Positions 1 to 64,000 of a stretch of 64,000 bases of DNA are shown piece by piece (position 1 is the stretch's first letter; the number at the start of each line of letters is the position of its first letter). The notes under the pieces were generated by a model. That model was given only the letters and a program-made list of their open reading frames with translations, was not told the origin of the DNA and searched no databases. The position numbers and the translations under genes were made by a program. The DNA comes from Natrinema sp. SYSU A 869 (GTDB lineage Archaea; Halobacteriota; Halobacteria; Halobacteriales; Natrialbaceae): assembly GCF_019879105.1 (NCBI RefSeq), contig NZ_CP082249.1, positions 62,001 to 126,000 on the forward strand, in the 5' to 3' direction.

Positions 1-29
1 CGTCATAAAAAAGCGACGGTGAGCCACAT

Positions 30-869
30 TCACTCGTGGCCGTGACTCGTCTCAATACGGCTGATTTCGTCGAGGACATCACTGAACGGGACTGAGCCCT
101 CTGCTTGGATCTGCCCGGGGTCGAGTACCTCCGTATCGAGAACCTCCGCTGGCGTGAGCCACACCCACTCGGGACGGACGTTTTTGCCAGGCTCACTGAA
201 TACTTCGAGTTCCTCCTCAAGCATCTCCTTGCTAAACGGAGGCAGGAGTGGCGGATCCTCGGTGCCCTCAAACGTGTCCTCGTACTCCGGTTCATCCCCC
301 TCATCGAGTTCTCCGACGACGATTCGCATCGTCATTCCGAGGGGGTGATGCGGGGCACAGTACAGATCGTACAGGCCCTCCTCCTCGAACTGGTAGAGCC
401 AGCCTCCACCAGCGTTTACGACCGGCGACGAGAACGGCGGCACACCATCTGGAACCCGCTGCTGGAACCCGTGGCCGGGATGGTAGGCCGTGATCGTGTG
501 GTCGGGAGTCGTGAAGGTGAACTGGACGATGTCACCTTCCTCTACTGCCAGTCCAGTCGGTTCGAAGTGGAACAGGGGGCCGTGGTTTTCAGGCACAGGA
601 TCGGCGATGTGAAGTTCGACCTCGTGATCTGGTTCGAGTTCCCCCGGAATATTGTCGGCGTTCGGCGTGGAAAAGCCGTAACGTGGATCGATCTCCGCAC
701 CACCGTTTCCCTCGGTCCCGTTGTCGCCGCTATCGCCGTCGTGAGCGGCTGCTACGCCACTTTCGAGCGAAAGTGCCGCGCTGGTCCCGAGTATTTTCAA
801 CAGCGGACGCCGTCCGGTTCCGAGTTGTTCGATGCTCGTCTGGTCGGTTGTCTCGTTTGGTGGTGTCAT
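30..869 (-). CDS. Tat-exported cupredoxin (plastocyanin/halocyanin-like) protein
   Basis: Predicted secreted blue-copper protein, about 279 residues from the ATG at 869. The open frame extends to 908, but the residues before that ATG look like random upstream sequence and would run into the neighbouring gene. A twin-arginine signal (GRRPLLKILGTSAALSL) sits near the N-terminus. The cupredoxin domain lies at about residues 75-190: a first ligand His in PDHTITAYHPGHGF and a C-x2-H-x4-M ligand loop (CAPHHPLGM). About 90 residues after it are acidic and of unknown role. In haloarchaea such proteins carry electrons or act as copper-dependent periplasmic redox partners; the partner here is not evident. 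It follows the methyltransferase gene on the same strand with 22 bases between, so co-transcription is possible. Confidence 0.85.
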   Translation of the reverse strand: MTPPNETTDQTSIEQLGTGRRPLLKILGTSAALSLESGVAAAHDGDSGDNGTEGNGGAEIDPRYGFSTPNADNIPGELEPDHEVELHIADPVPENHGPLFHFEPTGLAVEEGDIVQFTFTTPDHTITAYHPGHGFQQRVPDGVPPFSSPVVNAGGGWLYQFEEEGLYDLYCAPHHPLGMTMRIVVGELDEGDEPEYEDTFEGTEDPPLLPPFSKEMLEEELEVFSEPGKNVRPEWVWLTPAEVLDTEVLDPGQIQAEGSVPFSDVLDEISRIETSHGHE

Positions 870-891
870 TAGTTCGTTTCTCTTGGATGTG

Positions 892-1917
892 TTACTTCCT
901 CGCCACAACCATCGTATCCGGACCCGGGAGCGGTTTCGCCTCTCCGCCTTCGAAACCCGCCTCGTGGACCCATTCGATACACTGGCCGGCCGTATAATCG
1001 AAGCCGTCAGGCGTTTCGATCAGCATGTTCAGGCTCATGAGCAACGGTAGTTCAGCGGCGCGGCGCTCCTCGTCGATTATCGTTCCGTAGACGACGATGG
1101 CCCCGCCCGGATTGACCGCCTCGGCGACCTTCGAGAGGATCGCTCGCTTGTCGTCGAGCCCCCAGTCGTGGAGGATGTGGCCGAGAATGTAGACATCCGC
1201 TGCGGGCAGTGGCTCGTCAGCGAAGAAATCAGCGGCTTGGAATTCGATGCGGTCGGCGGCCGGACTCTTCCCGGCGAAGTCTCGGAAGTACGGTTCGATC
1301 CGGGGAAGATCAGCTCCGATGGCGTGGACGTGGTCGTTCTCCTCTGCGATGCGCTTTGGAACAATTCCTTCACTGGTGCCTAAATCGACAACTGTCTCGT
1401 GGTCCTTCCAGGGGAACTCGTGCGCGAAGACCTCTGCCGCACCCATACTGAGGCTGGTCATCGCGCCGACGAACTGTTCGAGAATCTCATCATCCTGGTA
1501 GATGACACCCTCGAACGGGTGAGTCTGCTCGTCGTCGATTTCGTTCTGGGTCCGGCCGGTTCGGAGCGCCGTTTCGAGGTCGTCCCAGAACGGATACAGC
1601 CGGTCGTTGATCATTTCGAACCAGCCGACGAACGACGTGGGTTTACCCTCCACGAGGAACGCAGCGGATTCAGGCGTGTTCCGATACTGGCCGTCCTCAC
1701 GGTCGAGCAGATCGAGCGCGACCAACGCATCCAGGAAATCCCGTGAACCCCGCGGATGCAGACCGAGCGCGTCCTCTAGCTCCTCGACGGTCTGAGGCCC
1801 ATTACGGTCGAGTTCGGTGAAGACGCCGAGTTTGGTGGCACTCATCAGCGTCTTTGATGCCCAGAACCCCTGACCGATGTCCAGAATCCATTCGGGGCTT
1901 GGGCCGTCTGCGGTCAT
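892..1917 (-). CDS. SAM-dependent O-methyltransferase (plant-type OMT fold)
   Basis: About 341 residues from the ATG at 1917; an in-frame start at 1971 would add 18 basic residues with no family support. An N-terminal winged-helix dimerisation domain (WASKTLMSATKLGVFTEL) is followed by a Rossmann methyltransferase domain with an SAM-binding motif (VVDLGTSEGIVPKRIAE) and the HDW signature (LGHILHDWGLDDKRAIL), the general-base region of small-molecule O-methyltransferases. The substrate cannot be told from sequence. An AT-rich stretch with a TATA-like CATATATA lies near 1990, and a palindrome at 2023-2039 lies upstream of it. The HxlR-type regulator gene is immediately upstream on the same strand and may control it. 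Confidence 0.85.
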   Translation of the reverse strand: MTADGPSPEWILDIGQGFWASKTLMSATKLGVFTELDRNGPQTVEELEDALGLHPRGSRDFLDALVALDLLDREDGQYRNTPESAAFLVEGKPTSFVGWFEMINDRLYPFWDDLETALRTGRTQNEIDDEQTHPFEGVIYQDDEILEQFVGAMTSLSMGAAEVFAHEFPWKDHETVVDLGTSEGIVPKRIAEENDHVHAIGADLPRIEPYFRDFAGKSPAADRIEFQAADFFADEPLPAADVYILGHILHDWGLDDKRAILSKVAEAVNPGGAIVVYGTIIDEERRAAELPLLMSLNMLIETPDGFDYTAGQCIEWVHEAGFEGGEAKPLPGPDTMVVARK

Positions 1918-2022
1918 ATCTGTCAACCTCCGTGGTCGGTGTGACCACGATGAGGATTTTGCCCCCGACAATAGTTATAATTTTTGTGATATATATGCAA
2001 GTCTGTGGTGGTCGCCCAACCA

Positions 2023-2039
2023 AGTAACATTCTGTAACT
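2023..2039. promoter_or_regulatory. 17-bp palindrome, candidate regulator operator
   Basis: The sequence reads AGT-A-ACA-TTC-TGT-A-ACT, a perfect interrupted palindrome of the form AGTnACAnnnTGTnACT. It lies between the HxlR gene and the methyltransferase gene, about 30 bases upstream of that gene's TATA-like element. Dimeric winged-helix regulators of the HxlR family bind such palindromes; assigning this one to the adjacent regulator is inference. Confidence 0.4.
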
Positions 2040-2061
2040 ACAACGATCGGCGCTGGGTGGA

Positions 2062-2436
2062 TTACTCCGGTAACTCGACGTCCGGCATCTCCGCGGCCGT
2101 GTGCTCGAATGCCCACGCCTCGAATTCTTCGAAGACGCCGGTGAGAGATGCACCTCGCTCTGTCAGGTCGTAGTACGTAGCGATGGGACGGTCCTCGAGT
2201 CGTCGGCTGATGAGGTCCTGTTCTTCTAAGTCTCCGAGTACGCGGGAGAGGGTGGCCGAATCGGCAGTTGTCGTTTCCTGGAGGTCACTGAATCGCTGTT
2301 CCCCGTAGAGATGGAGGCTCCGCAGCACGGTAAGCCGCCATTTGGAGCCGACTATCTCGAACGCTCGCGCAACGGGGCATATCTCGAAGAGGTCGTCGTC
2401 AGGGTCTGGCCTGGGTGGTGGGTCAATGCAAGGCAT
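2062..2436 (-). CDS. HxlR-family winged-helix transcriptional regulator
   Basis: About 124 residues from the ATG at 2436; the open frame continues upstream to 2529 but those residues do not match the family. The protein has a Cys near the N-terminus (ICPVARAFEIVGSKWRLTVL, the typical HxlR opening), then the wHTH with recognition helix in DSATLSRVLGDLEEQDLI and the wing YDLTERG. HxlR proteins are small homodimeric DNA-binding regulators, often responding to electrophiles or redox state through the N-terminal Cys. It sits upstream of the methyltransferase gene on the same strand, the likely target or operon partner. Confidence 0.9.
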   Translation of the reverse strand: MPCIDPPPRPDPDDDLFEICPVARAFEIVGSKWRLTVLRSLHLYGEQRFSDLQETTTADSATLSRVLGDLEEQDLISRRLEDRPIATYYDLTERGASLTGVFEEFEAWAFEHTAAEMPDVELPE

Positions 2437-2509
2437 GGAATGTGTTCTATGCTTCCACATAACGTGACAAAAGGGTATCCCGCGTCTCTGTACGGATGGT
2501 AAATGGTCG

Positions 2510-3450
2510 TCAAGCGTCTCCGTCCACATCGAGAGTGTATCGCCGACTCAGATCCGGCTTTGCATCGAGTCGGTTGGAATCGGTTCGCACTGACGCGTAG
2601 ACGCGCTCGGCCCACTCCCGCGCGATCGGTGCATCCGTATCGACGAACACCTGCATGAGACCGGAGGTTTCGTCGTAGCCTCCGATTCCGACACGCTCGT
2701 CGAAGAGAGCGAGACCGTACGGCAGCTCATCCCGCGTCCGGAGGGCCAGATGCCCACTATCGAGTGCTACCTGAGCACGCTCGGGGTACGTCTCGAAGAG
2801 TTTCTCTACGATGTGCGGGAGGTAGATGATCTCGGTGTCGGTTTCTTCGAATACTTGCTGGTGAAACTCACCGAGGATCAGCGGCGCCATGTGCGTTGTA
2901 TTGAAGCCACGGAAGGTGTCAGACTCGCTGGTAAGCGCGATGAACCGCTCGATCGGCCTGTAGGGATCATCCGGTTCCGCGACGGTAATCGTCGCGTCCA
3001 CGACGGTTCCAGGATGAAGTCCCGGTGATCCTCACAGACCGCATCCAGAAGCGGCGTCATCCTGTGTGCGGTCCGCACGTTCGCCTCGAACCGGAGGACC
3101 TCCTCGGCGATGACTACGCCCCGCCAGGTCAACTGAAATCGGCTATCGACCTTCTCGACGAAGTCCTGCTCGTCGAGCCATTGCGTGTAGCGGTGGCTCG
3201 TCGCCCGCGAGATACCGAGTCGTTCTTCGATCGCTCGGCGATCGAGCGGTTCTCCCAGAAGCGCTTCCAGAACAGGGCCGTGCCGGACGATATCGCCGAG
3301 TAGGTCTGTGTCGATTCGATCGTCCGCAGCGTCCAGGCGCTGCCCTAGATAGCGGCGGTTCCGTTCCGTTTCCAGAATTGCCTCGAAGACCGGCGAGCCG
3401 GGTGGTGAGCGGCCATCGTCCTTTCGTCGGTCGTCTTGATCGGAGGTCAT
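2510..3450 (-). pseudogene. HTH transcriptional regulator (FilR1-like effector domain), split by a frameshift
   Basis: Two overlapping frames encode the halves of one protein. The upstream half (ATG at 3450) has an N-terminal wHTH (IEERLGISRATSHRYTQWLD) and runs to DHRDFILEP before leaving the family pattern. The downstream frame resumes with VDATITVAEPDDPYRP and continues to 2510, matching the C-terminal domain of haloarchaeal HTH regulators of the DUF1724/FilR1 type. The join is at about 3001-3006: minus-strand ccgtcgtgg would read through as E-P-F-V-D if one T were added. Joined length would be about 313 residues, normal for the family. It is either an inactivated gene or a one-base sequencing error. 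The FAD oxidoreductase gene is divergent from it and may have been its target. Confidence 0.8.
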
Positions 3451-3599
3451 GTGACTCACTCTCTAGATAGAGGGTGGCAGAGATAGTAACTCTGTCCCGT
3501 CCACGCTCCGAAACTTGTCTCACTGCCTGAAACGGTACTCTCGGCACTGAACACTACTCGATAGGTGAGGCCAGAACCCGTGCTAACATCTGGTTCTAT

Positions 3600-5033
3600 A
3601 TGGCACAACATGCCCACCCTGATGAACAGACCGAACAGTTCGAAGCAGGACTTCATGGTAACCTGATTCGTCCCGACGACGCTGACTACGACGACGCTCG
3701 CGCGGTGTGGAACGGAATGATCGACAAGCAACCGGCCCTGATCGCTCGATGTCGGGGCGTGGGAGACGTCATCAGCGCGGTCGACTTTGCCCGTGAGCAC
3801 GACCTGCTCGTGGCGGTACGTGGTGGTGGCCACAACGTCGCCGGAACCGCCGTTTGCGATGACGGGCTCGTCATCGATCTCTCCGAAATGCAGGGCGTAT
3901 GGGTAGACCCGGATGCACAAACAGCGTGGGTCCAAGCCGGGGCTACGTGGGCGGATGTGGACCACGAAACCCAGGCATTTGGTTTGGCGACGCCCGGCGG
4001 GGTCGTCTCCGCCACGGGCGTCGCGGGGTTGACACTCGGTGGTGGAATTGGCCACCTCCGCTGCAAGTACGGATTGAGCTGTGACAACCTCGCATCCGTA
4101 GACGTGGTCACCGGAGAAGGTGAGTATCTGACCGCTAGCGATGACGAGAACCCGGAGTTGTTCTGGGGTCTTCGCGGCGGAGGCGGGAACTTTGGAGTGG
4201 TGACCGGCTTCGAGTTCGGCCTCCACCCGGTCGGACCCGACGTGGCGACATGTCTCGTATTCTACCCGGGAACCCGGTTGGCCGAGTGTCTGCGGAGGTA
4301 CCGCGAGTACGTCGTCTCCGCCCCCGAGGAAGCCAGCACGCTCACGTCGGCGGGCGTAATGCCCGACGAGGAAATTTTTCCGGCGGATGCTGTAGATACC
4401 TCCAAAATCGGAATTGTGGGCTGTTATGCAGGACCGATTAAGGACGGCGAGCGCGCACTGAGGCCCCTGCGAGAGATCGGCGAGCCGATCGCCGACTTCA
4501 GCGGGACGATGCCATACGTGGAGTTCCAGCAACTCTTTGACGAGGACTACCCCGACGGGATGCGCTACTACTGGAAATCGCTGTACCTCGACGGCCTCTC
4601 GGAGTCCGCCATCGATCGAATTGCCTACTGGAGTGACGTGGCACCGTCACCGCTCTCGACAGTCGATGTGTGGCAGTTGGGGGGTGCAATCGCCGGAGTT
4701 GACGTCGAGGATAGTGCGTTCGCGGGGCGATACGCGCCCTACCTGCTCGGTGTCGAGGCAAACTGGGAACGCCCGGAGGACGACGACGCTAACGTCGAGT
4801 GGGTGCGTGACTGTCTCGACGGCATGCGCCAGTTCTCGGACGGCTCGGTGTACCTGAACTTCCCGGGATTCTTCGAAGAGGGCGACGACATGATGCGATC
4901 CACGTTCGGCCCGGCGTACGAGCGGTTGGTCGCGCTAAAGGATGAGTACGACCCGACGAATTTGTTTCGCCGCAACCAGAACATCGCACCGTCCGAAAAC
5001 GCTCGATCCGACGGTGGGGCGTGCCATGACTGA
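3600..5033 (+). CDS. FAD-binding oxidoreductase with berberine-bridge C-terminal domain
   Basis: The protein has 477 residues, the usual family length. The N-terminal FAD-binding type-4 domain shows VRGGGHNVAG, whose His is the usual site of covalent flavin attachment, and LTLGGGIGHL followed by KYGLSCDNL. The C-terminus carries the BBE motif YDPTNLFRRNQNI. Such enzymes oxidise sugars, alcohols or secondary metabolites using oxygen or another acceptor; the substrate is not identifiable. It heads a likely three-gene unit: its last 8 bases overlap the next small membrane gene, which is followed after 2 bases by a TauE-type gene. A frameshifted HTH regulator gene is divergent upstream. Confidence 0.9.
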   Translation: MAQHAHPDEQTEQFEAGLHGNLIRPDDADYDDARAVWNGMIDKQPALIARCRGVGDVISAVDFAREHDLLVAVRGGGHNVAGTAVCDDGLVIDLSEMQGVWVDPDAQTAWVQAGATWADVDHETQAFGLATPGGVVSATGVAGLTLGGGIGHLRCKYGLSCDNLASVDVVTGEGEYLTASDDENPELFWGLRGGGGNFGVVTGFEFGLHPVGPDVATCLVFYPGTRLAECLRRYREYVVSAPEEASTLTSAGVMPDEEIFPADAVDTSKIGIVGCYAGPIKDGERALRPLREIGEPIADFSGTMPYVEFQQLFDEDYPDGMRYYWKSLYLDGLSESAIDRIAYWSDVAPSPLSTVDVWQLGGAIAGVDVEDSAFAGRYAPYLLGVEANWERPEDDDANVEWVRDCLDGMRQFSDGSVYLNFPGFFEEGDDMMRSTFGPAYERLVALKDEYDPTNLFRRNQNIAPSENARSDGGACHD

Positions 5034-5271
5034 CTGGTACGCTGAATTCGGGATAGCCTTGCAGCAGGTACCGACAGCCCACGCCACGCTACCGAGGATA
5101 TTCGTGATTCTGCTGAGCGCCCTGCTGGCCATTTCAGTGGTCAGTGAGTCCGGGCAGGCTGCTGGCACGGTCGGTTTCGTTCTGGCGGAGGCACTCGTGC
5201 TGTACGTTGGCTATGGGGTGTTGATGCGGATCGCTAGCCCGACCGCCCGTGAACTACTCGTGAGGGACTAA
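5026..5271 (+). CDS. Small membrane protein between the oxidoreductase and TauE genes
   Basis: About 81 residues from the ATG at 5026, chosen because the family-like sequence (MTDWYAEF) begins there; it overlaps the oxidoreductase stop by 8 bases. Two hydrophobic segments are visible (IFVILLSALLAISVV and VGFVLAEALVLYVGYGVLM), so it is probably an integral membrane protein with two helices. No known domain is recognised. Tight coupling on both sides suggests co-translation with the oxidoreductase and the TauE-like permease. Confidence 0.65.
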   Translation: MTDWYAEFGIALQQVPTAHATLPRIFVILLSALLAISVVSESGQAAGTVGFVLAEALVLYVGYGVLMRIASPTARELLVRD

Positions 5272-5273
5272 CT

Positions 5274-6077
5274 GTGCAATCTCTCGGCCTCGGTATCGAG
5301 ATGATCACGTTCTTCGTCGGATTCGGCCTGCTCATCGGTATTCTCTTCGGGTTCTTTGGAATGGGTGGGTCGTTCCTCCTGACGCCAGCGCTGCTGGTAG
5401 TCGGCTATCCGGCTCCGGTGGCCGTCGGGAGCGGCCTCGCATTCGTCTTCGGCACTAGTATCATCGGTGCGCTCCGACACCACGATTACGGTCAGGTCAG
5501 CTATACACTGGCAGCGGTGATGATCCTCGGAATGATGGTCGGTATCGAGGTCGGTACCCGGATCGTGTTCCTGCTTGCGGAGCTCGGCAGCGCTGACGTC
5601 GTCATCAGCGTGGTGTATGTCGGGCTTCTTGGTGCGGTCGGACTCGCTGTTCTCCGTGATGCTCGTACCGGCGGTGCCGACGTGGGACCAGGTCGAGTTA
5701 CGACTAGGGTGCAGGCTATCACGCTCTCGCCGATGGTGTCGCTCCTCGGCGGTTCGACCGTCTCGGTGTGGGTTATCCTCCTTGTCGGGGCGGGTATCGG
5801 CATTCTCTCCGGATGTCTCGGCGTCGGTGGAGGATTCCTGCTGCTCCCCGTCATGGTCTACGGGTTCGGCATTCCCACCGCCGTCGCTGCCGGGACCAGC
5901 ATCCTCCAAATCACGGTTTCAGGTGCATTTGGGACGTTCGTCTACGCCCAGTCGAACGCCGTCGATGTCTTCTGGAGGTTGCACCCCCCGAAAGTAATGT
6001 GGAGGACGCTGCTACTACCAATAGAGGTGAACTTGCCTAATGATGGATATACGCGCACGCGTCCGGTCACCTATTGA
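5274..6077 (+). CDS. TauE/SafE (DUF81) family permease, C-terminally truncated
   Basis: It starts with GTG, 2 bases after the preceding stop. The first about 235 residues are a normal TauE/SafE half-repeat permease: GFFGMGGSFLLTPAL in repeat one and CLGVGGGFLLLPVMVYGFG in repeat two, with repeated hydrophobic helices. Family members export sulfite, sulfonates or other small organic anions. After AQSNAVDV the sequence changes to about 33 hydrophilic residues with no family likeness, so the final helices of repeat two are missing. The break lies near 5970, where base composition also shifts. The product is probably non-functional or altered; the annotated end overlaps the next gene's start. Confidence 0.75.
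   Translation: MQSLGLGIEMITFFVGFGLLIGILFGFFGMGGSFLLTPALLVVGYPAPVAVGSGLAFVFGTSIIGALRHHDYGQVSYTLAAVMILGMMVGIEVGTRIVFLLAELGSADVVISVVYVGLLGAVGLAVLRDARTGGADVGPGRVTTRVQAITLSPMVSLLGGSTVSVWVILLVGAGIGILSGCLGVGGGFLLLPVMVYGFGIPTAVAAGTSILQITVSGAFGTFVYAQSNAVDVFWRLHPPKVMWRTLLLPIEVNLPNDGYTRTRPVTY
6024..6030 (+). promoter_or_regulatory. Shine-Dalgarno sequence GAGGTGA for the 6040 gene
   Basis: GAGGTGA lies 9 bases before the ATG at 6040 and fits the haloarchaeal anti-SD. It supports this small frame as a translated gene even though it overlaps the tail of the truncated TauE frame. Confidence 0.5.
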
Positions 6078-6243
6078 AGCGGAGACTGGTGAGAAAGTCG
6101 TCAAAATGGATCTTGAAGGTTCGATCGTTGACAACAATGGGAGAGTTAGCATTGCTGGTAGCCGCGACGATATGCTCGCGCTCGGCAAGGCAATCGTTGC
6201 GAGTACAAAATCACTGCCAGAAGAAGACGAGGAAGAAGAATGA
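6040..6243 (+). CDS. Small protein A of a tandem related pair
   Basis: The product has 67 residues (66 if translation starts at the second ATG, 6043) and ends in an acidic run (PEEDEEEE). No known family is recognised. Its core, GRVSIAGSRDDMLALGKAIV then SLP, matches the next gene's RVTLRGDHDGMRALGEALV then ELP, and both have an N-terminal ARV-x-(S/A)-P. It is preceded by a strong SD and its stop overlaps the next start by 4 bases (ATGA), so the two are translationally coupled. Base composition is more AT-rich than the surrounding core genes, consistent with acquired DNA. Confidence 0.65.
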   Translation: MMDIRARVRSPIEAETGEKVVKMDLEGSIVDNNGRVSIAGSRDDMLALGKAIVASTKSLPEEDEEEE

Positions 6244-6503
6244 CGGACGAAACCATTCAGAAACTGCTGTCGTTGTTTGAACATAAAGTTCCGCCTGAGG
6301 AGCCGACTCTCGTCGAAGCGAGAGTCATTGCTCCGGCTGGTAGTGATCCTCGAGGTGTCGCTATCGAACTTTCAGCTGCTCGTCAGGGAGAGAATAAACG
6401 GGTGACTCTCAGAGGGGACCACGACGGGATGCGCGCACTCGGCGAAGCACTCGTCGACGCCGTTGAGGAACTTCCCACCGATGAGAGGGAAAGCTCTAAT
6501 TGA
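6240..6503 (+). CDS. Small protein B of a tandem related pair
   Basis: The product has 87 residues and no recognised family. It has about 25 extra N-terminal residues (TIQKLLSLFEHKVPPEEPTL, probably helical) before the domain shared with its upstream partner, which ends RVTLRGDHDGMRALGEALV. The 4-base start/stop overlap with gene A suggests co-translation and possibly a heterodimer; that is inference. Downstream there is only transposase debris, so the pair forms an isolated two-gene unit. Confidence 0.65.
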   Translation: MTDETIQKLLSLFEHKVPPEEPTLVEARVIAPAGSDPRGVAIELSAARQGENKRVTLRGDHDGMRALGEALVDAVEELPTDERESSN

Positions 6504-6769
6504 TAGTCTTCTATAAATAGATGCCACTTTTCTGTAGGTGTGCCTAGGATACGGCAGCGAATGCCTTTGAGAGGGTGTCATAGAACAACTCACATAGCAG
6601 TTGATTTTGGCGGGTTTGCAATGAACGCACTGTCGTGTGCAATGTGCGTATTGACCGCGAGGGTTCTACCAGTTCTGAGACGTTTTCCGATAGCCGTGCG
6701 AGATATAGGGCGCGCATTCAGTAGTCCGCTGCCCAGTTGGGGATGAACGGTGTGTGTTCAATAGAGGAA
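6504..6769. other. Non-coding stretch, probably insertion-sequence debris
   Basis: No gene is supported. Minus-strand reading gives fragments broken by stops directly downstream of the recognisable transposase relic, so this may be the eroded 3' end of the same element, but no residue motif proves it. Confidence 0.4.
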
Positions 6770-7012
6770 TCACATCGCGTGTGACCCTGCGTCAACACTG
6801 ACTGATGCGAACTCAACAGCGACATCGTGGCAGTCTGTGTCCATTTGGTCAATGACCTCACGCTCTGTGCTGTGAATCCGTTTTGAGATGAGGTAGTTCA
6901 TATGGCGGTTCGAGCGCATCTAAAAGACGCTCATCGAGTCGAACTCGCGATCACAGAACGCTGTCTCAATCAAGACGTGTTCTTTCGCACGCCGAACCAA
7001 CCGTCGGTGACC
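6770..7012 (-). pseudogene. Remnant of a haloarchaeal DDE transposase
   Basis: The minus-strand frame between stops reads LVRRAKEHVLIETAFCDREF, then DSMSVF, a stop (6920-6922), then MRSNRHMNYLISKRIHSTER and onward to a stop at 6770. The CDREFDS piece resembles the second catalytic Asp region of ISH transposases, and NYLI-x-KRI is typical of the following strand. Upstream and downstream ends are missing and one in-frame stop remains, so it is a dead fragment of about 80 codons. The exact IS family is not assigned. Confidence 0.6.
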
Positions 7013-7085
7013 TCAGTCCCGAGTATCGGCGGGAATGGTATACGGGCTGATAAAGCGAATGCCATGGGGATTGTCCCGAAACGAT

Positions 7086-7655
7086 TCACCCGGTCGCGTT
7101 GCGCAGAACGAGCGTATCATCGGCAAGGTATCGATCGAGGACGTGCGCGTCTTCTTCGAGTGTCTTCAGATGGCGGCGCAGGAGTTCGCTCGTCGCCTTA
7201 TCGCCGAGCTGGTCCGCCAGTTCGATATGTTCACGCCACTGCACCGCGAGCGTCGCGTACCCGTCGAGGTCACGCTCGAGCGACGAGCGGATATCGTAGT
7301 GATGGGCTTCTTCGATGAATATGGGCGCGTGTTGGCGGATACCCATCGGCCCACAGGCCGGAACACCGCCGAGCGCGCTGATCCGAATGGCGATGTCGTC
7401 GGTCATCTCCGTGAGCCGGTCGGCAGCATCCTCAAGGAAGTCACTGATCAGGGTCAGTTCGGCCCCCTCGACGAGCCAGTAATGCTTGCGCACCTGATTG
7501 AAGAGGATATACAGTCCCGACACTTCGCTGTTCAAGGCCGTGACCAGCTCTTTAGCTACGTCCTGTTCGAGATGGAGCCCATTGTCGGCTACCGCGTCCC
7601 ATTCCTGACGGACATGAGATTGGTCATGGCTCCGGAGATGTGGTGTACTCATCAT
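7086..7655 (-). CDS. Dps/ferritin-like paralog lacking ferroxidase ligands
   Basis: The protein has 189 residues and aligns without gaps to the canonical DpsA two genes upstream through the ferroxidase region. There the first ligand His is Tyr (RKHYW against KKHHW), the second His is Ser (LISDF against LHEFL), the metal Glu is Ile (DDIAIR against DEIAER), and the Asp is kept. The four-helix fold looks intact, so it probably still assembles but cannot oxidise iron in the normal way. It may dilute or cap the cage, bind DNA or bind something else; this is inference. It is the last gene of a three-gene operon and its start overlaps the previous stop by 4 bases. Confidence 0.85.
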   Translation of the reverse strand: MMSTPHLRSHDQSHVRQEWDAVADNGLHLEQDVAKELVTALNSEVSGLYILFNQVRKHYWLVEGAELTLISDFLEDAADRLTEMTDDIAIRISALGGVPACGPMGIRQHAPIFIEEAHHYDIRSSLERDLDGYATLAVQWREHIELADQLGDKATSELLRRHLKTLEEDAHVLDRYLADDTLVLRNATG

Positions 7656-8233
7656 CGTTCCTTCAGCACCTCCGCTCGAACGAGCGTCTCATCTTCGAGG
7701 AATTGCTCGATAGTGTGGGCGTCATCTTCGAGGTTTTCGAGGTGGTCACGGAGCAGTTCAGCCGTGCCCGGGTCGGCCTTCTCTTCTGCCAGAGCAATAT
7801 GTTCACGCATACTGACTATCAGGATCGCATATCCATCGAGATCACCCTCCAAGGAGGCACGAAGGTCGTACAGATCCTCGGCCTCGAGGGGGACCTCGGC
7901 CCGTTCCTGAAGCGTCGGCGGTGTGTTCGGGGGAATCCCACCCAGTTCGACGATACGAATTGCGAGCTCGTCGTTAATCTTGCGCACTCGTTTATACGCA
8001 TCCTCGAGGAAGTTAGCGACCTCTTCGTGTTCGGCACCTGCAGCGGTCCAGTAATGCTTGCGAAGCAGGTAGAACAGGTTGAACGATCCTGCGTGGTCGA
8101 CGCTCAGGGCGTCAATGAGTACCCCGGCGTCGGCGCGGTTGACCCGGAGTGCGTTCTCTGCGATGGTACCCCATTCTTGACGGCGCTCGCCTGTATCGGG
8201 CTCCCGAACGAGTCGGCCTTGTTTCTGTGCCAT
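7652..8233 (-). CDS. Dps/ferritin-like paralog lacking ferroxidase ligands (second copy)
   Basis: This 193-residue Dps-fold protein is the middle gene of three. Compared with DpsA the ligand positions read Tyr (RKHYW), Ala (EVANFLED) and Ile (DELAIR), with the Asp kept, nearly the same losses as the third gene. An N-terminal extension (GRLVREPDTGERRQEW) is basic and polar. The start is 13 bases after the DpsA stop, so it is co-transcribed. Shared losses suggest that one degenerate copy arose first and was then duplicated, or that both serve a non-ferroxidase role. Confidence 0.85.
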   Translation of the reverse strand: MAQKQGRLVREPDTGERRQEWGTIAENALRVNRADAGVLIDALSVDHAGSFNLFYLLRKHYWTAAGAEHEEVANFLEDAYKRVRKINDELAIRIVELGGIPPNTPPTLQERAEVPLEAEDLYDLRASLEGDLDGYAILIVSMREHIALAEEKADPGTAELLRDHLENLEDDAHTIEQFLEDETLVRAEVLKER

Positions 8234-8246
8234 TCAGGTTACCCGT

Positions 8247-8795
8247 TCAGTGAGTGGCACTCTCGAGGACGAGCGTGTCGTCTTCGAGGTAGTGTTCGAA
8301 GTGGTGACCGTCTTCTTCGAGGTCGACGAGAATCTCGCGCAGCATCTCGCCGGTTGCGGGGTCACCGAGGTTCTCGGCGAGTTCGATGCTGCCGCGCATT
8401 GACTCGATGATCTCGCCGTACATCTCGAGATCGTTCTCGAACATAGTGCGAACATCGTAGACGTCTTCACCCTCGAACTCGACGGTCGCGCGCTCCTCGA
8501 GGTTCGACGGGCCTGAGACGGGGACGCCGCCCAGCGCCTGCGCACGCTCGGCGATCTCGTCGGCACCCTCTTCGACGTGCTCGTAGGCTTCCTCGAGAAA
8601 CTCGTGCAGCGGCAGGAACTCGGCTCCCTCGACGACCCAGTGGTGCTTTTTGAGCTGGTGGTAGAGGACGTACGAGTTCGCCAGTTCGGAGTTCAGTGCC
8701 TCGACGATCTGCTCGGCTTTGTCCTGATCGAGCCGGAGCGCGTTTTCGTCGACGGTGCCGGCTTCTTGACGGACGGTCGTCTCTTGGGAACTCAT
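8247..8795 (-). CDS. dpsA: DpsA, iron-storage ferritin-like protein
   Basis: This 182-residue canonical haloarchaeal DpsA stores iron in a dodecameric cage and protects against iron-driven oxidation. The inter-subunit ferroxidase ligands are all present: the second His of KKHHWVVEGAE, the His of LHEFLEEAY, then Asp and Glu in ADEIAERAQALGG. The gene heads an operon with two degenerate paralogs. A TATA-like TTTAAG at 8822-8827 would place the transcription start within a few bases of the ATG, and no SD is seen, so the mRNA is probably nearly leaderless. Confidence 0.93.
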   Translation of the reverse strand: MSSQETTVRQEAGTVDENALRLDQDKAEQIVEALNSELANSYVLYHQLKKHHWVVEGAEFLPLHEFLEEAYEHVEEGADEIAERAQALGGVPVSGPSNLEERATVEFEGEDVYDVRTMFENDLEMYGEIIESMRGSIELAENLGDPATGEMLREILVDLEEDGHHFEHYLEDDTLVLESATH

Positions 8796-8821
8796 CTCAT
8801 GGGAGGTAGTCGCTCGACAAC

Positions 8822-8827
8822 CTTAAA
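8822..8827 (-). promoter_or_regulatory. TATA-like element of the dps operon
   Basis: TTTAAG on the minus strand is centred about 30 bases before the dpsA ATG, the spacing expected for a leaderless archaeal transcript. Confidence 0.45.
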
Positions 8828-8940
8828 GCTTTCAGAAACCATACATTTTCGGGAGACTTAAATTCGTTTTGTAGATCCAGTAATCTCAGTCTGTAAAGGT
8901 ACTCAAGCGTTTCGTCGAGCGACTGATCGCCGAAGTCGTC

Positions 8941-10044
8941 TCAGGTCCCGGTCGAGTCCGCACCACGGTGCGCGCGTCCGGCCCGCTCGTCTATCGGATC
9001 TTCGAGGTCGCCCATGACCTCCTCAAAGGCATCCGTCGAGGTCAGGAGACCAATGATCTCGTCGCCCTCGGTGACGAGGGCGAGTTCCTGATTTTCCCTC
9101 TGGAAGCGGTCGATAGCGTCGTTGATCTCCTCCGTGGCCGGAAGCGTCATCGGCGACGCGGCGATATCTTCGATGCCGACGTCGCCGCTCATGAGGTCCT
9201 CGAAATGGTTCGTGATCGTCGGGAGATAGACGATGCCGCGGAAGTCGTCTATGTCTTCGCCGACCACTGGGTAGCGAGAATGGGAGTGTTCCTCGACGAG
9301 CGCGAGGTTCTCCTCGGGGGTGTTCTCGGTCGAGAGCGCGACGATCTCCTCGCGCGGAACCATGATCACCTCGACCGGGATGTCGCCAACGGCCAGCGCG
9401 TTCATGACCTCCTGCCGGCGTTCTTCGGGAACGTTTCCCGCTTCGAGGGTCGAGCTGAAGCGCTTGTAGAGGCCCGCACGCCCCTGCATGACGTCGGCTT
9501 CGGTTTCGAGCCACGCGCCGGTCATCTCGACGCCGAACAGCGAAAGCGTCCATTTCGCCGCTCCGTCTCCAAACTTGATGATCGGCCAGATGGCTCGCGT
9601 CCACCAGTACAGCGGCGTCGCACAGTACCGACAGACCAGTTTCGAGCGCTCGACGCCGAGATAGGTAGGGGTCTGCTCGCCGTGAGTGAGATGGACGAGG
9701 TTGACGATGAGAAACGCGAGGATGGCCCCTGCGCCGACCGATGCGAGAACGGTACCATCGAACAGCGGTTCGAAGATGGCCGTGAGCGCGGGTTCGGCGA
9801 CGATCCCGACCGCGATGCTCGAGAACGTAATCCCGATCTGGCAACTGGTCAAGTAAATCTCCAAATTCTGAGTCATCTCCCACGCGCGTTCGAGAGCGGT
9901 TCTTCCGGGTTCCACGAACTCCGCTTCGGAATACTGTCGGGCGCGGGTCAGCGCGAACTCGATGGCGACGAAAAACCCGTTGGCGAGAATGAGTAATAGA
10001 CCGGCGATAAGCCTGATGGAGGCTTCGAGCGCGGTCATCGGCAT
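8941..10044 (-). CDS. CNNM/CorC-type membrane protein with DUF21 and CBS domains (copy 1)
   Basis: The protein has 367 residues. The N-terminal DUF21 membrane domain begins LLLILANGFFVAIEFALTRA and has about four helices to residue 170. A CBS pair follows (VIMVPREEIVALSTENTPEE and the second repeat ending TEGDEIIGLLTSTDAFEEV). The family is implicated in magnesium or cobalt efflux and resistance; the CBS pair probably binds ATP. Downstream of the CBS pair only a short polar tail is present, with no CorC transporter-associated domain. A close tandem paralog lies directly upstream, 88 bases away on the same strand. Confidence 0.87.
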   Translation of the reverse strand: MPMTALEASIRLIAGLLLILANGFFVAIEFALTRARQYSEAEFVEPGRTALERAWEMTQNLEIYLTSCQIGITFSSIAVGIVAEPALTAIFEPLFDGTVLASVGAGAILAFLIVNLVHLTHGEQTPTYLGVERSKLVCRYCATPLYWWTRAIWPIIKFGDGAAKWTLSLFGVEMTGAWLETEADVMQGRAGLYKRFSSTLEAGNVPEERRQEVMNALAVGDIPVEVIMVPREEIVALSTENTPEENLALVEEHSHSRYPVVGEDIDDFRGIVYLPTITNHFEDLMSGDVGIEDIAASPMTLPATEEINDAIDRFQRENQELALVTEGDEIIGLLTSTDAFEEVMGDLEDPIDERAGRAHRGADSTGT

Positions 10045-10132
10045 ACCAAGTTATACGAGCAGCAACACGGATAAACGGCTTGTCTGCAAACCGATTCTTC
10101 GCGCTCCGACGATCCCGTCCTCACGAGATGTC

Positions 10133-11239
10133 TCAAGCCGGGTCGCTCTGGGAGTCTAGTCCCGATGCGTCGTCCCCACGTTGTTTGCGCTGGTAGGCGT
10201 CAATTGGGTCCTTGAGTTCGCCCATCACTTCCTCGAAGGCGTCCGTCGAGGTTAGCAGGCCGACGACCCGTCCCTCCTCAGTGACGAGCGCGAGCTCCTG
10301 ATTTTCCGTCTGGAAGCGGTCGATGGCGCCGCTGATTTCCTCGTCGGCCGGCAGCGTCATCGGGGGCTCGGCGAGGTCTTCGATGTCGATGTCGCCGTTT
10401 TTGAACGCCTCGAACTGGTTTGTGACCGTCGCGAGATAAACGACCCCTCGGAAATCGTCGATGTCCTCACCGACCAGCGGAAAGCAGAGATGTGGCTGCT
10501 CCTCGATGACCGCGAGGTTTTCCTCGGGGGTGTTGTTGGTCGAGAGTGCGGCGATTTCCTCGCGCGGCACCATGCTGTCACGGACGGGGATTTCCTTGAC
10601 CACCAACGCGTTCATCACTTCCTGACGACGCTCTTCGGGGACCTCGCCGTCGTCGAGTATCGACCCGAGCTGTCGGTGGAGGTCCGCACGCCCCTCGATG
10701 TCCTCGCCGTCGGATTCGAGCCACGCACCGGTCATCTCGACGCCGAACAGCGACAGCGTCCATTTCGCTACCCAGTCACCGACGCGGAGAATCGGTCGAA
10801 TGACCCACGTGAACCAATACAGCGGCGTCGCGCCGTAGCGACAGACCTGTTTCGAGCGCTCGACGCCGAGGTAGGTGGGGGCCTGTTCGCCGTAGACCTT
10901 GTGTACCAGGCTCACGATGATGTATGCCAAGATCACGCCCGCACCGATCGACGCGAGAACCGTCTCGCCGAACAACGGCTCGAACAGCGCTGCGAGCGCG
11001 GGTTCGGCGACGATACCCAGTGCGATGCTAGCGGCGGTGATGCCGACCTGACACCCGGTGAGATAGATTTCGAGATCCTCGGTCATCTCCCACGCGCGTT
11101 CGAGGCCGGGTTCCATGAACTCCGCTTCGGAATACTGTCGGGCGCGGGTCAGCGCGAACTCGATGGTGACGAAAAACCCGTTGGCGAGAATCAACGCGGC
11201 ACCCGCGACGAGACGGAGGAGTATTTCGGGTGCTTGCAT
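10133..11239 (-). CDS. CNNM/CorC-type membrane protein with DUF21 and CBS domains (copy 2)
   Basis: The protein has 368 residues and is co-linear with its neighbour at 8941-10044. The DUF21 part is highly similar (FALTRARQYSEAEF and TYLGVERSK are shared), and so is the CBS pair (SMVPREEIAALSTNNTPEEN). Differences concentrate in the helix loops and the C-terminal tail. Long stretches of near-identical DNA show a fairly recent tandem duplication. The two products may form a heterodimer, since CNNM proteins are dimeric; that is inference. Confidence 0.87.
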   Translation of the reverse strand: MQAPEILLRLVAGAALILANGFFVTIEFALTRARQYSEAEFMEPGLERAWEMTEDLEIYLTGCQVGITAASIALGIVAEPALAALFEPLFGETVLASIGAGVILAYIIVSLVHKVYGEQAPTYLGVERSKQVCRYGATPLYWFTWVIRPILRVGDWVAKWTLSLFGVEMTGAWLESDGEDIEGRADLHRQLGSILDDGEVPEERRQEVMNALVVKEIPVRDSMVPREEIAALSTNNTPEENLAVIEEQPHLCFPLVGEDIDDFRGVVYLATVTNQFEAFKNGDIDIEDLAEPPMTLPADEEISGAIDRFQTENQELALVTEEGRVVGLLTSTDAFEEVMGELKDPIDAYQRKQRGDDASGLDSQSDPA

Positions 11240-11316
11240 TCAGTATGGGTCCATCGATACGGCGTCGAGGCAAAAAAGAACGGGTGGCAAACTGACATTG
11301 CTGCCGGGTGGGCCGT

Positions 11317-11442
11317 TCAATCGAATCTGACCGCCCGTCCGGTCTCCGAGGAGCGATAGATGGTCTCAATGACGCGCTGGACGGTGAGACCTTCTTCGAG
11401 CGTGTTCCGCTCCGGCGGGTCACGAGCCAAGTTCCCAATATC
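11317..11442 (-). pseudogene. C-terminal remnant of a Gfo/Idh/MocA-family dehydrogenase
   Basis: A minus-strand frame reads NLARDPPERNTLEEGLTVQR then VIETIYRSSETGRAVRFD and stops at 11317. This is the characteristic last helix of sugar/inositol dehydrogenases of the Gfo/Idh/MocA family, where it follows the substrate-binding domain. A stop lies about ten codons farther upstream and no Rossmann domain is found, so only about 40 codons survive. It marks an old deletion between the CBS genes and uspA. Confidence 0.6.
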
Positions 11443-11508
11443 ACGACATCGTCTGGCCCATCTGACTCGGGGTCACGCTTTTTGCCGTTCAGCCAATAGA
11501 ACCTCGAC

Positions 11509-11940
11509 GTGTACCGCGACGTCCTTATCCCGACAGATGGATCCGATGCGAGCGCAACAGCGCTGGACCACGGGATAGAAATCGCATCGAGTGTGGGTGC
11601 CGAGGTGCATCTCCTGCACGTTGTAGACGTTGGGACGGAGATGTCCGCATCCGCCGTTGGCGACATCGCGGACGACCTCACCGAAGCGCTTGATGAGGAA
11701 GCGGAAGAGGCGCTCGAGCAGGCCGAGCAAATGGCCGATGAGGCCGGAGTTGCGTCCGAACGAGCCGTTCTCGAAGGATTTCCCGAAGACGCAATACCCC
11801 AGTATAGCGCTGATAACGGGATCGACCTCATCGTGATCGGAGAAAGCGAGGATTCGACCCTCACAGAACGACTCTTCGGGAGCACGACGGAAGACGTTCT
11901 CGAATCGGTTACTACCTCGGTTCTGGTCGCTCGGGAATGA
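11509..11940 (+). CDS. Universal stress protein UspA family
   Basis: The product is 143 residues with a GTG start (VYRDVLIPTDGSDAS), a standard single-domain Usp. The N-terminal strand and ATP-binding Asp (PTDGSDAS) and the C-terminal GES-x9-FGSTTEDVL loop fit the ATP-binding Usp class, though the usual GxxG glycine spacing is weakened. Such proteins support survival under stress through unclear mechanisms. It stands alone, with a dehydrogenase fragment upstream and non-coding DNA downstream. Confidence 0.9.
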   Translation: MYRDVLIPTDGSDASATALDHGIEIASSVGAEVHLLHVVDVGTEMSASAVGDIADDLTEALDEEAEEALEQAEQMADEAGVASERAVLEGFPEDAIPQYSADNGIDLIVIGESEDSTLTERLFGSTTEDVLESVTTSVLVARE

Positions 11941-12275
11941 GTCCCCGCTCGTAGAAACTACCGTTATCGCACCAGTCCGTCAGAGAACCATCCACGGGGA
12001 ACTGCCTCTCCAGACGATGATTTACGGCGAAATCGGTAGATCGTGACTCTGATTCGAATTCGTCAGTGCTTTCGCCAGCCTGTACGCGAATCAAACACAT
12101 CGACTGTGCTGAATGCACCCTCTATAGTCAGCAGGCAGCTTTTGACAGATCCAAGAGAGATCGGTAACCGCTCCGGTAACTGTTTGACCTGTGCAGAGCG
12201 ATTCGGTGGATAGTGCAGTAAGGGTAGGAGAACCGTTCTATGACGCCTTCTTTGAACCAACACTACAGTCGTCGG
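11941..12275. other. Intergenic stretch with no supported gene
   Basis: Short minus-strand frames exist (11912-12118 and 12063-12263) but their composition is arginine/proline-rich in the manner of out-of-frame reading and no motif is recognised. I see no RNA gene or repeat here. Confidence 0.4.
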
Positions 12276-12683
12276 CTATCCTTCGTGGGAGGCAGTGATG
12301 ACCTTGATTTTGCTGACGTTCGTCGGATGCCGCTCGGCGCGGTGGAGTTCGACATGGCCGACGTTTTTAACGGCGTACCGACTCCACGACTCGGCCCCTT
12401 CTTGTCGCCCGCCGATGTCTTTCGAGGATTCGAGTAGTGTAATTGGGATGCCGTCGAGAACGGGGAGAGACATGCTGTTGTATCCCTCGAACCAGCCATC
12501 TGGTTCGACGGTCCCGTCTCCAGCAATCGCTCTCAGTGCCGCTTCTTGGTGTTCTCGCGGGACGTTGCAAACGACCTCGCCGACCGATAAGGGACCAGCG
12601 TTAGGGTCAAACTCGTAGACTGGTCGGTGCTGTTCAGAAAGGCTGTCGATGTCTTCAACCGTTCTCGTTTCTTGGTTTGTCAT
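12276..12683 (-). CDS. Hypothetical protein near the integrases
   Basis: About 135 residues from the ATG at 12683; the open frame extends to 12827, but that part is basic/polar and more AT-rich, unlike the rest. The product is acidic and soluble with no membrane segment. Visible pieces include RPVYEFDPNAGPLSVGEVVC, HQEAALRAIAGDG and ITLLESSKDIGG. No family is recognised. Codon use is ordinary for a haloarchaeal gene. It lies just left of the hairpin-rich region and recombinase genes and may be element cargo. Confidence 0.5.
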   Translation of the reverse strand: MTNQETRTVEDIDSLSEQHRPVYEFDPNAGPLSVGEVVCNVPREHQEAALRAIAGDGTVEPDGWFEGYNSMSLPVLDGIPITLLESSKDIGGRQEGAESWSRYAVKNVGHVELHRAERHPTNVSKIKVITASHEG

Positions 12684-12869
12684 CGTAGAGTTGTAACTAT
12701 CTGTGTTGCTGTTTTCCTTGTCTACCAACGAGCCGTACCGCGATTCGTTGGCAGAGTGACTGCCGCTACGCCTGATCCTTTTCACTATCTCGGAAAAAAC
12801 CTCAGGAGATATTTTCTGATATATCAAAAATATCTGGTCAAGGGAGCCGTGTGAACCTTTGACGTGTAG

Positions 12870-13057
12870 GGTTTAAGTCAAACCTGCTAAGTAGGATGGA
12901 GTGTGGAGAGGGACCGCGTCCCCAAACTAGCAGAGATCGCGGTCCCTCAGTGTAAGCATCGAGCGTGACAGGCCAGTCTGACGCTCGGCTCGGCCGTCGT
13001 TGCAGCGACGACCTAGTTGAGAGATGGGCCGAGAGCTGTGAAAAATCTAACTCTCGG
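12870..13057. other. Run of five inverted repeats beside the integrase gene; candidate structured RNA or recombination site
   Basis: Successive stem-loops are seen: GGTTT/AAACC (12870-12884), the perfect 11-bp GAGGGACCGCG/CGCGGTCCCTC (12908-12918 with 12938-12948), CGAGCGT/ACGCTCG (12960-12966 with 12981-12987), GTCGT/ACGAC (12996-13012) and CCGAGAG/CTCTCGG (13029-13035 with 13051-13057) followed by CTTTTG. No open frame covers it. A TTTAAG lies inside the first repeat. It could be a small RNA ending in a terminator-like hairpin, or a recombinase binding region; neither is proven. Confidence 0.45.
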
Positions 13058-13095
13058 GCTTTTGTCAGGCTACCTGCCACTGAACCAGATGAGCA

Positions 13096-14319
13096 GTGAC
13101 ATCTATCGAAAACACGATGAAACCAAAATCGAAACTAAAGCACGAACCTCCATCTGAGCGAGTCAGTGGCAACATTCCAACTAATGACATTGAGGTCTCC
13201 GACCTCATTAGGCAGGAAACTATTGATCGTCTCGGTCCCCGCCAAAAAATGGACTTCGAGGTCGAAATGTCTGAATTTCTAGGTTGGATGCTGAAGAAAG
13301 GGAAGAAAATTGACGACCGTGATCCGAAGGGGCACAGAAAAAGCACGGCTGCTAATTACATAAAGCGAATCACCCGGATTCTCCCGCGAATCTGGGATGA
13401 ATTCGATGGGTACACCCTCCAGATAACCCCGGAAATGGGTGACTGGTATCTCAAGCAGTTACGTGACGATGAGTTCCGACGGGACAACGGTGAACCGTAT
13501 GCGGGCAGTACGAAAACGAAGAACGCATGCTGCCTACTCAACTTCTTCCGCTTCCGCTGGGATCAACGTAACGGCAAGGCCTGGGAGCCGTTCACCCTCT
13601 TTGAAGAGGATTCTGGCTCCCGGATCTCTGATCCGATCACGCTCGAAGAACGGCCAAAGATTCGTGAAGCAGCCCTCGAGTACAAGACAGTCAAGAGCTA
13701 CAACAACTGCACTCCTGAAGAGCGGGATCGGATTCGGGCCGAACTTGCTCAGCGCCTCGGAAAGCCGAAGTCAGATATCACTCCGAGCGACTGGGAAAAA
13801 GTGAACACGTGCTGGAAGTGGCCATCGCTTCTGATGGTCGGCCTCGACATCGGTCCTCGGCCCGTCGAACTCGAGCGAATGACGGTCGACTGGCTGGTAC
13901 TCTCGAAACCCGCAATCAAGGTGCCACGGAACGACGCAGCAAAAAATGACCGTACTTGGGAGGTCCCGATCACGGAACGTACCGCCAATGCTCTGCGTCG
14001 CTGGCTTCGACAGAGAGACACTGACCCGAAGTATGATGATACCGACCACGTCTGGCTCACCAGGGAGGGTGAGCCGTTGTCATCGGGTCCCCTCTGTCGG
14101 AACCTGCGGAGCCTGATGGACGAAGCAAACCTCGACTACAGCGACCGGCACATCACGTGGTACAGTCTCCGTTACTCGCTCGGGACGTACCTTTCGATGA
14201 CCGCGGACAGCCTCGAGGAAGTCAGACGCCAGATGCGCCACGAATCGATCGAATCGACACTCAACTACATCCACCCACCCGAAGAGGACGTTCGCGATAA
14301 CCTCAACTCGATCAACTGA
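13096..14319 (+). CDS. Tyrosine recombinase/integrase (copy 1)
   Basis: The product has 407 residues with a GTG start at 13096 (an ATG at 13117 is an alternative). An N-terminal SAM-like core-binding domain (residues about 45-170) is followed by the catalytic domain. Catalytic Arg I is in LDIGPRPVELER, the usual H-x-x-R box reads Y-S-L-R (ITWYSLRYSLGTY), the following MRHESIESTLNYI supplies the His and the nucleophilic Tyr. A helical insert (CTPEERDRIRAELAQRLGK) precedes Arg I. It faces a clear paralog across 112 bases, and tRNA-Glu lies just beyond that, a common haloarchaeal integration setting. Confidence 0.9.
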   Translation: MTSIENTMKPKSKLKHEPPSERVSGNIPTNDIEVSDLIRQETIDRLGPRQKMDFEVEMSEFLGWMLKKGKKIDDRDPKGHRKSTAANYIKRITRILPRIWDEFDGYTLQITPEMGDWYLKQLRDDEFRRDNGEPYAGSTKTKNACCLLNFFRFRWDQRNGKAWEPFTLFEEDSGSRISDPITLEERPKIREAALEYKTVKSYNNCTPEERDRIRAELAQRLGKPKSDITPSDWEKVNTCWKWPSLLMVGLDIGPRPVELERMTVDWLVLSKPAIKVPRNDAAKNDRTWEVPITERTANALRRWLRQRDTDPKYDDTDHVWLTREGEPLSSGPLCRNLRSLMDEANLDYSDRHITWYSLRYSLGTYLSMTADSLEEVRRQMRHESIESTLNYIHPPEEDVRDNLNSIN

Positions 14320-14431
14320 GGCGAAGGTTCATCGCTACCTATACCTGAATGTGCTTTCGACCCGGACCGTTGCCCAAGAATCAAACTCGGTTCCGATAGC
14401 CGCCTAATTAAAAATGGAGGGCTTGGTCTGA

Positions 14432-15535
14432 TTAACCCATTCGGTTCAGAGCGTCCTGTCTATCCTCAACCGGCGCCTGGTCGTACTTCATGGTTGTTTC
14501 CGGACTCTTGTGACGAAGTTGCGCTTGTGCCGCTGCGAGATCCTCCTCACGGGTCATATAGGTCCCCGTCGAGTGGCGGATCGTGTACCAGCTCATCTGT
14601 CGATCAGCGTGGTCGATGTCGGCGATGTCACACAGATCGTGGAGCAGTCGGCGAAGCGTCGACGAACCGTAGGTATTCCCCTCACGCGTCAGCCAGAGCT
14701 CGTCACGTCCATCGTAGAGTTCGTACGTCTCACGTTGGTCTATCCACCGATCAAGCATACTGATTGTGCGATCACTGAGACCGACATGCCAGTGCCCCTC
14801 GTTCTTGGAGCTTTCCTCCTTGGGTATGCGGAGGAGTCCGTTCTCAAGGTCAACCCACGACGTCACTGCACGTCCGACCTCGATGGGTCGTAGCCCCGCG
14901 TCGAGGCTGGTGCCGACGAGGCTGGGAATCTTCCATCCATTAGCGCGCTCCCAATCGGCCTTCGACACGTCCTTCTTCGGTTTCTCGAAGCGTTGAGTAA
15001 GATACGCCTTCATGCGTTTCCGCTCTTCCGGCGTGACGTTGTTGTAGGACGGAATACTGCCGTACTCCAGTGACGCCTCACGAATCAACTTTCGCTCTTC
15101 GCGGGTGAGGAAGTCGCGTGGCGCTGTCGTCTGGTTCCCCGAACTGAATCGCATTTCGGGTTTCCACTCTGCTCCACCACGCTCGTGAGCCCGCCACTTG
15201 AACAACATCATGACGGCCTTCTGGCAGCAATCGCGGTGGGCGTCGCTACAGTCCTCGTAGGCCAACTCTTTCATCCACGAGTCGGCGTGTTCGTGAGTGA
15301 CGCTCGTAGTGTAATGGCCTTCTTCATCCCACACGTACCGGTAGAAGTGGTCCATCCGATAGATGCGTGCTTTGACCGTGGTCTCAGCGTAACCCTCTGC
15401 CTTATCCGGGTTCTTTCCGAACGCGAGGAGCCACTCAATCCAGTCCTCACGCTCACTTCGGTAGTCAACCAGCTGACGCTGGGCGAGACGTTCCTCGGTT
15501 GGTTCCGGAACGATGGCGAAGTCGCTCAGATCCAT
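14432..15535 (-). CDS. Tyrosine recombinase/integrase (copy 2)
   Basis: The product has 367 residues and is homologous to the convergent copy 1 over the whole catalytic domain, including the same insert (VTPEERKRMKAYLTQRFEK). Key boxes are [16 protein letters not shown] (MSWYTIRHSTGTY) and LRHKSPETTMKY. As in copy 1 the H of H-x-x-R is Tyr, which is frequent enough in archaeal integrases not to imply inactivity. Its gene starts 166 bases from the 3' end of tRNA-Glu, the expected attachment side. No duplicate of the tRNA 3' end was seen to its left in this window, so the element's far boundary is unknown. Confidence 0.9.
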   Translation of the reverse strand: MDLSDFAIVPEPTEERLAQRQLVDYRSEREDWIEWLLAFGKNPDKAEGYAETTVKARIYRMDHFYRYVWDEEGHYTTSVTHEHADSWMKELAYEDCSDAHRDCCQKAVMMLFKWRAHERGGAEWKPEMRFSSGNQTTAPRDFLTREERKLIREASLEYGSIPSYNNVTPEERKRMKAYLTQRFEKPKKDVSKADWERANGWKIPSLVGTSLDAGLRPIEVGRAVTSWVDLENGLLRIPKEESSKNEGHWHVGLSDRTISMLDRWIDQRETYELYDGRDELWLTREGNTYGSSTLRRLLHDLCDIADIDHADRQMSWYTIRHSTGTYMTREEDLAAAQAQLRHKSPETTMKYDQAPVEDRQDALNRMG

Positions 15536-15701
15536 GTCTGAACCACCGTCCCGAGCAATACGAGTCGGATTGCCTGTCCAAATTCGCTAATCGCAAGACG
15601 GCGTCGGGATAGGGGTGTCCTGCGAATCGGTTTGCCTTCGAGCCACATGTTTACCTAACGTTAGCACGGGCTCAAAATCACGGGACAGCGGAAGGAAGGA
15701 G

Positions 15702-15776
15702 TGCTCCGACTGGGATTCGAACCCAGGTCATTGCCGTGAGAGGGCAATATGATTGGCCGGACTACACCATCGGAGC
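15702..15776 (-). tRNA. tRNA-Glu (CUC)
   Basis: The 75-base minus-strand tRNA has acceptor stem GCTCCGA/TCGGAGC with discriminator A. The anticodon arm TTGCC-CTCTCAC-GGCAA has anticodon CTC, and the T arm contains GGTTCGAATCC. There is no intron. Its 3' end faces the integrase genes. Confidence 0.95.
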
Positions 15777-15951
15777 TCGACGCATCGCCTCTCTTTGCGC
15801 CCTGCATCGCTTCGATCCGCAGGACACCGGAGCGGGCTTCGTCTTCACTCAATCGTAGCGCAGTACGATGTTTAAGGATTCCGTTTTGTTCCGATAGTGT
15901 CGAACAGTCCCACGCGAGAACCTGTCAGCGGCCCACTGACAGCAGTCGCCG
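15777..15951. other. Short intergenic region upstream of tRNA-Glu
   Basis: On the minus strand this stretch lies between the membrane wHTH gene and tRNA-Glu and must hold the tRNA promoter. An AT-richer TTTAAG-like element lies near 15870. Nothing else is recognised. Confidence 0.3.
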
Positions 15952-17169
15952 TTATTCCTCAAACGGCGATTTCGTCGCTTCGGGTTCGAACCCCTCGAGG
16001 CTGATGATGTTTTCGCGACCGACTCGAAGTTTGCTGATCGTTCCCTCGTCTTCCATGTCCGAGAGGAGCATGCTGACTTTGGATTTCGACCAGCCGGTCT
16101 CTTCGACGATTTTGACCTGTTTCATCCGGCCGCCGTTATCCTGGATGAGCGTGACGACGCGGTCCTCATCGGTCATGAGGTCTTCGTCGGTGAGGGGTGT
16201 CCCGGTGTCGTCCGAGTCGGTTGCCCCTGTGTCCGGGCTCGAGTCACTGGGCGTGTCGGCTGCCGGCGTCGTCGACTCGGCCGAGCGACTGATCTCGGTG
16301 CCGTCGGTATCGTCGGCACCGGGGCCGTATCGACGGTACCAGACGATGGCCACAAGCCCGGCACCGGCGACAAGGAGGCCGACGAGATACCAGCCGAGGT
16401 CACCGCTCATCGCACTGAGCAGTTTCTGGTCACCGCTCCCGACGGTCCCACCGGTCGAACTGGTGAGTTCTGCATGCGGACGGCCATTGGTGAACTGCTG
16501 TTCGCCGCTCCACTCGACCGATGTCGTATTCTCGAGCGAACTGCTATCGTACTGGCTGTCGGGTTCAGGGGCGACGGAGCGGAACTGGAGATCATCGCCC
16601 GCCTTGAGTTCAATCGACTGGTCGGGTGCCAGATAGAGTTCCCGAAAGACGTCGCCGACGACGACCGTTTCACCATCGATGTCGGCGAAGTTCGTCCATG
16701 TGAACGACATTTCGACGACACCGCGCGGATTGATCCGCCCTTCGTCGACACGGATAGACCGGTTGAAGTTCGTCGCTTCCATCTCCCGACCGGTCTCCTG
16801 TGAGCCGGCCGCTGCCAGCTCACGCGATTGGTTGATAAACGCCTCGTATCGCCCGGTCTCGTTGGCTTCGAACGCCTCGGCAAACGCCCTGAAGTTCTGT
16901 TCGGCCTCGGTCGCGTTCTCCTCGTTCGCGAACAGCCGCTTATGGCGGAACGTCCATGTTGCACTCCCGTTCTCGTATACTGTGATATCGAAGGTCGTGT
17001 CATCCCAGTCCCGTTCCTGGGAAACGAACCGGTTCGAATCCGCAGTATTGGGTTCCGCGGCTGACTGGGCGGCCAGTCCGGTGGTCGTCAGCACGACCGA
17101 CCCACTGACGCCGGCAACGGACACAAGGATCACGAGAACGACGAGTCCGACAGAGACCGGCCGATTCAT
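15952..17169 (-). CDS. Membrane-anchored winged-helix protein (DUF7345-TM-DUF7343 type)
   Basis: About 405 residues from the ATG at 17169. An N-terminal signal or anchor (VGLVVLVILVSVAGVSG) is followed by an about 230-residue beta-rich extracellular domain with conserved Trp/Phe (SATWTFRHKRLF, GVVEMSFTWTNFA). Then come one membrane helix (GWYLVGLLVAGAGLVAIVWY), an acidic Ser/Thr/Asp linker, and a cytoplasmic wHTH (GRMKQVKIVEETGWSKSKVS). This architecture is common in haloarchaea and is thought to pass an envelope signal straight to DNA; the signal is unknown. It is divergent from the MBL hydrolase gene. Confidence 0.85.
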   Translation of the reverse strand: MNRPVSVGLVVLVILVSVAGVSGSVVLTTTGLAAQSAAEPNTADSNRFVSQERDWDDTTFDITVYENGSATWTFRHKRLFANEENATEAEQNFRAFAEAFEANETGRYEAFINQSRELAAAGSQETGREMEATNFNRSIRVDEGRINPRGVVEMSFTWTNFADIDGETVVVGDVFRELYLAPDQSIELKAGDDLQFRSVAPEPDSQYDSSSLENTTSVEWSGEQQFTNGRPHAELTSSTGGTVGSGDQKLLSAMSGDLGWYLVGLLVAGAGLVAIVWYRRYGPGADDTDGTEISRSAESTTPAADTPSDSSPDTGATDSDDTGTPLTDEDLMTDEDRVVTLIQDNGGRMKQVKIVEETGWSKSKVSMLLSDMEDEGTISKLRVGRENIISLEGFEPEATKSPFEE

Positions 17170-17357
17170 TCGTCTATCACTACGTGCCGGAGCTAAAAAT
17201 CCTTGTGAATACACGAATCAAACGACTTGACTTCCAACTCTCTCGATATATTGCGCCTCAGGGCCTCAGGGCTGCATTTCGGTGGAGGTGGATCAACGTC
17301 CGGCAGTCGCCGATCCGTGTCGATACCCACAAACCCGACGACCGTGTACCGGGTCGC

Positions 17358-17936
17358 ATGATCACCAACCTCGCACAGGGCGTGCAAGCGTTTACCAGCA
17401 ACGTCTTTCTGGTGACCGGGGACCGACCCGTGCTCATCGATACGGGCGCGAACTTTGACGCCGTCGACGCCGTCCGCTCCCGAGTCGATGACCTCGAGGC
17501 AGTAATCCTCACCCACACGCACCGTGATCACGTCGGCAACCTCGCCGCGGTCAAAGACGCTTTCGACGTCGACGCATGGGGGTACGACACCGCGATCGAG
17601 GGTGTCGATCACGCCATCGCGGACGAGGAGACGGTCCGGTTGGGCGACGACGAGTACGTCGCGCTCCACACACCCGGACACAAAAACGACCACCTCTGCT
17701 TTCACTCGGAGACGGCGAGCGTGCTATTTGCGGGCGATCTCGTCTTCCAAAACGGGAGTTTCGGCCGCACTGATCTCGAGGAAGGCGATCGCGGGACTCT
17801 GATCGAGAGCATTGACCGCGTGCTCGAGCGAATCGATCCGGACCTCGCGGAAATGCACACCGGCCACGGACCGAGCGTGACGACCGATCCCTACGATCAC
17901 GTCGAACTGTCAGCCCAGATGGCGCGGCAGGCCTGA
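17358..17936 (+). CDS. MBL-fold metallohydrolase
   Basis: About 192 residues from the ATG at 17358; the frame is open upstream to 17184 but begins to match the family at this Met (MITNLAQGVQAFTSNVFLV). Metal-binding motifs are HTHRDHVG, the later HTPGHKNDHLCF His, the AGDLVF Asp and the C-terminal TGHGPSV His, so both zinc sites are complete. It belongs to the glyoxalase-II-like branch that hydrolyses small thioesters or lactones; the substrate is unassigned. Confidence 0.88.
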   Translation: MITNLAQGVQAFTSNVFLVTGDRPVLIDTGANFDAVDAVRSRVDDLEAVILTHTHRDHVGNLAAVKDAFDVDAWGYDTAIEGVDHAIADEETVRLGDDEYVALHTPGHKNDHLCFHSETASVLFAGDLVFQNGSFGRTDLEEGDRGTLIESIDRVLERIDPDLAEMHTGHGPSVTTDPYDHVELSAQMARQA

Positions 17937-17998
17937 GTTCGGCAGCACTCCCGTCGATTCACACTCCTATTCGTCGCTTCCGACAGCATGCTAGCTAC

Positions 17999-18829
17999 TC
18001 AGACTTGTCCGGCGACCTCGAGCAACGCCTCGTAGGCGTCGTCGTACGCGCGTGCGACCTGCGCGGGATCGTTCTGTCGGTCGCTTCCGAGCGCCGGGAG
18101 TGACACGCGATCGATGGGGTCGAGATAGTCGAGGACGTCGGGAACGCGTTTTTCGATGGCCCCGTCTCTGGGACTCGAGCTGGCGATCTCACAGGCCCGA
18201 CAGTAGCGATCGCCCGGATAGAGCCGCGCGCGACCGGGTTCGACGGCAGCCACGGCGGCGATCGAGGAGGGGGAAAGCGACTCGAGCGGCTGCGCGATGT
18301 CGCTGTAGGATTCGACGACGGCGATATCGGTCGCCTCGATCTCGGCGGTCAGTCGATCAAACGCGGGGAGATACCGTTCTTCGGCGAGCTCGTTGAACTC
18401 ATCGACGCTCTCGACGCGGATGGCATCCTCAAGCGGGAGTGCCTCGGCGACCTGTGCCGGCACCTCGGCGGTCGCGTTGCGGACGAACAGCGGGTCGTCG
18501 CCGTCGCGACCGACTCGGTCGAGGAGGAACTCCCTGTCCGCTCGGCCGAGCAGTCCGGTGCCACCATCGGGGACGGGTCGCCACAGCCGATGGACGGGAT
18601 TGAGTCGTTCCGGCGGGCGATCGCGGCCGTCGGCCGCCGAGAGGCGCGCGGCGTCCTTGCCGTAGAGCCGGCCGTCAGTAAGCGCTCGCTGACAGTCGTC
18701 GTGGTCGAACCAGAAGTCGTTGCCGGCGCGGGGTTTGTAGCCCACCGCGCCGGTTCGCTCGAGCAGGCCGGACGAGAACGTGGTCTTGCCGGCATCGACG
18801 CGATCGGCACCGACCACGAGGAGGATCAT
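17999..18829 (-). CDS. P-loop ATPase, dethiobiotin-synthetase-like
   Basis: About 276 residues from the ATG at 18829, where the P-loop strand begins (MILLVVGADRVDAGKTTFSS); the longer open frame to 18910 adds only an Arg-rich shadow of the upstream gene. The GxDxxxAGKTT loop and following GAVGYKPRAGNDFWFDHDDC resemble the BioD/CobQ-type ATPase fold. A later pair of Cys (YCRACEI) could bind metal. The biochemical role is unknown; biotin synthesis is not implied because no other bio gene is near. The start overlaps the DUF5827 gene stop by 4 bases. Confidence 0.75.
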   Translation of the reverse strand: MILLVVGADRVDAGKTTFSSGLLERTGAVGYKPRAGNDFWFDHDDCQRALTDGRLYGKDAARLSAADGRDRPPERLNPVHRLWRPVPDGGTGLLGRADREFLLDRVGRDGDDPLFVRNATAEVPAQVAEALPLEDAIRVESVDEFNELAEERYLPAFDRLTAEIEATDIAVVESYSDIAQPLESLSPSSIAAVAAVEPGRARLYPGDRYCRACEIASSSPRDGAIEKRVPDVLDYLDPIDRVSLPALGSDRQNDPAQVARAYDDAYEALLEVAGQV

Positions 18830-19092
18830 TCTCTCAGGCCGTAGTAGCCGGGCTCGTCCTCGTCGCGGGGTTCGGCGACCACGAGGTCGTCGGCGTTGGT
18901 CATGACCCACGGAATCGCCCAGTCGAGCAGGATATCCTCGGTCTCGGGGTCGAGCTCGGCGTCAGGTTCGACTCCCTGTAGCATGCGGGCGATCTCGTAG
19001 ACGGTGTACATCTGGTCATCCTCGAAGAGCTCCGCCGGCGTATAGAAGTCACACGGCGGGAGTTCGTCGAACTCGGATTTCGGGACGGGCAT
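18826..19092 (-). CDS. DUF5827-family haloarchaeal protein
   Basis: This small acidic protein of 88 residues (FYTPAELFEDDQMYTVYEIA, DAELDPETEDILLDWAIPWV) is conserved in haloarchaea. Its stop overlaps the start of the BioD-like ATPase by 4 bases, indicating translational coupling and probably joint function. No catalytic motif is visible. Confidence 0.8.
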   Translation of the reverse strand: MPVPKSEFDELPPCDFYTPAELFEDDQMYTVYEIARMLQGVEPDAELDPETEDILLDWAIPWVMTNADDLVVAEPRDEDEPGYYGLRE

Positions 19093-19362
19093 ACTCCTCG
19101 TACCGTCGGCCGGTGCCTAAATGATTCGTTCGCGACCGAGTATCGTCGCAGTGCGAATCCCGTTCGTCCTGGCGGTCGTGCCTCTCGAAGACACAGTCGC
19201 AATCATCCGGCAGCCCGTCGTCAACGACGGAAAAGCCATCTCGTGTACTGTACATCGTCGACGGGCTCTCGACGGGCCACAGCTGGCAGTCGACCCGTGT
19301 GACTGGTCCGATTTCCTGCTAGTTTCGTTGCGATGGGACGCTGACGGCGTGTGGCTCGGGCG

Positions 19363-19448
19363 CTATAGTAGCCACTGAAACGATTTACACACTGATCGCA
19401 CAGCTGTCATGCGATCAGGTGTGCATTGACTTTCAGTGGCTGCTATAG
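19363..19448. repeat. 86-bp nested palindrome, MITE-like element
   Basis: The outer arms are CTATAGTAGCCACTGAAA (19363-19380) and TTTCAGTGGCTGCTATAG (19431-19448), inverted with one mismatch. Inner arms ACACACTGATCGCA (19387-19400) and TGCGATCAGGTGT (19410-19422) are inverted with one bulge around CAGCTGTCA. Similar intergenic palindromes recur in haloarchaeal genomes, which fits a small non-autonomous element; I recall this resemblance but could not search. It lies 46 bases before the kinase start and may affect its promoter. Confidence 0.6.
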
Positions 19449-19494
19449 TCGAACGGCCACCGGATTTTATATCGCCGCTACTCGAGTAGGGGTG

Positions 19495-21309
19495 ATGGAA
19501 CTCGGATTCGACCCTATCTTGGCAATCTACGTGTTTTCGGTGTTTTTCTGTGGTCTGCTCGCCGTTCTGCTCTGGAAGCACCGCCAGCAGACCGGTGCAG
19601 TCCCACTACTCGCAAACGTCCTCTCATCGGGAGTGTGGGCCGGGTCGCTGGCCCTGCTGCGGGTCGTCGAGAACCCCACTATCGAGTCAGTGCTGACCGG
19701 AACGCTATTTCTCGGCGTGGGGTTCGGGACGATGACGGTGCTCGTTTTCACGCTCTCCTACACCGGCCGAGAGCGATTCGTCAGGCCCACGGTACTCGCC
19801 GCCCTGTCGGTCGAACCGGTACTGATCACCGTCTTTGCTGCTGTCAATCCGTCCGGACTCTTCTTCCGGTTGACAGCGGAGGGGTTCGACGGCGGTTTCC
19901 TCTTCTGGCTCCATCTCGGCTACTCATACGTCGTTCTCGGAACCGTTACGGCATTTATCGTCGGATTTCTCGTCCGGTCTCGGTCGTTATATCGAGGACA
20001 GAGCGGGGCACTCCTCGGCGGAACGCTCGCTGCCTGGCTCGCGAACGGCATCTACATGGCCGGGATCGTTGACTTCGATATCTCTCCGATCGGATTCGTC
20101 ATCGGCGGAGCGTTGTACGCGGCCGCGATCGTTCGCTATCGGTTGACCGATATCGTCCCGATCGCCCGCGATCGCGTCGTCGAAAACATCTCCGACGGTA
20201 TCTTCGTCGTCGACGAGCGGGATCGGGTGATCGATGCGAATCCTGCCGGACGGTCGCTCCTCGCGGCGGACGATGCGTCGCTCATCGGTTCGAGCATCGA
20301 TTCGCTGTTCGCTGAGCGCCCCGAATTACGCGACGAGGTTCGGGAATTGATCGACAGTTCGACGAAAGAAGAATGCGAACTCGGGGTCGCTGGCAGCGAC
20401 TACGCCATCGAAACAACGCCAATCGAGGACGACCGCGATCACCACGTCGGCTGGCTGTTCATCGTCCGGGACATTACCGAACGAAAACAACGCGAAACGC
20501 AACTCCAGCGACAGAACGAGCGCCTCGAGCGATTCGCCGACGTGGTCTCTCACGACCTTCGGAACCCGCTGAACGTCGCGGACGGCTACCTCGAACTGGC
20601 CCGCGAGGCCGACGATCCTGAGCCGTCTCTCGACGAGATCGAGGAGTCACACGACCGGATGGCGGCGATCATCGAGGACGTTCTCGCACTAGCCCGCGAC
20701 GGACGCAGTGTCACCGATCCGAAACCGGTCTCGCTGGCCGACCTCGCCGAGGGAGCGTGGGAAAACGTCGATACCGGTGACGCCACCCTCACAGTCGCGT
20801 CAGGCACAACGATCCTCGCGGACGCCGATCGGATGACGCGCCTGCTCGAGAATCTGTTCCGCAACTCGATCGAACACGGGATGCCGGATCTCGAGCGAGC
20901 GGACGAGCATCGACACTCGTCCGTCCCGGATTCGGCGGGCGTCCCCGTCGAGTACGAAGCGGGCGACACACCCGTCGCGAATCCCACTTCACCCTCGCTC
21001 GAGGTCGAAGTGGGGTCTCTCGCCATCGGTGAAGGCGACGGTTCAGCGGGGTTCTACGTCACCGACGACGGGTCGGGACTGCCCGATGGGGGCGACCGCG
21101 TCTTCGAGGACGGCTATACGACTACCGCAACGGGCACGGGATTCGGACTGAGCATCGTTGAGGGGATCGCGACCGCTCATAGCTGGACCGTCGACGCCAG
21201 CGAGAGCGAGCGCGGCGGTGCCCGATTCGAGTTCCGCAGCGTCGAGACAGGAGCCGCCGGGACCACTCCGGATCCAGCGGTCGGGACGACTTCCGACACC
21301 GACTCGTGA
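19495..21309 (+). CDS. Sensor histidine kinase with 7TM and PAS domains
   Basis: About 604 residues from the ATG at 19495 (the first Met before the membrane domain). The N-terminal 7-helix domain (residues about 1-215) is of the HisKA_7TM type, followed by a PAS domain (VVENISDGIFVVDERDRVID) and HisKA with phospho-His near residue 353 in VVSHDLRNPLNVADGYLELA. The HATPase has N box LLENLFRNSIEHG and G boxes VTDDGSGLPDG and GTGFGLSIVEG. An unusually long polar insert of about 45 residues lies between the N and G1 boxes. No response regulator gene is adjacent, usual in haloarchaea. Confidence 0.92.
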   Translation: MELGFDPILAIYVFSVFFCGLLAVLLWKHRQQTGAVPLLANVLSSGVWAGSLALLRVVENPTIESVLTGTLFLGVGFGTMTVLVFTLSYTGRERFVRPTVLAALSVEPVLITVFAAVNPSGLFFRLTAEGFDGGFLFWLHLGYSYVVLGTVTAFIVGFLVRSRSLYRGQSGALLGGTLAAWLANGIYMAGIVDFDISPIGFVIGGALYAAAIVRYRLTDIVPIARDRVVENISDGIFVVDERDRVIDANPAGRSLLAADDASLIGSSIDSLFAERPELRDEVRELIDSSTKEECELGVAGSDYAIETTPIEDDRDHHVGWLFIVRDITERKQRETQLQRQNERLERFADVVSHDLRNPLNVADGYLELAREADDPEPSLDEIEESHDRMAAIIEDVLALARDGRSVTDPKPVSLADLAEGAWENVDTGDATLTVASGTTILADADRMTRLLENLFRNSIEHGMPDLERADEHRHSSVPDSAGVPVEYEAGDTPVANPTSPSLEVEVGSLAIGEGDGSAGFYVTDDGSGLPDGGDRVFEDGYTTTATGTGFGLSIVEGIATAHSWTVDASESERGGARFEFRSVETGAAGTTPDPAVGTTSDTDS

Positions 21310-21351
21310 ATACCCACTCGTAGGATTCTTCGCGTCTGATTGCGGCCGCCG

Positions 21352-22491
21352 TCACTCGTCTCGCGTTCCTCCGTCCAGATAGTACCGGATCCGGTCCCGG
21401 CTGGACTCCGCTACCTTCATGAACTCGACGACCCGCTCGCCGTCCTCGCGGCGGTCGGACTGGCGGTCGATCGTCAGCGACTGCTCGTCAAGGTGCTCAA
21501 GCAGCGCGTCGATCGCGTCGGGATCGCCCCTAACGGTGTGGCGTTCGCCGACGGGCTCGCCGTCTTGGACGTCCCGAATGGTCGAGACCATCGGGCAGAG
21601 AATCGACTCGCCGAGGTCTTGAGCCCGCTCTCGGATCCGGTCATCGGTGTCGTCCAACTCAGCGGCCTGAAACGCGTCGCGAACGATTCGGGAGAAGAGG
21701 AAGTCACGGCCGTGTTCGAAGGGCAGCGAGAACGCGTAGGCGAGTTCCTCGTGGTGCTGGGACTCCGTGGTATACTTGACCATCGACTCGCCGTCCGCCG
21801 ATTTCAGGATGATGCCCTCACGTCCCGCCGCATCGAGGTCGTCGATAGCGTCTCGAACCGTCTTGACGGCGGCGGACGGCTCCGAGTGCCCGAAGAACCG
21901 CGGCTGGCTGAACCCGTACTCCGTACAGAGGGTTCGCCGATCGGCCACGGAAACGGGGTCGCCGGACTCACGGTCCCGAACGTCAAACACCCGGAATTCG
22001 TGGGAGTCGACTCCCTCATAGTCGTGGGTCGTGTACGGTGTTTCCGGCCCGATCAGTTCGGTACAGAGGGTCTTCGTCGGGTGATCCGCGAAGAAGTCCT
22101 CGAGCGGAAGCCGGTCGCGCGCCCGCGCCGTCGTATACGGACAGACGTAGCCGCTTCTGGTGAACGCGAGGGGGTCGCTCCCGTCATCGCCAGCGACTGC
22201 GATCCGGACGTTGAACCCGTCTAGCTTCTCCTCAATGGCGACGGTATCGCTCTCCTCGAAGAACGAGGGAATACCAGGATCGAGCATGAGGACTCGCGGA
22301 ACGCTCGGATAGCCGCGAACGACGGTGTCGCTCTCCTCAACGATGACTGTTCCGCGCTCGACGCCGTGACGGGCGGCGGTGAGTACGTAGTGTGTCTGAC
22401 CCGCCGCTGACCGCTGTTCGACGTGCTCGAAGAAATCGTCGGGGTCCCCGGTGGTGGCCTCGAGCCGCTCGAGGTAGTCTTCGCGGTCCAT
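21352..22491 (-). CDS. ATP-dependent RNA ligase, archaeal Rnl3 (Pab1020) family
   Basis: The protein has 379 residues. The nucleotidyl-transfer motif I is [11 protein letters not shown] with catalytic Lys at about residue 89; motif [21 protein letters not shown], motif IV EGIILKS and motif V MVKYTT are all present. A helical C-terminal domain follows, as in the homodimeric Pab1020-type enzyme that circularises single-stranded RNA. The gene is divergent from a gene for its conserved partner protein, 138 bases away, which supports the assignment. The physiological RNA substrate is not known. Confidence 0.93.
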
Positions 22492-22629
22492 GCGTCATCC
22501 GACCACGTTCCCGGTGAAAAACACCGGGCCGGTCGCCGATCGACCGTCGATTTGGCCCGTTTCCGACCGGACCGAAAGCCGGCTGCGCTGGGGATGAGGC
22601 CTATGTGGATTCCCGTCCAACCCACGACT

Positions 22630-23316
22630 ATGCCCGGGGAACTGCCGCGCCAACAGTTCGTCCTCGACACGTCGCTGTTCATCACCGAGGAGATCCGTCG
22701 GGACGACGAATCGCTCGAGGAAGCCGTTGTCCGGCTGCTCGACCTCGTCGCAACCGCTCGGCTCGAACTCAACATCTCCTGTTACGTGCCGCCGTCGATC
22801 CACGACGAACTCGCGACGATGTTGCGCGAGCGAGACGTCGACGAGGCGGTGTTTTCGCGGCTCGACACGTGGGTCGTGCGCAAGAGCCCCGACCGGTACG
22901 GCGTCACGATTCCGGCGGACATCGTCTACGACTTCATCGACGAAATGAGCGACCGGGTCGACCGTGGTCTCCGCGTCTCCGAAAAGGCGATCCGCGAGGT
23001 CGAACAGCTCGATCCCGAGGCGCTCGCCAGTAGCTCGAACAACGACGGGAAAGAAGAGTACATGACCGACGCCGACCGGATCCTCTCGGACATGCGCGAC
23101 AAGTACCGCCGCGCACTCCGACGGGGCGTCCTTGACTCTCGCGAGGACTTCGACCTGTTAATCCTCGCTCGAGAACTCGATGCCGGTGTCGTCACCGAGG
23201 ACCGGGGCATCATCTCCTGGGCCGACGAGTTCGGCCTCCGGTACGTCCGCGGCGGGCAGTTCCCGACGCTGCTCGAGGAGTATCTGCGCGCGGCCGGCGT
23301 CGAGGACGGGGTGTGA
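22630..23316 (+). CDS. RNA ligase partner protein (PIN-fold nuclease-like)
   Basis: About 228 residues from the ATG at 22630, where the PIN strand starts ([10 protein letters not shown]); upstream open frame is shadow. PIN-domain acidic residues are seen in VLDTSLF, in [19 protein letters not shown] and in SWADEFG. The family (RNA_lig_partner, related to UPF0278) co-occurs with Rnl3 ligases, so it may cut or hold RNA ends before sealing; the function is inferred from this pairing. It is divergent from the ligase gene across a shared promoter region. Confidence 0.9.
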
Positions 23317-23636
23317 ACCTCGCCACGGAAGTGCGGTGGCGCGCGCTGGATCGCGGTGAACAGTGCGAGGGCGAACGACGGAGCCCTCGCGAAGCGAATG
23401 GGGAACGGAATGACCCACGAGCCGTGCGAACCGCGATGCGAACATGTGCGAGGGTGAGCGAGAGAGCAAGTGACCGAGCGTTAGCGCGGAACCTTCGGTT
23501 CCGCGAACCATGCGAACGGGCGCTACGCGCCCGTGAGCAGAAATCGGCTGGGAGGGCGTGGCTTACACCATGCCGCCAAGCTAGCAGACGCCGCATGCCG
23601 CGTCCACTCATCGAAACCGACGGAGCAGCACTCCAA
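23317..23636. other. Intergenic region with paired GC-rich hairpins
   Basis: No gene is supported. Two perfect hairpins stand close together: CGCGGAACC/GGTTCCGCG (23485-23505, 3-base loop) and ACGGGCGC/GCGCCCGT (23516-23534, 3-base loop). They lie within a GCGAGCG-rich tract of the sort often scattered between haloarchaeal genes. They may serve as bidirectional terminators between the convergent flanking genes. Confidence 0.5.
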
Positions 23637-26600
23637 CTATTCCGAGAGCCCTCGAGCGAGCAACTCGACGGGATGGGACGGCCGATCGTAGCCCGCGAAG
23701 TCGCCCACTTGAGTCCGACAGGAGGTGCCCGGCGCGACGACGATTGAATCGCCGTCGCCGCCCGTTCGCTCGGCCATACTCTCCTCGAGCTTGTCACGCA
23801 GCAGGGAACCCATAGCTGCCGAGAGTTCGTAGTGTTCGGCCTCGTAGCCGAAACTGCCGGCCATCCCACAGCACGTCGAGTCGACGGGATCGACGGCGTA
23901 GCCCGCCCGTCGGAGCACGCCGACCGCGTGGTGGTCCGCGCCGCGGGCCGTCTGGTGGCAGTGGCCGTGGAACGTCAACTGCGTGTTCGCGGTCTCGACC
24001 TGGTCGAACGACAGTTCCTCGTCCAGCCGGTGTTCGTCAAGGTACTCGCAGACCCCGAACGCGTTCGCTGCGAGCGGTTCGGCTCGATCGTCCTCGAGCA
24101 GCGACCGGTACTCGTCGACGACCATCGCCGCGTCGGAGGGCTCAACGAACAGAACCGACCAGCCGCGCTCGAGGAACGGCTCGAGTTCATCGAGCAGCGC
24201 CCGCCCCTGTTCGGCGGCGACGTCGAGCAGCCCCGTCGAATACGCCGCTCGCCCGGTCGGGCCGAGATCGAGGATCGCGACGCGGATCCCCGCAGCCTCA
24301 AGGACCTCGACAGCGGCTTTCCCGAGTTCGGGATTCGAGTAGTTCGTGTCCGTGTCGGGGTAGAGGACGACGCCCGCAGTCGCGGTCTCGGGATCGACCC
24401 GCGATCCGCCGCTTGCTCGCGGCGAAGCTGCTCGCGTTTCCGAGACGCTGTCGGCGTCTCGTCCCTCGAACCAGTCGACCAGCGTCTCCCGCCGGAACGT
24501 CGGCAGCGTCCGCTCGGCCGCGATTCCGACGGTCTTCTCGAGGGCCGTCCGCGCACCTGGGACCTCCGTCGCGCGGTTGGCGATCGGTGCGAACGTACTT
24601 CCAAGCGCCGCGAGTCGGTCGACGTTCGCGAAGAGTCGTTCCCGGAGACTCGTCCCCTCGCGGTCGTGATACTGGTGTTTGACTTCGGCCTTGAGTTTTG
24701 CGAGGTCGACGCCAGTCGGACAGTCGCTCTGGCAGCCCTTACAGCCGATACAGAGGTCGAGCACCTCGTCCTGGAACCGATCGCCGTAGAGCTCCTCGGG
24801 GTCGATCTCGCCGCTGATCGCCGCTCGGAGCAGGTTCGCTCGCCCCCGAGTAGTCGCGATTTCCTCCTCGGTCGCCCGATACGTGGGACACATCACGTCG
24901 CCGTCGGTCTGCCGGCAGGTGCCACAGCCGTTACAGAGTTCCACGAGGTGCGAGAAGCCGCCCTCGTCGTCGAAATCCAGCGTCGTCCGGGGCTCGAGCG
25001 AGGCGTAGTCCGGCCCGTATCGGAGGTGTTCGCGGATGTCGGTCGGGTCGTCCTCGCGGTAGACGACTTTCCCCGGGTTCATCCGCCAGTCCGGATCGAA
25101 TGCCGACTTGAGGTCCTTGAACGCCCGCCAGAGCTCGGGGCCGTATAGTTTCGGATTGAACTCGGTCCTGGCGAGGCCATCCCCGTGTTCGCCGGAAAAG
25201 GAGCCGTTGTGCTCGGAGACGAGGTCAGTGACGTCGTCGGCGATGGCACGCATCTTCTCGACGTCGTCGTCTTCCTTGAGGTTCAGGACCGGCCGAATGT
25301 GGAGCGTGCCGACGCCGGCGTGGGCGAAGTAGGCGGCTGTCGTGTCGTGGTTCTCGAGGATCTCCTGAAAGCCCGCGACGTACTCGGCGAGTTCTTCGGG
25401 GGGAACGGAGGCGTCCTCGACGAAGGGATACGGTTTCGGGTCGCCCTCCATGCTCATCAACAGCGGAATGGCGGCCTTCCGGAGCTTCCAGAGTCGCTCC
25501 TGCTTGGCTGGCGAGAATGCCTTGATCGAGCCGAACGCGTCCCCGCTGCCGACGAGATCAGTCGTTGCGGTCGCGATCGCGTCCGGCAGGTCCTCGACCA
25601 CTTCGGAGTCGAACTCGAGCATCAATGCCGCCTCGGTCCCCGCCGGAATCGGCTCCGCGTACTCGGCGTACTCCGCCGACTCCGCGGCCAGTCGGAACAC
25701 CTCCCGGTCCATGAGTTCGACCGCGCTGGCCTCGAGTTTGAGCGCCTCTGGAACGGCCGCAAGCGCCTCGAGGAGGTCGTCGTAGCAGTAGACGGCCAGT
25801 GCGGTTTCGTCTGGCTGGGTCACGAGCGAGAGCGTGGCTTCGACGACGACCCCGAGGGTTCCTTCGGCCCCCACGAGCAGTTTGGAGAGGTTGATGATTC
25901 GCTCCCCCTCCTCGCGGGCTTCGCCCGCCCGGTTTTCCGAGGCGGCCGTCGCCGCCTCGCCCTCTAGATCGGTTCGAATCACCTTCTGTAGGTTATACCC
26001 GCTGACACTCCGCTTGAGGTCCGGATACCGCTCCTCGATCTCCGTGGCGTTGTCCTCGACGAGAGCGCGTACTGTCCGGTAGATTTCGGCCTCGCGGTCG
26101 TCCTTGGAGACGATTCGGTCCCATTCGGGACTGTCGAGGACGACATCTCGAGTGTGGATCAGCGACCCGTCCGCGAGGACGACCTCGCACTCGTCGACGT
26201 AGGCGTCCGTAATACCGTATCGTACCGAGTGTGCGCCCGTCGAATTATTTCCGATCCCACCGCCGATCGTCGCCCGATTCGAGGAGGCCGGATCGGGCGC
26301 GAATCGGAGGCCATCAGGCTCGAGTGCGGCGTCGAGATCGTCCTGAACCACGCCCGGCTGGACGACAGCTGTCCGCTCGTCCGGATCGATCTCGAGAATC
26401 CCGTCCATATGTCGTGACAGATCGAGCACGACACAGCCGGGGCCGACCGTCTGGCCAGCGAGTGACGAGCCCGCGCCGCGTGGCAGAATCGGCGCGCCGT
26501 GGTCGGCTGCGACACGCATCGCGTCGCGGACATCGTCAGTATCCTGGGGGAAGACGACGCCCGCGGGCTGTGCGCCGTAGATACTGCCGTCGGTCGCGTA

Positions 26601-26768
26601 GAGGACGCGCGTGTACTCGTCGAACCGTACGTCCCCCTCACAGGCGGCTCGAAGGTCGGCCGCGAGTGCTCCGCCGACAGCTTCCGGCTCCGCCTCGAGC
26701 GGCGGTTGCTGTCGCTGCTGGTCCCGATCCTCAACCATCGCGTCGGCGCTACTGTCCTCGGCGGCCAT
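23637..26768 (-). CDS. FAD-linked dehydrogenase fused to Fe-S and CCG domains (glycolate/D-lactate dehydrogenase type)
   Basis: About 1043 residues from the ATG at 26768. In order: FAD type-4 domain (LPRGAGSSLAGQTVGPG) and FAD-oxidase C domain to about residue 600; a two-cluster ferredoxin segment (CNGCGTCRQTDGDVMCP and CIGCKGCQSDCPTG); then a CCG (cysteine-rich) domain with HGHCHQTARGA and STCCGMAGSFGYEAEHYEL. This equals bacterial GlcD plus GlcF in one chain, as in Ykg/Dld-type membrane-associated 2-hydroxyacid dehydrogenases that pass electrons to quinone. Lactate or glycolate is the likeliest substrate. Confidence 0.9.
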   Translation of the reverse strand: MAAEDSSADAMVEDRDQQRQQPPLEAEPEAVGGALAADLRAACEGDVRFDEYTRVLYATDGSIYGAQPAGVVFPQDTDDVRDAMRVAADHGAPILPRGAGSSLAGQTVGPGCVVLDLSRHMDGILEIDPDERTAVVQPGVVQDDLDAALEPDGLRFAPDPASSNRATIGGGIGNNSTGAHSVRYGITDAYVDECEVVLADGSLIHTRDVVLDSPEWDRIVSKDDREAEIYRTVRALVEDNATEIEERYPDLKRSVSGYNLQKVIRTDLEGEAATAASENRAGEAREEGERIINLSKLLVGAEGTLGVVVEATLSLVTQPDETALAVYCYDDLLEALAAVPEALKLEASAVELMDREVFRLAAESAEYAEYAEPIPAGTEAALMLEFDSEVVEDLPDAIATATTDLVGSGDAFGSIKAFSPAKQERLWKLRKAAIPLLMSMEGDPKPYPFVEDASVPPEELAEYVAGFQEILENHDTTAAYFAHAGVGTLHIRPVLNLKEDDDVEKMRAIADDVTDLVSEHNGSFSGEHGDGLARTEFNPKLYGPELWRAFKDLKSAFDPDWRMNPGKVVYREDDPTDIREHLRYGPDYASLEPRTTLDFDDEGGFSHLVELCNGCGTCRQTDGDVMCPTYRATEEEIATTRGRANLLRAAISGEIDPEELYGDRFQDEVLDLCIGCKGCQSDCPTGVDLAKLKAEVKHQYHDREGTSLRERLFANVDRLAALGSTFAPIANRATEVPGARTALEKTVGIAAERTLPTFRRETLVDWFEGRDADSVSETRAASPRASGGSRVDPETATAGVVLYPDTDTNYSNPELGKAAVEVLEAAGIRVAILDLGPTGRAAYSTGLLDVAAEQGRALLDELEPFLERGWSVLFVEPSDAAMVVDEYRSLLEDDRAEPLAANAFGVCEYLDEHRLDEELSFDQVETANTQLTFHGHCHQTARGADHHAVGVLRRAGYAVDPVDSTCCGMAGSFGYEAEHYELSAAMGSLLRDKLEESMAERTGGDGDSIVVAPGTSCRTQVGDFAGYDRPSHPVELLARGLSE

Positions 26769-26970
26769 ATGTGGTGTGTGGTCGGTACACACGCAGTTAA
26801 ACCATGATAGTTACTCACACTACATGTGAACTCGGGTCGCGTCGGCTGTCCACTCGACCGGATGGGACGTGGCCCGTTCGAGCGATACTGACCACTGATA
26901 CTGTCTCCGTGACACGACCGGCGATAAAAGTCGAGATCGACTGATTTCGTCGCTTACGCTGCTGACGGGC

Positions 26971-27573
26971 TTACTCGAAGTGGCCGAGACACTTCTCGTA
27001 CTCTTCTTCGGCCTTCTCCCAGTTGACGACGTCGAAGAAGGCGTCGATGAAGTCTCCGCGGTCCGGACCGTAGTCGTAGTAGTAGGAGTGCTCCCAGACG
27101 TCCAGCGCGAGGACGGGGTGGGATCCCCAGAGTGCACCTTGGTCGTGTTTGTCGACCGCGATGTTGCGAAGCTGCTTCGCAACCGGGTCGTATACCAGCA
27201 GCGCCCAGCCGCCGGCGGCACCGGCAGCGGCCTCGAACTCGCCCTTCCAACCCTCGTAGGAACCGAAGTCCTCCTCGATGCGGTCGGCGAGGTCGCCTTC
27301 CGGCTCGCCGCCGCCGTTGGGGGACATGTTCTCCCAAAACAGCGTGTGGAGATAGTGGCCACAGCCGTTGTGGGTGACGTTTTTGAGGGCTCCAGGCGTC
27401 GAGCCGAAGTCGCCCTCCTCACGGTTTTCCGCGAGGGTCTCCTCGGCGGAGTTGAGACCGTTGACATACCCCTGATGGTGGGTGTCGTGATGCCAGGTCA
27501 GTACCTGCTCGGATAGAGCCGGTTCGAGCGCGTCGTAATCGTACGGCAGTGGTGGAAGTTCCTGATCAGCCAT
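26971..27573 (-). CDS. sod: Superoxide dismutase (Mn/Fe family)
   Basis: The product has 200 residues from the ATG at 27573, preceded by GAGGTG about 8 bases upstream. Metal ligands are visible: His in TWHHDTHHQGYV, His in GHYLHTLFW, then Asp and His in LDVWEHSYYYDYG. Residues of the haloarchaeal Mn enzyme (GGWALLVYDP) and a strongly acidic surface fit a cytoplasmic Mn-SOD that converts superoxide to peroxide and oxygen. The gene appears monocistronic. Confidence 0.95.
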   Translation of the reverse strand: MADQELPPLPYDYDALEPALSEQVLTWHHDTHHQGYVNGLNSAEETLAENREEGDFGSTPGALKNVTHNGCGHYLHTLFWENMSPNGGGEPEGDLADRIEEDFGSYEGWKGEFEAAAGAAGGWALLVYDPVAKQLRNIAVDKHDQGALWGSHPVLALDVWEHSYYYDYGPDRGDFIDAFFDVVNWEKAEEEYEKCLGHFE

Positions 27574-27790
27574 AGTATGCACCTCACGTTCTGTATCGGT
27601 ATCTCGCCTGTTAAGTTTTGAGGAGTGAGACGATATCACACCTCATAAAGACACGGCCGTCCCGTCTCGCGATTTACCGACACTTCAGTGGACCAACCAC
27701 GGACTGAGTATTAAATCTTTCAGCAACCCCAATCGGTATCGACCACCGTCGCGTGACCGCTGCTACGACGATAGTACCGCTCTTCTCGAA

Positions 27791-28198
27791 TTACTCGAAT
27801 TCCTTGTGATGTGCGTGCTCGAGCCATTCCTCGAGCGACGGTTGGCTCCAGTACCGAACCGTCTCGCTACGCCGATCTTGTTCGAGAACTCCCGCATCCT
27901 CGAGTTTCGGCAGGTGGATGTGTTGGAGTTCCATCTGGACCTCGGCTTGCTGGTCCGGCGAGTCGTGGCCGGCCGTCAAACTCGCGGTCGACTCCTCGTC
28001 CGCGTCGCCACGCACCGTCACCTCCTCGAGGGTGATAACGCTCTCGGTGAGGTCTTCAATCGTTGCGACACCATCCGACTGATCGTTGAGATAGTAGAGG
28101 ACGTATCGTCGTCGACTGTTCGAAAGCAGATCGAAAACGAGGTCCAGCGACGGCGTCACGTCCGCTGTCAACGTGGCCGCTCCCTCCGTTTCACGCAT
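27791..28198 (-). CDS. DUF7344-type winged-helix protein
   Basis: About 135 residues from the ATG at 28198. The haloarchaeal DUF7344 wHTH is recognised from LDLVFDLLSNSRRRYVLYYL at the N-terminus and HLPKLEDAGVLEQDRRSETV before the wing. Acidic residues separate the two. Likely a small DNA-binding regulator; no target is evident and no operon partner is nearby. Confidence 0.8.
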   Translation of the reverse strand: MRETEGAATLTADVTPSLDLVFDLLSNSRRRYVLYYLNDQSDGVATIEDLTESVITLEEVTVRGDADEESTASLTAGHDSPDQQAEVQMELQHIHLPKLEDAGVLEQDRRSETVRYWSQPSLEEWLEHAHHKEFE

Positions 28199-28705
28199 CC
28201 ACAAACCACCTACCGTGTGTTACCATTCGAAACCACCACGGATCCCTTCAACAGCCGTCACATTAGACCTTACGTCTCCCTAGAAAATACCTGTGTTAAA
28301 TATTACACTATCTCGACGATCCTAACGGATAGGTTTCACAGATACTACCGCTAAAGCCGTAAAGCGGTACGTAGCTGAATTTCAACGAAGCGGGCAACGG
28401 GGAGACGGCATCGAATACTCACGATTTGGACCGCTGCTCAGTCTGACTAGTCCAGCATCTGTCGAAACGGTTCGTTTCATTCCGAATCCAAGTCGGCGTA
28501 TGTTTCGGATTGAGAAATCGACCGCTGCCTCGTCTCGAACACGGAGCAGAGTCCGATGGAGTGGCAGACGATCGGCCGCGAGAGATCGGTCGCAGCGTTC
28601 CCACTCTCGAATTGAGTCCGTTGAGAAGAATCGATGGAGCGAATCATCCTCGTCACAACGCAGCCCGGTGACGTCCGAACCGTTACCGTGGGTGCGTCGA
28701 GGGAG
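28199..28705. other. Intergenic region with no supported gene
   Basis: The first 120 bases are AT-rich and should carry the promoter of the DUF7344 gene. The remainder has GC content near coding DNA and a minus-strand stretch without stops (about 28390-28690) but with no good start, no SD and no family match, so it is not called. Confidence 0.4.
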
Positions 28706-29170
28706 TTATTCGTAGAGCCACTCAGCGTCGTGCTGATCGTAGTCGATCAGCTCGTCGTCGTCGAAGTGGATTCCGATTTCGCGTTCATTCGCGCCCTCGT
28801 CCTCGTGGTCGGCGGCGTGAACGACGTTCCGACCGAGATCGAGCGCATAGTCGCCCCGGATCGTCCCGGGGTCGGCCTCGAGCGGGTCGGTTTCACCGAT
28901 CATCTGGCGGACCTGTCGGGTCACGTCCTGGCCCTCCCAGACCATCGGGACGACCGGTCCCGAGGTGATAAAGTCTACGAGGCCGTCATAGAACGGCTTG
29001 TCCTCGTGTTCGCTGTAGTGCTCTTCCGCTCGTGCACGGGGCATGTTCTCGACCTTGATACCGACGAGCTTGAGCCCGCGGTCCTCAAGTCGAGAGACGA
29101 CTTCGCCCACCAGTCCGCGCCCGAAGGCGTCGGGCTTGACCATCACGAAGGTGCGTTCGTGATCGCTCAT
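28706..29170 (-). CDS. ndk: Nucleoside diphosphate kinase
   Basis: This 154-residue protein equilibrates NTP pools by a phospho-His intermediate. FVMVKPDAFGRGLVGEV and the active-site region GRNVVHAADHEDEGANEREI are present; the usual NxxHGSD is NVVHAAD here, keeping the catalytic His. It is last in the L7Ae-S28e-L24e-Ndk operon, overlapping the L24e stop by 4 bases. Confidence 0.95.
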   Translation of the reverse strand: MSDHERTFVMVKPDAFGRGLVGEVVSRLEDRGLKLVGIKVENMPRARAEEHYSEHEDKPFYDGLVDFITSGPVVPMVWEGQDVTRQVRQMIGETDPLEADPGTIRGDYALDLGRNVVHAADHEDEGANEREIGIHFDDDELIDYDQHDAEWLYE

Positions 29171-29526
29171 GCTTCTTCGGCCTCGGACTCCTCGGTCTCG
29201 TCGACGGTTTCGTCCCCGGCGGGCACGTCTTCCTCGTCGTCGTCGACGGCTTCGGCTTCCGTCTCAAGGTCCTCGTCTTCGCCGGCCTCGACCTGCTCGG
29301 TCTGGTCGGCTTCCTCGTCGGAAGGCGTGTCGGCCTGTGTGGGACCCTTGCCGCGACGACCTTCTTCGGTCCACTCGAGGTCGCGCGGTTCGCGCCCGAG
29401 CTTGAAGTTTTTCTCCGCCTTGGAGTCGACGAAGTGGAGCACGGTGCCGTCCGTCTGGACGTACATGATGCCCGTGCCGGGTTCGATCTCTTCGCCCGTG
29501 TAGTCGCAGGTTCGTTTCTCGACCAT
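29167..29526 (-). CDS. rpl24e: Ribosomal protein L24e with long acidic tail
   Basis: The product has 119 residues, of which the first about 64 are the zinc-ribbon L24e (RTCDYTGEEIEPGTGIMYVQ, LHFVDSKAEKNFKLGREP). The rest is an about 55-residue tail dominated by Glu and Asp (EDLETEAEAVDDDEEDV). Most haloarchaeal L24e proteins stop near residue 60. The tail does not resemble any domain. The start overlaps the S28e stop by one base (TAATG). Confidence 0.93.
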   Translation of the reverse strand: MVEKRTCDYTGEEIEPGTGIMYVQTDGTVLHFVDSKAEKNFKLGREPRDLEWTEEGRRGKGPTQADTPSDEEADQTEQVEAGEDEDLETEAEAVDDDEEDVPAGDETVDETEESEAEEA

Positions 29527-29750
29527 TATTGTCCTCCGATGGAGTCGGCCTCGCGGGCGGTCTCGCGGAGCTGGAGTACGTCTCCTTCGCGGACCGGCCC
29601 GAGGCAGTTACGGGTGATGATGCGTCCCTGGTTCTCGCCCTCCTTGATTCGGCATTTGACCTGCATGGCTTCGCCGTGCATGCCGGTCTTGCCGACGATC
29701 TCGATGACCTCGGCGGGCGTAGAGCCGCTTTCTTCCTCTTCAGCACTCAT
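29526..29750 (-). CDS. rps28e: Ribosomal protein S28e
   Basis: A 74-residue small-subunit protein with OB fold: [20 protein letters not shown] and [18 protein letters not shown] are the family core, preceded by an acidic N-terminal stretch. Second gene of the L7Ae operon, 11 bases after the L7Ae stop. Confidence 0.95.
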
Positions 29751-29761
29751 CTCTGATCACC

Positions 29762-30124
29762 TCAGTCGAGGTCCTCGACCTTATCGGCGATGTCCTCGAC
29801 GTCATCTTCCGCCTCGCCGGCATCGACGACCGCCGCGGCGGCCGAGCCGACCTCGAGGCCGGCTGCGTGGCCGACGTCGTCCTGCGTCTCGATGAAGACG
29901 ACGGGAATTCCCTTTTCCTCGGCGAGTTCGGGGAGATGCATGACGATCTCCTCCGGGGAGACGTCCTCGGCGACGTAGACGAGCTCGGCGTTGCCGCGCT
30001 CGATCGCCTTTGTGGTTTCGTTCGTTCCTTTCTTTACTCGGCCTGTGTCTCGTGCGACCTCGAGCGCTTCGAGAGCGTCGTCAGCGAGGTCGGCTGGGAT
30101 GTCGGTGGTTACGTAAACTGACAT
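29762..30124 (-). CDS. rpl7ae: Ribosomal protein L7Ae, kink-turn RNA binder
   Basis: This 120-residue protein binds kink-turns in 23S rRNA, box C/D and H/ACA guide RNAs and RNase P. The signature [20 protein letters not shown] followed by [11 protein letters not shown] is complete. The start is the ATG at 30124, with GGAG and AGGTGA just upstream; the open frame above it is leader sequence. It heads the operon S28e-L24e-Ndk. The leader can form a structure enclosing the ribosome binding site (see the regulatory entry). Confidence 0.96.
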
Positions 30125-30125
30125 T

Positions 30126-30237
30126 GGTTGTTCACCTCTCCTACACGTGGGCTCGCGCTCCCCTGCCGTCCGGGCACTGGGTGCCCGTGCCGGGCCGATC
30201 CCGGCGGAGTCCTGTAAAGCTAGGAGCATCATCAACC
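30126..30237 (-). promoter_or_regulatory. L7Ae mRNA leader, possible self-regulatory fold
   Basis: On the minus strand, GGTTG (30237-30233) can pair with CAACC (30130-30126) just before the start codon, and CTCCTA (30226-30221) with TAGGAG (30143-30138). The internal loop between the two stems has ATGATG on one side and AGGTGAA on the other, and contains part of the ribosome binding site. GC hairpins (GGGCACTGGGTGCCC) fill the apical part. L7Ae is known to control its own mRNA in other archaea through a kink-turn; this loop resembles one but does not fit the consensus exactly. Confidence 0.4.
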
Positions 30238-30271
30238 CCGCGTAGGGTGTACACTCGAATAGCGTTGCCCC

Positions 30272-30278
30272 CCTTAAA
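30272..30278 (-). promoter_or_regulatory. TATA box of the L7Ae operon
   Basis: TTTTAAG on the minus strand; a start about 25 bases downstream (near 30250) would give a leader of about 125 bases, long for haloarchaea, where leaderless mRNAs dominate. Confidence 0.5.
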
Positions 30279-30406
30279 AGCGTGTTCAAACGTACGAAGC
30301 CGTGCGATCGATACCCATAGACGGATCGATCGGAGCGAACGCGGTTTCGGAGACGACCGCGCCGGGTATCCACAGATATATTTCGATTCCGACAGATAAG
30401 GGGCGT

Positions 30407-31447
30407 ATGCCCCGACGCTCCCGCCGTGCCCTCCTCGCAGCGGCCGTGACCGGATTCGCCGGTGTCGCTGCCGGTTGTGGTGCTCCCTCTAACAGTTCAC
30501 GGACGGCCGAGTCCCCCGCGCGGCGACTGCGAGGAAAATCAATCTTCGTCGCCGACGCCGTCACGATACGAGTCGACGACGTCAGGCGGGTTAACGACCC
30601 GACCGATGCCGATCTCGCCGTCTTCGCTGCGACCGAGGATGAGGAGACAGTGAGATCGGCGCTCGCAGCGGAGACGATCGTTGCCGTCGTCGGCGAAGAC
30701 GCCCGGTTGACGGTCGAACGGGCGTGTGACGCAGACGGACGGTCGTACGGATTCTGCAGTGATAGCTGGAGTGCCGACATGAACGTGGTCGCCGCCGTTC
30801 CCCACTCGACACGCCTCGAGACGCATGTCTACACCGACGTTTCCGTCCCGGACGAACTCCCATGGGCACTCGGTGAAACGTTCTCGACAGGCGGTAGCGA
30901 CTGTGCCGGAATTGATTCGTTGGCCGCTGTTCCGGCGAACGCCGCCGACTCGCTGACTCCCGTTGGGGCCTCGCGAATCCGAAGTCGGACCCGGCCCGGC
31001 GGATTCGATCGGTGGGACCGCGTTCAGGTGGCGACCGGGCCCAAGCGCGCGTGGCTCGTTCTCGAGACGACGGCGACTATCGTCGGCGGTCGCGACGGGT
31101 TCGACGCCGATACCGTCCGACTCGTCGATCACTTCGATCAGCGACTCGAGGGCGTCGATACCGCCGCGCATCCGGCCGATAAGGTCGAGATCCGAACTCG
31201 AGGCGACCGCTCCGAGGACGCGGCGGACCACTCGTTTCACCCCACGAGTGATGCGGCCCACCGATCGTTCACCGCGTGCCAGCGGGCCGTCGTGACCGTG
31301 CCCGAACTCCCCGAACCGTTCTCGTACACGGCGAACGGCCGGTTCCGATGGCGAAATCCGGGGTTCTTCGACGACGATCACTGGCACCATCACACCCCCG
31401 GGCAAGCAATGTGGTATCTACGTCCGTCGGATCCGTTTCGCCGATAG
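30407..31447 (+). CDS. Tat lipoprotein of unknown function
   Basis: About 346 residues from the ATG at 30407. It opens with a twin-arginine signal ([18 protein letters not shown]) and a lipobox ending AAGC, with the lipid-anchored Cys at residue 24. The mature part has repeated [15 protein letters not shown]-like segments, no cofactor motif and scattered Cys/Trp. No family is recognised beyond haloarchaeal conserved proteins. It lies on the plus strand, divergent from L7Ae and just upstream of tmcA. Confidence 0.7.
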
Positions 31448-31517
31448 CCGTCCTCGACTTTCGGTCCGGTCGTCGGCGTTCCGTGGCCTATTACTCTCGA
31501 GGACCCAAGCCGAACAC

Positions 31518-33824
31518 ATGGATGTCGATGCCGTCGGCCTCGCCGAGTCACTCCGCGAGGAAGCCCAACGGGTCAACGAACGCCGGCTACTCGTTCTCGC
31601 CGGCGACCGCGAGCGCGGATACGACGCCCTCGAGTCGATTCTCGATGCTCTCTCGGTGCCGATCACTGGTACGACGCTGGTCGGTCCCGACAACAGACTC
31701 CGCTGCGAACAGTTCTCACAGGTCAACGCGAGCGAGCTCCTCGGGACGACACGGGATGTGATTGCCGTCGATGTCCACGACGGTCTCCAGCCGAACGCGC
31801 TCGGCAAAGTCACCGGCGCGGTTGACGGTGGCGGCCTGCTCGTTTTGCTGACGCCGGCTCTCGAGGCGTGGCCGGACCGCCGCGGCGCGTTCGACGAATC
31901 GCTCGCCATCCCACCGTTCGAACTGGACGACGTCACCAGCCGATTCAAACGCCGCCTCGTCGGGACGCTGCGGGCACACCGCGGCATCGCGATCGTCGAC
32001 CTCGAGACCGATCGACTCGAGGCCGATGGGCTGACCGATCCAGCCCCGCGGCTGGCAACGGATACCCCGACTCCGCCCCCGGACCACCGATTTCCGGTCG
32101 CCGCCTACGAGGCCTGTCTCACGGCCGATCAGGTCGACGCCGTCGCCGCTTTCGAGTCGCTTCGTGAGGCCGAACAGGCCGTTGTGCTCGAGGCCGATCG
32201 CGGCCGCGGCAAATCAAGCGCTGCCGGGCTGGCCGCGGGAGCGTTCGCTCTCGACGGCGAGAACGTCCTGGTAACCGCTCCTGACGCCCGAAACGCGGCG
32301 GAACTGTTCGATCGGGCGGGGGAACTCTGCGAGGCGCTCGAGGGCGACGGTGCGACCGTCGGACCCCATCGGATCGAGACAGCCGCCGGTGGCTCGATCG
32401 AATTCCTCGAGCCGACCGCGGCCATCAAAAGCCTCGAGTCAGCGGACGTCGTCATCGTCGACGAGGCCGCGGCGCTGCCGGTCGCGACGCTCGAGTCGTT
32501 ACTCGCGGCGGATCGGGTCGCCTTCGCGACGACGATCCACGGCTATGAGGGCGCAGGGCGGGGCTTTTCGGTCCGCTTCCGGGATCGGCTCTCGGAGAGT
32601 GATCACGCGGTGACCGACTGCACGCTCGTCGAGCCGATCCGCTACGCAGCGGGCGACCCCGTTGAGGTGTGGGCCTTCCGGGCACTGTTGCTCGATGCTC
32701 GCCCACCGGTCGAACCGCTCGTGGCCGACGCGACGCCTGAGACGGTCACATATCGGCGACTCGAGCCCGACGACCTCCTCGCTGACGACCGATTGCTTCG
32801 CGAGGCATTCGGCCTGCTCGTCATCGCACACTACCGGACTGAGCCGAACGACCTCGCGCGCTTGCTCGACGCACCCAATCTCGCGGCGCGCGCGTTACTC
32901 CACGACGGCCACGTCGTCAGCGTCGCCCTGCTCGCTCGCGAGGGGGACCTGCCCGCCGACACTCGTGCGATGATGTACGAGGGCGGCCGCGTCCGCGGTA
33001 ACATGCTCCCGGACGTGCTGACGAGCCAGTTACGCGACGAGGCGGCGAGCGAACCCGTCGGCCGTCGCGTCGTCCGGATCGCGACCCATCACGCGGCCCG
33101 CTCGCGCGGGCTCGGCTCACGCCTCCTCGAGCGCATCCGCGAGGAGTTCGCCGATGGCGAGACGCCCCGCGTCTCGAACGACGAACGGGACCGACGGTCC
33201 CGTGAGCGAGTCGACTGGCTCGGCACCGGCTTCGGCGCGACGCCCGGCCTCCTCGAGTTCTGGCGCGAGAACGGCTATCGGACGGTCCACGTCTCGACGA
33301 CCCGCAACGACGCCAGCGGCGAGTACTCCGCACTCATGCTCGCGCCGATGACCGACGACGGTCAGGCACTCCACGAACGCCACGCCGACTGGTTCGCCCG
33401 CCGGTTCGCCGCACTCAGTTCGGACGCACTCGACGACCTCGCACCCGACGTCGCTCGAGCGCTCCTCCGAACCGTCGACGCCGATGCTGGACCACCCCTC
33501 GAGTTGACGGACCACGAGTGGCAGGTCGTCGCCGGTGCGGCCTACGGCCCGGGACTGTTCGACGTCGATCCCGGACCGTTCAGGGACCTCGTCGTCCGAT
33601 ACCTCGTCGACGACCCCGAGACCGTCGCCCTGACGGACCGCGAGGAACGATTGCTCGTCCTGCGAGCCCTCCAAGGCTACGACTGGGAGACGGTCGCGGA
33701 CCGACTCGAGTACCCGTCATCGGGCCAGTGCATGCGATCGATCGGCGACGCGTTCTGCCCGCTAGTCGACCACTACGGAACGGACGCGGCGCTCGAGGTT
33801 CGGGAGCGATTCGCCGACGACTGA
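31518..33824 (+). CDS. tmcA: tRNA(Met) cytidine acetyltransferase TmcA
   Basis: This 768-residue enzyme forms N4-acetylcytidine in tRNA and, in some archaea, widely in rRNA, using ATP and acetyl-CoA. The N-terminal DUF1726 domain (RRLLVLAGDRERGY) is followed by the RecD-like ATPase with Walker A ADRGRGKSSAAGL at about residue 228 and Walker B VIVDEAAALPV. The GNAT acetyltransferase part (RRVVRIATHHAARSRGLGSR) and C-terminal tRNA-binding tail complete it. Length is full for the family. Confidence 0.95.
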   Translation: MDVDAVGLAESLREEAQRVNERRLLVLAGDRERGYDALESILDALSVPITGTTLVGPDNRLRCEQFSQVNASELLGTTRDVIAVDVHDGLQPNALGKVTGAVDGGGLLVLLTPALEAWPDRRGAFDESLAIPPFELDDVTSRFKRRLVGTLRAHRGIAIVDLETDRLEADGLTDPAPRLATDTPTPPPDHRFPVAAYEACLTADQVDAVAAFESLREAEQAVVLEADRGRGKSSAAGLAAGAFALDGENVLVTAPDARNAAELFDRAGELCEALEGDGATVGPHRIETAAGGSIEFLEPTAAIKSLESADVVIVDEAAALPVATLESLLAADRVAFATTIHGYEGAGRGFSVRFRDRLSESDHAVTDCTLVEPIRYAAGDPVEVWAFRALLLDARPPVEPLVADATPETVTYRRLEPDDLLADDRLLREAFGLLVIAHYRTEPNDLARLLDAPNLAARALLHDGHVVSVALLAREGDLPADTRAMMYEGGRVRGNMLPDVLTSQLRDEAASEPVGRRVVRIATHHAARSRGLGSRLLERIREEFADGETPRVSNDERDRRSRERVDWLGTGFGATPGLLEFWRENGYRTVHVSTTRNDASGEYSALMLAPMTDDGQALHERHADWFARRFAALSSDALDDLAPDVARALLRTVDADAGPPLELTDHEWQVVAGAAYGPGLFDVDPGPFRDLVVRYLVDDPETVALTDREERLLVLRALQGYDWETVADRLEYPSSGQCMRSIGDAFCPLVDHYGTDAALEVRERFADD

Positions 33825-33866
33825 TCTCGTTTGCTCGACTCAGAGTATTGAGACTCGAGAAGCGCC

Positions 33867-34607
33867 TCAGAACAGCCGTCGAAGAAGTCCCTCCGGAGCC
33901 AGATCCAGCACCCACGCGATGGCCCGCCATCGCCGCGTCACATAGGCGTGACTCCGCTCTTTGCGGATCGCTCGAGCGATCTGCTCGGCCGCCGTCTCGG
34001 GCGAACACTCCCAGAATCCGCCCAGCGAGAGCTTGGTGTCGACGAACCCCGGCTCGATGGTCGTGATCGCCACGTCGGCATCGCGATCGGTCTGCCGATA
34101 GCGAAGGCCCTCGAGATACGTCGAGACGTAGGCCTTGGAGGCGTTGTACGCCGGCGCGTCGCCGTTGCCGATGTGAGCCGCGACCGAAGAGATTCCCACG
34201 AGATGACCACCGTCTTCGTTCGCATGATCGGCCTTCCACTCGAAGTACTCCATCGCCGCCGTTGCGATGGTGGTAAAGCCGCCCACGTTGACGTCGATTG
34301 TCTGCCGTTCGGGCTCCCACTCGAGGTCCCGGTTGACGGTCGCGACCCCAGCGCTGATGACGACGAGATCGACCGCGGACATCGCCTCGGTGAGTTCGAA
34401 AAAGCCGTCTCGAGCGTCCTCGGGTTCCGTGACGTCCATCGTCGCGACGTATGATTTGGTCGGCAGTTCCGCGCCGATCTCTCGCATTCGCTCCGTTCGC
34501 CGTGCTGTCAGACCGATCTCGTAGCCGTCCGCTGCGAGTCGGCGGGCCAGCGCTTCACCGATACCCGACGATGCGCCGACGATGATCGCGCCGCGCTGGT
34601 GGGTCAT
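33867..34607 (-). CDS. Short-chain dehydrogenase/reductase
   Basis: About 246 residues from the ATG at 34607. The cofactor motif GASSGIGEALARRLA, the NAG-like VISAGVA, the catalytic Ser in GISSVA and YNASK with Tyr and Lys are all present. The loop after the first Rossmann strand (LTARRTERM) suggests NADP preference. The substrate is unknown. It is divergent from the DUF456 gene. Confidence 0.9.
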   Translation of the reverse strand: MTHQRGAIIVGASSGIGEALARRLAADGYEIGLTARRTERMREIGAELPTKSYVATMDVTEPEDARDGFFELTEAMSAVDLVVISAGVATVNRDLEWEPERQTIDVNVGGFTTIATAAMEYFEWKADHANEDGGHLVGISSVAAHIGNGDAPAYNASKAYVSTYLEGLRYRQTDRDADVAITTIEPGFVDTKLSLGGFWECSPETAAEQIARAIRKERSHAYVTRRWRAIAWVLDLAPEGLLRRLF

Positions 34608-34685
34608 ACCCCACACGTTCGGTGCACCACACCTAACGCTACTGAAGGCGGTACGCCTTTGCCTCGGTCCGTCGTCGCCACCGAT

Positions 34686-35171
34686 ATGGTCGATGTCGTT
34701 CTCGTCGTCGCCGTCACGTTGCTCGTGGGTGCAATCGTCGGCGCAGCCGTCCCGATGGTGCCGAGCGGTCTCCTCTCGCTGGCCGGACTCGGCGTCTACT
34801 GGTGGGGTTCTGGATTCGCCGACCTGAGCGCCCTCACCTTTGCTGTCCTCGTCTTCATCGCCGTCGTCACCGCACTCGTCGAGTTCTTCGGCGGCTCGAT
34901 CGCCGCACGCGCAGGCGGCGCATCGTGGTTGACGACGGCTGTCGCCGCTGTCGTCGGGATCGTCCTCATGCTCGTCACCGGCCCGCTGGGGCTGCTCGCC
35001 GGTCTCTTCGGCACCGTCTTCGTCCTCGAGTTCGTCCGAAAGGGGGAACTCGAGGGGAGCGCACGCTCGGCAGTCTACACGACCGTCGGGACCCTCGCGT
35101 CGACGGCGGTCCAGGTCCTGCTGACGGCGTCGATCCTGCTCGGGTTCGTCGTGGCCGTCTTCCTGCTCTGA
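34686..35171 (+). CDS. DUF456-family membrane protein
   Basis: About 161 residues from the ATG at 34686, with about five hydrophobic helices (VVLVVAVTLLVGAIVGAAVP, LTFAVLVFIAVVTALVEFF). The glycine-rich loop GGSIAARAGGASWLTTAVAA is typical of DUF456, a predicted membrane family of unknown function. The upstream longer frame is unsupported. Confidence 0.85.
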   Translation: MVDVVLVVAVTLLVGAIVGAAVPMVPSGLLSLAGLGVYWWGSGFADLSALTFAVLVFIAVVTALVEFFGGSIAARAGGASWLTTAVAAVVGIVLMLVTGPLGLLAGLFGTVFVLEFVRKGELEGSARSAVYTTVGTLASTAVQVLLTASILLGFVVAVFLL

Positions 35172-35214
35172 TCACCGGAAAGACTGAATCCGTGGGTGCA
35201 GTTCACACGAATGA

Positions 35215-35379
35215 ATGGAGTGTTCCGAGTCCGACTGTGAGCGCCCCGCGGCGGTTGAGTTACACATCCCCTGGGACGAGAACCGTCTCGTCTGTGCCGC
35301 CCACGCCCGCGTGCTGGGTCGACGGGACGGCGTCGTCGCGGACCCGCTCCCCGACCGGAGCGAGGACTTACTCGAGTAA
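35215..35379 (+). CDS. 54-residue zinc-ribbon-like protein
   Basis: The frame starts ATG at 35215 (ECSESDCERPAAVELHIPW) and stops at 35379. Cys3, Cys8, Cys27 and His30 (C-x4-C ... C-x2-H) are arranged as a small metal site, and the sequence resembles haloarchaeal micro-proteins with the same cysteine pattern. An out-of-frame ATG 4 bases upstream is not used. It lies 43 bases after the DUF456 gene and may be co-transcribed with it. Confidence 0.65.
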   Translation: MECSESDCERPAAVELHIPWDENRLVCAAHARVLGRRDGVVADPLPDRSEDLLE

Positions 35380-35388
35380 TCGCGATCG

Positions 35389-35951
35389 ATTGCGGTCAGC
35401 GTCGCGGACGGTACGGTAGTCACGAGGGACGTCTATCTCGAGCGCGAGTGAGGCCCCGGCAGCGGTGATCTGGAGGTCTCAGCGACGCCCGTCGGCGGCG
35501 GCCGGACGATTCCGTGTGAGATCACGGTCTTCGGTGACGAGCGCTACGGTACCACTGCACCGACCGGATCGGTCCCCGACAACGAAAACTGGGAGAACGG
35601 GTTCGAGGTGAGCGAGGGCTGGTGGGAGATCCTTGTCATGAACGCCGAGGATACAGCGACGGCTATCAGGAAGTCTTGGTCGAGGACGGTGAGACGGTCT
35701 TCGCTGGGTCCAGCTCGCCAAGGGCGACGGCGAGATTCCGGAAACGGGCCGGATCACCGGTACCGTCGTCGACGATACCGGGCCCCTGTCGACGGCGCGA
35801 CCGTTCGGACGGACGGCGCATGGGCGTCGGTCGACGAGGTGAGCTCGAACTCGAGCTCGAGCACGGTCGACACCGCATCGTGACGAACGTGGCAGGATAC
35901 GAGCGAGTCGCGGGCGACGTTCAGGTCAAATTCGTCGGACGACGGAACTGA
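35389..35951 (+). pseudogene. Decayed beta-sandwich (carboxypeptidase-regulatory-like) gene
   Basis: Fragments lie in different plus-strand frames: IAVSVADGTVVTRDVYLERE then a stop; LEVSATPVGGGRTIPCEITV and GWWEILVMNAED; YQEVLVEDGETVFAG; GRITGTVVDDTG; and finally RHRIVTNVAGYERVAGDVQV to a stop at 35951. The VEDGETV and GTVVDD pieces are typical of carboxypeptidase-regulatory/PEGA-like repeats in surface proteins. At least three frame changes are needed, so the gene is dead. Confidence 0.5.
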
Positions 35952-36033
35952 CCGTCATGCTCCGGTCGCACAACTCGCAGTAACGCCCGCGAACTGATCC
36001 GGATTGAGGTCGATATCGCTTCGAGGATGCGAG

Positions 36034-37776
36034 TCAGGGATGCGCGTAGTATGCGACCGTCTCCTCGGCTTCATCGTCGCTTTCGTGTCGATCAATTCGT
36101 GCGAACCCGACTCGCTCGAACTGGACCATTTCGTCGATAGCGAGGTCGGCGACGCCCGGTTCCGCGTGCCCCGTCACGTCGCCGTCCATGGTTCGCATGC
36201 GGACGGGGACTCTCCCGTCCGCTGGTACCCAATGGATGACGTCGACACTGCCCTCGCGGACAACATCGATATCGTCGCCGGTGTACTGGAGGACGCCGTC
36301 ATCGAACCGGAAACAGCCGAATCCTTTCAGCCAGATGCGCTGCTCCCCGCTCTCATCTTCGTCGGGAATGTCCCCGAGCTCGAGCATGACGGAGTCACTG
36401 ACGGGGATCTCGCGAACGCCGCGGTCCTCGTGATTGGGGTGAAGCGGCGGGTTCGCTTCGGCAGGCGGGTCGCCGGCGAGGGGGATCTGATTGCCGTCGC
36501 GGACGAAGAACCAGCGGTCGGTCTCCTCGTCGATCAGGTCGCGGTTGTTCGCGTAGATTGAACTCATCGCGAGGTCGACGTCGGTGGTCGAGGTGCCGAG
36601 TCCGGTCATCGCCTCGACGATGGCCTCGCCGCGGATGCCGCGCCGGCGCAGACTCTTGAGCGTCGGCGCTCGCGGGTCGTCCCAGCCGTCGAGTGCACCG
36701 TCGTCGATCAGCTCCGAGATGGTCGACGTGCTCATTTTCACGTCGTAGTCGTCTAGCTGGACGTGGCCCCAGTGGATGACCTCAGGATACTCCCACCCGA
36801 AGTAGTCGTAGACAAACTGCTGGCGCTTCGCGGAGTCCTGCAAGTCGATCCCGCGGATAATGTGGGTGACCTCAAGCAGGTGATCGTCGACCCCCGACTG
36901 GAAGTCGAGCATCGGCCAGCAGCGGTACTCGCTGGCCTCTTCTCGCGGGTGTGGCGTGTCGATCATCCGGAAGGAAACCCAGTCGCGCAGCGCCGGGTTC
37001 TTGTGTTCGATGTCGGTCTTGACCCGCAGGACCATCTCGCCGCTGCTGTAGTCGCCAGCGATCATCCCTTGGAACTCCTCGAGTACGGTCTCTTCGTCCT
37101 TCTCGCGGTGGGGACAGGCCTCAGCCGAGTTCTTCAGCTCCGAGAACGCCTCGCCCGAACACGAGCAGGTGTAGGCTCCGCCCATCCCGATGAGTTCGCG
37201 GGCGTGGTCGTAATAGGTCTCGAGACGGTCGCTGGCCTTGTAGGTCGCATCCGGTTCGAAGCCGAGATAGTCGAGATCCTCGAGAATCGCGTCGTAGGCC
37301 TCGAGATCAGGGCGCTTGGTCTCGGGGTCGGTGTCGTCGAATCGCACGCAGAACCAGCCGTCGTAGCGCTCGCGATAGGTGCCGATGACGGCGGGCATCC
37401 GGGCGTGACCGACGTGCCAGGGCCCGTTCGGGTTCGGCGCACATCGCATCCGGATCTCGTCGTACGCCTCGGCGTTGGGCAGGTCCGGCAGGTCGTGTTC
37501 GTCTTCCTCCTCCTCGGCCTCGATCTCGGCGAGTTCCTCGGGTGCGAGTTCCTCGAGACGGGCCCGTTTCTCCTCGTATGTGAGATCGTTAACCCGACCC
37601 ACGACACCGCCGATGACGCCGGGGACGGCGTCGGAGTGCTCGCGAAAGTCCGGGTTATCGCCCATCAGCGGCCCCATCACGGCACCGACCGCAGCGTCGC
37701 TCTCGTGTTTGACGGCGTTCAACAGCGCGTGCTTTTCGGCCTCGCGCTCGACGCGTTCGCGCAACTCGTCGTTCAT
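36034..37776 (-). CDS. gltX: Glutamyl-tRNA synthetase, archaeal type
   Basis: About 580 residues from the ATG at 37776 (DELRERVEREAEKHALLNAV); upstream frame is unsupported. The class I HIGH box is NPNGPWHVGHARMP and the KMSKS loop reads VKMSTSTI. The all-beta anticodon-binding domain of the archaeal/GlnRS type follows. In archaea this enzyme is usually non-discriminating and charges tRNA-Gln with Glu for later amidation. It is on the same strand as idsA and rnj but separated from them by a plus-strand monooxygenase gene. Confidence 0.95.
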   Translation of the reverse strand: MNDELRERVEREAEKHALLNAVKHESDAAVGAVMGPLMGDNPDFREHSDAVPGVIGGVVGRVNDLTYEEKRARLEELAPEELAEIEAEEEEDEHDLPDLPNAEAYDEIRMRCAPNPNGPWHVGHARMPAVIGTYRERYDGWFCVRFDDTDPETKRPDLEAYDAILEDLDYLGFEPDATYKASDRLETYYDHARELIGMGGAYTCSCSGEAFSELKNSAEACPHREKDEETVLEEFQGMIAGDYSSGEMVLRVKTDIEHKNPALRDWVSFRMIDTPHPREEASEYRCWPMLDFQSGVDDHLLEVTHIIRGIDLQDSAKRQQFVYDYFGWEYPEVIHWGHVQLDDYDVKMSTSTISELIDDGALDGWDDPRAPTLKSLRRRGIRGEAIVEAMTGLGTSTTDVDLAMSSIYANNRDLIDEETDRWFFVRDGNQIPLAGDPPAEANPPLHPNHEDRGVREIPVSDSVMLELGDIPDEDESGEQRIWLKGFGCFRFDDGVLQYTGDDIDVVREGSVDVIHWVPADGRVPVRMRTMDGDVTGHAEPGVADLAIDEMVQFERVGFARIDRHESDDEAEETVAYYAHP

Positions 37777-37901
37777 TACTCGAGGATATTCGCGCCCGGA
37801 CCAAAACCCCCGCGGTGTCGGATCGCGGGTCCGGTTTCCCGTCGATGATCGCGGTGCGATTTTATGCGCGCTGGTCGTCAATCGATAGTCATGGGTCCCC
37901 A

Positions 37902-39245
37902 ATGGTATTAGATAATCTGAAACGATACAGGCCGAGGGAAATGCCGCGTCTCGGCGGACGGGCGGTCGTGCTCGGAGCGAGTATGGCTGGCCTCGCCGCT
38001 GCCAGGGTACTTTCCGATGGGTTCGACGATGTCGTCGTCATCGAGCGGGATTCGTTGCCCGACGGGCCGGTGACGCGGGACGGCGCTCCACAGACCCGAC
38101 ACCCACACGTACTGTTGGAGGCTGGACGGGCGACGTTAGAGGATTTCTTCCCCGGGTTCAGCGAAGACGTCATCAGGAACGGCGGACTCATGGTCGACGC
38201 CGCGACGAAGATGGCGTACTACGATCAGGGGGGTTTCCTCGCGGACGGGCCCAATCGGTTACCGATGCTGTGTGCCAGCAGGGCACTGTTCGAACACGTC
38301 ACCCGGACACATGTCCGATCTCTGGACGACGTCGCTCTCTACGATGGGTGTCAGTTCACGGCGTATCGGTTCGAAGCCGGCGACGGCGTGACCGGTGTGA
38401 CCTACCGCGACGAGAGCGGGGCGAGCGCGACCCTGACGGCCGACCTCGTAGTCGATGCGACCGGCCGGACCAGTCGGACGCCGACCTGGTTGGACGAACA
38501 CGGATTCACCCCGCCCGACGTAGACGAGGTGGCTGTCGACGTGACCTACAGTACAGTCCGAATCGACCGTCCACCGGACGACCGGACCGTGCTATTCGTT
38601 CCGCCCTCCCCGCCGCGAACGCGCGGTGCCGCGGCGATTCCGATAGAAGACAACCAGTGGGAGTTCATCGTTCAGGGGATCCACGGCGACGACACGCCGA
38701 CCGATCGGGCAGGGCTCGTCGAGTTCGCCTCGAGCCTTCCCGTCCCGGATGTGGAACGGCTCGTGACCGAACGCGAGTGGCACTCGGACGCGATCCACCA
38801 CTACCCGTTCCCGTCGAGCGTCCGCCGTCACTACGAGGCCATAGAGCGGTTTCCCGACGGACTCGTCGTCACCGGCGACGCGATTGCCAGCTTCAACCCT
38901 ATTTACGGCCAGGGAATGTCCGTGGGTGCCCTCGAGGCCCTCTTGTTACACCATATCCTCGTGGCCACCGGCGGAAACGATCTCGCAGCGCGGTTTTTCG
39001 AGCGGGCGACGGATCTGATCGATCAGGTCTGGAAAATAGCCGTCGGGGCCGATTTCGCGTTTCCGCAAACGACCGGTCCGAAACCGTTCGGGACGGATCT
39101 CTTCAATCGGTACGTGAACCGACTGATTCGGAAGGCCCACACCGACGGGACGCTGACGGACACGTACTATCGCGTCTTCAGACTCGAGCAGCCGATGACC
39201 TCGTTGGTGCGGCCCGAGATCGTCCGACGAGTCATCCAGCCCTGA
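37902..39245 (+). CDS. FAD-dependent monooxygenase-like protein
   Basis: About 447 residues from the ATG at 37902. The Rossmann dinucleotide fold VVLGASMAGLAAARVLSDGF is followed by IERDSLPDGP, the motif DLVVDATGRTSRTPTW, and a second FAD motif GLVVTGDAIASFNPIYGQGM. It resembles geranylgeranyl-reductase/hydroxylase-type flavoproteins acting on hydrophobic substrates; lipid or pigment modification is possible given nearby isoprenoid genes, but this is inference. Confidence 0.85.
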   Translation: MVLDNLKRYRPREMPRLGGRAVVLGASMAGLAAARVLSDGFDDVVVIERDSLPDGPVTRDGAPQTRHPHVLLEAGRATLEDFFPGFSEDVIRNGGLMVDAATKMAYYDQGGFLADGPNRLPMLCASRALFEHVTRTHVRSLDDVALYDGCQFTAYRFEAGDGVTGVTYRDESGASATLTADLVVDATGRTSRTPTWLDEHGFTPPDVDEVAVDVTYSTVRIDRPPDDRTVLFVPPSPPRTRGAAAIPIEDNQWEFIVQGIHGDDTPTDRAGLVEFASSLPVPDVERLVTEREWHSDAIHHYPFPSSVRRHYEAIERFPDGLVVTGDAIASFNPIYGQGMSVGALEALLLHHILVATGGNDLAARFFERATDLIDQVWKIAVGADFAFPQTTGPKPFGTDLFNRYVNRLIRKAHTDGTLTDTYYRVFRLEQPMTSLVRPEIVRRVIQP

Positions 39246-39419
39246 CTCCGCCTTCCACTTCGCTCATGACATGCTTGCAGTAGTGATACGTTCACGGTAT
39301 GTCGACCGGCGGGACGTCCGTGACCTGTGTCCGGAAAAACGAGTCGAGGGGCCGACGCTTTCGAGTCGGCCATCCGCCCAATGGGGATCGGCTCACCACT
39401 GACCGGCCCGCGAGCGTGC

Positions 39420-40472
39420 TCAGTAGCCGCGCTGGATCAGATAATCCGCGAGTTCACAGAGCAACTCGCGGGCCTCGTTATCCGGCACGACCTCGAGGCG
39501 GTTCTTCCCCTGCTCGACCAGATCGCGGGCCGTCTCGTTGGCATAGGAGATCGAGCCCGCGTTCTCGAGTTCGGCGACCGCGTCGTCGATCTCGGCCTCA
39601 GTGACCGCGTCGACGTCGTCGGTGTCGACCAGGGTCTCGACGTCGACGCCCTGGTCGCGGGCGTGGACGGTGATCAGCGTCTGCTTGTTCTCGACGAGGT
39701 CGCTCCCTCGCTGTTTGCCGAGTTGTTCGCTGGGCACAGTCAGGTCAAGAACGTCGTCCTGGATCTGGAACGCGCGGCCGACATCGAGCCCGTAGCCGTA
39801 GAGCGCGTCGATCGTCTCGTCGTCGGCTCCCAGCAAGATCGCGGGGAGACACGCCGAGGCGGCGTACAGCACCGCCGTCTTCTGTTCGACCATCTCCAGA
39901 TATTCGTCGGGCGAGACGTCAATACGTTCCTCGAAGGTAACGTCGAGCGACTGCCCCTCGCAGATCTTCGTACAGGTCGTCGCGAGGACGTCCAGTGCGT
40001 CGACGATGCGGTCCGGTTTGGCTCCCGTATCGAGCATGATCTCGAATGCCTTCGAGTAGAGCGTGTCGCCGGCCAGGATCGCCGTCTCGAGATCGTACTC
40101 CTTGTGGACGGCGGGGACGCCCCGTCGAAGGTCGTCGTCGTCCATGATGTCGTCGTGGATCAGCGTGAACGACTGGATGACCTCGACGCTGACTGCGGCG
40201 GCCATCACGTCTACCGGCCCGCTCCCGTCGAGTGCGTCGAACGAGCGGTACTCTGCCGACAGCGGCTCGACATCAGTCAGCGCCTCCGCCGTCGTCAGCA
40301 GGACGGCCGGCCGTAGCCGCTTGCCGCCCGCATCAAGCAGATACCGGGAAGCCTCGTAGAGTCGTTCTGGCCGCTTGACTGGCAACTCCTCTGGGATCGC
40401 GTCGTTGACCTGCTCGCGGCGCTGCCGGACCGCCTCGAGCACCGCCTCTTCGCGTGCCTCGGGGCTCGTCAT
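39420..40472 (-). CDS. idsA: Polyprenyl (geranylgeranyl/farnesyl) diphosphate synthase
   Basis: This 350-residue enzyme condenses isopentenyl units for archaeal lipids. The first Asp-rich motif is DDIMDDDDLRRG, the second DDVLD in AFQIQDDVLDLTVP, and GGKRLRP is the IPP-binding loop. The residues before the first motif (IQSFTLIHDD) set chain length but product length is not deduced here. It starts immediately downstream of rnj (1 base). Confidence 0.94.
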   Translation of the reverse strand: MTSPEAREEAVLEAVRQRREQVNDAIPEELPVKRPERLYEASRYLLDAGGKRLRPAVLLTTAEALTDVEPLSAEYRSFDALDGSGPVDVMAAAVSVEVIQSFTLIHDDIMDDDDLRRGVPAVHKEYDLETAILAGDTLYSKAFEIMLDTGAKPDRIVDALDVLATTCTKICEGQSLDVTFEERIDVSPDEYLEMVEQKTAVLYAASACLPAILLGADDETIDALYGYGLDVGRAFQIQDDVLDLTVPSEQLGKQRGSDLVENKQTLITVHARDQGVDVETLVDTDDVDAVTEAEIDDAVAELENAGSISYANETARDLVEQGKNRLEVVPDNEARELLCELADYLIQRGY

Positions 40473-40473
40473 A

Positions 40474-41826
40474 TCAGTCGACTAGCTGGATGAGGTTCCC
40501 GTTACGCGTAACGTGAAGATCTCGGCCCATCTTGTACCCCTCACTCTCACAGAGGTTGACGTAGCTCGAGTAGCCACTCATGTCCTGGTGAGCAGGGATG
40601 ATGTTCTGTGGTTGCAGTGCATCGAGCATCTTGTAGTGGCCCTCCTGATTGAGGTGACCCGAGACGTGAATGTCGTCGTAGACCCGTGCGCCCTGCATGC
40701 CGAGCAGTTTCTCAGCCTGGTAGCGCTGGCCCTCGTTGGTCGGCTCCGGAATGACGCGGGCGGAGAAGACGACCTTGTCGCCGTCTTCCAGTTCGTAGGG
40801 GGTCTCGCCGCGGGCCATTCGAGTGAGCATCGCACGGGGCTCGCCCTGGTGGCCGGTGACGATCGGCAGATAGTTCTCCTTGCCCTCGTTCATGATTCGC
40901 TTGAACGTGCGGTCGACGGACTTGCGGTGGCCAAACATCCCCAGGTCGGAGGGGAAGTCAACGAAGTCCAGTCGCTCCGCAGTCCCGGAGTATTTCTCCA
41001 TTGATCGACCCAACAGTACGGGCTGGCGGCCGATATCGTCGGCAAACTCGACCAGCGACTTCACGCGGGCGATGTGACTCGAGAACGTCGTGGCGACGAT
41101 GCCGCCGTCGTAGTCCTCGATGCTGTAAAGGACGTCCCGGAGGTGTTCACGAGCGACCTTCTCGGAGGGCGTTCGTCCCTTCTTGTTCGCGTTCGTACAG
41201 TCCTCGATATAACAGAGGACGCCCTCACCTTCGCGGCCGATCTCGCGGAAGCGCTCCATGTCGATCGGGTCGCCGATGACGGGCGTGTGATCCATCCGTT
41301 TGTCCAGCCCGTAGACGACTGCGCCTTCGGGTGTGTGGAGGACCGGGTTGATCGCGTCGATGATCGAGTGCGTGACGTTGACGAACTCGAGGTCGACCTT
41401 TCCGGAGTCGCCGAGCGACATCGTCTCGCCGGCTTCCATCTTGACGAGGTCGTTTTCGACGCCGAACTTCTGTTCGCCCTCGATCTGCTGTTTGACCAGC
41501 TCGATCGTAAACGGCGTCGCGACGATCGGCGCATCGTATCGGTGAGCCAGCTTCGAGATGGCACCGATGTGGTCGAGGTGGCCATGGGTCGGCACGATGG
41601 CCTTCACGTCGCCCTCGAGGTCGCTCATGACACGATCGTCCGGGATTGCACCCATGTCGATCAGGTCGAGACTGTGCATTCGCTCGGTTTCGACGTTGTC
41701 GTGGATCAGGACCTGCGAGAGGTTCAGACCCATGTCGAAGATGACGACATCGTCACCGGCGCGGACGGCAGTCATCTGCCGTCCGACTTCTTCGTAGCCG
41801 CCAATGGTTGCGATTTCGATTTCCAT
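40474..41826 (-). CDS. rnj: Ribonuclease J
   Basis: This 450-residue enzyme is a metallo-beta-lactamase/beta-CASP RNase acting as 5'-3' exonuclease in RNA decay. The metal motif [10 protein letters not shown] is followed by [32 protein letters not shown], the beta-CASP core ([12 protein letters not shown]), and motif [13 protein letters not shown] with IIPAH. The start matches the conserved N-terminus [15 protein letters not shown]. It is co-directional with idsA, and a minus-strand TATA-like TTTTTAACA near 42032 would give a leader of about 180 bases. Confidence 0.95.
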
Positions 41827-42189
41827 GGTTCCTTGTATTGAAAGCCGCTGTCTGGACTCTCATCGAAACGGTCCGCGGACGCCTAGTCGTACGGCCCCGG
41901 CGTCTTGCAGCGCGTCGGCCATCCCGCTATGCGCTCGGTGCGACGGCGGATCCGTCTTCGATAGCTCGCGACATCGCAAGCCCCGAACGCACTTGCCCGC
42001 GGGTTTCGCTAGTGGCCAGTACACGCCCGGGTGTTAAAAACGCAGTGGGTTGGATCGTCAGCCGCGACACCGGCCGTCTCGGCGGTTTCCGACCCGTTCG
42101 GGTAGACGAGGTGACCGTTCTGACACCGCAATTCATTTGCCGGTCGCCTCGAAACGGGTGTCAGTGACTATGCTTTCGGAGGGATCGTC
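41827..42189. other. Divergent intergenic region between rnj and trkA
   Basis: There is no gene. A minus-strand TATA-like element (42030-42037) probably serves rnj. A short inverted repeat GACACCG...CGGTGTC-like is not perfect. Nothing else is recognised. Confidence 0.35.
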
Positions 42190-43520
42190 GTGTACGTAAT
42201 TATCGTCGGTGCCGGCGAGGTCGGCCGTTCGATCGCTGCGAACCTCGAGGATACCCACGACGTGGTCGTCATCGATCGCGATGACGATATGGTCGAGGAA
42301 CTCACCTACTCACTGGACGTACTCACGATCCGTGGCGACGGAACCGATCTCGAGACGCTTCGCGATGCGGGGCTCGAGCAGGCGGGACTCGTCATCGCCT
42401 GTACGGACAACGACGAGACGAACGCGGTCGTCTGTGGCGCTGCGAAGGCAGCGACGGACGTGTTCACCGTCGCACGGGTGCGACGCCGGACGTTGCTCGA
42501 GACGTGGCAGGGATCGCAGGGTGCCTTCGGCGTCGACTTTATGGTCTGTACTGACCTGCTAACCGCACAGACGATCTTCCAGATCTCCGGCCTGCCGAGC
42601 GCACACGACGTCGATACGTTCGCTGGCGGCCTCATTCGGATGGCCGAGTTCGATATTCCGGCGGACAGCCCGATCGCAGATCGAACCGTCAGGGAGGCCG
42701 ACTGTTACGATTCGCTCACGTTCGCCGCGATCTTTCGGGACGACGAGATGGTCGTCACGAGAGGTGACACGGTCATTCGAGCCGGAGATCGGGTCGTCGT
42801 CATCGGTAGCCCCGATTCGATCAACGACTTCGCCGACGAGGTCGCGATGATGCCCGAGGAGGCCGAAGAGGTCGTCATCGTCGGTGCCAGCGAGATCGGA
42901 TTCCAGACCGCTCGCGAGTTCGAGGATCACGGGTTCCGTCCGCGATTGATCGAACGGGACCACGACCGGGCCCGCGAGGTCGCCGAAGCGCTGCCGAACA
43001 CGATGGTCATGGAGAGCGACGCGACCGATACCGACTTTCTCGCCCGCGAACACGTCGATGAGGCCGATGTCGTGATCGCCGCCCTCGACAGCGACGAGAA
43101 GAATCTGCTCGTCTCCCTGCTCGCCGACCGCCTCGGCGTCGACCGAACTGTCGCTATCATCGAAACACCAGAGTATGCCGACCTCTTCGAGACCGTCGGC
43201 GTCGACGTCGCGATCAACCCCCGCGAGGAGACCGCCGAAGAAATCATCCGCTTTACCCGGACCGACCATACCGAGAAGGTAGCCATGCTCGAGCACGACC
43301 GCGCAGAGGTCCTCGAGATCGAGGTCGGTCCCGACAGCGTCCTCGTCGGTCGAGAGATCGCCGACGCGACGAACGACCTCCCGGAGGGGTCGTCATCGGT
43401 GCGATCTCCCGCGGTGGCGAACACATCACGCCCCGCGGGTCGACGGTCGTCGAACCCGACGATCACGTGATCGTCTTCGTCGACGCGGCCGCTCTCGACG
43501 ACGTTATCGAACTGATCTAG
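42190..43520 (+). pseudogene. trkA: TrkA potassium-uptake regulator, C-terminal frameshift
   Basis: The frame starts with GTG (YVIIVGAGEVGRSIAANLED), carries two RCK/TrkA-N Rossmann units (second: EVVIVGASEIGFQTAREFED) and TrkA-C domains. It leaves the family pattern after NDLPEGS and stops at 43470. Reading on in the +1 frame gives GVVIGAISRGGEHITPRGS then VVEPDDHVIVFVDAAALDDV to a stop at 43520, the normal TrkA-C end. The shift is in the four-G run 43386-43389; one extra G would restore a 443-residue protein. Without it only the last C-terminal domain is lost, so partial function cannot be excluded. Binds NAD(H)/ATP to gate TrkH. Confidence 0.85.
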
Positions 43521-43699
43521 CCGCCCCGAAACGCGACGGGAGCCGTCTCTCCGTTTCATCGCTCTACTCTCGGGCGAGCATCGTTTCTCTACCGGGTCTC
43601 GATCCGCAAGCGAATGCGCCACGAGTGACGACTCACTGCCGTCCGATTTCCGGCGGGCCCGACTATCGAATCGCCCGATAGCGAATAGCTGACTCGCGT
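43521..43699. other. Convergent intergenic region
   Basis: This stretch lies between the ends of trkA and the small membrane gene. No repeats or genes are seen. Confidence 0.3.
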
Positions 43700-43903
43700 T
43701 CAGTTACGCACGCCTCGATAGAGGACGTATGCGACGAAGAACAGGACGTATCCGACCGCGATACTAGTCGTGAGGAGCGAGCGTCCGACAGCGACGATGA
43801 GGAGAATGATGACGGGACCAACGAGCAGGAGCGAGTCGAAGACCCGATCCTCAGCACCTGATTCGAAAACCTGTCCGACGAGCGGGAGTTCGCTGGGCCT
43901 CAT
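43700..43903 (-). CDS. Small two-helix membrane protein after truncated trkH
   Basis: About 67 residues from the ATG at 43903, overlapping the TrkH stop by 4 bases. It has two hydrophobic helices (SLLLVGPVIILLIVAVG and SIAVGYVLFFVAYVLYRG) and no known domain. Its position after trkH suggests a Trk-associated component; a second two-helix protein occurs near the other trkH. Confidence 0.6.
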   Translation of the reverse strand: MRPSELPLVGQVFESGAEDRVFDSLLLVGPVIILLIVAVGRSLLTTSIAVGYVLFFVAYVLYRGVRN

Positions 43904-44889
43904 TGGTAGATCCCTCCGCGGCGGAAGACTGCCCGTAGCGTTACCAACACCGGAATGATCTCGAGCCGGCCGATCCACATGTTGAACAGGAACATGAGCT
44001 TGCCGAGCGTCGGCAGCGATTCCGGTCCAGTAATGCCCGCGGAGAGGCCGACGTTGCCCTGTGCGCTGGCGACTTCGAAGATGAGATTCTCGAGCGTATA
44101 CTCGCCCTGCGGGAGGATCAGAAGGAGAATGAAGGTCCCGATAGCGAGGAACGTGAACCAGAGCACCGCGATGATCGCCGCTTCTTCGAACTCCTGGCGT
44201 ACTTCTTGTTCGGTGAGGCGGCGACCGTTGATGTTCAGTCGCCGGACGGCAGTCTCGGGATAGAAGACGTCTGAGATGCGATATCGAATGCCTTTCAACA
44301 GCGTGAGTGCGCGGATTAGCTTGATTCCGCCGACCGTCGACCCGGCCGCACCACCGATGAGCATGCCGAAGGTAACGGTAAGCTGGGCCTGAGCTGACCA
44401 GCGGCCCAGCGCGACGTTGGTCGCGTCGGCGGCGGTCTGAAAGCCGTCACAGGTCGCTGCCGAGACGAACTGGAACGACCCATAGCGGAATGCCGTGAAC
44501 AGGGAGTTGTACGTGTCACCGATATACACGAGCGCGGTCAGAACGAGCGTCCCGAGGCTCATGTAGATGAACACCCATCGGGTTTGGAGGTCCGAGTAGA
44601 GGTTCCGTAGGTCGCCCTGCAGGATGAGGTAGTGGACCGGGAACGCGATGCTGCCGAGCAGCATGACCGGGAGGAGTGCGAAGTCGATGGCCGCGCTGTC
44701 GTAGGTCGCAATTGAGTTGTCCGTAATCGAGAACCCGCCGGTCGCGAGTCCCGTCATGCCGTGGTTGATCGCTCCCCAGATCGGCATGCCCACGACCCAG
44801 AGAAGCAGGATCGAGACGAATAGTAACCCGGACAGCGCCTGGAACATTCGCCCCAAGTCTCGGCCGATCGTTTCCGTTGCCTCGTTCAT
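43900..44889 (-). CDS. trkH: TrkH potassium channel, N-terminal part missing
   Basis: The product has 329 residues, where intact TrkH is about 500. It starts inside the region equal to about residue 240 of the neighbouring full-length copy. Filter loops corresponding to repeats two, three and four are seen (HGMTGLATGGFS, ATCDGFQTAADA, ASAQGNVGLSAG), but repeat one is absent, so a normal pore cannot form from one chain. A stop precedes the ATG in frame and the 130 bases upstream hold no TrkH sequence. Probably a deletion remnant, though the start context looks usable. Confidence 0.8.
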   Translation of the reverse strand: MNEATETIGRDLGRMFQALSGLLFVSILLLWVVGMPIWGAINHGMTGLATGGFSITDNSIATYDSAAIDFALLPVMLLGSIAFPVHYLILQGDLRNLYSDLQTRWVFIYMSLGTLVLTALVYIGDTYNSLFTAFRYGSFQFVSAATCDGFQTAADATNVALGRWSAQAQLTVTFGMLIGGAAGSTVGGIKLIRALTLLKGIRYRISDVFYPETAVRRLNINGRRLTEQEVRQEFEEAAIIAVLWFTFLAIGTFILLLILPQGEYTLENLIFEVASAQGNVGLSAGITGPESLPTLGKLMFLFNMWIGRLEIIPVLVTLRAVFRRGGIYQ

Positions 44890-45019
44890 GTGTCACTCTC
44901 CGCCCGTTCTGGGCTCACAAACGCGATGGGATCGTGACGATATGCTTGAGTCCAGTCGCTCAATGACGACCGCTGTGGTCGACCGATGCGCCACTGCGAT
45001 CCGCTTCGTTGGATCATCA

Positions 45020-45704
45020 TTATAACTGATCTTCGGGGTGCCCGAACACGTCTGTGAGTTCAGGTTCCGCTCCGAACGCCGAATAGATCGTGAGGAGATC
45101 GTTTGCCTTGATCGTCGTACTTCCCCGCGGCGTAATCGGTGGGTCCTCCCCTTCGCGTTCGATCGCGACGATCAGGACGTCCTCGGGGAGCAACTCTTCG
45201 TTCGCGGCCTCGATGAGTGTCTTCCCGTCGATCGGCGCGTTTTTTGTGACCTCAATCTCGAACACCTCTGCATTCTCTCCAATTCGCATATAATCGACGA
45301 TTGCCGGGCGAGCGACCGCTCGGTAGAGGTACTCGGCAATGAGTTCCTGTGGGTTTTCCATCGTGTTGACGCCGATCTGGCGGAACACGTTCATATGTTC
45401 AGGGTCGTGAACTACTGACACGATACTGGGTGGTTTTGTGTTCCTGAGCTAGCAGACAGACCATGATGTTGGTCGCGTCTCGATCAGTCGTACTGATCAG
45501 GGCATCCGCGTTCTTGATTCCAGCGTCCAGAAGTGCACCGTGGGCCGTCGCATCGTCGTTGAGTACCAGACAGTCGTATTCACCAGCGACCTGATCCGCA
45601 TGCTCAGGGTCGTTCTCGATGACGACGACTTCGTTTCCTGAGCGGGTTGCGATATCGATGAGCGGCATCCCGATATCGCCCGCACCGACGATGACGATAT
45701 ACAT
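45020..45704 (-). pseudogene. trkA: Second TrkA-like protein split by a frameshift
   Basis: The N-terminal frame (start 45704, YIVIVGAGDIGMPLIDIATR) contains one RCK Rossmann unit up to CLLAQEHK, then goes off-pattern and stops at 45399. The other frame continues with SIVSVVHDPEHMNVFRQIGV and a TrkA-C domain (EVFEIEVTKNAPIDGKTLIE) to 45020. The junction is at a run of four A on the minus strand (45434-45437); removing one base would join them into a single-RCK protein of about 228 residues. It lies upstream of the truncated trkH, its probable former partner. Confidence 0.8.
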
Positions 45705-45845
45705 TGCGTCGGTCTTCTTGCGTAACCATTGAAATATATCGCTTTAGTGACTTCGATCGCTCGCTGTGGGCTCAAGTAGTACTAACTGAAAATCCCGAAT
45801 CCCGTCGACTGCGGCGGATGAACGACGGGATCTCTTGCGAGGATA

Positions 45846-46091
45846 TTACTCCCAGGGCCGTTTCCGTCGCTGTTGCCGTCTCGATCGGTCTTTGGATTCT
45901 GCCAGAATCCGTTCGATAGCCCAGCCGACCCACAGGAAGACGACCGTCATGAAGACGGCCATCTCAAGCCGGATGACTGACCCGTACCGGATGGTGAGGA
46001 CGAGGGCCATGATCGCCACCGCGGCGACGACGACGCTGAAGACGTCGTAAAACGAGTGCGGGTGGCGAACGCTTGGTAATCGAACGCCCAT
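45846..46091 (-). CDS. Small membrane protein beside trkH
   Basis: An 81-residue protein with two hydrophobic helices (VFSVVVAAVAIMALVLTIRY, LEMAVFMTVVFLWVGWAIER) and a basic, Arg/Lys-rich C-terminus. No family is recognised. It is divergent from the intact trkH gene, sharing its promoter region. Confidence 0.6.
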   Translation of the reverse strand: MGVRLPSVRHPHSFYDVFSVVVAAVAIMALVLTIRYGSVIRLEMAVFMTVVFLWVGWAIERILAESKDRSRRQQRRKRPWE

Positions 46092-46307
46092 ATGTCAATA
46101 TACGCGCGATTCGTATATAGGTCCTCGTCTCAGAGAGGTGAAACGGCGTTCTTCACTCCGAACCGGTCCGATCCGCGTCAGGATTCCAGTTGTTCCAAAG
46201 CGAGGACACTGCCGCGACGGAGGCCCGCTTACGATGGATTAATACGACCTAACCCAAATGCCGTTACATACCGTGTCCAGACGCGACTCTATGAGTGGGG
46301 TGTTTCT

Positions 46308-47846
46308 ATGAGGCTTCGAACCGACTGGCGCGCTAGTTTTGCGCTCGTCGGAACCGTGCTCAAGTACCTCTCCGTCCCGCTAGTGATTCCCCTCGTTGTG
46401 GCCCTCATCTATAGCGACCCCGTGTTCCCGTTTATCGCAACTATCGCTCTCACGATCGCCGTCGGCTACGGCCTCGAGCAGCTCAGTCCGGACCCGGACC
46501 TGCAGATCCGCGAGGCAATGCTCTTCGTGGCGATCTCGTGGCTGGCAGTGGCGGTCATCGGCGCAGTGCCGTACGTGCTCGCGGGCTGGGGAACCGAATC
46601 GACGCTCGCTCATCCCGTCAACGCCCTGTTCGAGTCGATGTCCGGCTTTACGACGACTGGAGCGACGGTCCTTGGGGAGATCTCACTGGACAGTCACTCG
46701 CACGCGATCATGATGTGGCGACAGCTCACCCAGTGGCTCGGCGGGATGGGGATCATCGTGTTGATGGTCGCGATCTTGCCCGAGTTAGCGGTCAGCGGCG
46801 CACAGCTCGTCGAGTCGGAAGCGCCGGGGCCGCAGTTACAGAAACTCACGCCGCGAATCGCCGAGACGGCGCGTATCCTCTGGCTCGTCTACTTCGCGTT
46901 CACCATCGTTTACATCGGCCTTCTTTACGGGTTCCACCTCGCAGGGATGGCTCCTAATATGGGCCTTTACAACGCAATCGCCCACGGGTTTACGACGCTC
47001 CCGACGGGCGGGTTCTCGCCGGAGGCCGACAGCGTCGCGGCGTTTTCTGCGGTCGTGCAGTGGACTGCTATTCCATTCATGATCATCGCCGGGACCAATT
47101 TCGCCCTGTTCTGGCACGTCTTCAGCGGCGAGGGTCATCGCTTCGTCCGCAACTCCGAGTTTCGCGCCTACATTAGCGCGATTGCCGGGCTTACGGTCCT
47201 TCTTGCCGGGATGCTCTACGTCGGTACCGCGCCGGCGCTGGCGGAGCTCGGCGGCGTGACGGAGGGCGTGTTCGAGAACTCACTGCGACAAAGCGCCTTC
47301 CAGATTGCGTCACTGTTGACCTCGACCGGATATGCGACCAGTGACTTCGCAGCGTGGTCTGCGACCGGCAAGGTCGTGCTCCTGTTCGCAATGCTCGTCG
47401 GCGGCTGTGCAGGCTCGACCGGTGGCGGTGTCAAGGTCGTTCGATGGCTGATCGTGCTCAAAGTACTCCGGCGTGAACTGTTCACGGCCGCTCACCCTGA
47501 AGTCATCCGGCCGATTCGGCTCGGCGGGAACGTGGTCGACGAAGACGCCATTCGCGGCGTCCTCGGGTTTACCTTCATGTATCTCTTCATCTTCGCTCTC
47601 GCGACGCTGGTCATCATGCTCGACGCCAGCCGAATCGGTTACTCTCTCGAGCCCCTCGAGGCGTTCAGCGCGAGCCTCGCGACGATCGGAAATATCGGTC
47701 CCGGGTTCGGTTCGCTCGGCCCGTTCGGGAGTTATATCAATTTATCGTACAGTTCGAAGCTCCTGATGGTCTTCCTGATGTGGATCGGCCGCCTCGAGAT
47801 CATCCCTGTCCTCGTCATGTTCACCGGCGGGTTCTGGACGCGCTAA
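46308..47846 (+). CDS. trkH: TrkH potassium uptake protein, intact
   Basis: About 512 residues from the ATG at 46308 (RLRTDWRASFALVGTVLKYL); the 70 residues upstream are not TrkH-like. All four filter loops are present: SMSGFTTTGATVL, AHGFTTLPTGGFS, TSTGYATSDFA and TIGNIGPGFGSLG. It forms the potassium pore that TrkA proteins gate; high potassium uptake is the osmotic strategy of haloarchaea. Both TrkA genes in this block are frameshifted, so it may rely on a regulator encoded elsewhere. Confidence 0.93.
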   Translation: MRLRTDWRASFALVGTVLKYLSVPLVIPLVVALIYSDPVFPFIATIALTIAVGYGLEQLSPDPDLQIREAMLFVAISWLAVAVIGAVPYVLAGWGTESTLAHPVNALFESMSGFTTTGATVLGEISLDSHSHAIMMWRQLTQWLGGMGIIVLMVAILPELAVSGAQLVESEAPGPQLQKLTPRIAETARILWLVYFAFTIVYIGLLYGFHLAGMAPNMGLYNAIAHGFTTLPTGGFSPEADSVAAFSAVVQWTAIPFMIIAGTNFALFWHVFSGEGHRFVRNSEFRAYISAIAGLTVLLAGMLYVGTAPALAELGGVTEGVFENSLRQSAFQIASLLTSTGYATSDFAAWSATGKVVLLFAMLVGGCAGSTGGGVKVVRWLIVLKVLRRELFTAAHPEVIRPIRLGGNVVDEDAIRGVLGFTFMYLFIFALATLVIMLDASRIGYSLEPLEAFSASLATIGNIGPGFGSLGPFGSYINLSYSSKLLMVFLMWIGRLEIIPVLVMFTGGFWTR

Positions 47847-47883
47847 AAAGACCGTCCGTCCTCTCTCACCTCTGCTCCCGCGT

Positions 47884-48624
47884 TCAGTCGATCGTCGTCC
47901 CCGGATTCTCGCCGTCGAGGAACGACTCGAGTGACTCGAGCCCGAAGATCGACGCCTCGGCCTCGAGTCCGAGTAGCGTCCGTACTTTGCCGGCCATCCC
48001 GCCGGTCACGTCGGTCGCCTCGCTCGCTCCGAGCACGTCGGCGACGGCATCGAAATCGTCGAGCCGATCGATCACGGTATCCGCCTCGTCCAGCACGCCG
48101 GGGACCGTCGAACAGAGTCCGACCCGGTCTGCCTCGAGCGCACCGGCGAGGGCTGCCACGAGTTCGTCGCCGCTGATGACGGTCGCACCTGCGCCGGCGT
48201 GGGCGATCACGTCGCCGTGGAGCACGGGGACGAACCCTTCCTCGAGCATCGTTTCGACCTGTCCGGTCGGCAGGTCGAGTTCCCCCTCGCCGTCGCGGTG
48301 GCCCGCTGAGAAGGGATGAACCGGCACCGCCTGTACCTTGCGCTCGAGCAGTCGACTCAGGACGAACTGGTTCAAGGTCTTCATCGCGCCGTGGATGGCG
48401 AGCGCCGCGCTCGCGTCGTGCGTTCCGTCGGTCGTACTGACGCCGTGTTCGCTGGCGTTGTGGTGGCCGAAGCTCCCGCCGCCGTGGACGATTACGAGAT
48501 CCTCTCGACTGTCCTTCTGTGCCGCCGCGATCGCATCTGTCGTCCGCTCGAGCGCCTCGCCGTCGAGGGTCTCCGCTCGGTCCTTCTCGGTGATGACACT
48601 GCCGCCGAGTTTCAGGACGATCAT
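47884..48624 (-). CDS. ipk: Isopentenyl phosphate kinase
   Basis: This 246-residue amino-acid-kinase-fold enzyme phosphorylates isopentenyl phosphate to IPP, the last step of the archaeal mevalonate route. KLGGSVITEKD and LVIVHGGGSFGHHNASEHG, with its substrate-binding His, are present, as are GDVIAH and DVTGGMAGKV. The start overlaps the mvk stop by 4 bases. Confidence 0.94.
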   Translation of the reverse strand: MIVLKLGGSVITEKDRAETLDGEALERTTDAIAAAQKDSREDLVIVHGGGSFGHHNASEHGVSTTDGTHDASAALAIHGAMKTLNQFVLSRLLERKVQAVPVHPFSAGHRDGEGELDLPTGQVETMLEEGFVPVLHGDVIAHAGAGATVISGDELVAALAGALEADRVGLCSTVPGVLDEADTVIDRLDDFDAVADVLGASEATDVTGGMAGKVRTLLGLEAEASIFGLESLESFLDGENPGTTID

Positions 48625-49607
48625 TCGAGCCGTTCGACCCCCGTTTCGGCGAGTTCTGCGCGGAAAGCGTTCTCACAGCCCGGCGTAAAAGAGAGAGCCG
48701 TCTCCGTCTCCTCTGTGGGATCCAGCGCGACGATACAGCCGCCCCCGCCGGCACCGGTGAGCTTCGCACCGCGGGCACCCGCGTCGCGGGCCGCCCAGAC
48801 CATCGTCTCGAGCGAGCGCGAAGAGACCCCCAGCGCAGCGAGGAGCCCGTGATTGAAGTCCATCAGCCGGCCGATTTCGTCGATGTCGCCGTCCGCGAGG
48901 GCGTCTTCGCCGTTCCGGACAACGTCACCGATGGCTTCGACCGTGTGGGCCGCGAAATCGTACTCCTCGCGCAGGTCGCGAACGCCCGCGACCAGCTGAC
49001 CGGTATCGCCCGCGCCGCCGTCGAACCCGATCACGATCGGCAGCTCCGGGGCCTCGAGCGAGCGGCAGTCGTCGCCCTCGACGCGGACCGCGCCGCCGGT
49101 CGCCGAACAGAACGTGTCGGCCCGCGAGGCCTGACCGTCCTGAACCTGCGACTCCGTCTGATAGGCACGCTCAGCGAGTTCGGCGGGCTCGAGGGTGACG
49201 CCGAGTTCGCGGGTCGCCGCGTCGATGGCCGCGACGACGACCGCCGCCGAGGAACCGAGTCCCGCACCCAGCGGGATATCGCTCTCGATCGTGACGTCGA
49301 AGCCGGCGTCGTCCTCGCCGGTAACGTCTCGGACCTGTTCGATCGCACCATCAACGTACTGCGTCGCCGCCGTCACCAGCGGTTCTGGCACGTCGACGTC
49401 AGGTCGGCTGTCCGCCGTGGCTCCGTACTCGACCGTAAACCCATTTAGGCTGAGATCCTCGGCATTGACCCGGAGGCGTCCGTCATCGCGTCTGTGCACC
49501 GCTACTCGCGCCCGCCGTTCGATCGCACATGGAACGGCTGGTTCGCCGTAAACCACCGCGTGCTCCCCGAACAAGTATACCTTCCCGGGAGCGCTCGAGC
49601 GTGTCAT
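48621..49607 (-). CDS. mvk: Mevalonate kinase
   Basis: This 328-residue GHMP kinase converts mevalonate to mevalonate 5-phosphate. Motifs: N-terminal SAPGKVYLFGEHAVVYGEPA, the ATP loop PLGAGLGSSAAVVVA, and C-terminal LTGAGGGGCIVAL. Followed by ipk in a coupled pair. Divergent from the thiR gene. Confidence 0.94.
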   Translation of the reverse strand: MTRSSAPGKVYLFGEHAVVYGEPAVPCAIERRARVAVHRRDDGRLRVNAEDLSLNGFTVEYGATADSRPDVDVPEPLVTAATQYVDGAIEQVRDVTGEDDAGFDVTIESDIPLGAGLGSSAAVVVAAIDAATRELGVTLEPAELAERAYQTESQVQDGQASRADTFCSATGGAVRVEGDDCRSLEAPELPIVIGFDGGAGDTGQLVAGVRDLREEYDFAAHTVEAIGDVVRNGEDALADGDIDEIGRLMDFNHGLLAALGVSSRSLETMVWAARDAGARGAKLTGAGGGGCIVALDPTEETETALSFTPGCENAFRAELAETGVERLE

Positions 49608-49720
49608 GCCCGGCCGTTCGTCCGACGACGGTTAATAGCTATCTTTGTCGCATCGCCCAGCGGTGGGTCGGTCGGCCCACTGGAGTCGGACTTATGCCCC
49701 TGCGGGCGAACGTCGGTGGT

Positions 49721-50647
49721 ATGTCGCTCGTCGTCCCGAGTGAACTCGTCGTCGATCGATTCCTGCCGACGGTCCGGGCAATGCTGGCCACTCGCCTCGC
49801 CGAGCACGGACTGACCCAACAGGAGATCGCCGCCGAACTCGGCGTCACCCAGGCCGCGGTCAGCAAGTATATCGGCGGCGAAAGCGGCGGTGACGATCGC
49901 TTCCGGGACGATCCCGAAACCGTTGCCACCGTCGACCGCATCGCGGACGGACTCGCTGGCGACGAGATGGACGGCTACGACGCCCTCGCCGAACTCCTCT
50001 CGCTCGTCCGCAGTCTCGAGGATCGGGGCCCCATCTGTGAACTCCACGAAGAGGTGATGCCCGAACTGCAGGGGCTTGGCTGTGATCTGTGCGTCCGCGG
50101 TCTCGATCCCGACGTGCGCGCCGAACGGGACGTCCTCGCGAACGTTCGGACGGCCGCGCGGACGCTCGCCTCGATTCCCAGCATGGCCGGCAATATCCCG
50201 AACGTTGGCACGAACGTCGGGATGTGCCTGCCCGATCCCCGCGACGAGACCGACGTCGCTGCGGTTCCGGGCCGGATCTACGCGATGAACGGCCGGATCG
50301 AGATTCCCGCCAACCCCGAGTTCGGCGCGTCCAAACACGTCTCGACGGCGGTCCTCGCCGCCAACAGCGTCGACTCCGAAATCCGCGGCGCGATCAACAT
50401 CGCAACCGACGACGACCTACTCGAAGCTGCACGAACGATGGGCATCGACCCGCTCGAGTTCGACGCCGACTACGAGGACCGCGGCGCACACCTCCGAAGC
50501 CGGTTTGCGGACCAGGGGCGGGTACCAGCCGTCGCCTACCACCGCGGCGCGTTCGGTATCGAACCTGCGACGTACGTCTTCGGCGCGACGGCCGCCGACG
50601 CCGCTAACCGGATCGAAACGTTGCTCACAGAATCATCGTCACTGTGA
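49721..50647 (+). CDS. thiR: ThiR-like thiamine regulator (HTH plus ThiN domain)
   Basis: About 308 residues from the ATG at 49721 (an ATG at 49694 is possible). The N-terminal XRE-type HTH reads LTQQEIAAELGVTQAAVSKY; then a CELHEEV and GCDLCVRG linker with two Cys; then a ThiN domain (SIPSMAGNIPNVGTNVGM, EFDADYEDRG). ThiN as a standalone enzyme makes thiamine phosphate; fused to HTH it senses thiamine phosphate and represses thiamine genes in archaea. Which genes it controls is not evident; none is adjacent. Confidence 0.85.
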   Translation: MSLVVPSELVVDRFLPTVRAMLATRLAEHGLTQQEIAAELGVTQAAVSKYIGGESGGDDRFRDDPETVATVDRIADGLAGDEMDGYDALAELLSLVRSLEDRGPICELHEEVMPELQGLGCDLCVRGLDPDVRAERDVLANVRTAARTLASIPSMAGNIPNVGTNVGMCLPDPRDETDVAAVPGRIYAMNGRIEIPANPEFGASKHVSTAVLAANSVDSEIRGAINIATDDDLLEAARTMGIDPLEFDADYEDRGAHLRSRFADQGRVPAVAYHRGAFGIEPATYVFGATAADAANRIETLLTESSSL

Positions 50648-51155
50648 CACCGCCTCACTGACGCTGTGCTTTACTCCTGCGCTCAATTCTCGGTACGAGC
50701 AGCTCGAGTTTCGTCGTAGAACCCATTTTCCGACACTCAGTCACGGAGTCCACATTCCGAACTGCCACGTTCGCGTTCTCGTTCGAGCGTCCGACACCCG
50801 ACGACCAGTTGGTCGGGAATCTCGTCGCCGGTCTGTCGCCATGGCTCGGCCGAGAGGACAGTAAAACTCGATCTCACCAGAATTACGTAGCAGGTCGATG
50901 TGATGGCGCTCTATCCATACCGCCACGAGAATGTCTATCGCATCGTGAACATTCTCCATTGCTTCCGGTTGACGTCTCTTTCGATAAACCGGTAACCCCA
51001 TCCGTTTGATCGAACCCGTAACTCACCACCCACTACTCGAACCAATTTGATCCGAGAAATCGCTCACTCGGGGCAATAGCTGTGACTCGCACTCGAGCGC
51101 GGCAGCTCTTCGCGACAGGGCAGCGAGAAAACGGACAGTGTTGAAATCGACCGAA
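50648..51155. other. Convergent intergenic region with no supported gene
   Basis: About 500 bases between the ends of thiR and rps2. A minus-strand frame (50741-51001) encodes an unlikely Arg/Thr-rich peptide and has no family match. I see no RNA gene. Confidence 0.4.
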
Positions 51156-51965
51156 TTAGACGCCGCTCTCGAAGTCCTCGAGCGAGTAGGACGGCTCGGC
51201 ACCGCGCCGATCGAGGACCTCGTTGGCCAGCAGCCAGTAGACGACCGAGAGGGCCTTGCGACCCTTATTGTTCGTCGGGACGACGAGGTCGACGTTACTG
51301 ACCTGGTTGTTCGAGTCACACATCGCGATGACCGGGATACCCACCGTGATGGCCTCCTTGACGGCCTGGGCGTCGCCGATCGGGTCCGTGACGACGAGCA
51401 CGTCCGGCTCGATGTAGCCGTCGTACTTCGGGTTCGTCAGGGTGCCCGGGATGAAGCGACCGGTGCGGGCGCGAGCGCCGACGGCCTCGGCGAACTTCTC
51501 CGCCGGGAACCGACCGTACTGGCGACTCGAGGTGACCAGAATCTGCTCGGGGTCGTAGTTCGCGAGGAAGTCCGCGGCCGTACGGATGCGGCCGTCGGTC
51601 TTCGAGACGTCGAGCACATAGAGCCCGTCGGTCCGGACGCGGTGGATAAACCGGTCCATGTCCTTGGTCTTTTGCTGGGTCCCGATGTGGACACCAGCGC
51701 CGAGGTAATCCTCGACGGGGATCAGTAGGTCCGCCTCCTCGTCGGACATAACGTCGTCGTCGAGGGTCGGACCGGCGTCCTCCTCGTCGACGTCGTCGGC
51801 TTGTTCGGCGTCGGCCGCGGGCGATTCCTCGGCGTCGGCGGGCTGTTCGTCTACTGGCTCGACGTCGTCGGCGTCGGCGGCGGGGCCAGCCCCTTCGGCT
51901 GGCTCCTCGTCGATCGCCTCCTCGGCGGCGTCGAGCCCTTCCTGGGTTGCGTCGTTCTCTGTCAT
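51156..51965 (-). CDS. rps2: Ribosomal protein S2 with acidic N-terminal extension
   Basis: The product has 269 residues. Family sequence starts about residue 78 ([20 protein letters not shown]) and runs to [17 protein letters not shown]. Before that is an about 75-residue extension made largely of Asp, Glu, Ala and Pro ([20 protein letters not shown]), absent from non-halophilic S2. Overlaps the enolase stop by 4 bases; last gene of the S9 operon here. Confidence 0.95.
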
Positions 51966-53167
51966 GTCGCGTCGTCTGCGATTCGAATGAGCTCGTTGAG
52001 CTTTGCGGTTCGCTCGCCGCCGACGGCACCCGTCTTGATGAAGGGTGCGTCGGTCGCGACGGCGAGGTGTGCGATCGTCGCGTCTTCGGTCTCGCCCGAC
52101 CGATGGGAAACGACCGAGTCGTAGCCGTTCTCCGTCGCGAGCTCGATCGCGTCGAACGCGTCCGTCAGCGTCCCGATCTGATTCGGCTTGATCAGGATAC
52201 TGTTGGCCGCGCCGCGATCGATTCCCTCGACGAGACGGTCGGTATTGGTGACGAACAAGTCGTCACCGCAGATCAGCGTCTGATCGCCGACCTCGTCCGT
52301 GAGATCGGCGAAAGCGTCGTAGTCGTCCTCGTCGAGCGGGTCCTCAACGTAGACGAGGTCGTACTCCTCGACCAGTTCCGCGATGTAGGCGATCTGTTCG
52401 TCGGTGTCACGGCTCCGGTCACTGTACTCGTACGTTTCTGACTCGGAATCGTACAACTCAGCGCCGGCGACGTCCAGTCCGAAGCCAATGTTAAAGCCGA
52501 CCTCGTCCTGCACCATCGAGACCGCCTCGGCGACGATTTCGAAGGCCTCGCTGTCGTCGATCGACGGTGCCCACGCACCCTCGTCGCCCTTGCCACAAGG
52601 AACGTCGCGTTCCTCGAGCAGGTCGGCGACGGCGGCGTGGACGGCCGCGTTGGCGAAGACGGCGTCCGCGACACTGGGTGCACCGACGGGTGCAGCCAGG
52701 AACTCCTGAATGTCGGTCGCGTCGGCGGCGTGTTCACCGCCACCAACGACGTTGCCGAGCGGAATCGGGAAGTTGTCGCCACGGAACGTGCCGCCGAGGT
52801 GCTGGAAGAGCGGGGCACCGAGCACGTCGGCACCGGCCTTCGCGGCGGCCATCGAGATCGCGACCGCGCTATTGGCACCGATCTCCGAGAAGTCGTCGGT
52901 ACCGTCGGCGGCGTGGAGCGCAGCGTCGACGTCGCGCTGGTTACCCGCGTAGACCTCGCCGACGAGGCGGGGAACGGCGTGTTCCCTGGCCGCGGCGATC
53001 GCCTCGCTCGGCGGCCGCTCGACGGCCTCGTACTCGCCTGTACTGGCACCGCTGGGTGCCGCAGCGCGGCCGAAGCCGCCACTTTCGGTTACAACATCGG
53101 CCTCGACCGTCGGGTTTCCTCGCGAGTCGAGGATCCGACGAAGCCGGATGTCGGTAATGAGCGTCAT
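51962..53167 (-). CDS. eno: Enolase
   Basis: This 401-residue glycolytic/gluconeogenic enzyme interconverts 2-phosphoglycerate and phosphoenolpyruvate. Recognised from [52 protein letters not shown] and the signature [20 protein letters not shown] followed by SHRSGETED. It lies between rpoK and rps2, each overlapping by 4 bases, the order known in other haloarchaea. Confidence 0.96.
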
Positions 53168-53349
53168 TTTCGATCGTACCCCCGCTTGACGGTAAACGGC
53201 AGCACGTCGGCATCGTACTCCTCGGCGGCGATGAGGATCGGTTGGGTCTGCTCGGTCTCGATCAACACCGGCGCGCCATAGGAGACCTGCAGCGCTCGAG
53301 CGCCGAGGATGCGTGCCTTCTCGTAGCGATTGTGCTGTTGTTGTTGCAT
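53164..53349 (-). CDS. rpoK: RNA polymerase subunit K
   Basis: A 61-residue omega-like subunit: [20 protein letters not shown] and [19 protein letters not shown]. It has a short Gln-rich start (QQQQ). Overlaps eno by 4 bases. Confidence 0.95.
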
Positions 53350-53351
53350 TG

Positions 53352-53546
53352 TTACTGGTACGGGGAGACGACGTCGACTAGATCCTTGTGACTGACGAGC
53401 ATGCGTCGACAGCAGTAGCGATCGACGCCGAGCTCATCGAGGACCATTTCGGGATCCTCGTCGCCCTCGTTTGCTCGTTCGTCGAACTCCTCCCAGTGTT
53501 CGGCGACGACGTTGCCACAGGTGAAACACCGGACCGGTACCATCAT
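53352..53546 (-). CDS. rpoN: RNA polymerase subunit N
   Basis: A 64-residue subunit (eukaryotic Rpb10 homologue) with the zinc ligands CFTCGNVV and [10 protein letters not shown]. Translation may begin at either of two adjacent Met codons. Two bases separate it from rpoK. Confidence 0.95.
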
Positions 53547-53558
53547 GCTTGAATCACC

Positions 53559-53957
53559 TTAGCGGTAGGACTTCTGGTAGCGCGCCCGAGCGCCCGGGCC
53601 GCCCCACTTCTTCGGTTCGGACTGACGAACGTCGTTGACCAGCAGCGACCGATCGAACTCCATGAACGCGTCGCGGAGTTCGGCGTCGTTCGAGTGCTGG
53701 ACGATCCCGCGTGCGATGGCGGTCCGGACAGCGTCGGCCTGTCCACTGATTCCGCCGCCCTCGACGCTGACGTTGATGTCCATCTCGTCGCGCAGGTCCT
53801 CGCCCACGATGCGGAACGCCTCGAGCATCTTGAGCCGGGACATTTCGGGTTCGACCAGTTCGACGGGTTGGGAATTGATTCGAACGCGACCCTCGCCTTC
53901 GCGCACCGTAGCGCGAGCGACGGCCGTCTTTTTCTTGCCACTCGTGTTGGTTACCAT
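53559..53957 (-). CDS. rps9: Ribosomal protein S9
   Basis: This 132-residue protein starts [20 protein letters not shown] and ends with the conserved [18 protein letters not shown] tail that reaches the P-site tRNA. Overlaps the L13 stop by 7 bases. Confidence 0.96.
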
Positions 53958-54400
53958 GTGACGTTAGCACCTAACTGTTCGGACACTTCGTGTAGGTGGA
54001 CGAAGCGGATGTTCGACAGGCGGTCCAGCGACGTCCCCTCGATCACTTCCGTTTCGTGATCGTCGTCGTTCTCGTAGGGATTGCCGACGTAGACGCGGAC
54101 GCTGTCGAGTGCCTCGCGGCCACGGGTTTTCTTGTACGGAAGCATCCCGCGAACGGACCGCTTGAAGATCATGTCCGGTCGTTTGGGGTAGTACGGCCCG
54201 CGGTCCGAGCCAAGTTCTAGCCGCGTACGGTACGTCTCGAAGATGTCATCCTCGTCGCCGGTGATAACTGCGTCCTCGGCGTTGACGATCGCAACACGGT
54301 TGCCGTCCAGCGCGCGCTGGGCGACTTCGCTTGCGACGCGACCGAGAATACAGTCCTGTGCGTCGACGACGAGATCTGCGTCAAACTCTGCGAGACTCAT
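53951..54400 (-). CDS. rpl13: Ribosomal protein L13
   Basis: A 149-residue protein: [40 protein letters not shown] and [20 protein letters not shown] are family-typical. Overlaps L18e by 4 bases. Confidence 0.96.
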
Positions 54401-54750
54401 CGAATCACTCGGACGTTAGACCCTTCGGGGTTGTTCTCGAGTACTTCCTCGAGCGGTACCGTTTCGCCGACCTGATCGATCTTCGTCTCTGCGGACGAAG
54501 AGAAGTTGACGGCGGCGACGGTAACGTTTTTCTGTAGTGCGCCGGATCCCAGCACTTTGCCAGGAACGACGACAGTCTCTTCTTCGCGTGCGTATCGCTC
54601 GATGCGGCCCAGGTTCACCTCAGCGTGGGTGCGCCGGGGCTTCTCGAGTCGATCCGCAACGTCTCGCCAGACATCGGCGTCCGTTTCGCGGGACGTCGAC
54701 TTCAGCTCGGCGATAAGATCGTTGAGCCTCGGATTAGTCTTGCTACTCAT
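54397..54750 (-). CDS. rpl18e: Ribosomal protein L18e
   Basis: A 117-residue protein from the ATG at 54750 ([20 protein letters not shown]); the open frame to 54858 upstream is leader. [20 protein letters not shown] is the family core. First protein gene of the S9 operon, preceded by tRNA-Leu 153 bases upstream. Confidence 0.95.
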
Positions 54751-54903
54751 TGGTATCCTCCAACTGCTAACTGATCGACGACGCGAGGAACTGCGCCGTC
54801 GACTGTGGAATCGAAATTGTTGTACTGCCGACCGAACTCGGTCGTGAAGCGATCGCATACTGCTCGAGCGCCTCTCGACTGTCGGTCGGTCGTAGAGAAG
54901 TGA

Positions 54904-54988
54904 TGCAGGGAGCAGGATTTGAACCTGCGGACTCCTACGAGACAGCGCCCTGAACGCTGCGCCGTTGGCCTGACTTGGCTATCCCTGC
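54904..54988 (-). tRNA. tRNA-Leu (CAG)
   Basis: An 85-base class II tRNA on the minus strand. Acceptor GCAGGGA/TCCCTGC with discriminator A; anticodon arm CAGCG-TTCAGGG-CGCTG with anticodon CAG; long variable arm; T arm GGTTCAAATCC. Its location upstream of L18e matches the known haloarchaeal S9 operon, which begins with tRNA-Leu. Confidence 0.95.
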
Positions 54989-55117
54989 TCGCACTTCCGT
55001 CTACCCGTCGCCCCTTCAAACCCCTTTCGATTCCAGCGGACGCGCAATCGCCGGTCTCGTCGCTCACGGCGTCGGCGAGTGGCGCGTCCTGAATGGGTTG
55101 GGGGCGTCGGTTCATAT

Positions 55118-55867
55118 CTACAGCTGTACTGCGTCTTCGAGTTCGGTCGCGCGTTCCGCGATCGTGTCCGCGGCCCGCGTCACGAGCTCTTCGATGGGGA
55201 ACGAGCCGTCGGTCTCCACGTGGAAGACGAAGGCGTTGGGCACGTCCTCGATCCGGACCTCCTTGCCCGGGTAGCGGTTCGAGAGATCGTGGTCGAATTC
55301 GCTCGTCGAAACAAGCTCACCATCGTCCTCGATCACGCCGCGGATGATCCGGCTCTCCTGGTCCTCGAACTCGGGGAGCTCACCGTCGACCTCCACGCGC
55401 TGGAGGTGTCGGTAGCCAACTGCGACCCCGCCCTGATGTTTGGCGTGGTCTTTCCCGCGGTCGATGACGGCATCGGCCTCGGCCTCGAAGCGCTGGCCGT
55501 CCTTGAGCTCGATGATCGGGACGTTTTCCTCAGCGGGTTGAACGAGATCATCGCTGGAGACGAGATCGCCGGAATACGCGGTGGCCGGCCCTTCGACGTC
55601 GATCGAGAGCGTGACGGTCTCGTCCTCGCCGAACTCGCCGACCGGTGGCGTTGTCAGCGGGACGAGCCCGAGACGCAAGGCGAGTTGCTCGTCGAACATA
55701 ACTGACGAGTTCTCGACGAACCGGACGGTGTCGATTGCCATCGTCGGCACGTCGGCGACCATCGCTCGACGGATGCCGTTGGCGAATCCGGGTGTCACGC
55801 CGCGAACGAGGAACCGTGCCTCACGATCCTCGCGTTCGACGAACTCGACGTCGTACTCTGCACTCAT
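55118..55867 (-). CDS. rpoD: RNA polymerase subunit D
   Basis: A 249-residue alpha-like assembly subunit. [20 protein letters not shown] and [13 protein letters not shown] are the dimerisation core. The protein contains no cysteine, so it lacks the Fe-S cluster found in domain 3 of some archaeal RpoD. Starts 3 bases after the S11 stop; end of the S13 operon. Confidence 0.95.
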
Positions 55868-55870
55868 GGT

Positions 55871-56257
55871 CTAGTAGCCGCCCTTCCCTTTGGGAGCGCG
55901 CGATCCGTCGTGTGGGATCGGCGTGACGTCCTCGATGCGCCCGATCTCGATGCCCGAGCGGGCAAGCGCACGGATCGTCGCCTGTGCGCCCGGACCGGGG
56001 GACTTCTGAAGGTTGCCGCCGGGGCCGCGCACGTGAACGTGCAGGCCCGTGATGCCGGCTGCTTTGACCTCTTCGGCGACGGACTCGGCCATCTGCATGG
56101 CCGCGTACGGCGACGCCTCGTCGCGGTTCTGCTTGACCGCCGTCCCACCGGAGGACTTGGCGATCGTCTCCGCGCCCGTGAGGTCGGTCACGGTCATGAC
56201 GGTGTTGTTGAACGATGCGTGTACGTGGGCAATGCCCCATTTTTCGTCCTGACTCAT
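55871..56257 (-). CDS. rps11: Ribosomal protein S11
   Basis: A 128-residue protein from the ATG at 56257: [40 protein letters not shown] and [13 protein letters not shown] are universal S11 features. The 1-base gap to S4 indicates operon transcription. Confidence 0.96.
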
Positions 56258-56258
56258 G

Positions 56259-56780
56259 TTACTGACCCTCCGCGCGTTCGGGGTGGAGATCGTCCGCGAG
56301 CGGGCTGTTCTCGTCGAAGGCCACCAGATCCTCCTCGTCGATATCGATGACGTAGGAGGGGACGAGGTGGCGCTGACCGTCGACCATGATGTGGCCGTGC
56401 GTGATGAACTGACGAGCCTGCTGGGCCGTGTTCGCCAGCCCATTGCGGTAGACGATCGTCTGCAGTCGGCGTTCGAGGATGTCCTCGATCTCGAGCGACA
56501 GGATGTCGCCGAGTTCGTCGGTCTCGTCGAGGATGCCGACGCGTTTGAGCCGACCGAGGAACTCCTCGGAGCGGCGGATGACGGTTTCGTCGTCCTGGGC
56601 CTGGCCGAGCAGTTCTCGGGCCTCGCGCCGGTAGGAGCGAAGCTCGGACTGAGCACGCCAGAGCTCTTCCTTGTTGGAGAGCCCGTAGCGGTCGACGAGG
56701 GAGTGTTCGGAGGCAATGCGCTCACCCTGGTAGGGGTGGTTCGGCGTCTCGTATTGCTTGGTGTCAGTGCCGAGTGGCAT
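56259..56780 (-). CDS. rps4: Ribosomal protein S4
   Basis: A 173-residue protein with an S4 RNA-binding domain ([40 protein letters not shown]) and an N-terminal helix region ([20 protein letters not shown]). Start overlaps the S13 stop by one base. Primary 16S rRNA binder. Confidence 0.96.
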
Positions 56781-57310
56781 TATTCACCCTCGTCCTCTTC
56801 TTCGGCGGCGGCGGCCTCTTCGGCCTGTTCTTCGCGGATCTCTTCGACGTTAACTCCGATGGTGCCCTCCGTACGACCGGTGGACTTGGTTCGCTGACCG
56901 CGAACCTTCTGGCCCCGCTTGTGGCGAGAGCCTTTGTAGGAGTCGATCATCTTCATCCGGTTGATGTCATGTTGTCGAGTCAACTGGAGATCGTTGCCGA
57001 TCTCGTGAGTCGTTTCGCCGCTGTAGAAGTCGTCCTGACGGTTGTTGAGCCAGTCTGGGACTTCGTCGGCGTAATTCTCGACGACTTCGATGACGCCATC
57101 GATGACGTCATCGTCGAGTCGGCCGAACGTCGCCGTTCGGTCGACACCCGCTTCCTCGGCGATGAGCCGGGAGGTTCGTCGACCAATCCCGTTCATCTCC
57201 GAGAGCGAGCGCTCGACGGACTTCGTCCCATCGAGGTCGGTTTGCCCGATGCGAACGAAGTATCGAAGATCTTCGTCGTCTTCTTGTTCTTGAGGTTCTT
57301 CGGCGCTCAT
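56780..57310 (-). CDS. rps13: Ribosomal protein S13
   Basis: A 176-residue protein from the ATG at 57310; upstream open frame runs through the tRNA-Ser region and is rejected. [37 protein letters not shown] and [20 protein letters not shown] are typical. An acidic tail of about 20 residues ([13 protein letters not shown]) ends the protein. First protein gene of the S13-S4-S11-RpoD operon; tRNA-Ser ends 71 bases upstream. Confidence 0.95.
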
Positions 57311-57381
57311 GTGTCGTGTATCTGTGTCTGGTCTGCGTGCGTTGCAAATGACTGGCGGGAAAACGCCAGTGAAGTGTCCGA

Positions 57382-57464
57382 CGTTGTGGCGGGGATTTGA
57401 ACCCCGGAGGCTTAACGCCACATGGTTAGCAACCATGCGCCTTGGGCCGCTTGGCTACCACAAC
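57382..57464 (-). tRNA. tRNA-Ser (GCT)
   Basis: An 83-base class II tRNA on the minus strand. Acceptor GTTGTGG/CCACAAC with discriminator G; anticodon arm CATGG-TTGCTAA-CCATG with anticodon GCT; variable arm GTGGCGTTAAGCCTC; T arm GGTTCAAATCC. It lies just upstream of rps13 and can be part of the same transcript. Confidence 0.95.
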
Positions 57465-57544
57465 ACCGTTCGTCTATCATCGCCCTCTCGGACTCGGGGA
57501 TCACTCCCCTGCACGTATTGCATCCGAATCTATCCCCGTCTCCT

Positions 57545-57550
57545 ACTTAA
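57545..57550 (-). promoter_or_regulatory. TATA-like element upstream of tRNA-Ser / S13 operon
   Basis: CTTAAG, within TTAAGTAG on the minus strand, lies about 80 bases before the tRNA-Ser 5' end. A start 25 bases downstream would give a primary transcript with a short leader before the tRNA. Confidence 0.4.
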
Positions 57551-57651
57551 GGGCAACGAAAGGTCGCGGCGGGCCGTGTGACTCTGTCTCCCGTGTTACT
57601 CCTGCTCGAGATGAAGACCGAGCGACCGACGACGTGGGGCCGATGATGGTG

Positions 57652-58623
57652 CTACGCGCCGGCGTACTCCTCGATGTACTTCTCGTTGATCTCCCACTGG
57701 CCCTCCTCGTTCTGGACCATGTACTCCCCGTAGTAGGGCACTCGACCGGCGACGGTATCACGGAAGGCCTCGCGGATCTCCGGTTTCGTCATCTCGCCCA
57801 TCGATTTGAGGTCGTCGTTGCGGTTGAGACAGCCCTTGAGGTAGCCCTCGTGGGTGACCCGAACGCGGTGACAGTTCGCACAGAAGGTGGGGTTCTCGAC
57901 GGGGTCGACAATCTCGACCATGCCGTCATTTATCCAGTAGCGCTTCCGGTCGTGCATCTCCCGATGTTCGATCTCATCGGCCTGCTCCGCCAGCCACTCG
58001 TGGACGCGCCCGATATCGATATTCCACTCCGGCTTGCCTGTCAGTTCGGGCATATACTCGATCAACTGCAGTTGGAGCCCGTCGTTTTCCGCGACATGGT
58101 CGACCATTTCCGGCACGTACCCCGCCGTGTGCTCGAAGACGACCATGTTGAGTTTGACTGGGTCGAGCCCCGCATCTAGCGCGGCCTCGACCCCCTCGAG
58201 CACCGTCTCGTAGGCCCCGCTCTTCGTCACGGCGGCGAAGTCCTCCGGATCGAGCGCGTCCTGGGAGACGTTGACCCGCTCGAGACCCGCGTCCACGAGA
58301 TCCTCGGCCCGACCGGGGAGGAACGTGCCATTCGTGGTCAGCGAGACCTCCATCCCATCCGGCGTGCGCTCGATGATCTCCTCTAAGTCCTGCCGAAGCA
58401 TCGGCTCTCCACCGGTGAACTTGACTGCGTTGACGTCGAACTCCGCGGCGACCTCGAGAAACCGGACGACGTCGTCGGTCGACATCTCGTCGTCCTGCGG
58501 GTCCATCGGTCCGCGAGTGTCCCCGAGTCCCTCATTGTGACAGTAGACGCAGTCGAAGTTACACCGATCGGTGAGGGAGACGCGAACCCCAGAGACCTCC
58601 CGCCCGAATTCGTCGGTGAGCAT
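57652..58623 (-). CDS. moaA: MoaA, GTP 3',8-cyclase
   Basis: About 323 residues from the ATG at 58623, preceding the conserved [20 protein letters not shown]. The radical-SAM cluster motif is CNFDCVYC, and the C-terminal second cluster Cys set is [35 protein letters not shown] and SLTTNGT are typical. Catalyses the first step of molybdenum cofactor synthesis. It is divergent from the Bat-type regulator. Confidence 0.95.
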
Positions 58624-58783
58624 ACCATCTATTTGCAGACGGATCCGCTTAAACACGCCGGGAATTTCGGCCGCTCGTAACCGATTTCGGTTTCCATATG
58701 TTGTCAGCATACTAGAGGATCGATGCGTCGCTCGCTGCCCGGCTGGGCCCGGTATCTTGGTCATCGGCGTGGTGGTTCTCTCC

Positions 58784-59449
58784 ATGAGTACCATCGCGGC
58801 ACTCTCGGTTCCCGCCGCGGAGTTCGCGCTTCATCACACGCTCGAGGCGACGGACGGCCTCGCCGTGGAGATCGAACGCGTCGTCGCGTACGATCCGGAT
58901 CACGTAATGCCGTACGTCTGGTTCGCTGGCGACGAATCGACGCTTGCGACCGCCGATGACGCACTGTCGGACGACCCTAGCGTCGACGAGTTCGAACCGT
59001 TGACGGATCTCACCGACGAGTGTCTCTATCGAATGAACTGGGTGGACGACGTGATCGTCATACTGCACCTGCTGACCGAAGAACAGGCGACGATCCTCGA
59101 TGCACACGTCGAGAACAAAGCGTGGCGATTCCGGGTCCTCTTTCCCGAACGAGAGGCGCTCTCTCGGACCTACGACTTCGCGACCGAGCAGGGACTTTCC
59201 ATCGGGATTCAGAAGGTTCACCGACTAGAAGAGAATCGCCACGGTCGGTTTGGCCTCACCGACGCTCAGTACGAGACGCTGGTTGCGGCCCTCGAGCGCG
59301 GCTACTACGAGATCCCCCGAGAGATGGATATGGACCATCTATCGGACGAACTCGGTATCTCGCATCAGGCGCTCTCCGAGCGACTCCGGCGCGCACATCG
59401 AACGCTTGTCGCGGAGATCGTCGACGTCGGCGAGTCGGACAAGGAGTGA
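58784..59449 (+). CDS. Bat-type (bacterio-opsin activator-like) HTH regulator
   Basis: About 221 residues from the ATG at 58784. N-terminal sensor-like domain ([20 protein letters not shown]) of the haloarchaeal BAT N-type, followed by the C-terminal HTH_10 ([40 protein letters not shown]). No PAS or GAF domain is present, so it is the short form. The target is unknown. Confidence 0.87.
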
Positions 59450-59518
59450 TCTGCATGGAGTGCCGCGCCGCATCGACCGGCGGAAGACCTAACCCCGCCC
59501 ACGCTCGAACGAGGGCGT

Positions 59519-59734
59519 ATGGACGAGGATATGCTCGCGGACCAGCGTCGCCTCGTAGAACTCATCGAGGAGGAGGGATGGGACGTCACCGACCTCGAGC
59601 TCTCGGCCTACGATAGTCCGTGGGCAGACGAGGACGACCCCGAAGCGACCGTGACGATCACTGCCCGGAAACCGTACGAAGGCGAGGACGACGGCGAAGA
59701 CGGCGATGACGAGAGTCCGTATCGGCTGAAGTAG
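59519..59734 (+). CDS. Small acidic haloarchaeal protein
   Basis: A 71-residue protein: an N-terminal helix (DQRRLVELIEEEGWDVTDLE), a beta-hairpin-like TVTITARKPY and an acidic tail (GEDDGEDGDDESPYRLK). Conserved in style with other haloarchaeal proteins of unknown function. No motif. Confidence 0.65.
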   Translation: MDEDMLADQRRLVELIEEEGWDVTDLELSAYDSPWADEDDPEATVTITARKPYEGEDDGEDGDDESPYRLK

Positions 59735-59877
59735 CGACGAGCGTCGCGCTGTGAAGCGTGGTCGCCCCGCTTTCGGTTCGCGAAGCGATGACGAGTCACT
59801 CATAGAGAGCAGCCGAAAATAGCAGTGGATTTTTCATAACACAAAAGTCATGTACTCGCTACTGGAATCGGAACGAA

Positions 59878-60126
59878 ATGGCTGCAATTGGAATTGGTGC
59901 CCCGATTTACGCCGGGATTCAGGCGCTCCTCTCGGGCTACGTGTACCGAGAAGCCAAACACCACGACCGTCGGTCACCGCTGATTCTGGCGGGTACCACG
60001 TTCGTTTTCGGCATCGCTGCGGCCATCGTGATGAGCGGGATTCTTCTCGTGTTAGTCGTGCAAGCGATTGCACTCGTCCTGTATCTCGCCGCACAAGCTC
60101 GAACCGGATCGCTGGCCGAACCGTGA
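59878..60126 (+). CDS. Small two- to three-helix membrane protein
   Basis: An 82-residue protein: GIGAPIYAGIQALLSGYVYR, a basic loop EAKHHDRRSP, then LILAGTTFVFGIAAAIVMSG and ILLVLVVQAIALVLYLAAQA. Probably in the cytoplasmic membrane; family unknown. Confidence 0.65.
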   Translation: MAAIGIGAPIYAGIQALLSGYVYREAKHHDRRSPLILAGTTFVFGIAAAIVMSGILLVLVVQAIALVLYLAAQARTGSLAEP

Positions 60127-60207
60127 TTCGGGTCAGGCCACGGTTGACTTCCCGCGGTATCAGCGATCGGAACGAACGGGTCCAAGTGGACGGACGATGC
60201 GACCCGA

Positions 60208-61674
60208 TTACCCCTTGATGTTACACACGGGGAATGTCCGCGCGACCTTATCCCCAATGCCGAGTTCGTCCGAGACGCGGACGACCTCGTCGACGTCTTT
60301 GTAGACGCCCGGCGCTTCCTCAGCGATCGTGGCTCCGGACTGGGCCTTGACGTAGATCGCCTGCTGGTCCTCGAGGTCCTGCTGGACGTCGCCGCCCCAG
60401 AACTCGTTTTTCGCCTGGGTGCGGCTCATCAGGCGGCCGGCACCGTGGGCGGTGGAGCCGAAGGTGAGGTCCATCGAGTTCTCGCCGCCCCGGAGGACGT
60501 AGCTGCCCGCACCCATGCTGCCGGGAATGATCACTGGCTGGCCGACGTCGCGGTAGGCCTTGGGGACTTCGGGATGGCCGGCGGGGAACGCCCGCGTTGC
60601 ACCCTTGCGGTGGACGTAGAGTTCGCGCTCGTCGCCGTCCTCGTTCACGACGTGGGTCTCTTTCTTCGCGATGTTGTGGGCCACGTCGTAGAGCAGGTCC
60701 ATCTCCATTTCCTCCCAGGAACGATCGAAGACGCGCTCGAAGACCTGCCGCGTGCGGTGCATGATCAGCTGCCGGTTGACCCACGCGAAGTTGATCGCCG
60801 CGTTCATCGCGCCGTAGTAGTCCTCGGCGAGCTGTGAGCCCGCGGGCGCGGCCGCGAGTTCCTTGTCAGGCAACTGGTCCAGCAGCCCCTTGTGTTGTTG
60901 CTCGATCTTCCGCAGATAATCGTTGCAGGTCTGGTGGCCCAGTCCGCGGGAGCCACAGTGGATCAACACGACGATCTGGTCTTCCTCGAGCCCGTAGGCC
61001 TCGCCCACGCCCGAATCGAAAACGTCGGTCACGCGCTGGACCTCGAGGAAGTGGTTGCCAGACCCCAGCGATCCGATCTGGTTCTTGCCGCGGTCCTTGG
61101 CCTTCTGGCTCACCTTCTCGGGATCGGCACCCTCGCGCATCCCCTCGTCCTCGCAGTGGAGCAAGTCCTCCTCGACGGCGTGGCCGTTCTCCAGCGCCCA
61201 GTCGACGCCGCGGGCGAGGATTTCGTCGATCGCGTCGACGCCGGCCTCGACGATTCCGCCGCCGCCGAGCCCTGACGGAATATTGGCGAAGAGCGAGTCG
61301 ACGAGTTCCTCCTCGTGACCCTGCACCTCGTCGTAGGTCAGGTTCGTCCGCATCATTCGGACGCCGCAATTGATATCGTAGCCGACCGCTCCCGGCGAGA
61401 TACAACCGTTTTCGGCGTCGAGCGCACCCACACCACCGACCGGGAACCCGTACCCTTGGTGGGTGTCGGGCATACAGATCGCGTGGTTGGTAATGCCGGG
61501 CAGGTGCGTCGTGTTTTTGATCTGCTCGAGGGACTTGTCTTCCTTGATCTCCTCGAGCAGCGCTTCACTCGCCAGTACCCGGGCAGGGGCGCGCATATCG
61601 CCCTCTTGAGGGATCTCCCAGACGTACTCGCGCACCCGCTCTAACGTGATGCCGTTGGCGTCGAAGGTAGTCAT
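60208..61674 (-). CDS. rtcB: RtcB, tRNA-splicing RNA ligase
   Basis: This 488-residue GTP/Mn-dependent ligase joins 2',3'-cyclic phosphate and 5'-OH ends of tRNA halves. Metal-binding VGYDINCGVRMMRTNL and SLGSGNHFLEVQ are present, and the guanylated His is in FGSTAHGAGRLMSRTQA. The C-terminal ARTFPVCNIKG is typical. The archease gene lies about 1.3 kb away on the same strand with the DoxX gene between. Confidence 0.96.
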   Translation of the reverse strand: MTTFDANGITLERVREYVWEIPQEGDMRAPARVLASEALLEEIKEDKSLEQIKNTTHLPGITNHAICMPDTHQGYGFPVGGVGALDAENGCISPGAVGYDINCGVRMMRTNLTYDEVQGHEEELVDSLFANIPSGLGGGGIVEAGVDAIDEILARGVDWALENGHAVEEDLLHCEDEGMREGADPEKVSQKAKDRGKNQIGSLGSGNHFLEVQRVTDVFDSGVGEAYGLEEDQIVVLIHCGSRGLGHQTCNDYLRKIEQQHKGLLDQLPDKELAAAPAGSQLAEDYYGAMNAAINFAWVNRQLIMHRTRQVFERVFDRSWEEMEMDLLYDVAHNIAKKETHVVNEDGDERELYVHRKGATRAFPAGHPEVPKAYRDVGQPVIIPGSMGAGSYVLRGGENSMDLTFGSTAHGAGRLMSRTQAKNEFWGGDVQQDLEDQQAIYVKAQSGATIAEEAPGVYKDVDEVVRVSDELGIGDKVARTFPVCNIKG

Positions 61675-61769
61675 ACGTGGAAGTCAGCCCCCAGCGATGA
61701 AAGATGTTCGTCTCTCCAGCGTCTGCGATAGTCACTAGCACCGTCAGATCACGATTTCGTCAGTCACGC

Positions 61770-62873
61770 TCACGCGGAACCTGGTACCGCGTCGGTGCGT
61801 TCATCGACCTCGGCGGTCCCGAGCCGTCGATCGACGGCGTAGGGGCCGCTCCCGGTGATGAGCAACACTGACGCAAGCCCGAAGAGGCCGACGTGAGCGA
61901 GGACGGGGTCGTCGGGCAGCGCGAAGAGTGTGAGCGTGAACACGCCAATCGCCGTCGCTGCGCTCGTTCGCGTGAAAACCCCGATGACGAGTGCGAGACC
62001 GAGGCCGACCTCGGCCAGCCCTGCGCCGAGGGCCCACAGCTCCGGGCTGGCGGGGACGACCGCCGTCAGATCGTACCGGTCCACGACCGCGAGCGCGATG
62101 CCGGGTCGCAGGAGTTTCTGGCCGAGGCCGAGGGAGATGAACGTACAGCCGAGGCCGATGCGAACGATCGTCGGCATGAGCGAGCGGTACCTGCGAATCC
62201 ATCCCTGGAACGCGCGGGCACGGTCGTACACCGGATCGAACCGGCCGTAGACCGTCCCCGATGTCCCGGCGACGTACTGGAGGACGTGGTCCGCGCTCGG
62301 ACGCCCGCTGCCGAGTAACGCGAGTGCGAGCAGCCCGCCGACGAACTCGAGTTGCAACACGAGAATCGGCCGAAATGCGAGGCCGACGAGGTAGGCAGCG
62401 AGCGTGAACATCGCGACGACTCGCGTCGCCAGACCGAAGAGGAGGAAGAAGCCGAGCGTGACCTGCAGGAGCCGGAGTTCGACGTGGAGTGCGGGGCTGA
62501 TGAAGTAGCCGCTGAACCCGGCACCGATCAACGGAATGCCAAAGGAGATTCGGAGCAGCCAGGGGACGTACTCGGTGTACTCCTGCATGGCAGCCCGGAA
62601 CGACGCGATGTCCCGGGGCAGCGGACGAACGACGAGATAGATCGCGATCACGACGACGACAGCGACCCCGCCCGCTAGCAGCGGGCCGACGACGAACGGA
62701 TCGGTCAGCGACTCGGCGAAGAACTCGCCGACAGTGACGTCACGCTCCTCGTCGACAACGTATTCCTCGTGTGCACGGGCCGTTCCGACTGTTCGGAGCA
62801 GGAACGCGAGACCGAGCACAACCGTTCCGATGAGTCGCCGGTCTCGAATCCGCTGCGATCTGTCCCCCATCAC
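61770..62873 (-). CDS. DoxX-family membrane protein
   Basis: A 367-residue protein. An N-terminal signal or helix (LIGTVVLGLAFLLRTVGTAR) is followed by about eight further helices with DoxX-like segments ([60 protein letters not shown]). The family often links to oxidant or thiosulfate metabolism; no partner quinone subunit is visible here. Confidence 0.8.
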   Translation of the reverse strand: MMGDRSQRIRDRRLIGTVVLGLAFLLRTVGTARAHEEYVVDEERDVTVGEFFAESLTDPFVVGPLLAGGVAVVVVIAIYLVVRPLPRDIASFRAAMQEYTEYVPWLLRISFGIPLIGAGFSGYFISPALHVELRLLQVTLGFFLLFGLATRVVAMFTLAAYLVGLAFRPILVLQLEFVGGLLALALLGSGRPSADHVLQYVAGTSGTVYGRFDPVYDRARAFQGWIRRYRSLMPTIVRIGLGCTFISLGLGQKLLRPGIALAVVDRYDLTAVVPASPELWALGAGLAEVGLGLALVIGVFTRTSAATAIGVFTLTLFALPDDPVLAHVGLFGLASVLLITGSGPYAVDRRLGTAEVDERTDAVPGSA

Positions 62874-62978
62874 TGCGACGTACGACCGGCGCAGTGAAAA
62901 TACGACTGTCCGATAGGGCGAGTACCGTCGTGTTTGCCCCTCGAACGCGTGTCTGGACGACTGCAGTTCGATTCGACT

Positions 62979-63446
62979 TTAAACGTCGAAGACGACATAT
63001 GCTTCCCAGTCCTCGTTGCCACCGCCGTCCCCGCCGACGCGCTCGAGACGCATTTCCGAGTACGTCACCGCCTTCACCTCGCGGGCGTCGATCTCGGGAA
63101 GCGGGACGCCGCGGGCGCTGGCCTCGAGGGTCCATTCGTCCGATTCGTCGGTCGCGTCCGGTCTCTGGTCCGACGCGGGCGTCTCGATCGACTCCACGAG
63201 ATGATCGACTGGCAACTCCGCCCGAACGTCTCGCAGGTAGATCAGTTCGTCGAGGTAGTCGAACAACAGTGCTTCGCGGCTCTCGGCCGTCACGGAAAGC
63301 GGAAAGCGCTCGCCGGTATCGGCCGGGATTTCGTCGCAGGACGCGGCTGCGAGGCCATCGGCCACCGCCGCGAAGGTCGCCTCGAGCGAGTCACCGGTCG
63401 CTGCCACCGCGACGTCGGCAGTGTGGTCGCGCAGTTCGAACCCCAT
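62979..63446 (-). CDS. Archease, RtcB activator
   Basis: A 155-residue protein recognised from GFELRDHTADVAVAATGDSL, LLFDYLDELIYLRD and AREVKAVTYSEM. Archease helps RtcB form the guanylate intermediate and widens its nucleotide use. A basic-free, Asp/Glu-rich segment (SDQRPDATDESDEW) is a halophilic insert. Located upstream of rtcB on the same strand. Confidence 0.93.
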   Translation of the reverse strand: MGFELRDHTADVAVAATGDSLEATFAAVADGLAAASCDEIPADTGERFPLSVTAESREALLFDYLDELIYLRDVRAELPVDHLVESIETPASDQRPDATDESDEWTLEASARGVPLPEIDAREVKAVTYSEMRLERVGGDGGGNEDWEAYVVFDV

Positions 63447-63615
63447 CTGGGAACCCCTTCTCCGGCCGGGGTCCTATGCCCGTCGTTTCGATCGAGTGGG
63501 CCCAGAATTTTGTCCGAACAGAATACAAATCAGTCCGGACATGTCGACTACGTCTGACGTTCCCGAGGATCGACTGCCGGTGGAATTATATTGACGACGC
63601 TGGTAGGTTGTGGTA

Positions 63616-64000
63616 GTGAGCGTCAATATCGACAGTCGCGTCGTCGCACCGGGGAGCGACGATTTCGTCGACGACGCCTGGCAGCTCAAGGAGACGATCA
63701 ATCGTCAGGAGGATGTACTCAAGCAGCGGTACGACTTCTTTACTGACGCGTATCGACGGTCGAAAGTCCACTGTTACGTCCAAGACGACCAACTCATCGG
63801 ATTCGCCGCCGTTCGACGCGACGGATACATTCTCTTTCTGGCCGTCGATCCCGAGTACCGCAGTGAGGGCATCGGCAAACGACTCGTCGCGCACGTGGCG
63901 GACGACCACGACACGATCACGTGTCATGCCCGAACGAGCAACGAGAACGCCCTACAGTTCTACGAACACCTCGGATTCGAGATCAAGCGCCGGATCGACG
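63616..64000 (+). CDS. GNAT-family N-acetyltransferase, cut by window end
   Basis: The GTG start at 63616 (an in-frame GTG at 63610 is possible) gives SVNIDSRVVAPGSDDFVDDA and continues past the end. The acetyl-CoA loop is in LAVDPEYRSEGIGKRLVAHV, followed by HARTSNENALQFYEHLGFEI, the conserved RimI-like end. The substrate is unknown. Confidence 0.8.
   Translation, partial: MSVNIDSRVVAPGSDDFVDDAWQLKETINRQEDVLKQRYDFFTDAYRRSKVHCYVQDDQLIGFAAVRRDGYILFLAVDPEYRSEGIGKRLVAHVADDHDTITCHARTSNENALQFYEHLGFEIKRRID

Follow-up and report, generated by a model that had tools for sequence, protein, structure and literature searches.

A haloarchaeal dps operon encodes a canonical DpsA and two conserved, co-occurring paralogues that have lost three of its four ferroxidase ligands

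Why would a haloarchaeon keep, directly behind an intact dpsA gene, two further copies whose products have lost most of the ferroxidase site? This question is raised by a three-gene operon of Natrinema sp. SYSU A 869, located in the window analyzed here, i.e., the whole 64,000-nucleotide stretch of contig NZ_CP082249.1. The coordinates of the open reading frames bear out the tight gene coupling proposed in a preliminary description:

8247..8795, minus strand: dpsA, 182 aa, a canonical haloarchaeal DpsA with His52, His64, Asp79, and Glu83 all present
7652..8233, minus strand: dps2, 193 aa, with Tyr61, Ala73, Asp88, and Ile92 (own numbering) at the ligand positions; 39 readable orthologues
7086..7655, minus strand: dps3, 189 aa, with Tyr59, Ser71, Asp86, and Ile90 (own numbering) at the ligand positions; 40 orthologues
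8234-8246, minus strand: gap of 13 bases between dpsA and dps2
7652..7655, minus strand: 4-base ATGA in which the stop codon of dps2 overlaps the start codon of dps3

The best explanation, to which we assign a probability of about 0.5, is that Dps2 and Dps3 are non-catalytic subunits that form an obligate hetero-unit and most likely co-assemble with DpsA into mixed cages.

All three proteins match the Pfam family Ferritin (PF00210), with values of 3e-34 for DpsA, 6e-19 for Dps2, and 3e-19 for Dps3. They also score above the 170-bit cut-off of the NCBIfam DpsA equivalog NF041388 (292, 177, and 188 bits, respectively). Dps2 and Dps3 share 44% and 47% identity with the operon DpsA, and the alignment of the three proteins is free of gaps across the ferroxidase region, as had been claimed, and onward almost to the C-terminus. 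The predicted structure of Dps2 (pLDDT 84.9, pTM 0.80) has the Dps fold, and its nearest solved structure is Halobacterium salinarum DpsA (1moj; TM 0.82/0.87), whereas Dps3 is assigned to this fold by sequence only. H. salinarum DpsA (1moj, 1tjo, and others) is also the closest solved relative of both paralogues by sequence, and its numbering and ligand set are the same as those of the operon DpsA. Residue numbers given below are those of the operon DpsA, read off the alignment, and equal those of H. salinarum. However, the H. salinarum protein comes from one gene and its ferroxidase site is intact, whereas three of the four ligands are missing from Dps2 and Dps3. The two paralogues therefore show the ferritin-like four-helix domain and DpsA-type sequence of the Dps family (PF00210, NF041388, and the Dps2 model); from its intersubunit His, His, Asp, and Glu ligands, only Asp is kept. 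NF041388 accepts both dead paralogues, and on the Halarchaeum plasmid NZ_CP054708.1, which carries one dpsA-dps2-dps3 triad (L107:5442-7124), all three genes are annotated as dpsA. The number of active DpsA proteins in haloarchaea is thus overestimated by automatic annotation, which also hides the three-gene system because every gene is named dpsA.

At positions 52, 64, 79, and 83, DpsA has His, His, Asp, and Glu, Dps2 has Tyr, Ala, Asp, and Ile, and Dps3 has Tyr, Ser, Asp, and Ile, in agreement with the ligand sets first described. The former His52 is embedded in a helix-A motif in each paralogue:

8048..8083, minus strand: Dps2 helix-A motif FNLFYLLRKHYW, codons around the former His52, near-invariant in the Dps2 family
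7476..7511, minus strand: Dps3 helix-A motif YILFNQVRKHYW, codons around the former His52, near-invariant in the Dps3 family

Residues were counted in 39 Dps2 and 40 Dps3 orthologues, with 28 DpsA proteins for comparison. The four ligands are intact in 28/28 DpsA proteins, His64 is gone in all 79 Dps2 and Dps3 sequences, and Asp79 is retained in 38/39 Dps2 and 40/40 Dps3 (78/79 together). Thus, the proposed shared pattern of Tyr, Ser/Ala, and Ile holds completely for the loss of His64 but in part for the other positions. Position 52 is mostly Tyr (35/39 Dps2 and 29/40 Dps3, the alternatives in Dps3 being Lys, Arg, Gly, and Ala), and position 83 is mainly Val, Ile, or Leu, with Glu present in 8 of the 39 Dps2 and lost from all Dps3. 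Position 64 varies freely in Dps3. Since they recur in 39 Dps2 and 40 Dps3 orthologues, the ligand losses are more than chance or local decay. Both paralogues would be expected to lack ferroxidase activity.

A further change is found one helical turn ahead of Asp79. Glu75 is present in 28/28 DpsA proteins, whereas 38/39 Dps2 have Arg at this position and Dps3 has Thr, Ser, or Ala. Judging from helix periodicity, this change may provide a polar or salt-bridge contact in place of metal coordination. It also makes less likely the earlier idea of a different ligand and, with it, a site rebuilt for another metal or cofactor via Tyr52, His51, and Asp79. In favor of such a site, both paralogues almost always keep His51 and Asp79, and many copies have Tyr52. 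Yet His51 and Asp79 are also present in DpsA, so they may have a structural role, and in Dps3 position 64 is free to vary and position 52 can take any of the four alternatives listed above. Because the residues neighboring the former site become positive or, as at the mostly aliphatic position 83, hydrophobic, a rebuilt metal site is quite improbable.

Dps ferroxidase sites are formed by two subunits (PMC8999374). In mixed dimers, Dps2 and Dps3 could accordingly supply Asp79, plus Glu83 in certain clades, to complement the two His residues of DpsA. The resulting sites would be half-active or altered, and the paralogues would be modulators of catalysis and not pure scaffold. The intersubunit nature of the site and the retention of Asp79 in nearly every copy are in line with such a role, and, since some Dps2 keep both Asp79 and Glu83, one full site could exist in the DpsA:Dps2 dimers of these clades. 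However, Arg75 lies beside Asp79 in Dps2, and Glu83 is lost in most Dps2 and all Dps3, which leaves this reading improbable.

A survey of 391 Halobacteria genomes, searched separately with Dps2 and with Dps3, found orthologues of both in an identical set of 40 genomes. The carriers span five families (f1, f2, f3, f4, and f8) and include Natrinema, Haloterrigena, Natronococcus, Natronorubrum, Halopenitus, Haloarcula, Halorubellus, Halogranum, Halegenticoccus, and Halobium. A pattern scan of limited sensitivity over about 85,000 species genomes gave matches in haloarchaea only, and viral contigs gave no match at the sensitivity used. The two genes are neighbors in every carrier, with the pair separated in G234 and Saliphagus. 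Their junction measures −4 to +6 bases (−4 or +1 to +6 in nearly all), the exceptions being G234, a fusion, and Saliphagus. The order dpsA-dps2-dps3, which places catalytic and non-catalytic paralogues side by side as in hetero-ferritins, occurs in 26 of the 40 genomes; the first gap is 12–13 bases in 15 of these 26 triads and −1 to 7 bases in the remaining measured ones. In the other 14 genomes the pair lies away from dpsA, and a canonical dpsA is found elsewhere in all 14. Among 33 neighborhoods, no conserved non-dps partner gene was found beyond close relatives. Two Halogranum species carry an in-frame dps2-dps3 fusion, of 396 codons (L092:3001-4188) and 414 codons (L103:3001-4242), with hydrophilic linkers that differ in sequence between the species. 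The strict co-occurrence of the two genes, their adjacency, and the in-frame fusions of the two Halogranum species favor, although they do not prove, the hetero-oligomers suggested in the preliminary description.

The dN/dS values, calculated by the Nei-Gojobori method for the window genes against six close relatives, are about 0.15–0.24 for Dps2, 0.14–0.27 for Dps3, and 0.02–0.18 for DpsA; values for distant pairs cannot be relied on, as high G+C compresses synonymous change. The non-catalytic paralogues are thus under purifying selection, as is seen in hetero-ferritins, and region by region their conservation equals that of the catalytic DpsA. Together with the presence of orthologues in 40 genomes of five families, these values, far below 1, support the proposal of selection for a non-catalytic role. 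If Dps2 and Dps3 were instead decaying duplicates becoming pseudogenes, their faster evolution relative to DpsA would be explained, as would a frameshifted Dps2 in G222 and the state of the pair in G234. This view is contradicted by purifying selection across several families, by an open Dps2 frame in 39/40 genomes with dN/dS near 0.2, and by family signatures that are invariant, gene spacing that is conserved, and co-occurrence without exception; it is extremely unlikely. Pseudogenes or relaxed selection, named at the outset as grounds for abandoning the idea, are ruled out by the conservation over 40 genomes and the dN/dS values, with one clear frameshift and possibly one decaying-looking pair as isolated exceptions. 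In the former (L047, G222), dps2 is frameshifted, possibly by local decay or an assembly error. In the latter (L038, G234), dps2 and dps3 are separated and long-branched and the dps3 frame lacks the usual start and N-terminus, which may likewise reflect decay or an assembly error.

In the phylogenetic tree, DpsA, Dps2, and Dps3 each fall on one side of a fully supported branch. When bacterial outgroups are included, Dps2 groups with Dps3 as its sister, with a non-decisive support of 84/100, and both are nested in haloarchaeal DpsA, so His64 was probably lost in a single ancestral event. The loss of Glu83 probably occurred, at least in part, independently in the Dps2 and Dps3 lines, as Glu still occupies position 83 in 8/39 Dps2. 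Triad DpsA proteins from different families sometimes cluster (G239, G350, and G306), which suggests that the triad has been transferred as a unit.

The two-fold dimer contact of Dps, which also holds the ferroxidase site, is built by helices A, B, and BC, and the three-fold pores are lined largely by helices C and D. Nine positions are fixed in Dps2 and fixed differently in Dps3. All of them lie at DpsA residues 39–107, in helix A, helix B, or the BC region, and none in helices C or D; this confinement fits a specific Dps2:Dps3 dimer. The model of the natural fusion (pTM 0.46) is too weak to reveal a Dps2-Dps3 interface. Covariation across 46 Dps2-Dps3 pairs (about 29 effective) was dominated by the split between two clades and gave no usable contact signal. 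Lys52 appears in Dps3 only together with Glu83 in Dps2 (L027, L028, and L035), three cases that cluster in the Dps2 tree and are non-independent.

In the mixed-cage explanation that we prefer, dps2 and dps3 would have arisen by duplication of a haloarchaeal dpsA and then diverged into an obligate pair. Their products would be scaffold subunits, co-produced and pairing with each other in a defined hetero-unit, for which a two-fold Dps2:Dps3 dimer is the most likely form. The former ferroxidase site would be closed as a metal-free polar contact, its predicted geometry having Tyr52, Asp79, and Arg or Thr/Ser at position 75 in place of the metal. The Dps2:Dps3 units would most likely join DpsA in mixed 12-subunit cages. 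In such an oligomer, the subunit mix would set the number of ferroxidase sites as well as the inner and outer cage surface, as in H/L ferritin and hetero-bacterioferritin. A prokaryotic hetero-Dps cage built from three paralogous subunits, in which one is catalytic and the two dead ones function solely when paired with each other, is put forward tentatively; with its tunable number of active sites, it would be a mini-ferritin counterpart of H/L ferritin.

In the main rival explanation, Dps2 and Dps3 make up a particle of their own that holds no metal. Here, the two paralogues would form their own cage or a smaller oligomer without DpsA and serve a non-iron role such as DNA coating or compaction, which the very acidic DpsA may do poorly. 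As about one third of the carriers have no dpsA beside the pair, the cage could do without DpsA; the presence of DpsA in every carrier would be expected anyway, since a DpsA-like gene was matched in 372 of the 391 Halobacteria genomes. Dps2 and Dps3 are also less acidic than DpsA (mean pI of 4.5 and 5.0 versus 4.2), and their longer N-tails contain more Arg/Lys (means of 4.4 and 3.1 versus 2.0). However, the computed charge of these tails is not net positive, and dpsA lies directly upstream at a conserved short gap in 26/40 genomes. A stand-alone particle is considered less likely than the mixed cage.

The closest analogues of the triad are H/L ferritin and the heteromeric bacterioferritins. 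Animal ferritin combines catalytic and non-catalytic isostructural chains (PMC7762939), but it is a 24-mer of one active and one inactive chain and is unrelated at the subfamily level. In Magnetospirillum gryphiswaldense, bfr1 and bfr2 are 11 nt apart and one subunit lacks the ferroxidase residues (PMC6529640); co-assembly has been shown for these Bfr1/Bfr2 proteins (PMC6529640) and for Shewanella SoBfr12 (PMC12120770). As in the haloarchaeal operon, tandem duplicates lie a few bases apart, and one keeps the ferroxidase centre while the other has lost residues. The hetero-bacterioferritins differ in having 24 subunits, haem, and an intrasubunit site, whereas the Dps type has 12 subunits and an intersubunit site, with two dead paralogues and, here, a predicted co-assembly. 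Dps proteins without ferroxidase activity are already on record (PMC3613396). Neither a conserved operon that combines one live Dps with two dead paralogues nor a fusion of the dead pair was found in the open-licence papers searched. Lactococcus lactis DpsA and DpsB are not known to have a ferroxidase centre; they form DNA-binding cages that stand alone and are not encoded as a pair next to an active DpsA. An explicit statement that they lack the centre was not found in the open-licence papers searched. Other ferritin branches already offer examples of dead or heteromeric subunits, and a Dps operon with a dead pair extends this theme. The precedent comes from 24-subunit cages, and the haloarchaeal operon suggests a counterpart in the 12-subunit Dps class in which the dead pair is obligate. 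If co-assembly is true, the separation of cage and chemistry has evolved again in another ferritin branch, and the triad is a natural system for asking what purpose an inactive Dps subunit serves.

Two elements were found upstream of dpsA:

8846..8862, minus strand: inverted repeat TTTAAGTCTCCCGAAAA, a copy of the TTTWGG-N4/5-CCNAAAA element common to dpsA promoters
8821..8833, minus strand: putative BRE/TATA-like promoter element GAAAGCTTTAAGG ahead of dpsA, assigned from sequence

With up to two mismatches allowed, the TTTWGG-N4/5-CCNAAAA element is present in 21/26 triads and 15/19 stand-alone dpsA genes, against about 4% expected from shuffles, a count that is partly circular in that the pattern was derived from triad sequences. 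It mostly lies 65–90 bases 5' of the start codon, upstream of the BRE/TATA-like box. No operator or terminator-like inverted repeat was found 3' of dps3 (6450-7090). The element resembles DtxR/IdeR-type operators, which would point to a regulator of that type and agrees with a report that H. salinarum DpsA is down-regulated when iron is deficient (PMC3600143). Genes for SirR/DtxR-like metal-dependent regulators recur near haloarchaeal dps genes at varying positions (G017, G039, G061, and G259; L110:341-766; L112:2675-3082).

Directly upstream of the operon, the window carries two tandem genes for CNNM/CBS-domain membrane proteins (PF01595 plus PF00571; 8941-10044 and 10133-11239, minus strand); next comes a Usp-family gene on the opposite strand (11509-11940). 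Four more Ferritin-family genes are present in the same genome (G000:C3:691198-691626, 1470498-1470926, 3341182-3341595, and 3772074-3772517; L002, L003, L004, and L007). Two of them are DpsA-like, with 89% and 69% identity to the operon DpsA, and two represent other ferritin-like types, bringing the Ferritin-family total of this Natrinema genome to seven, operon included.
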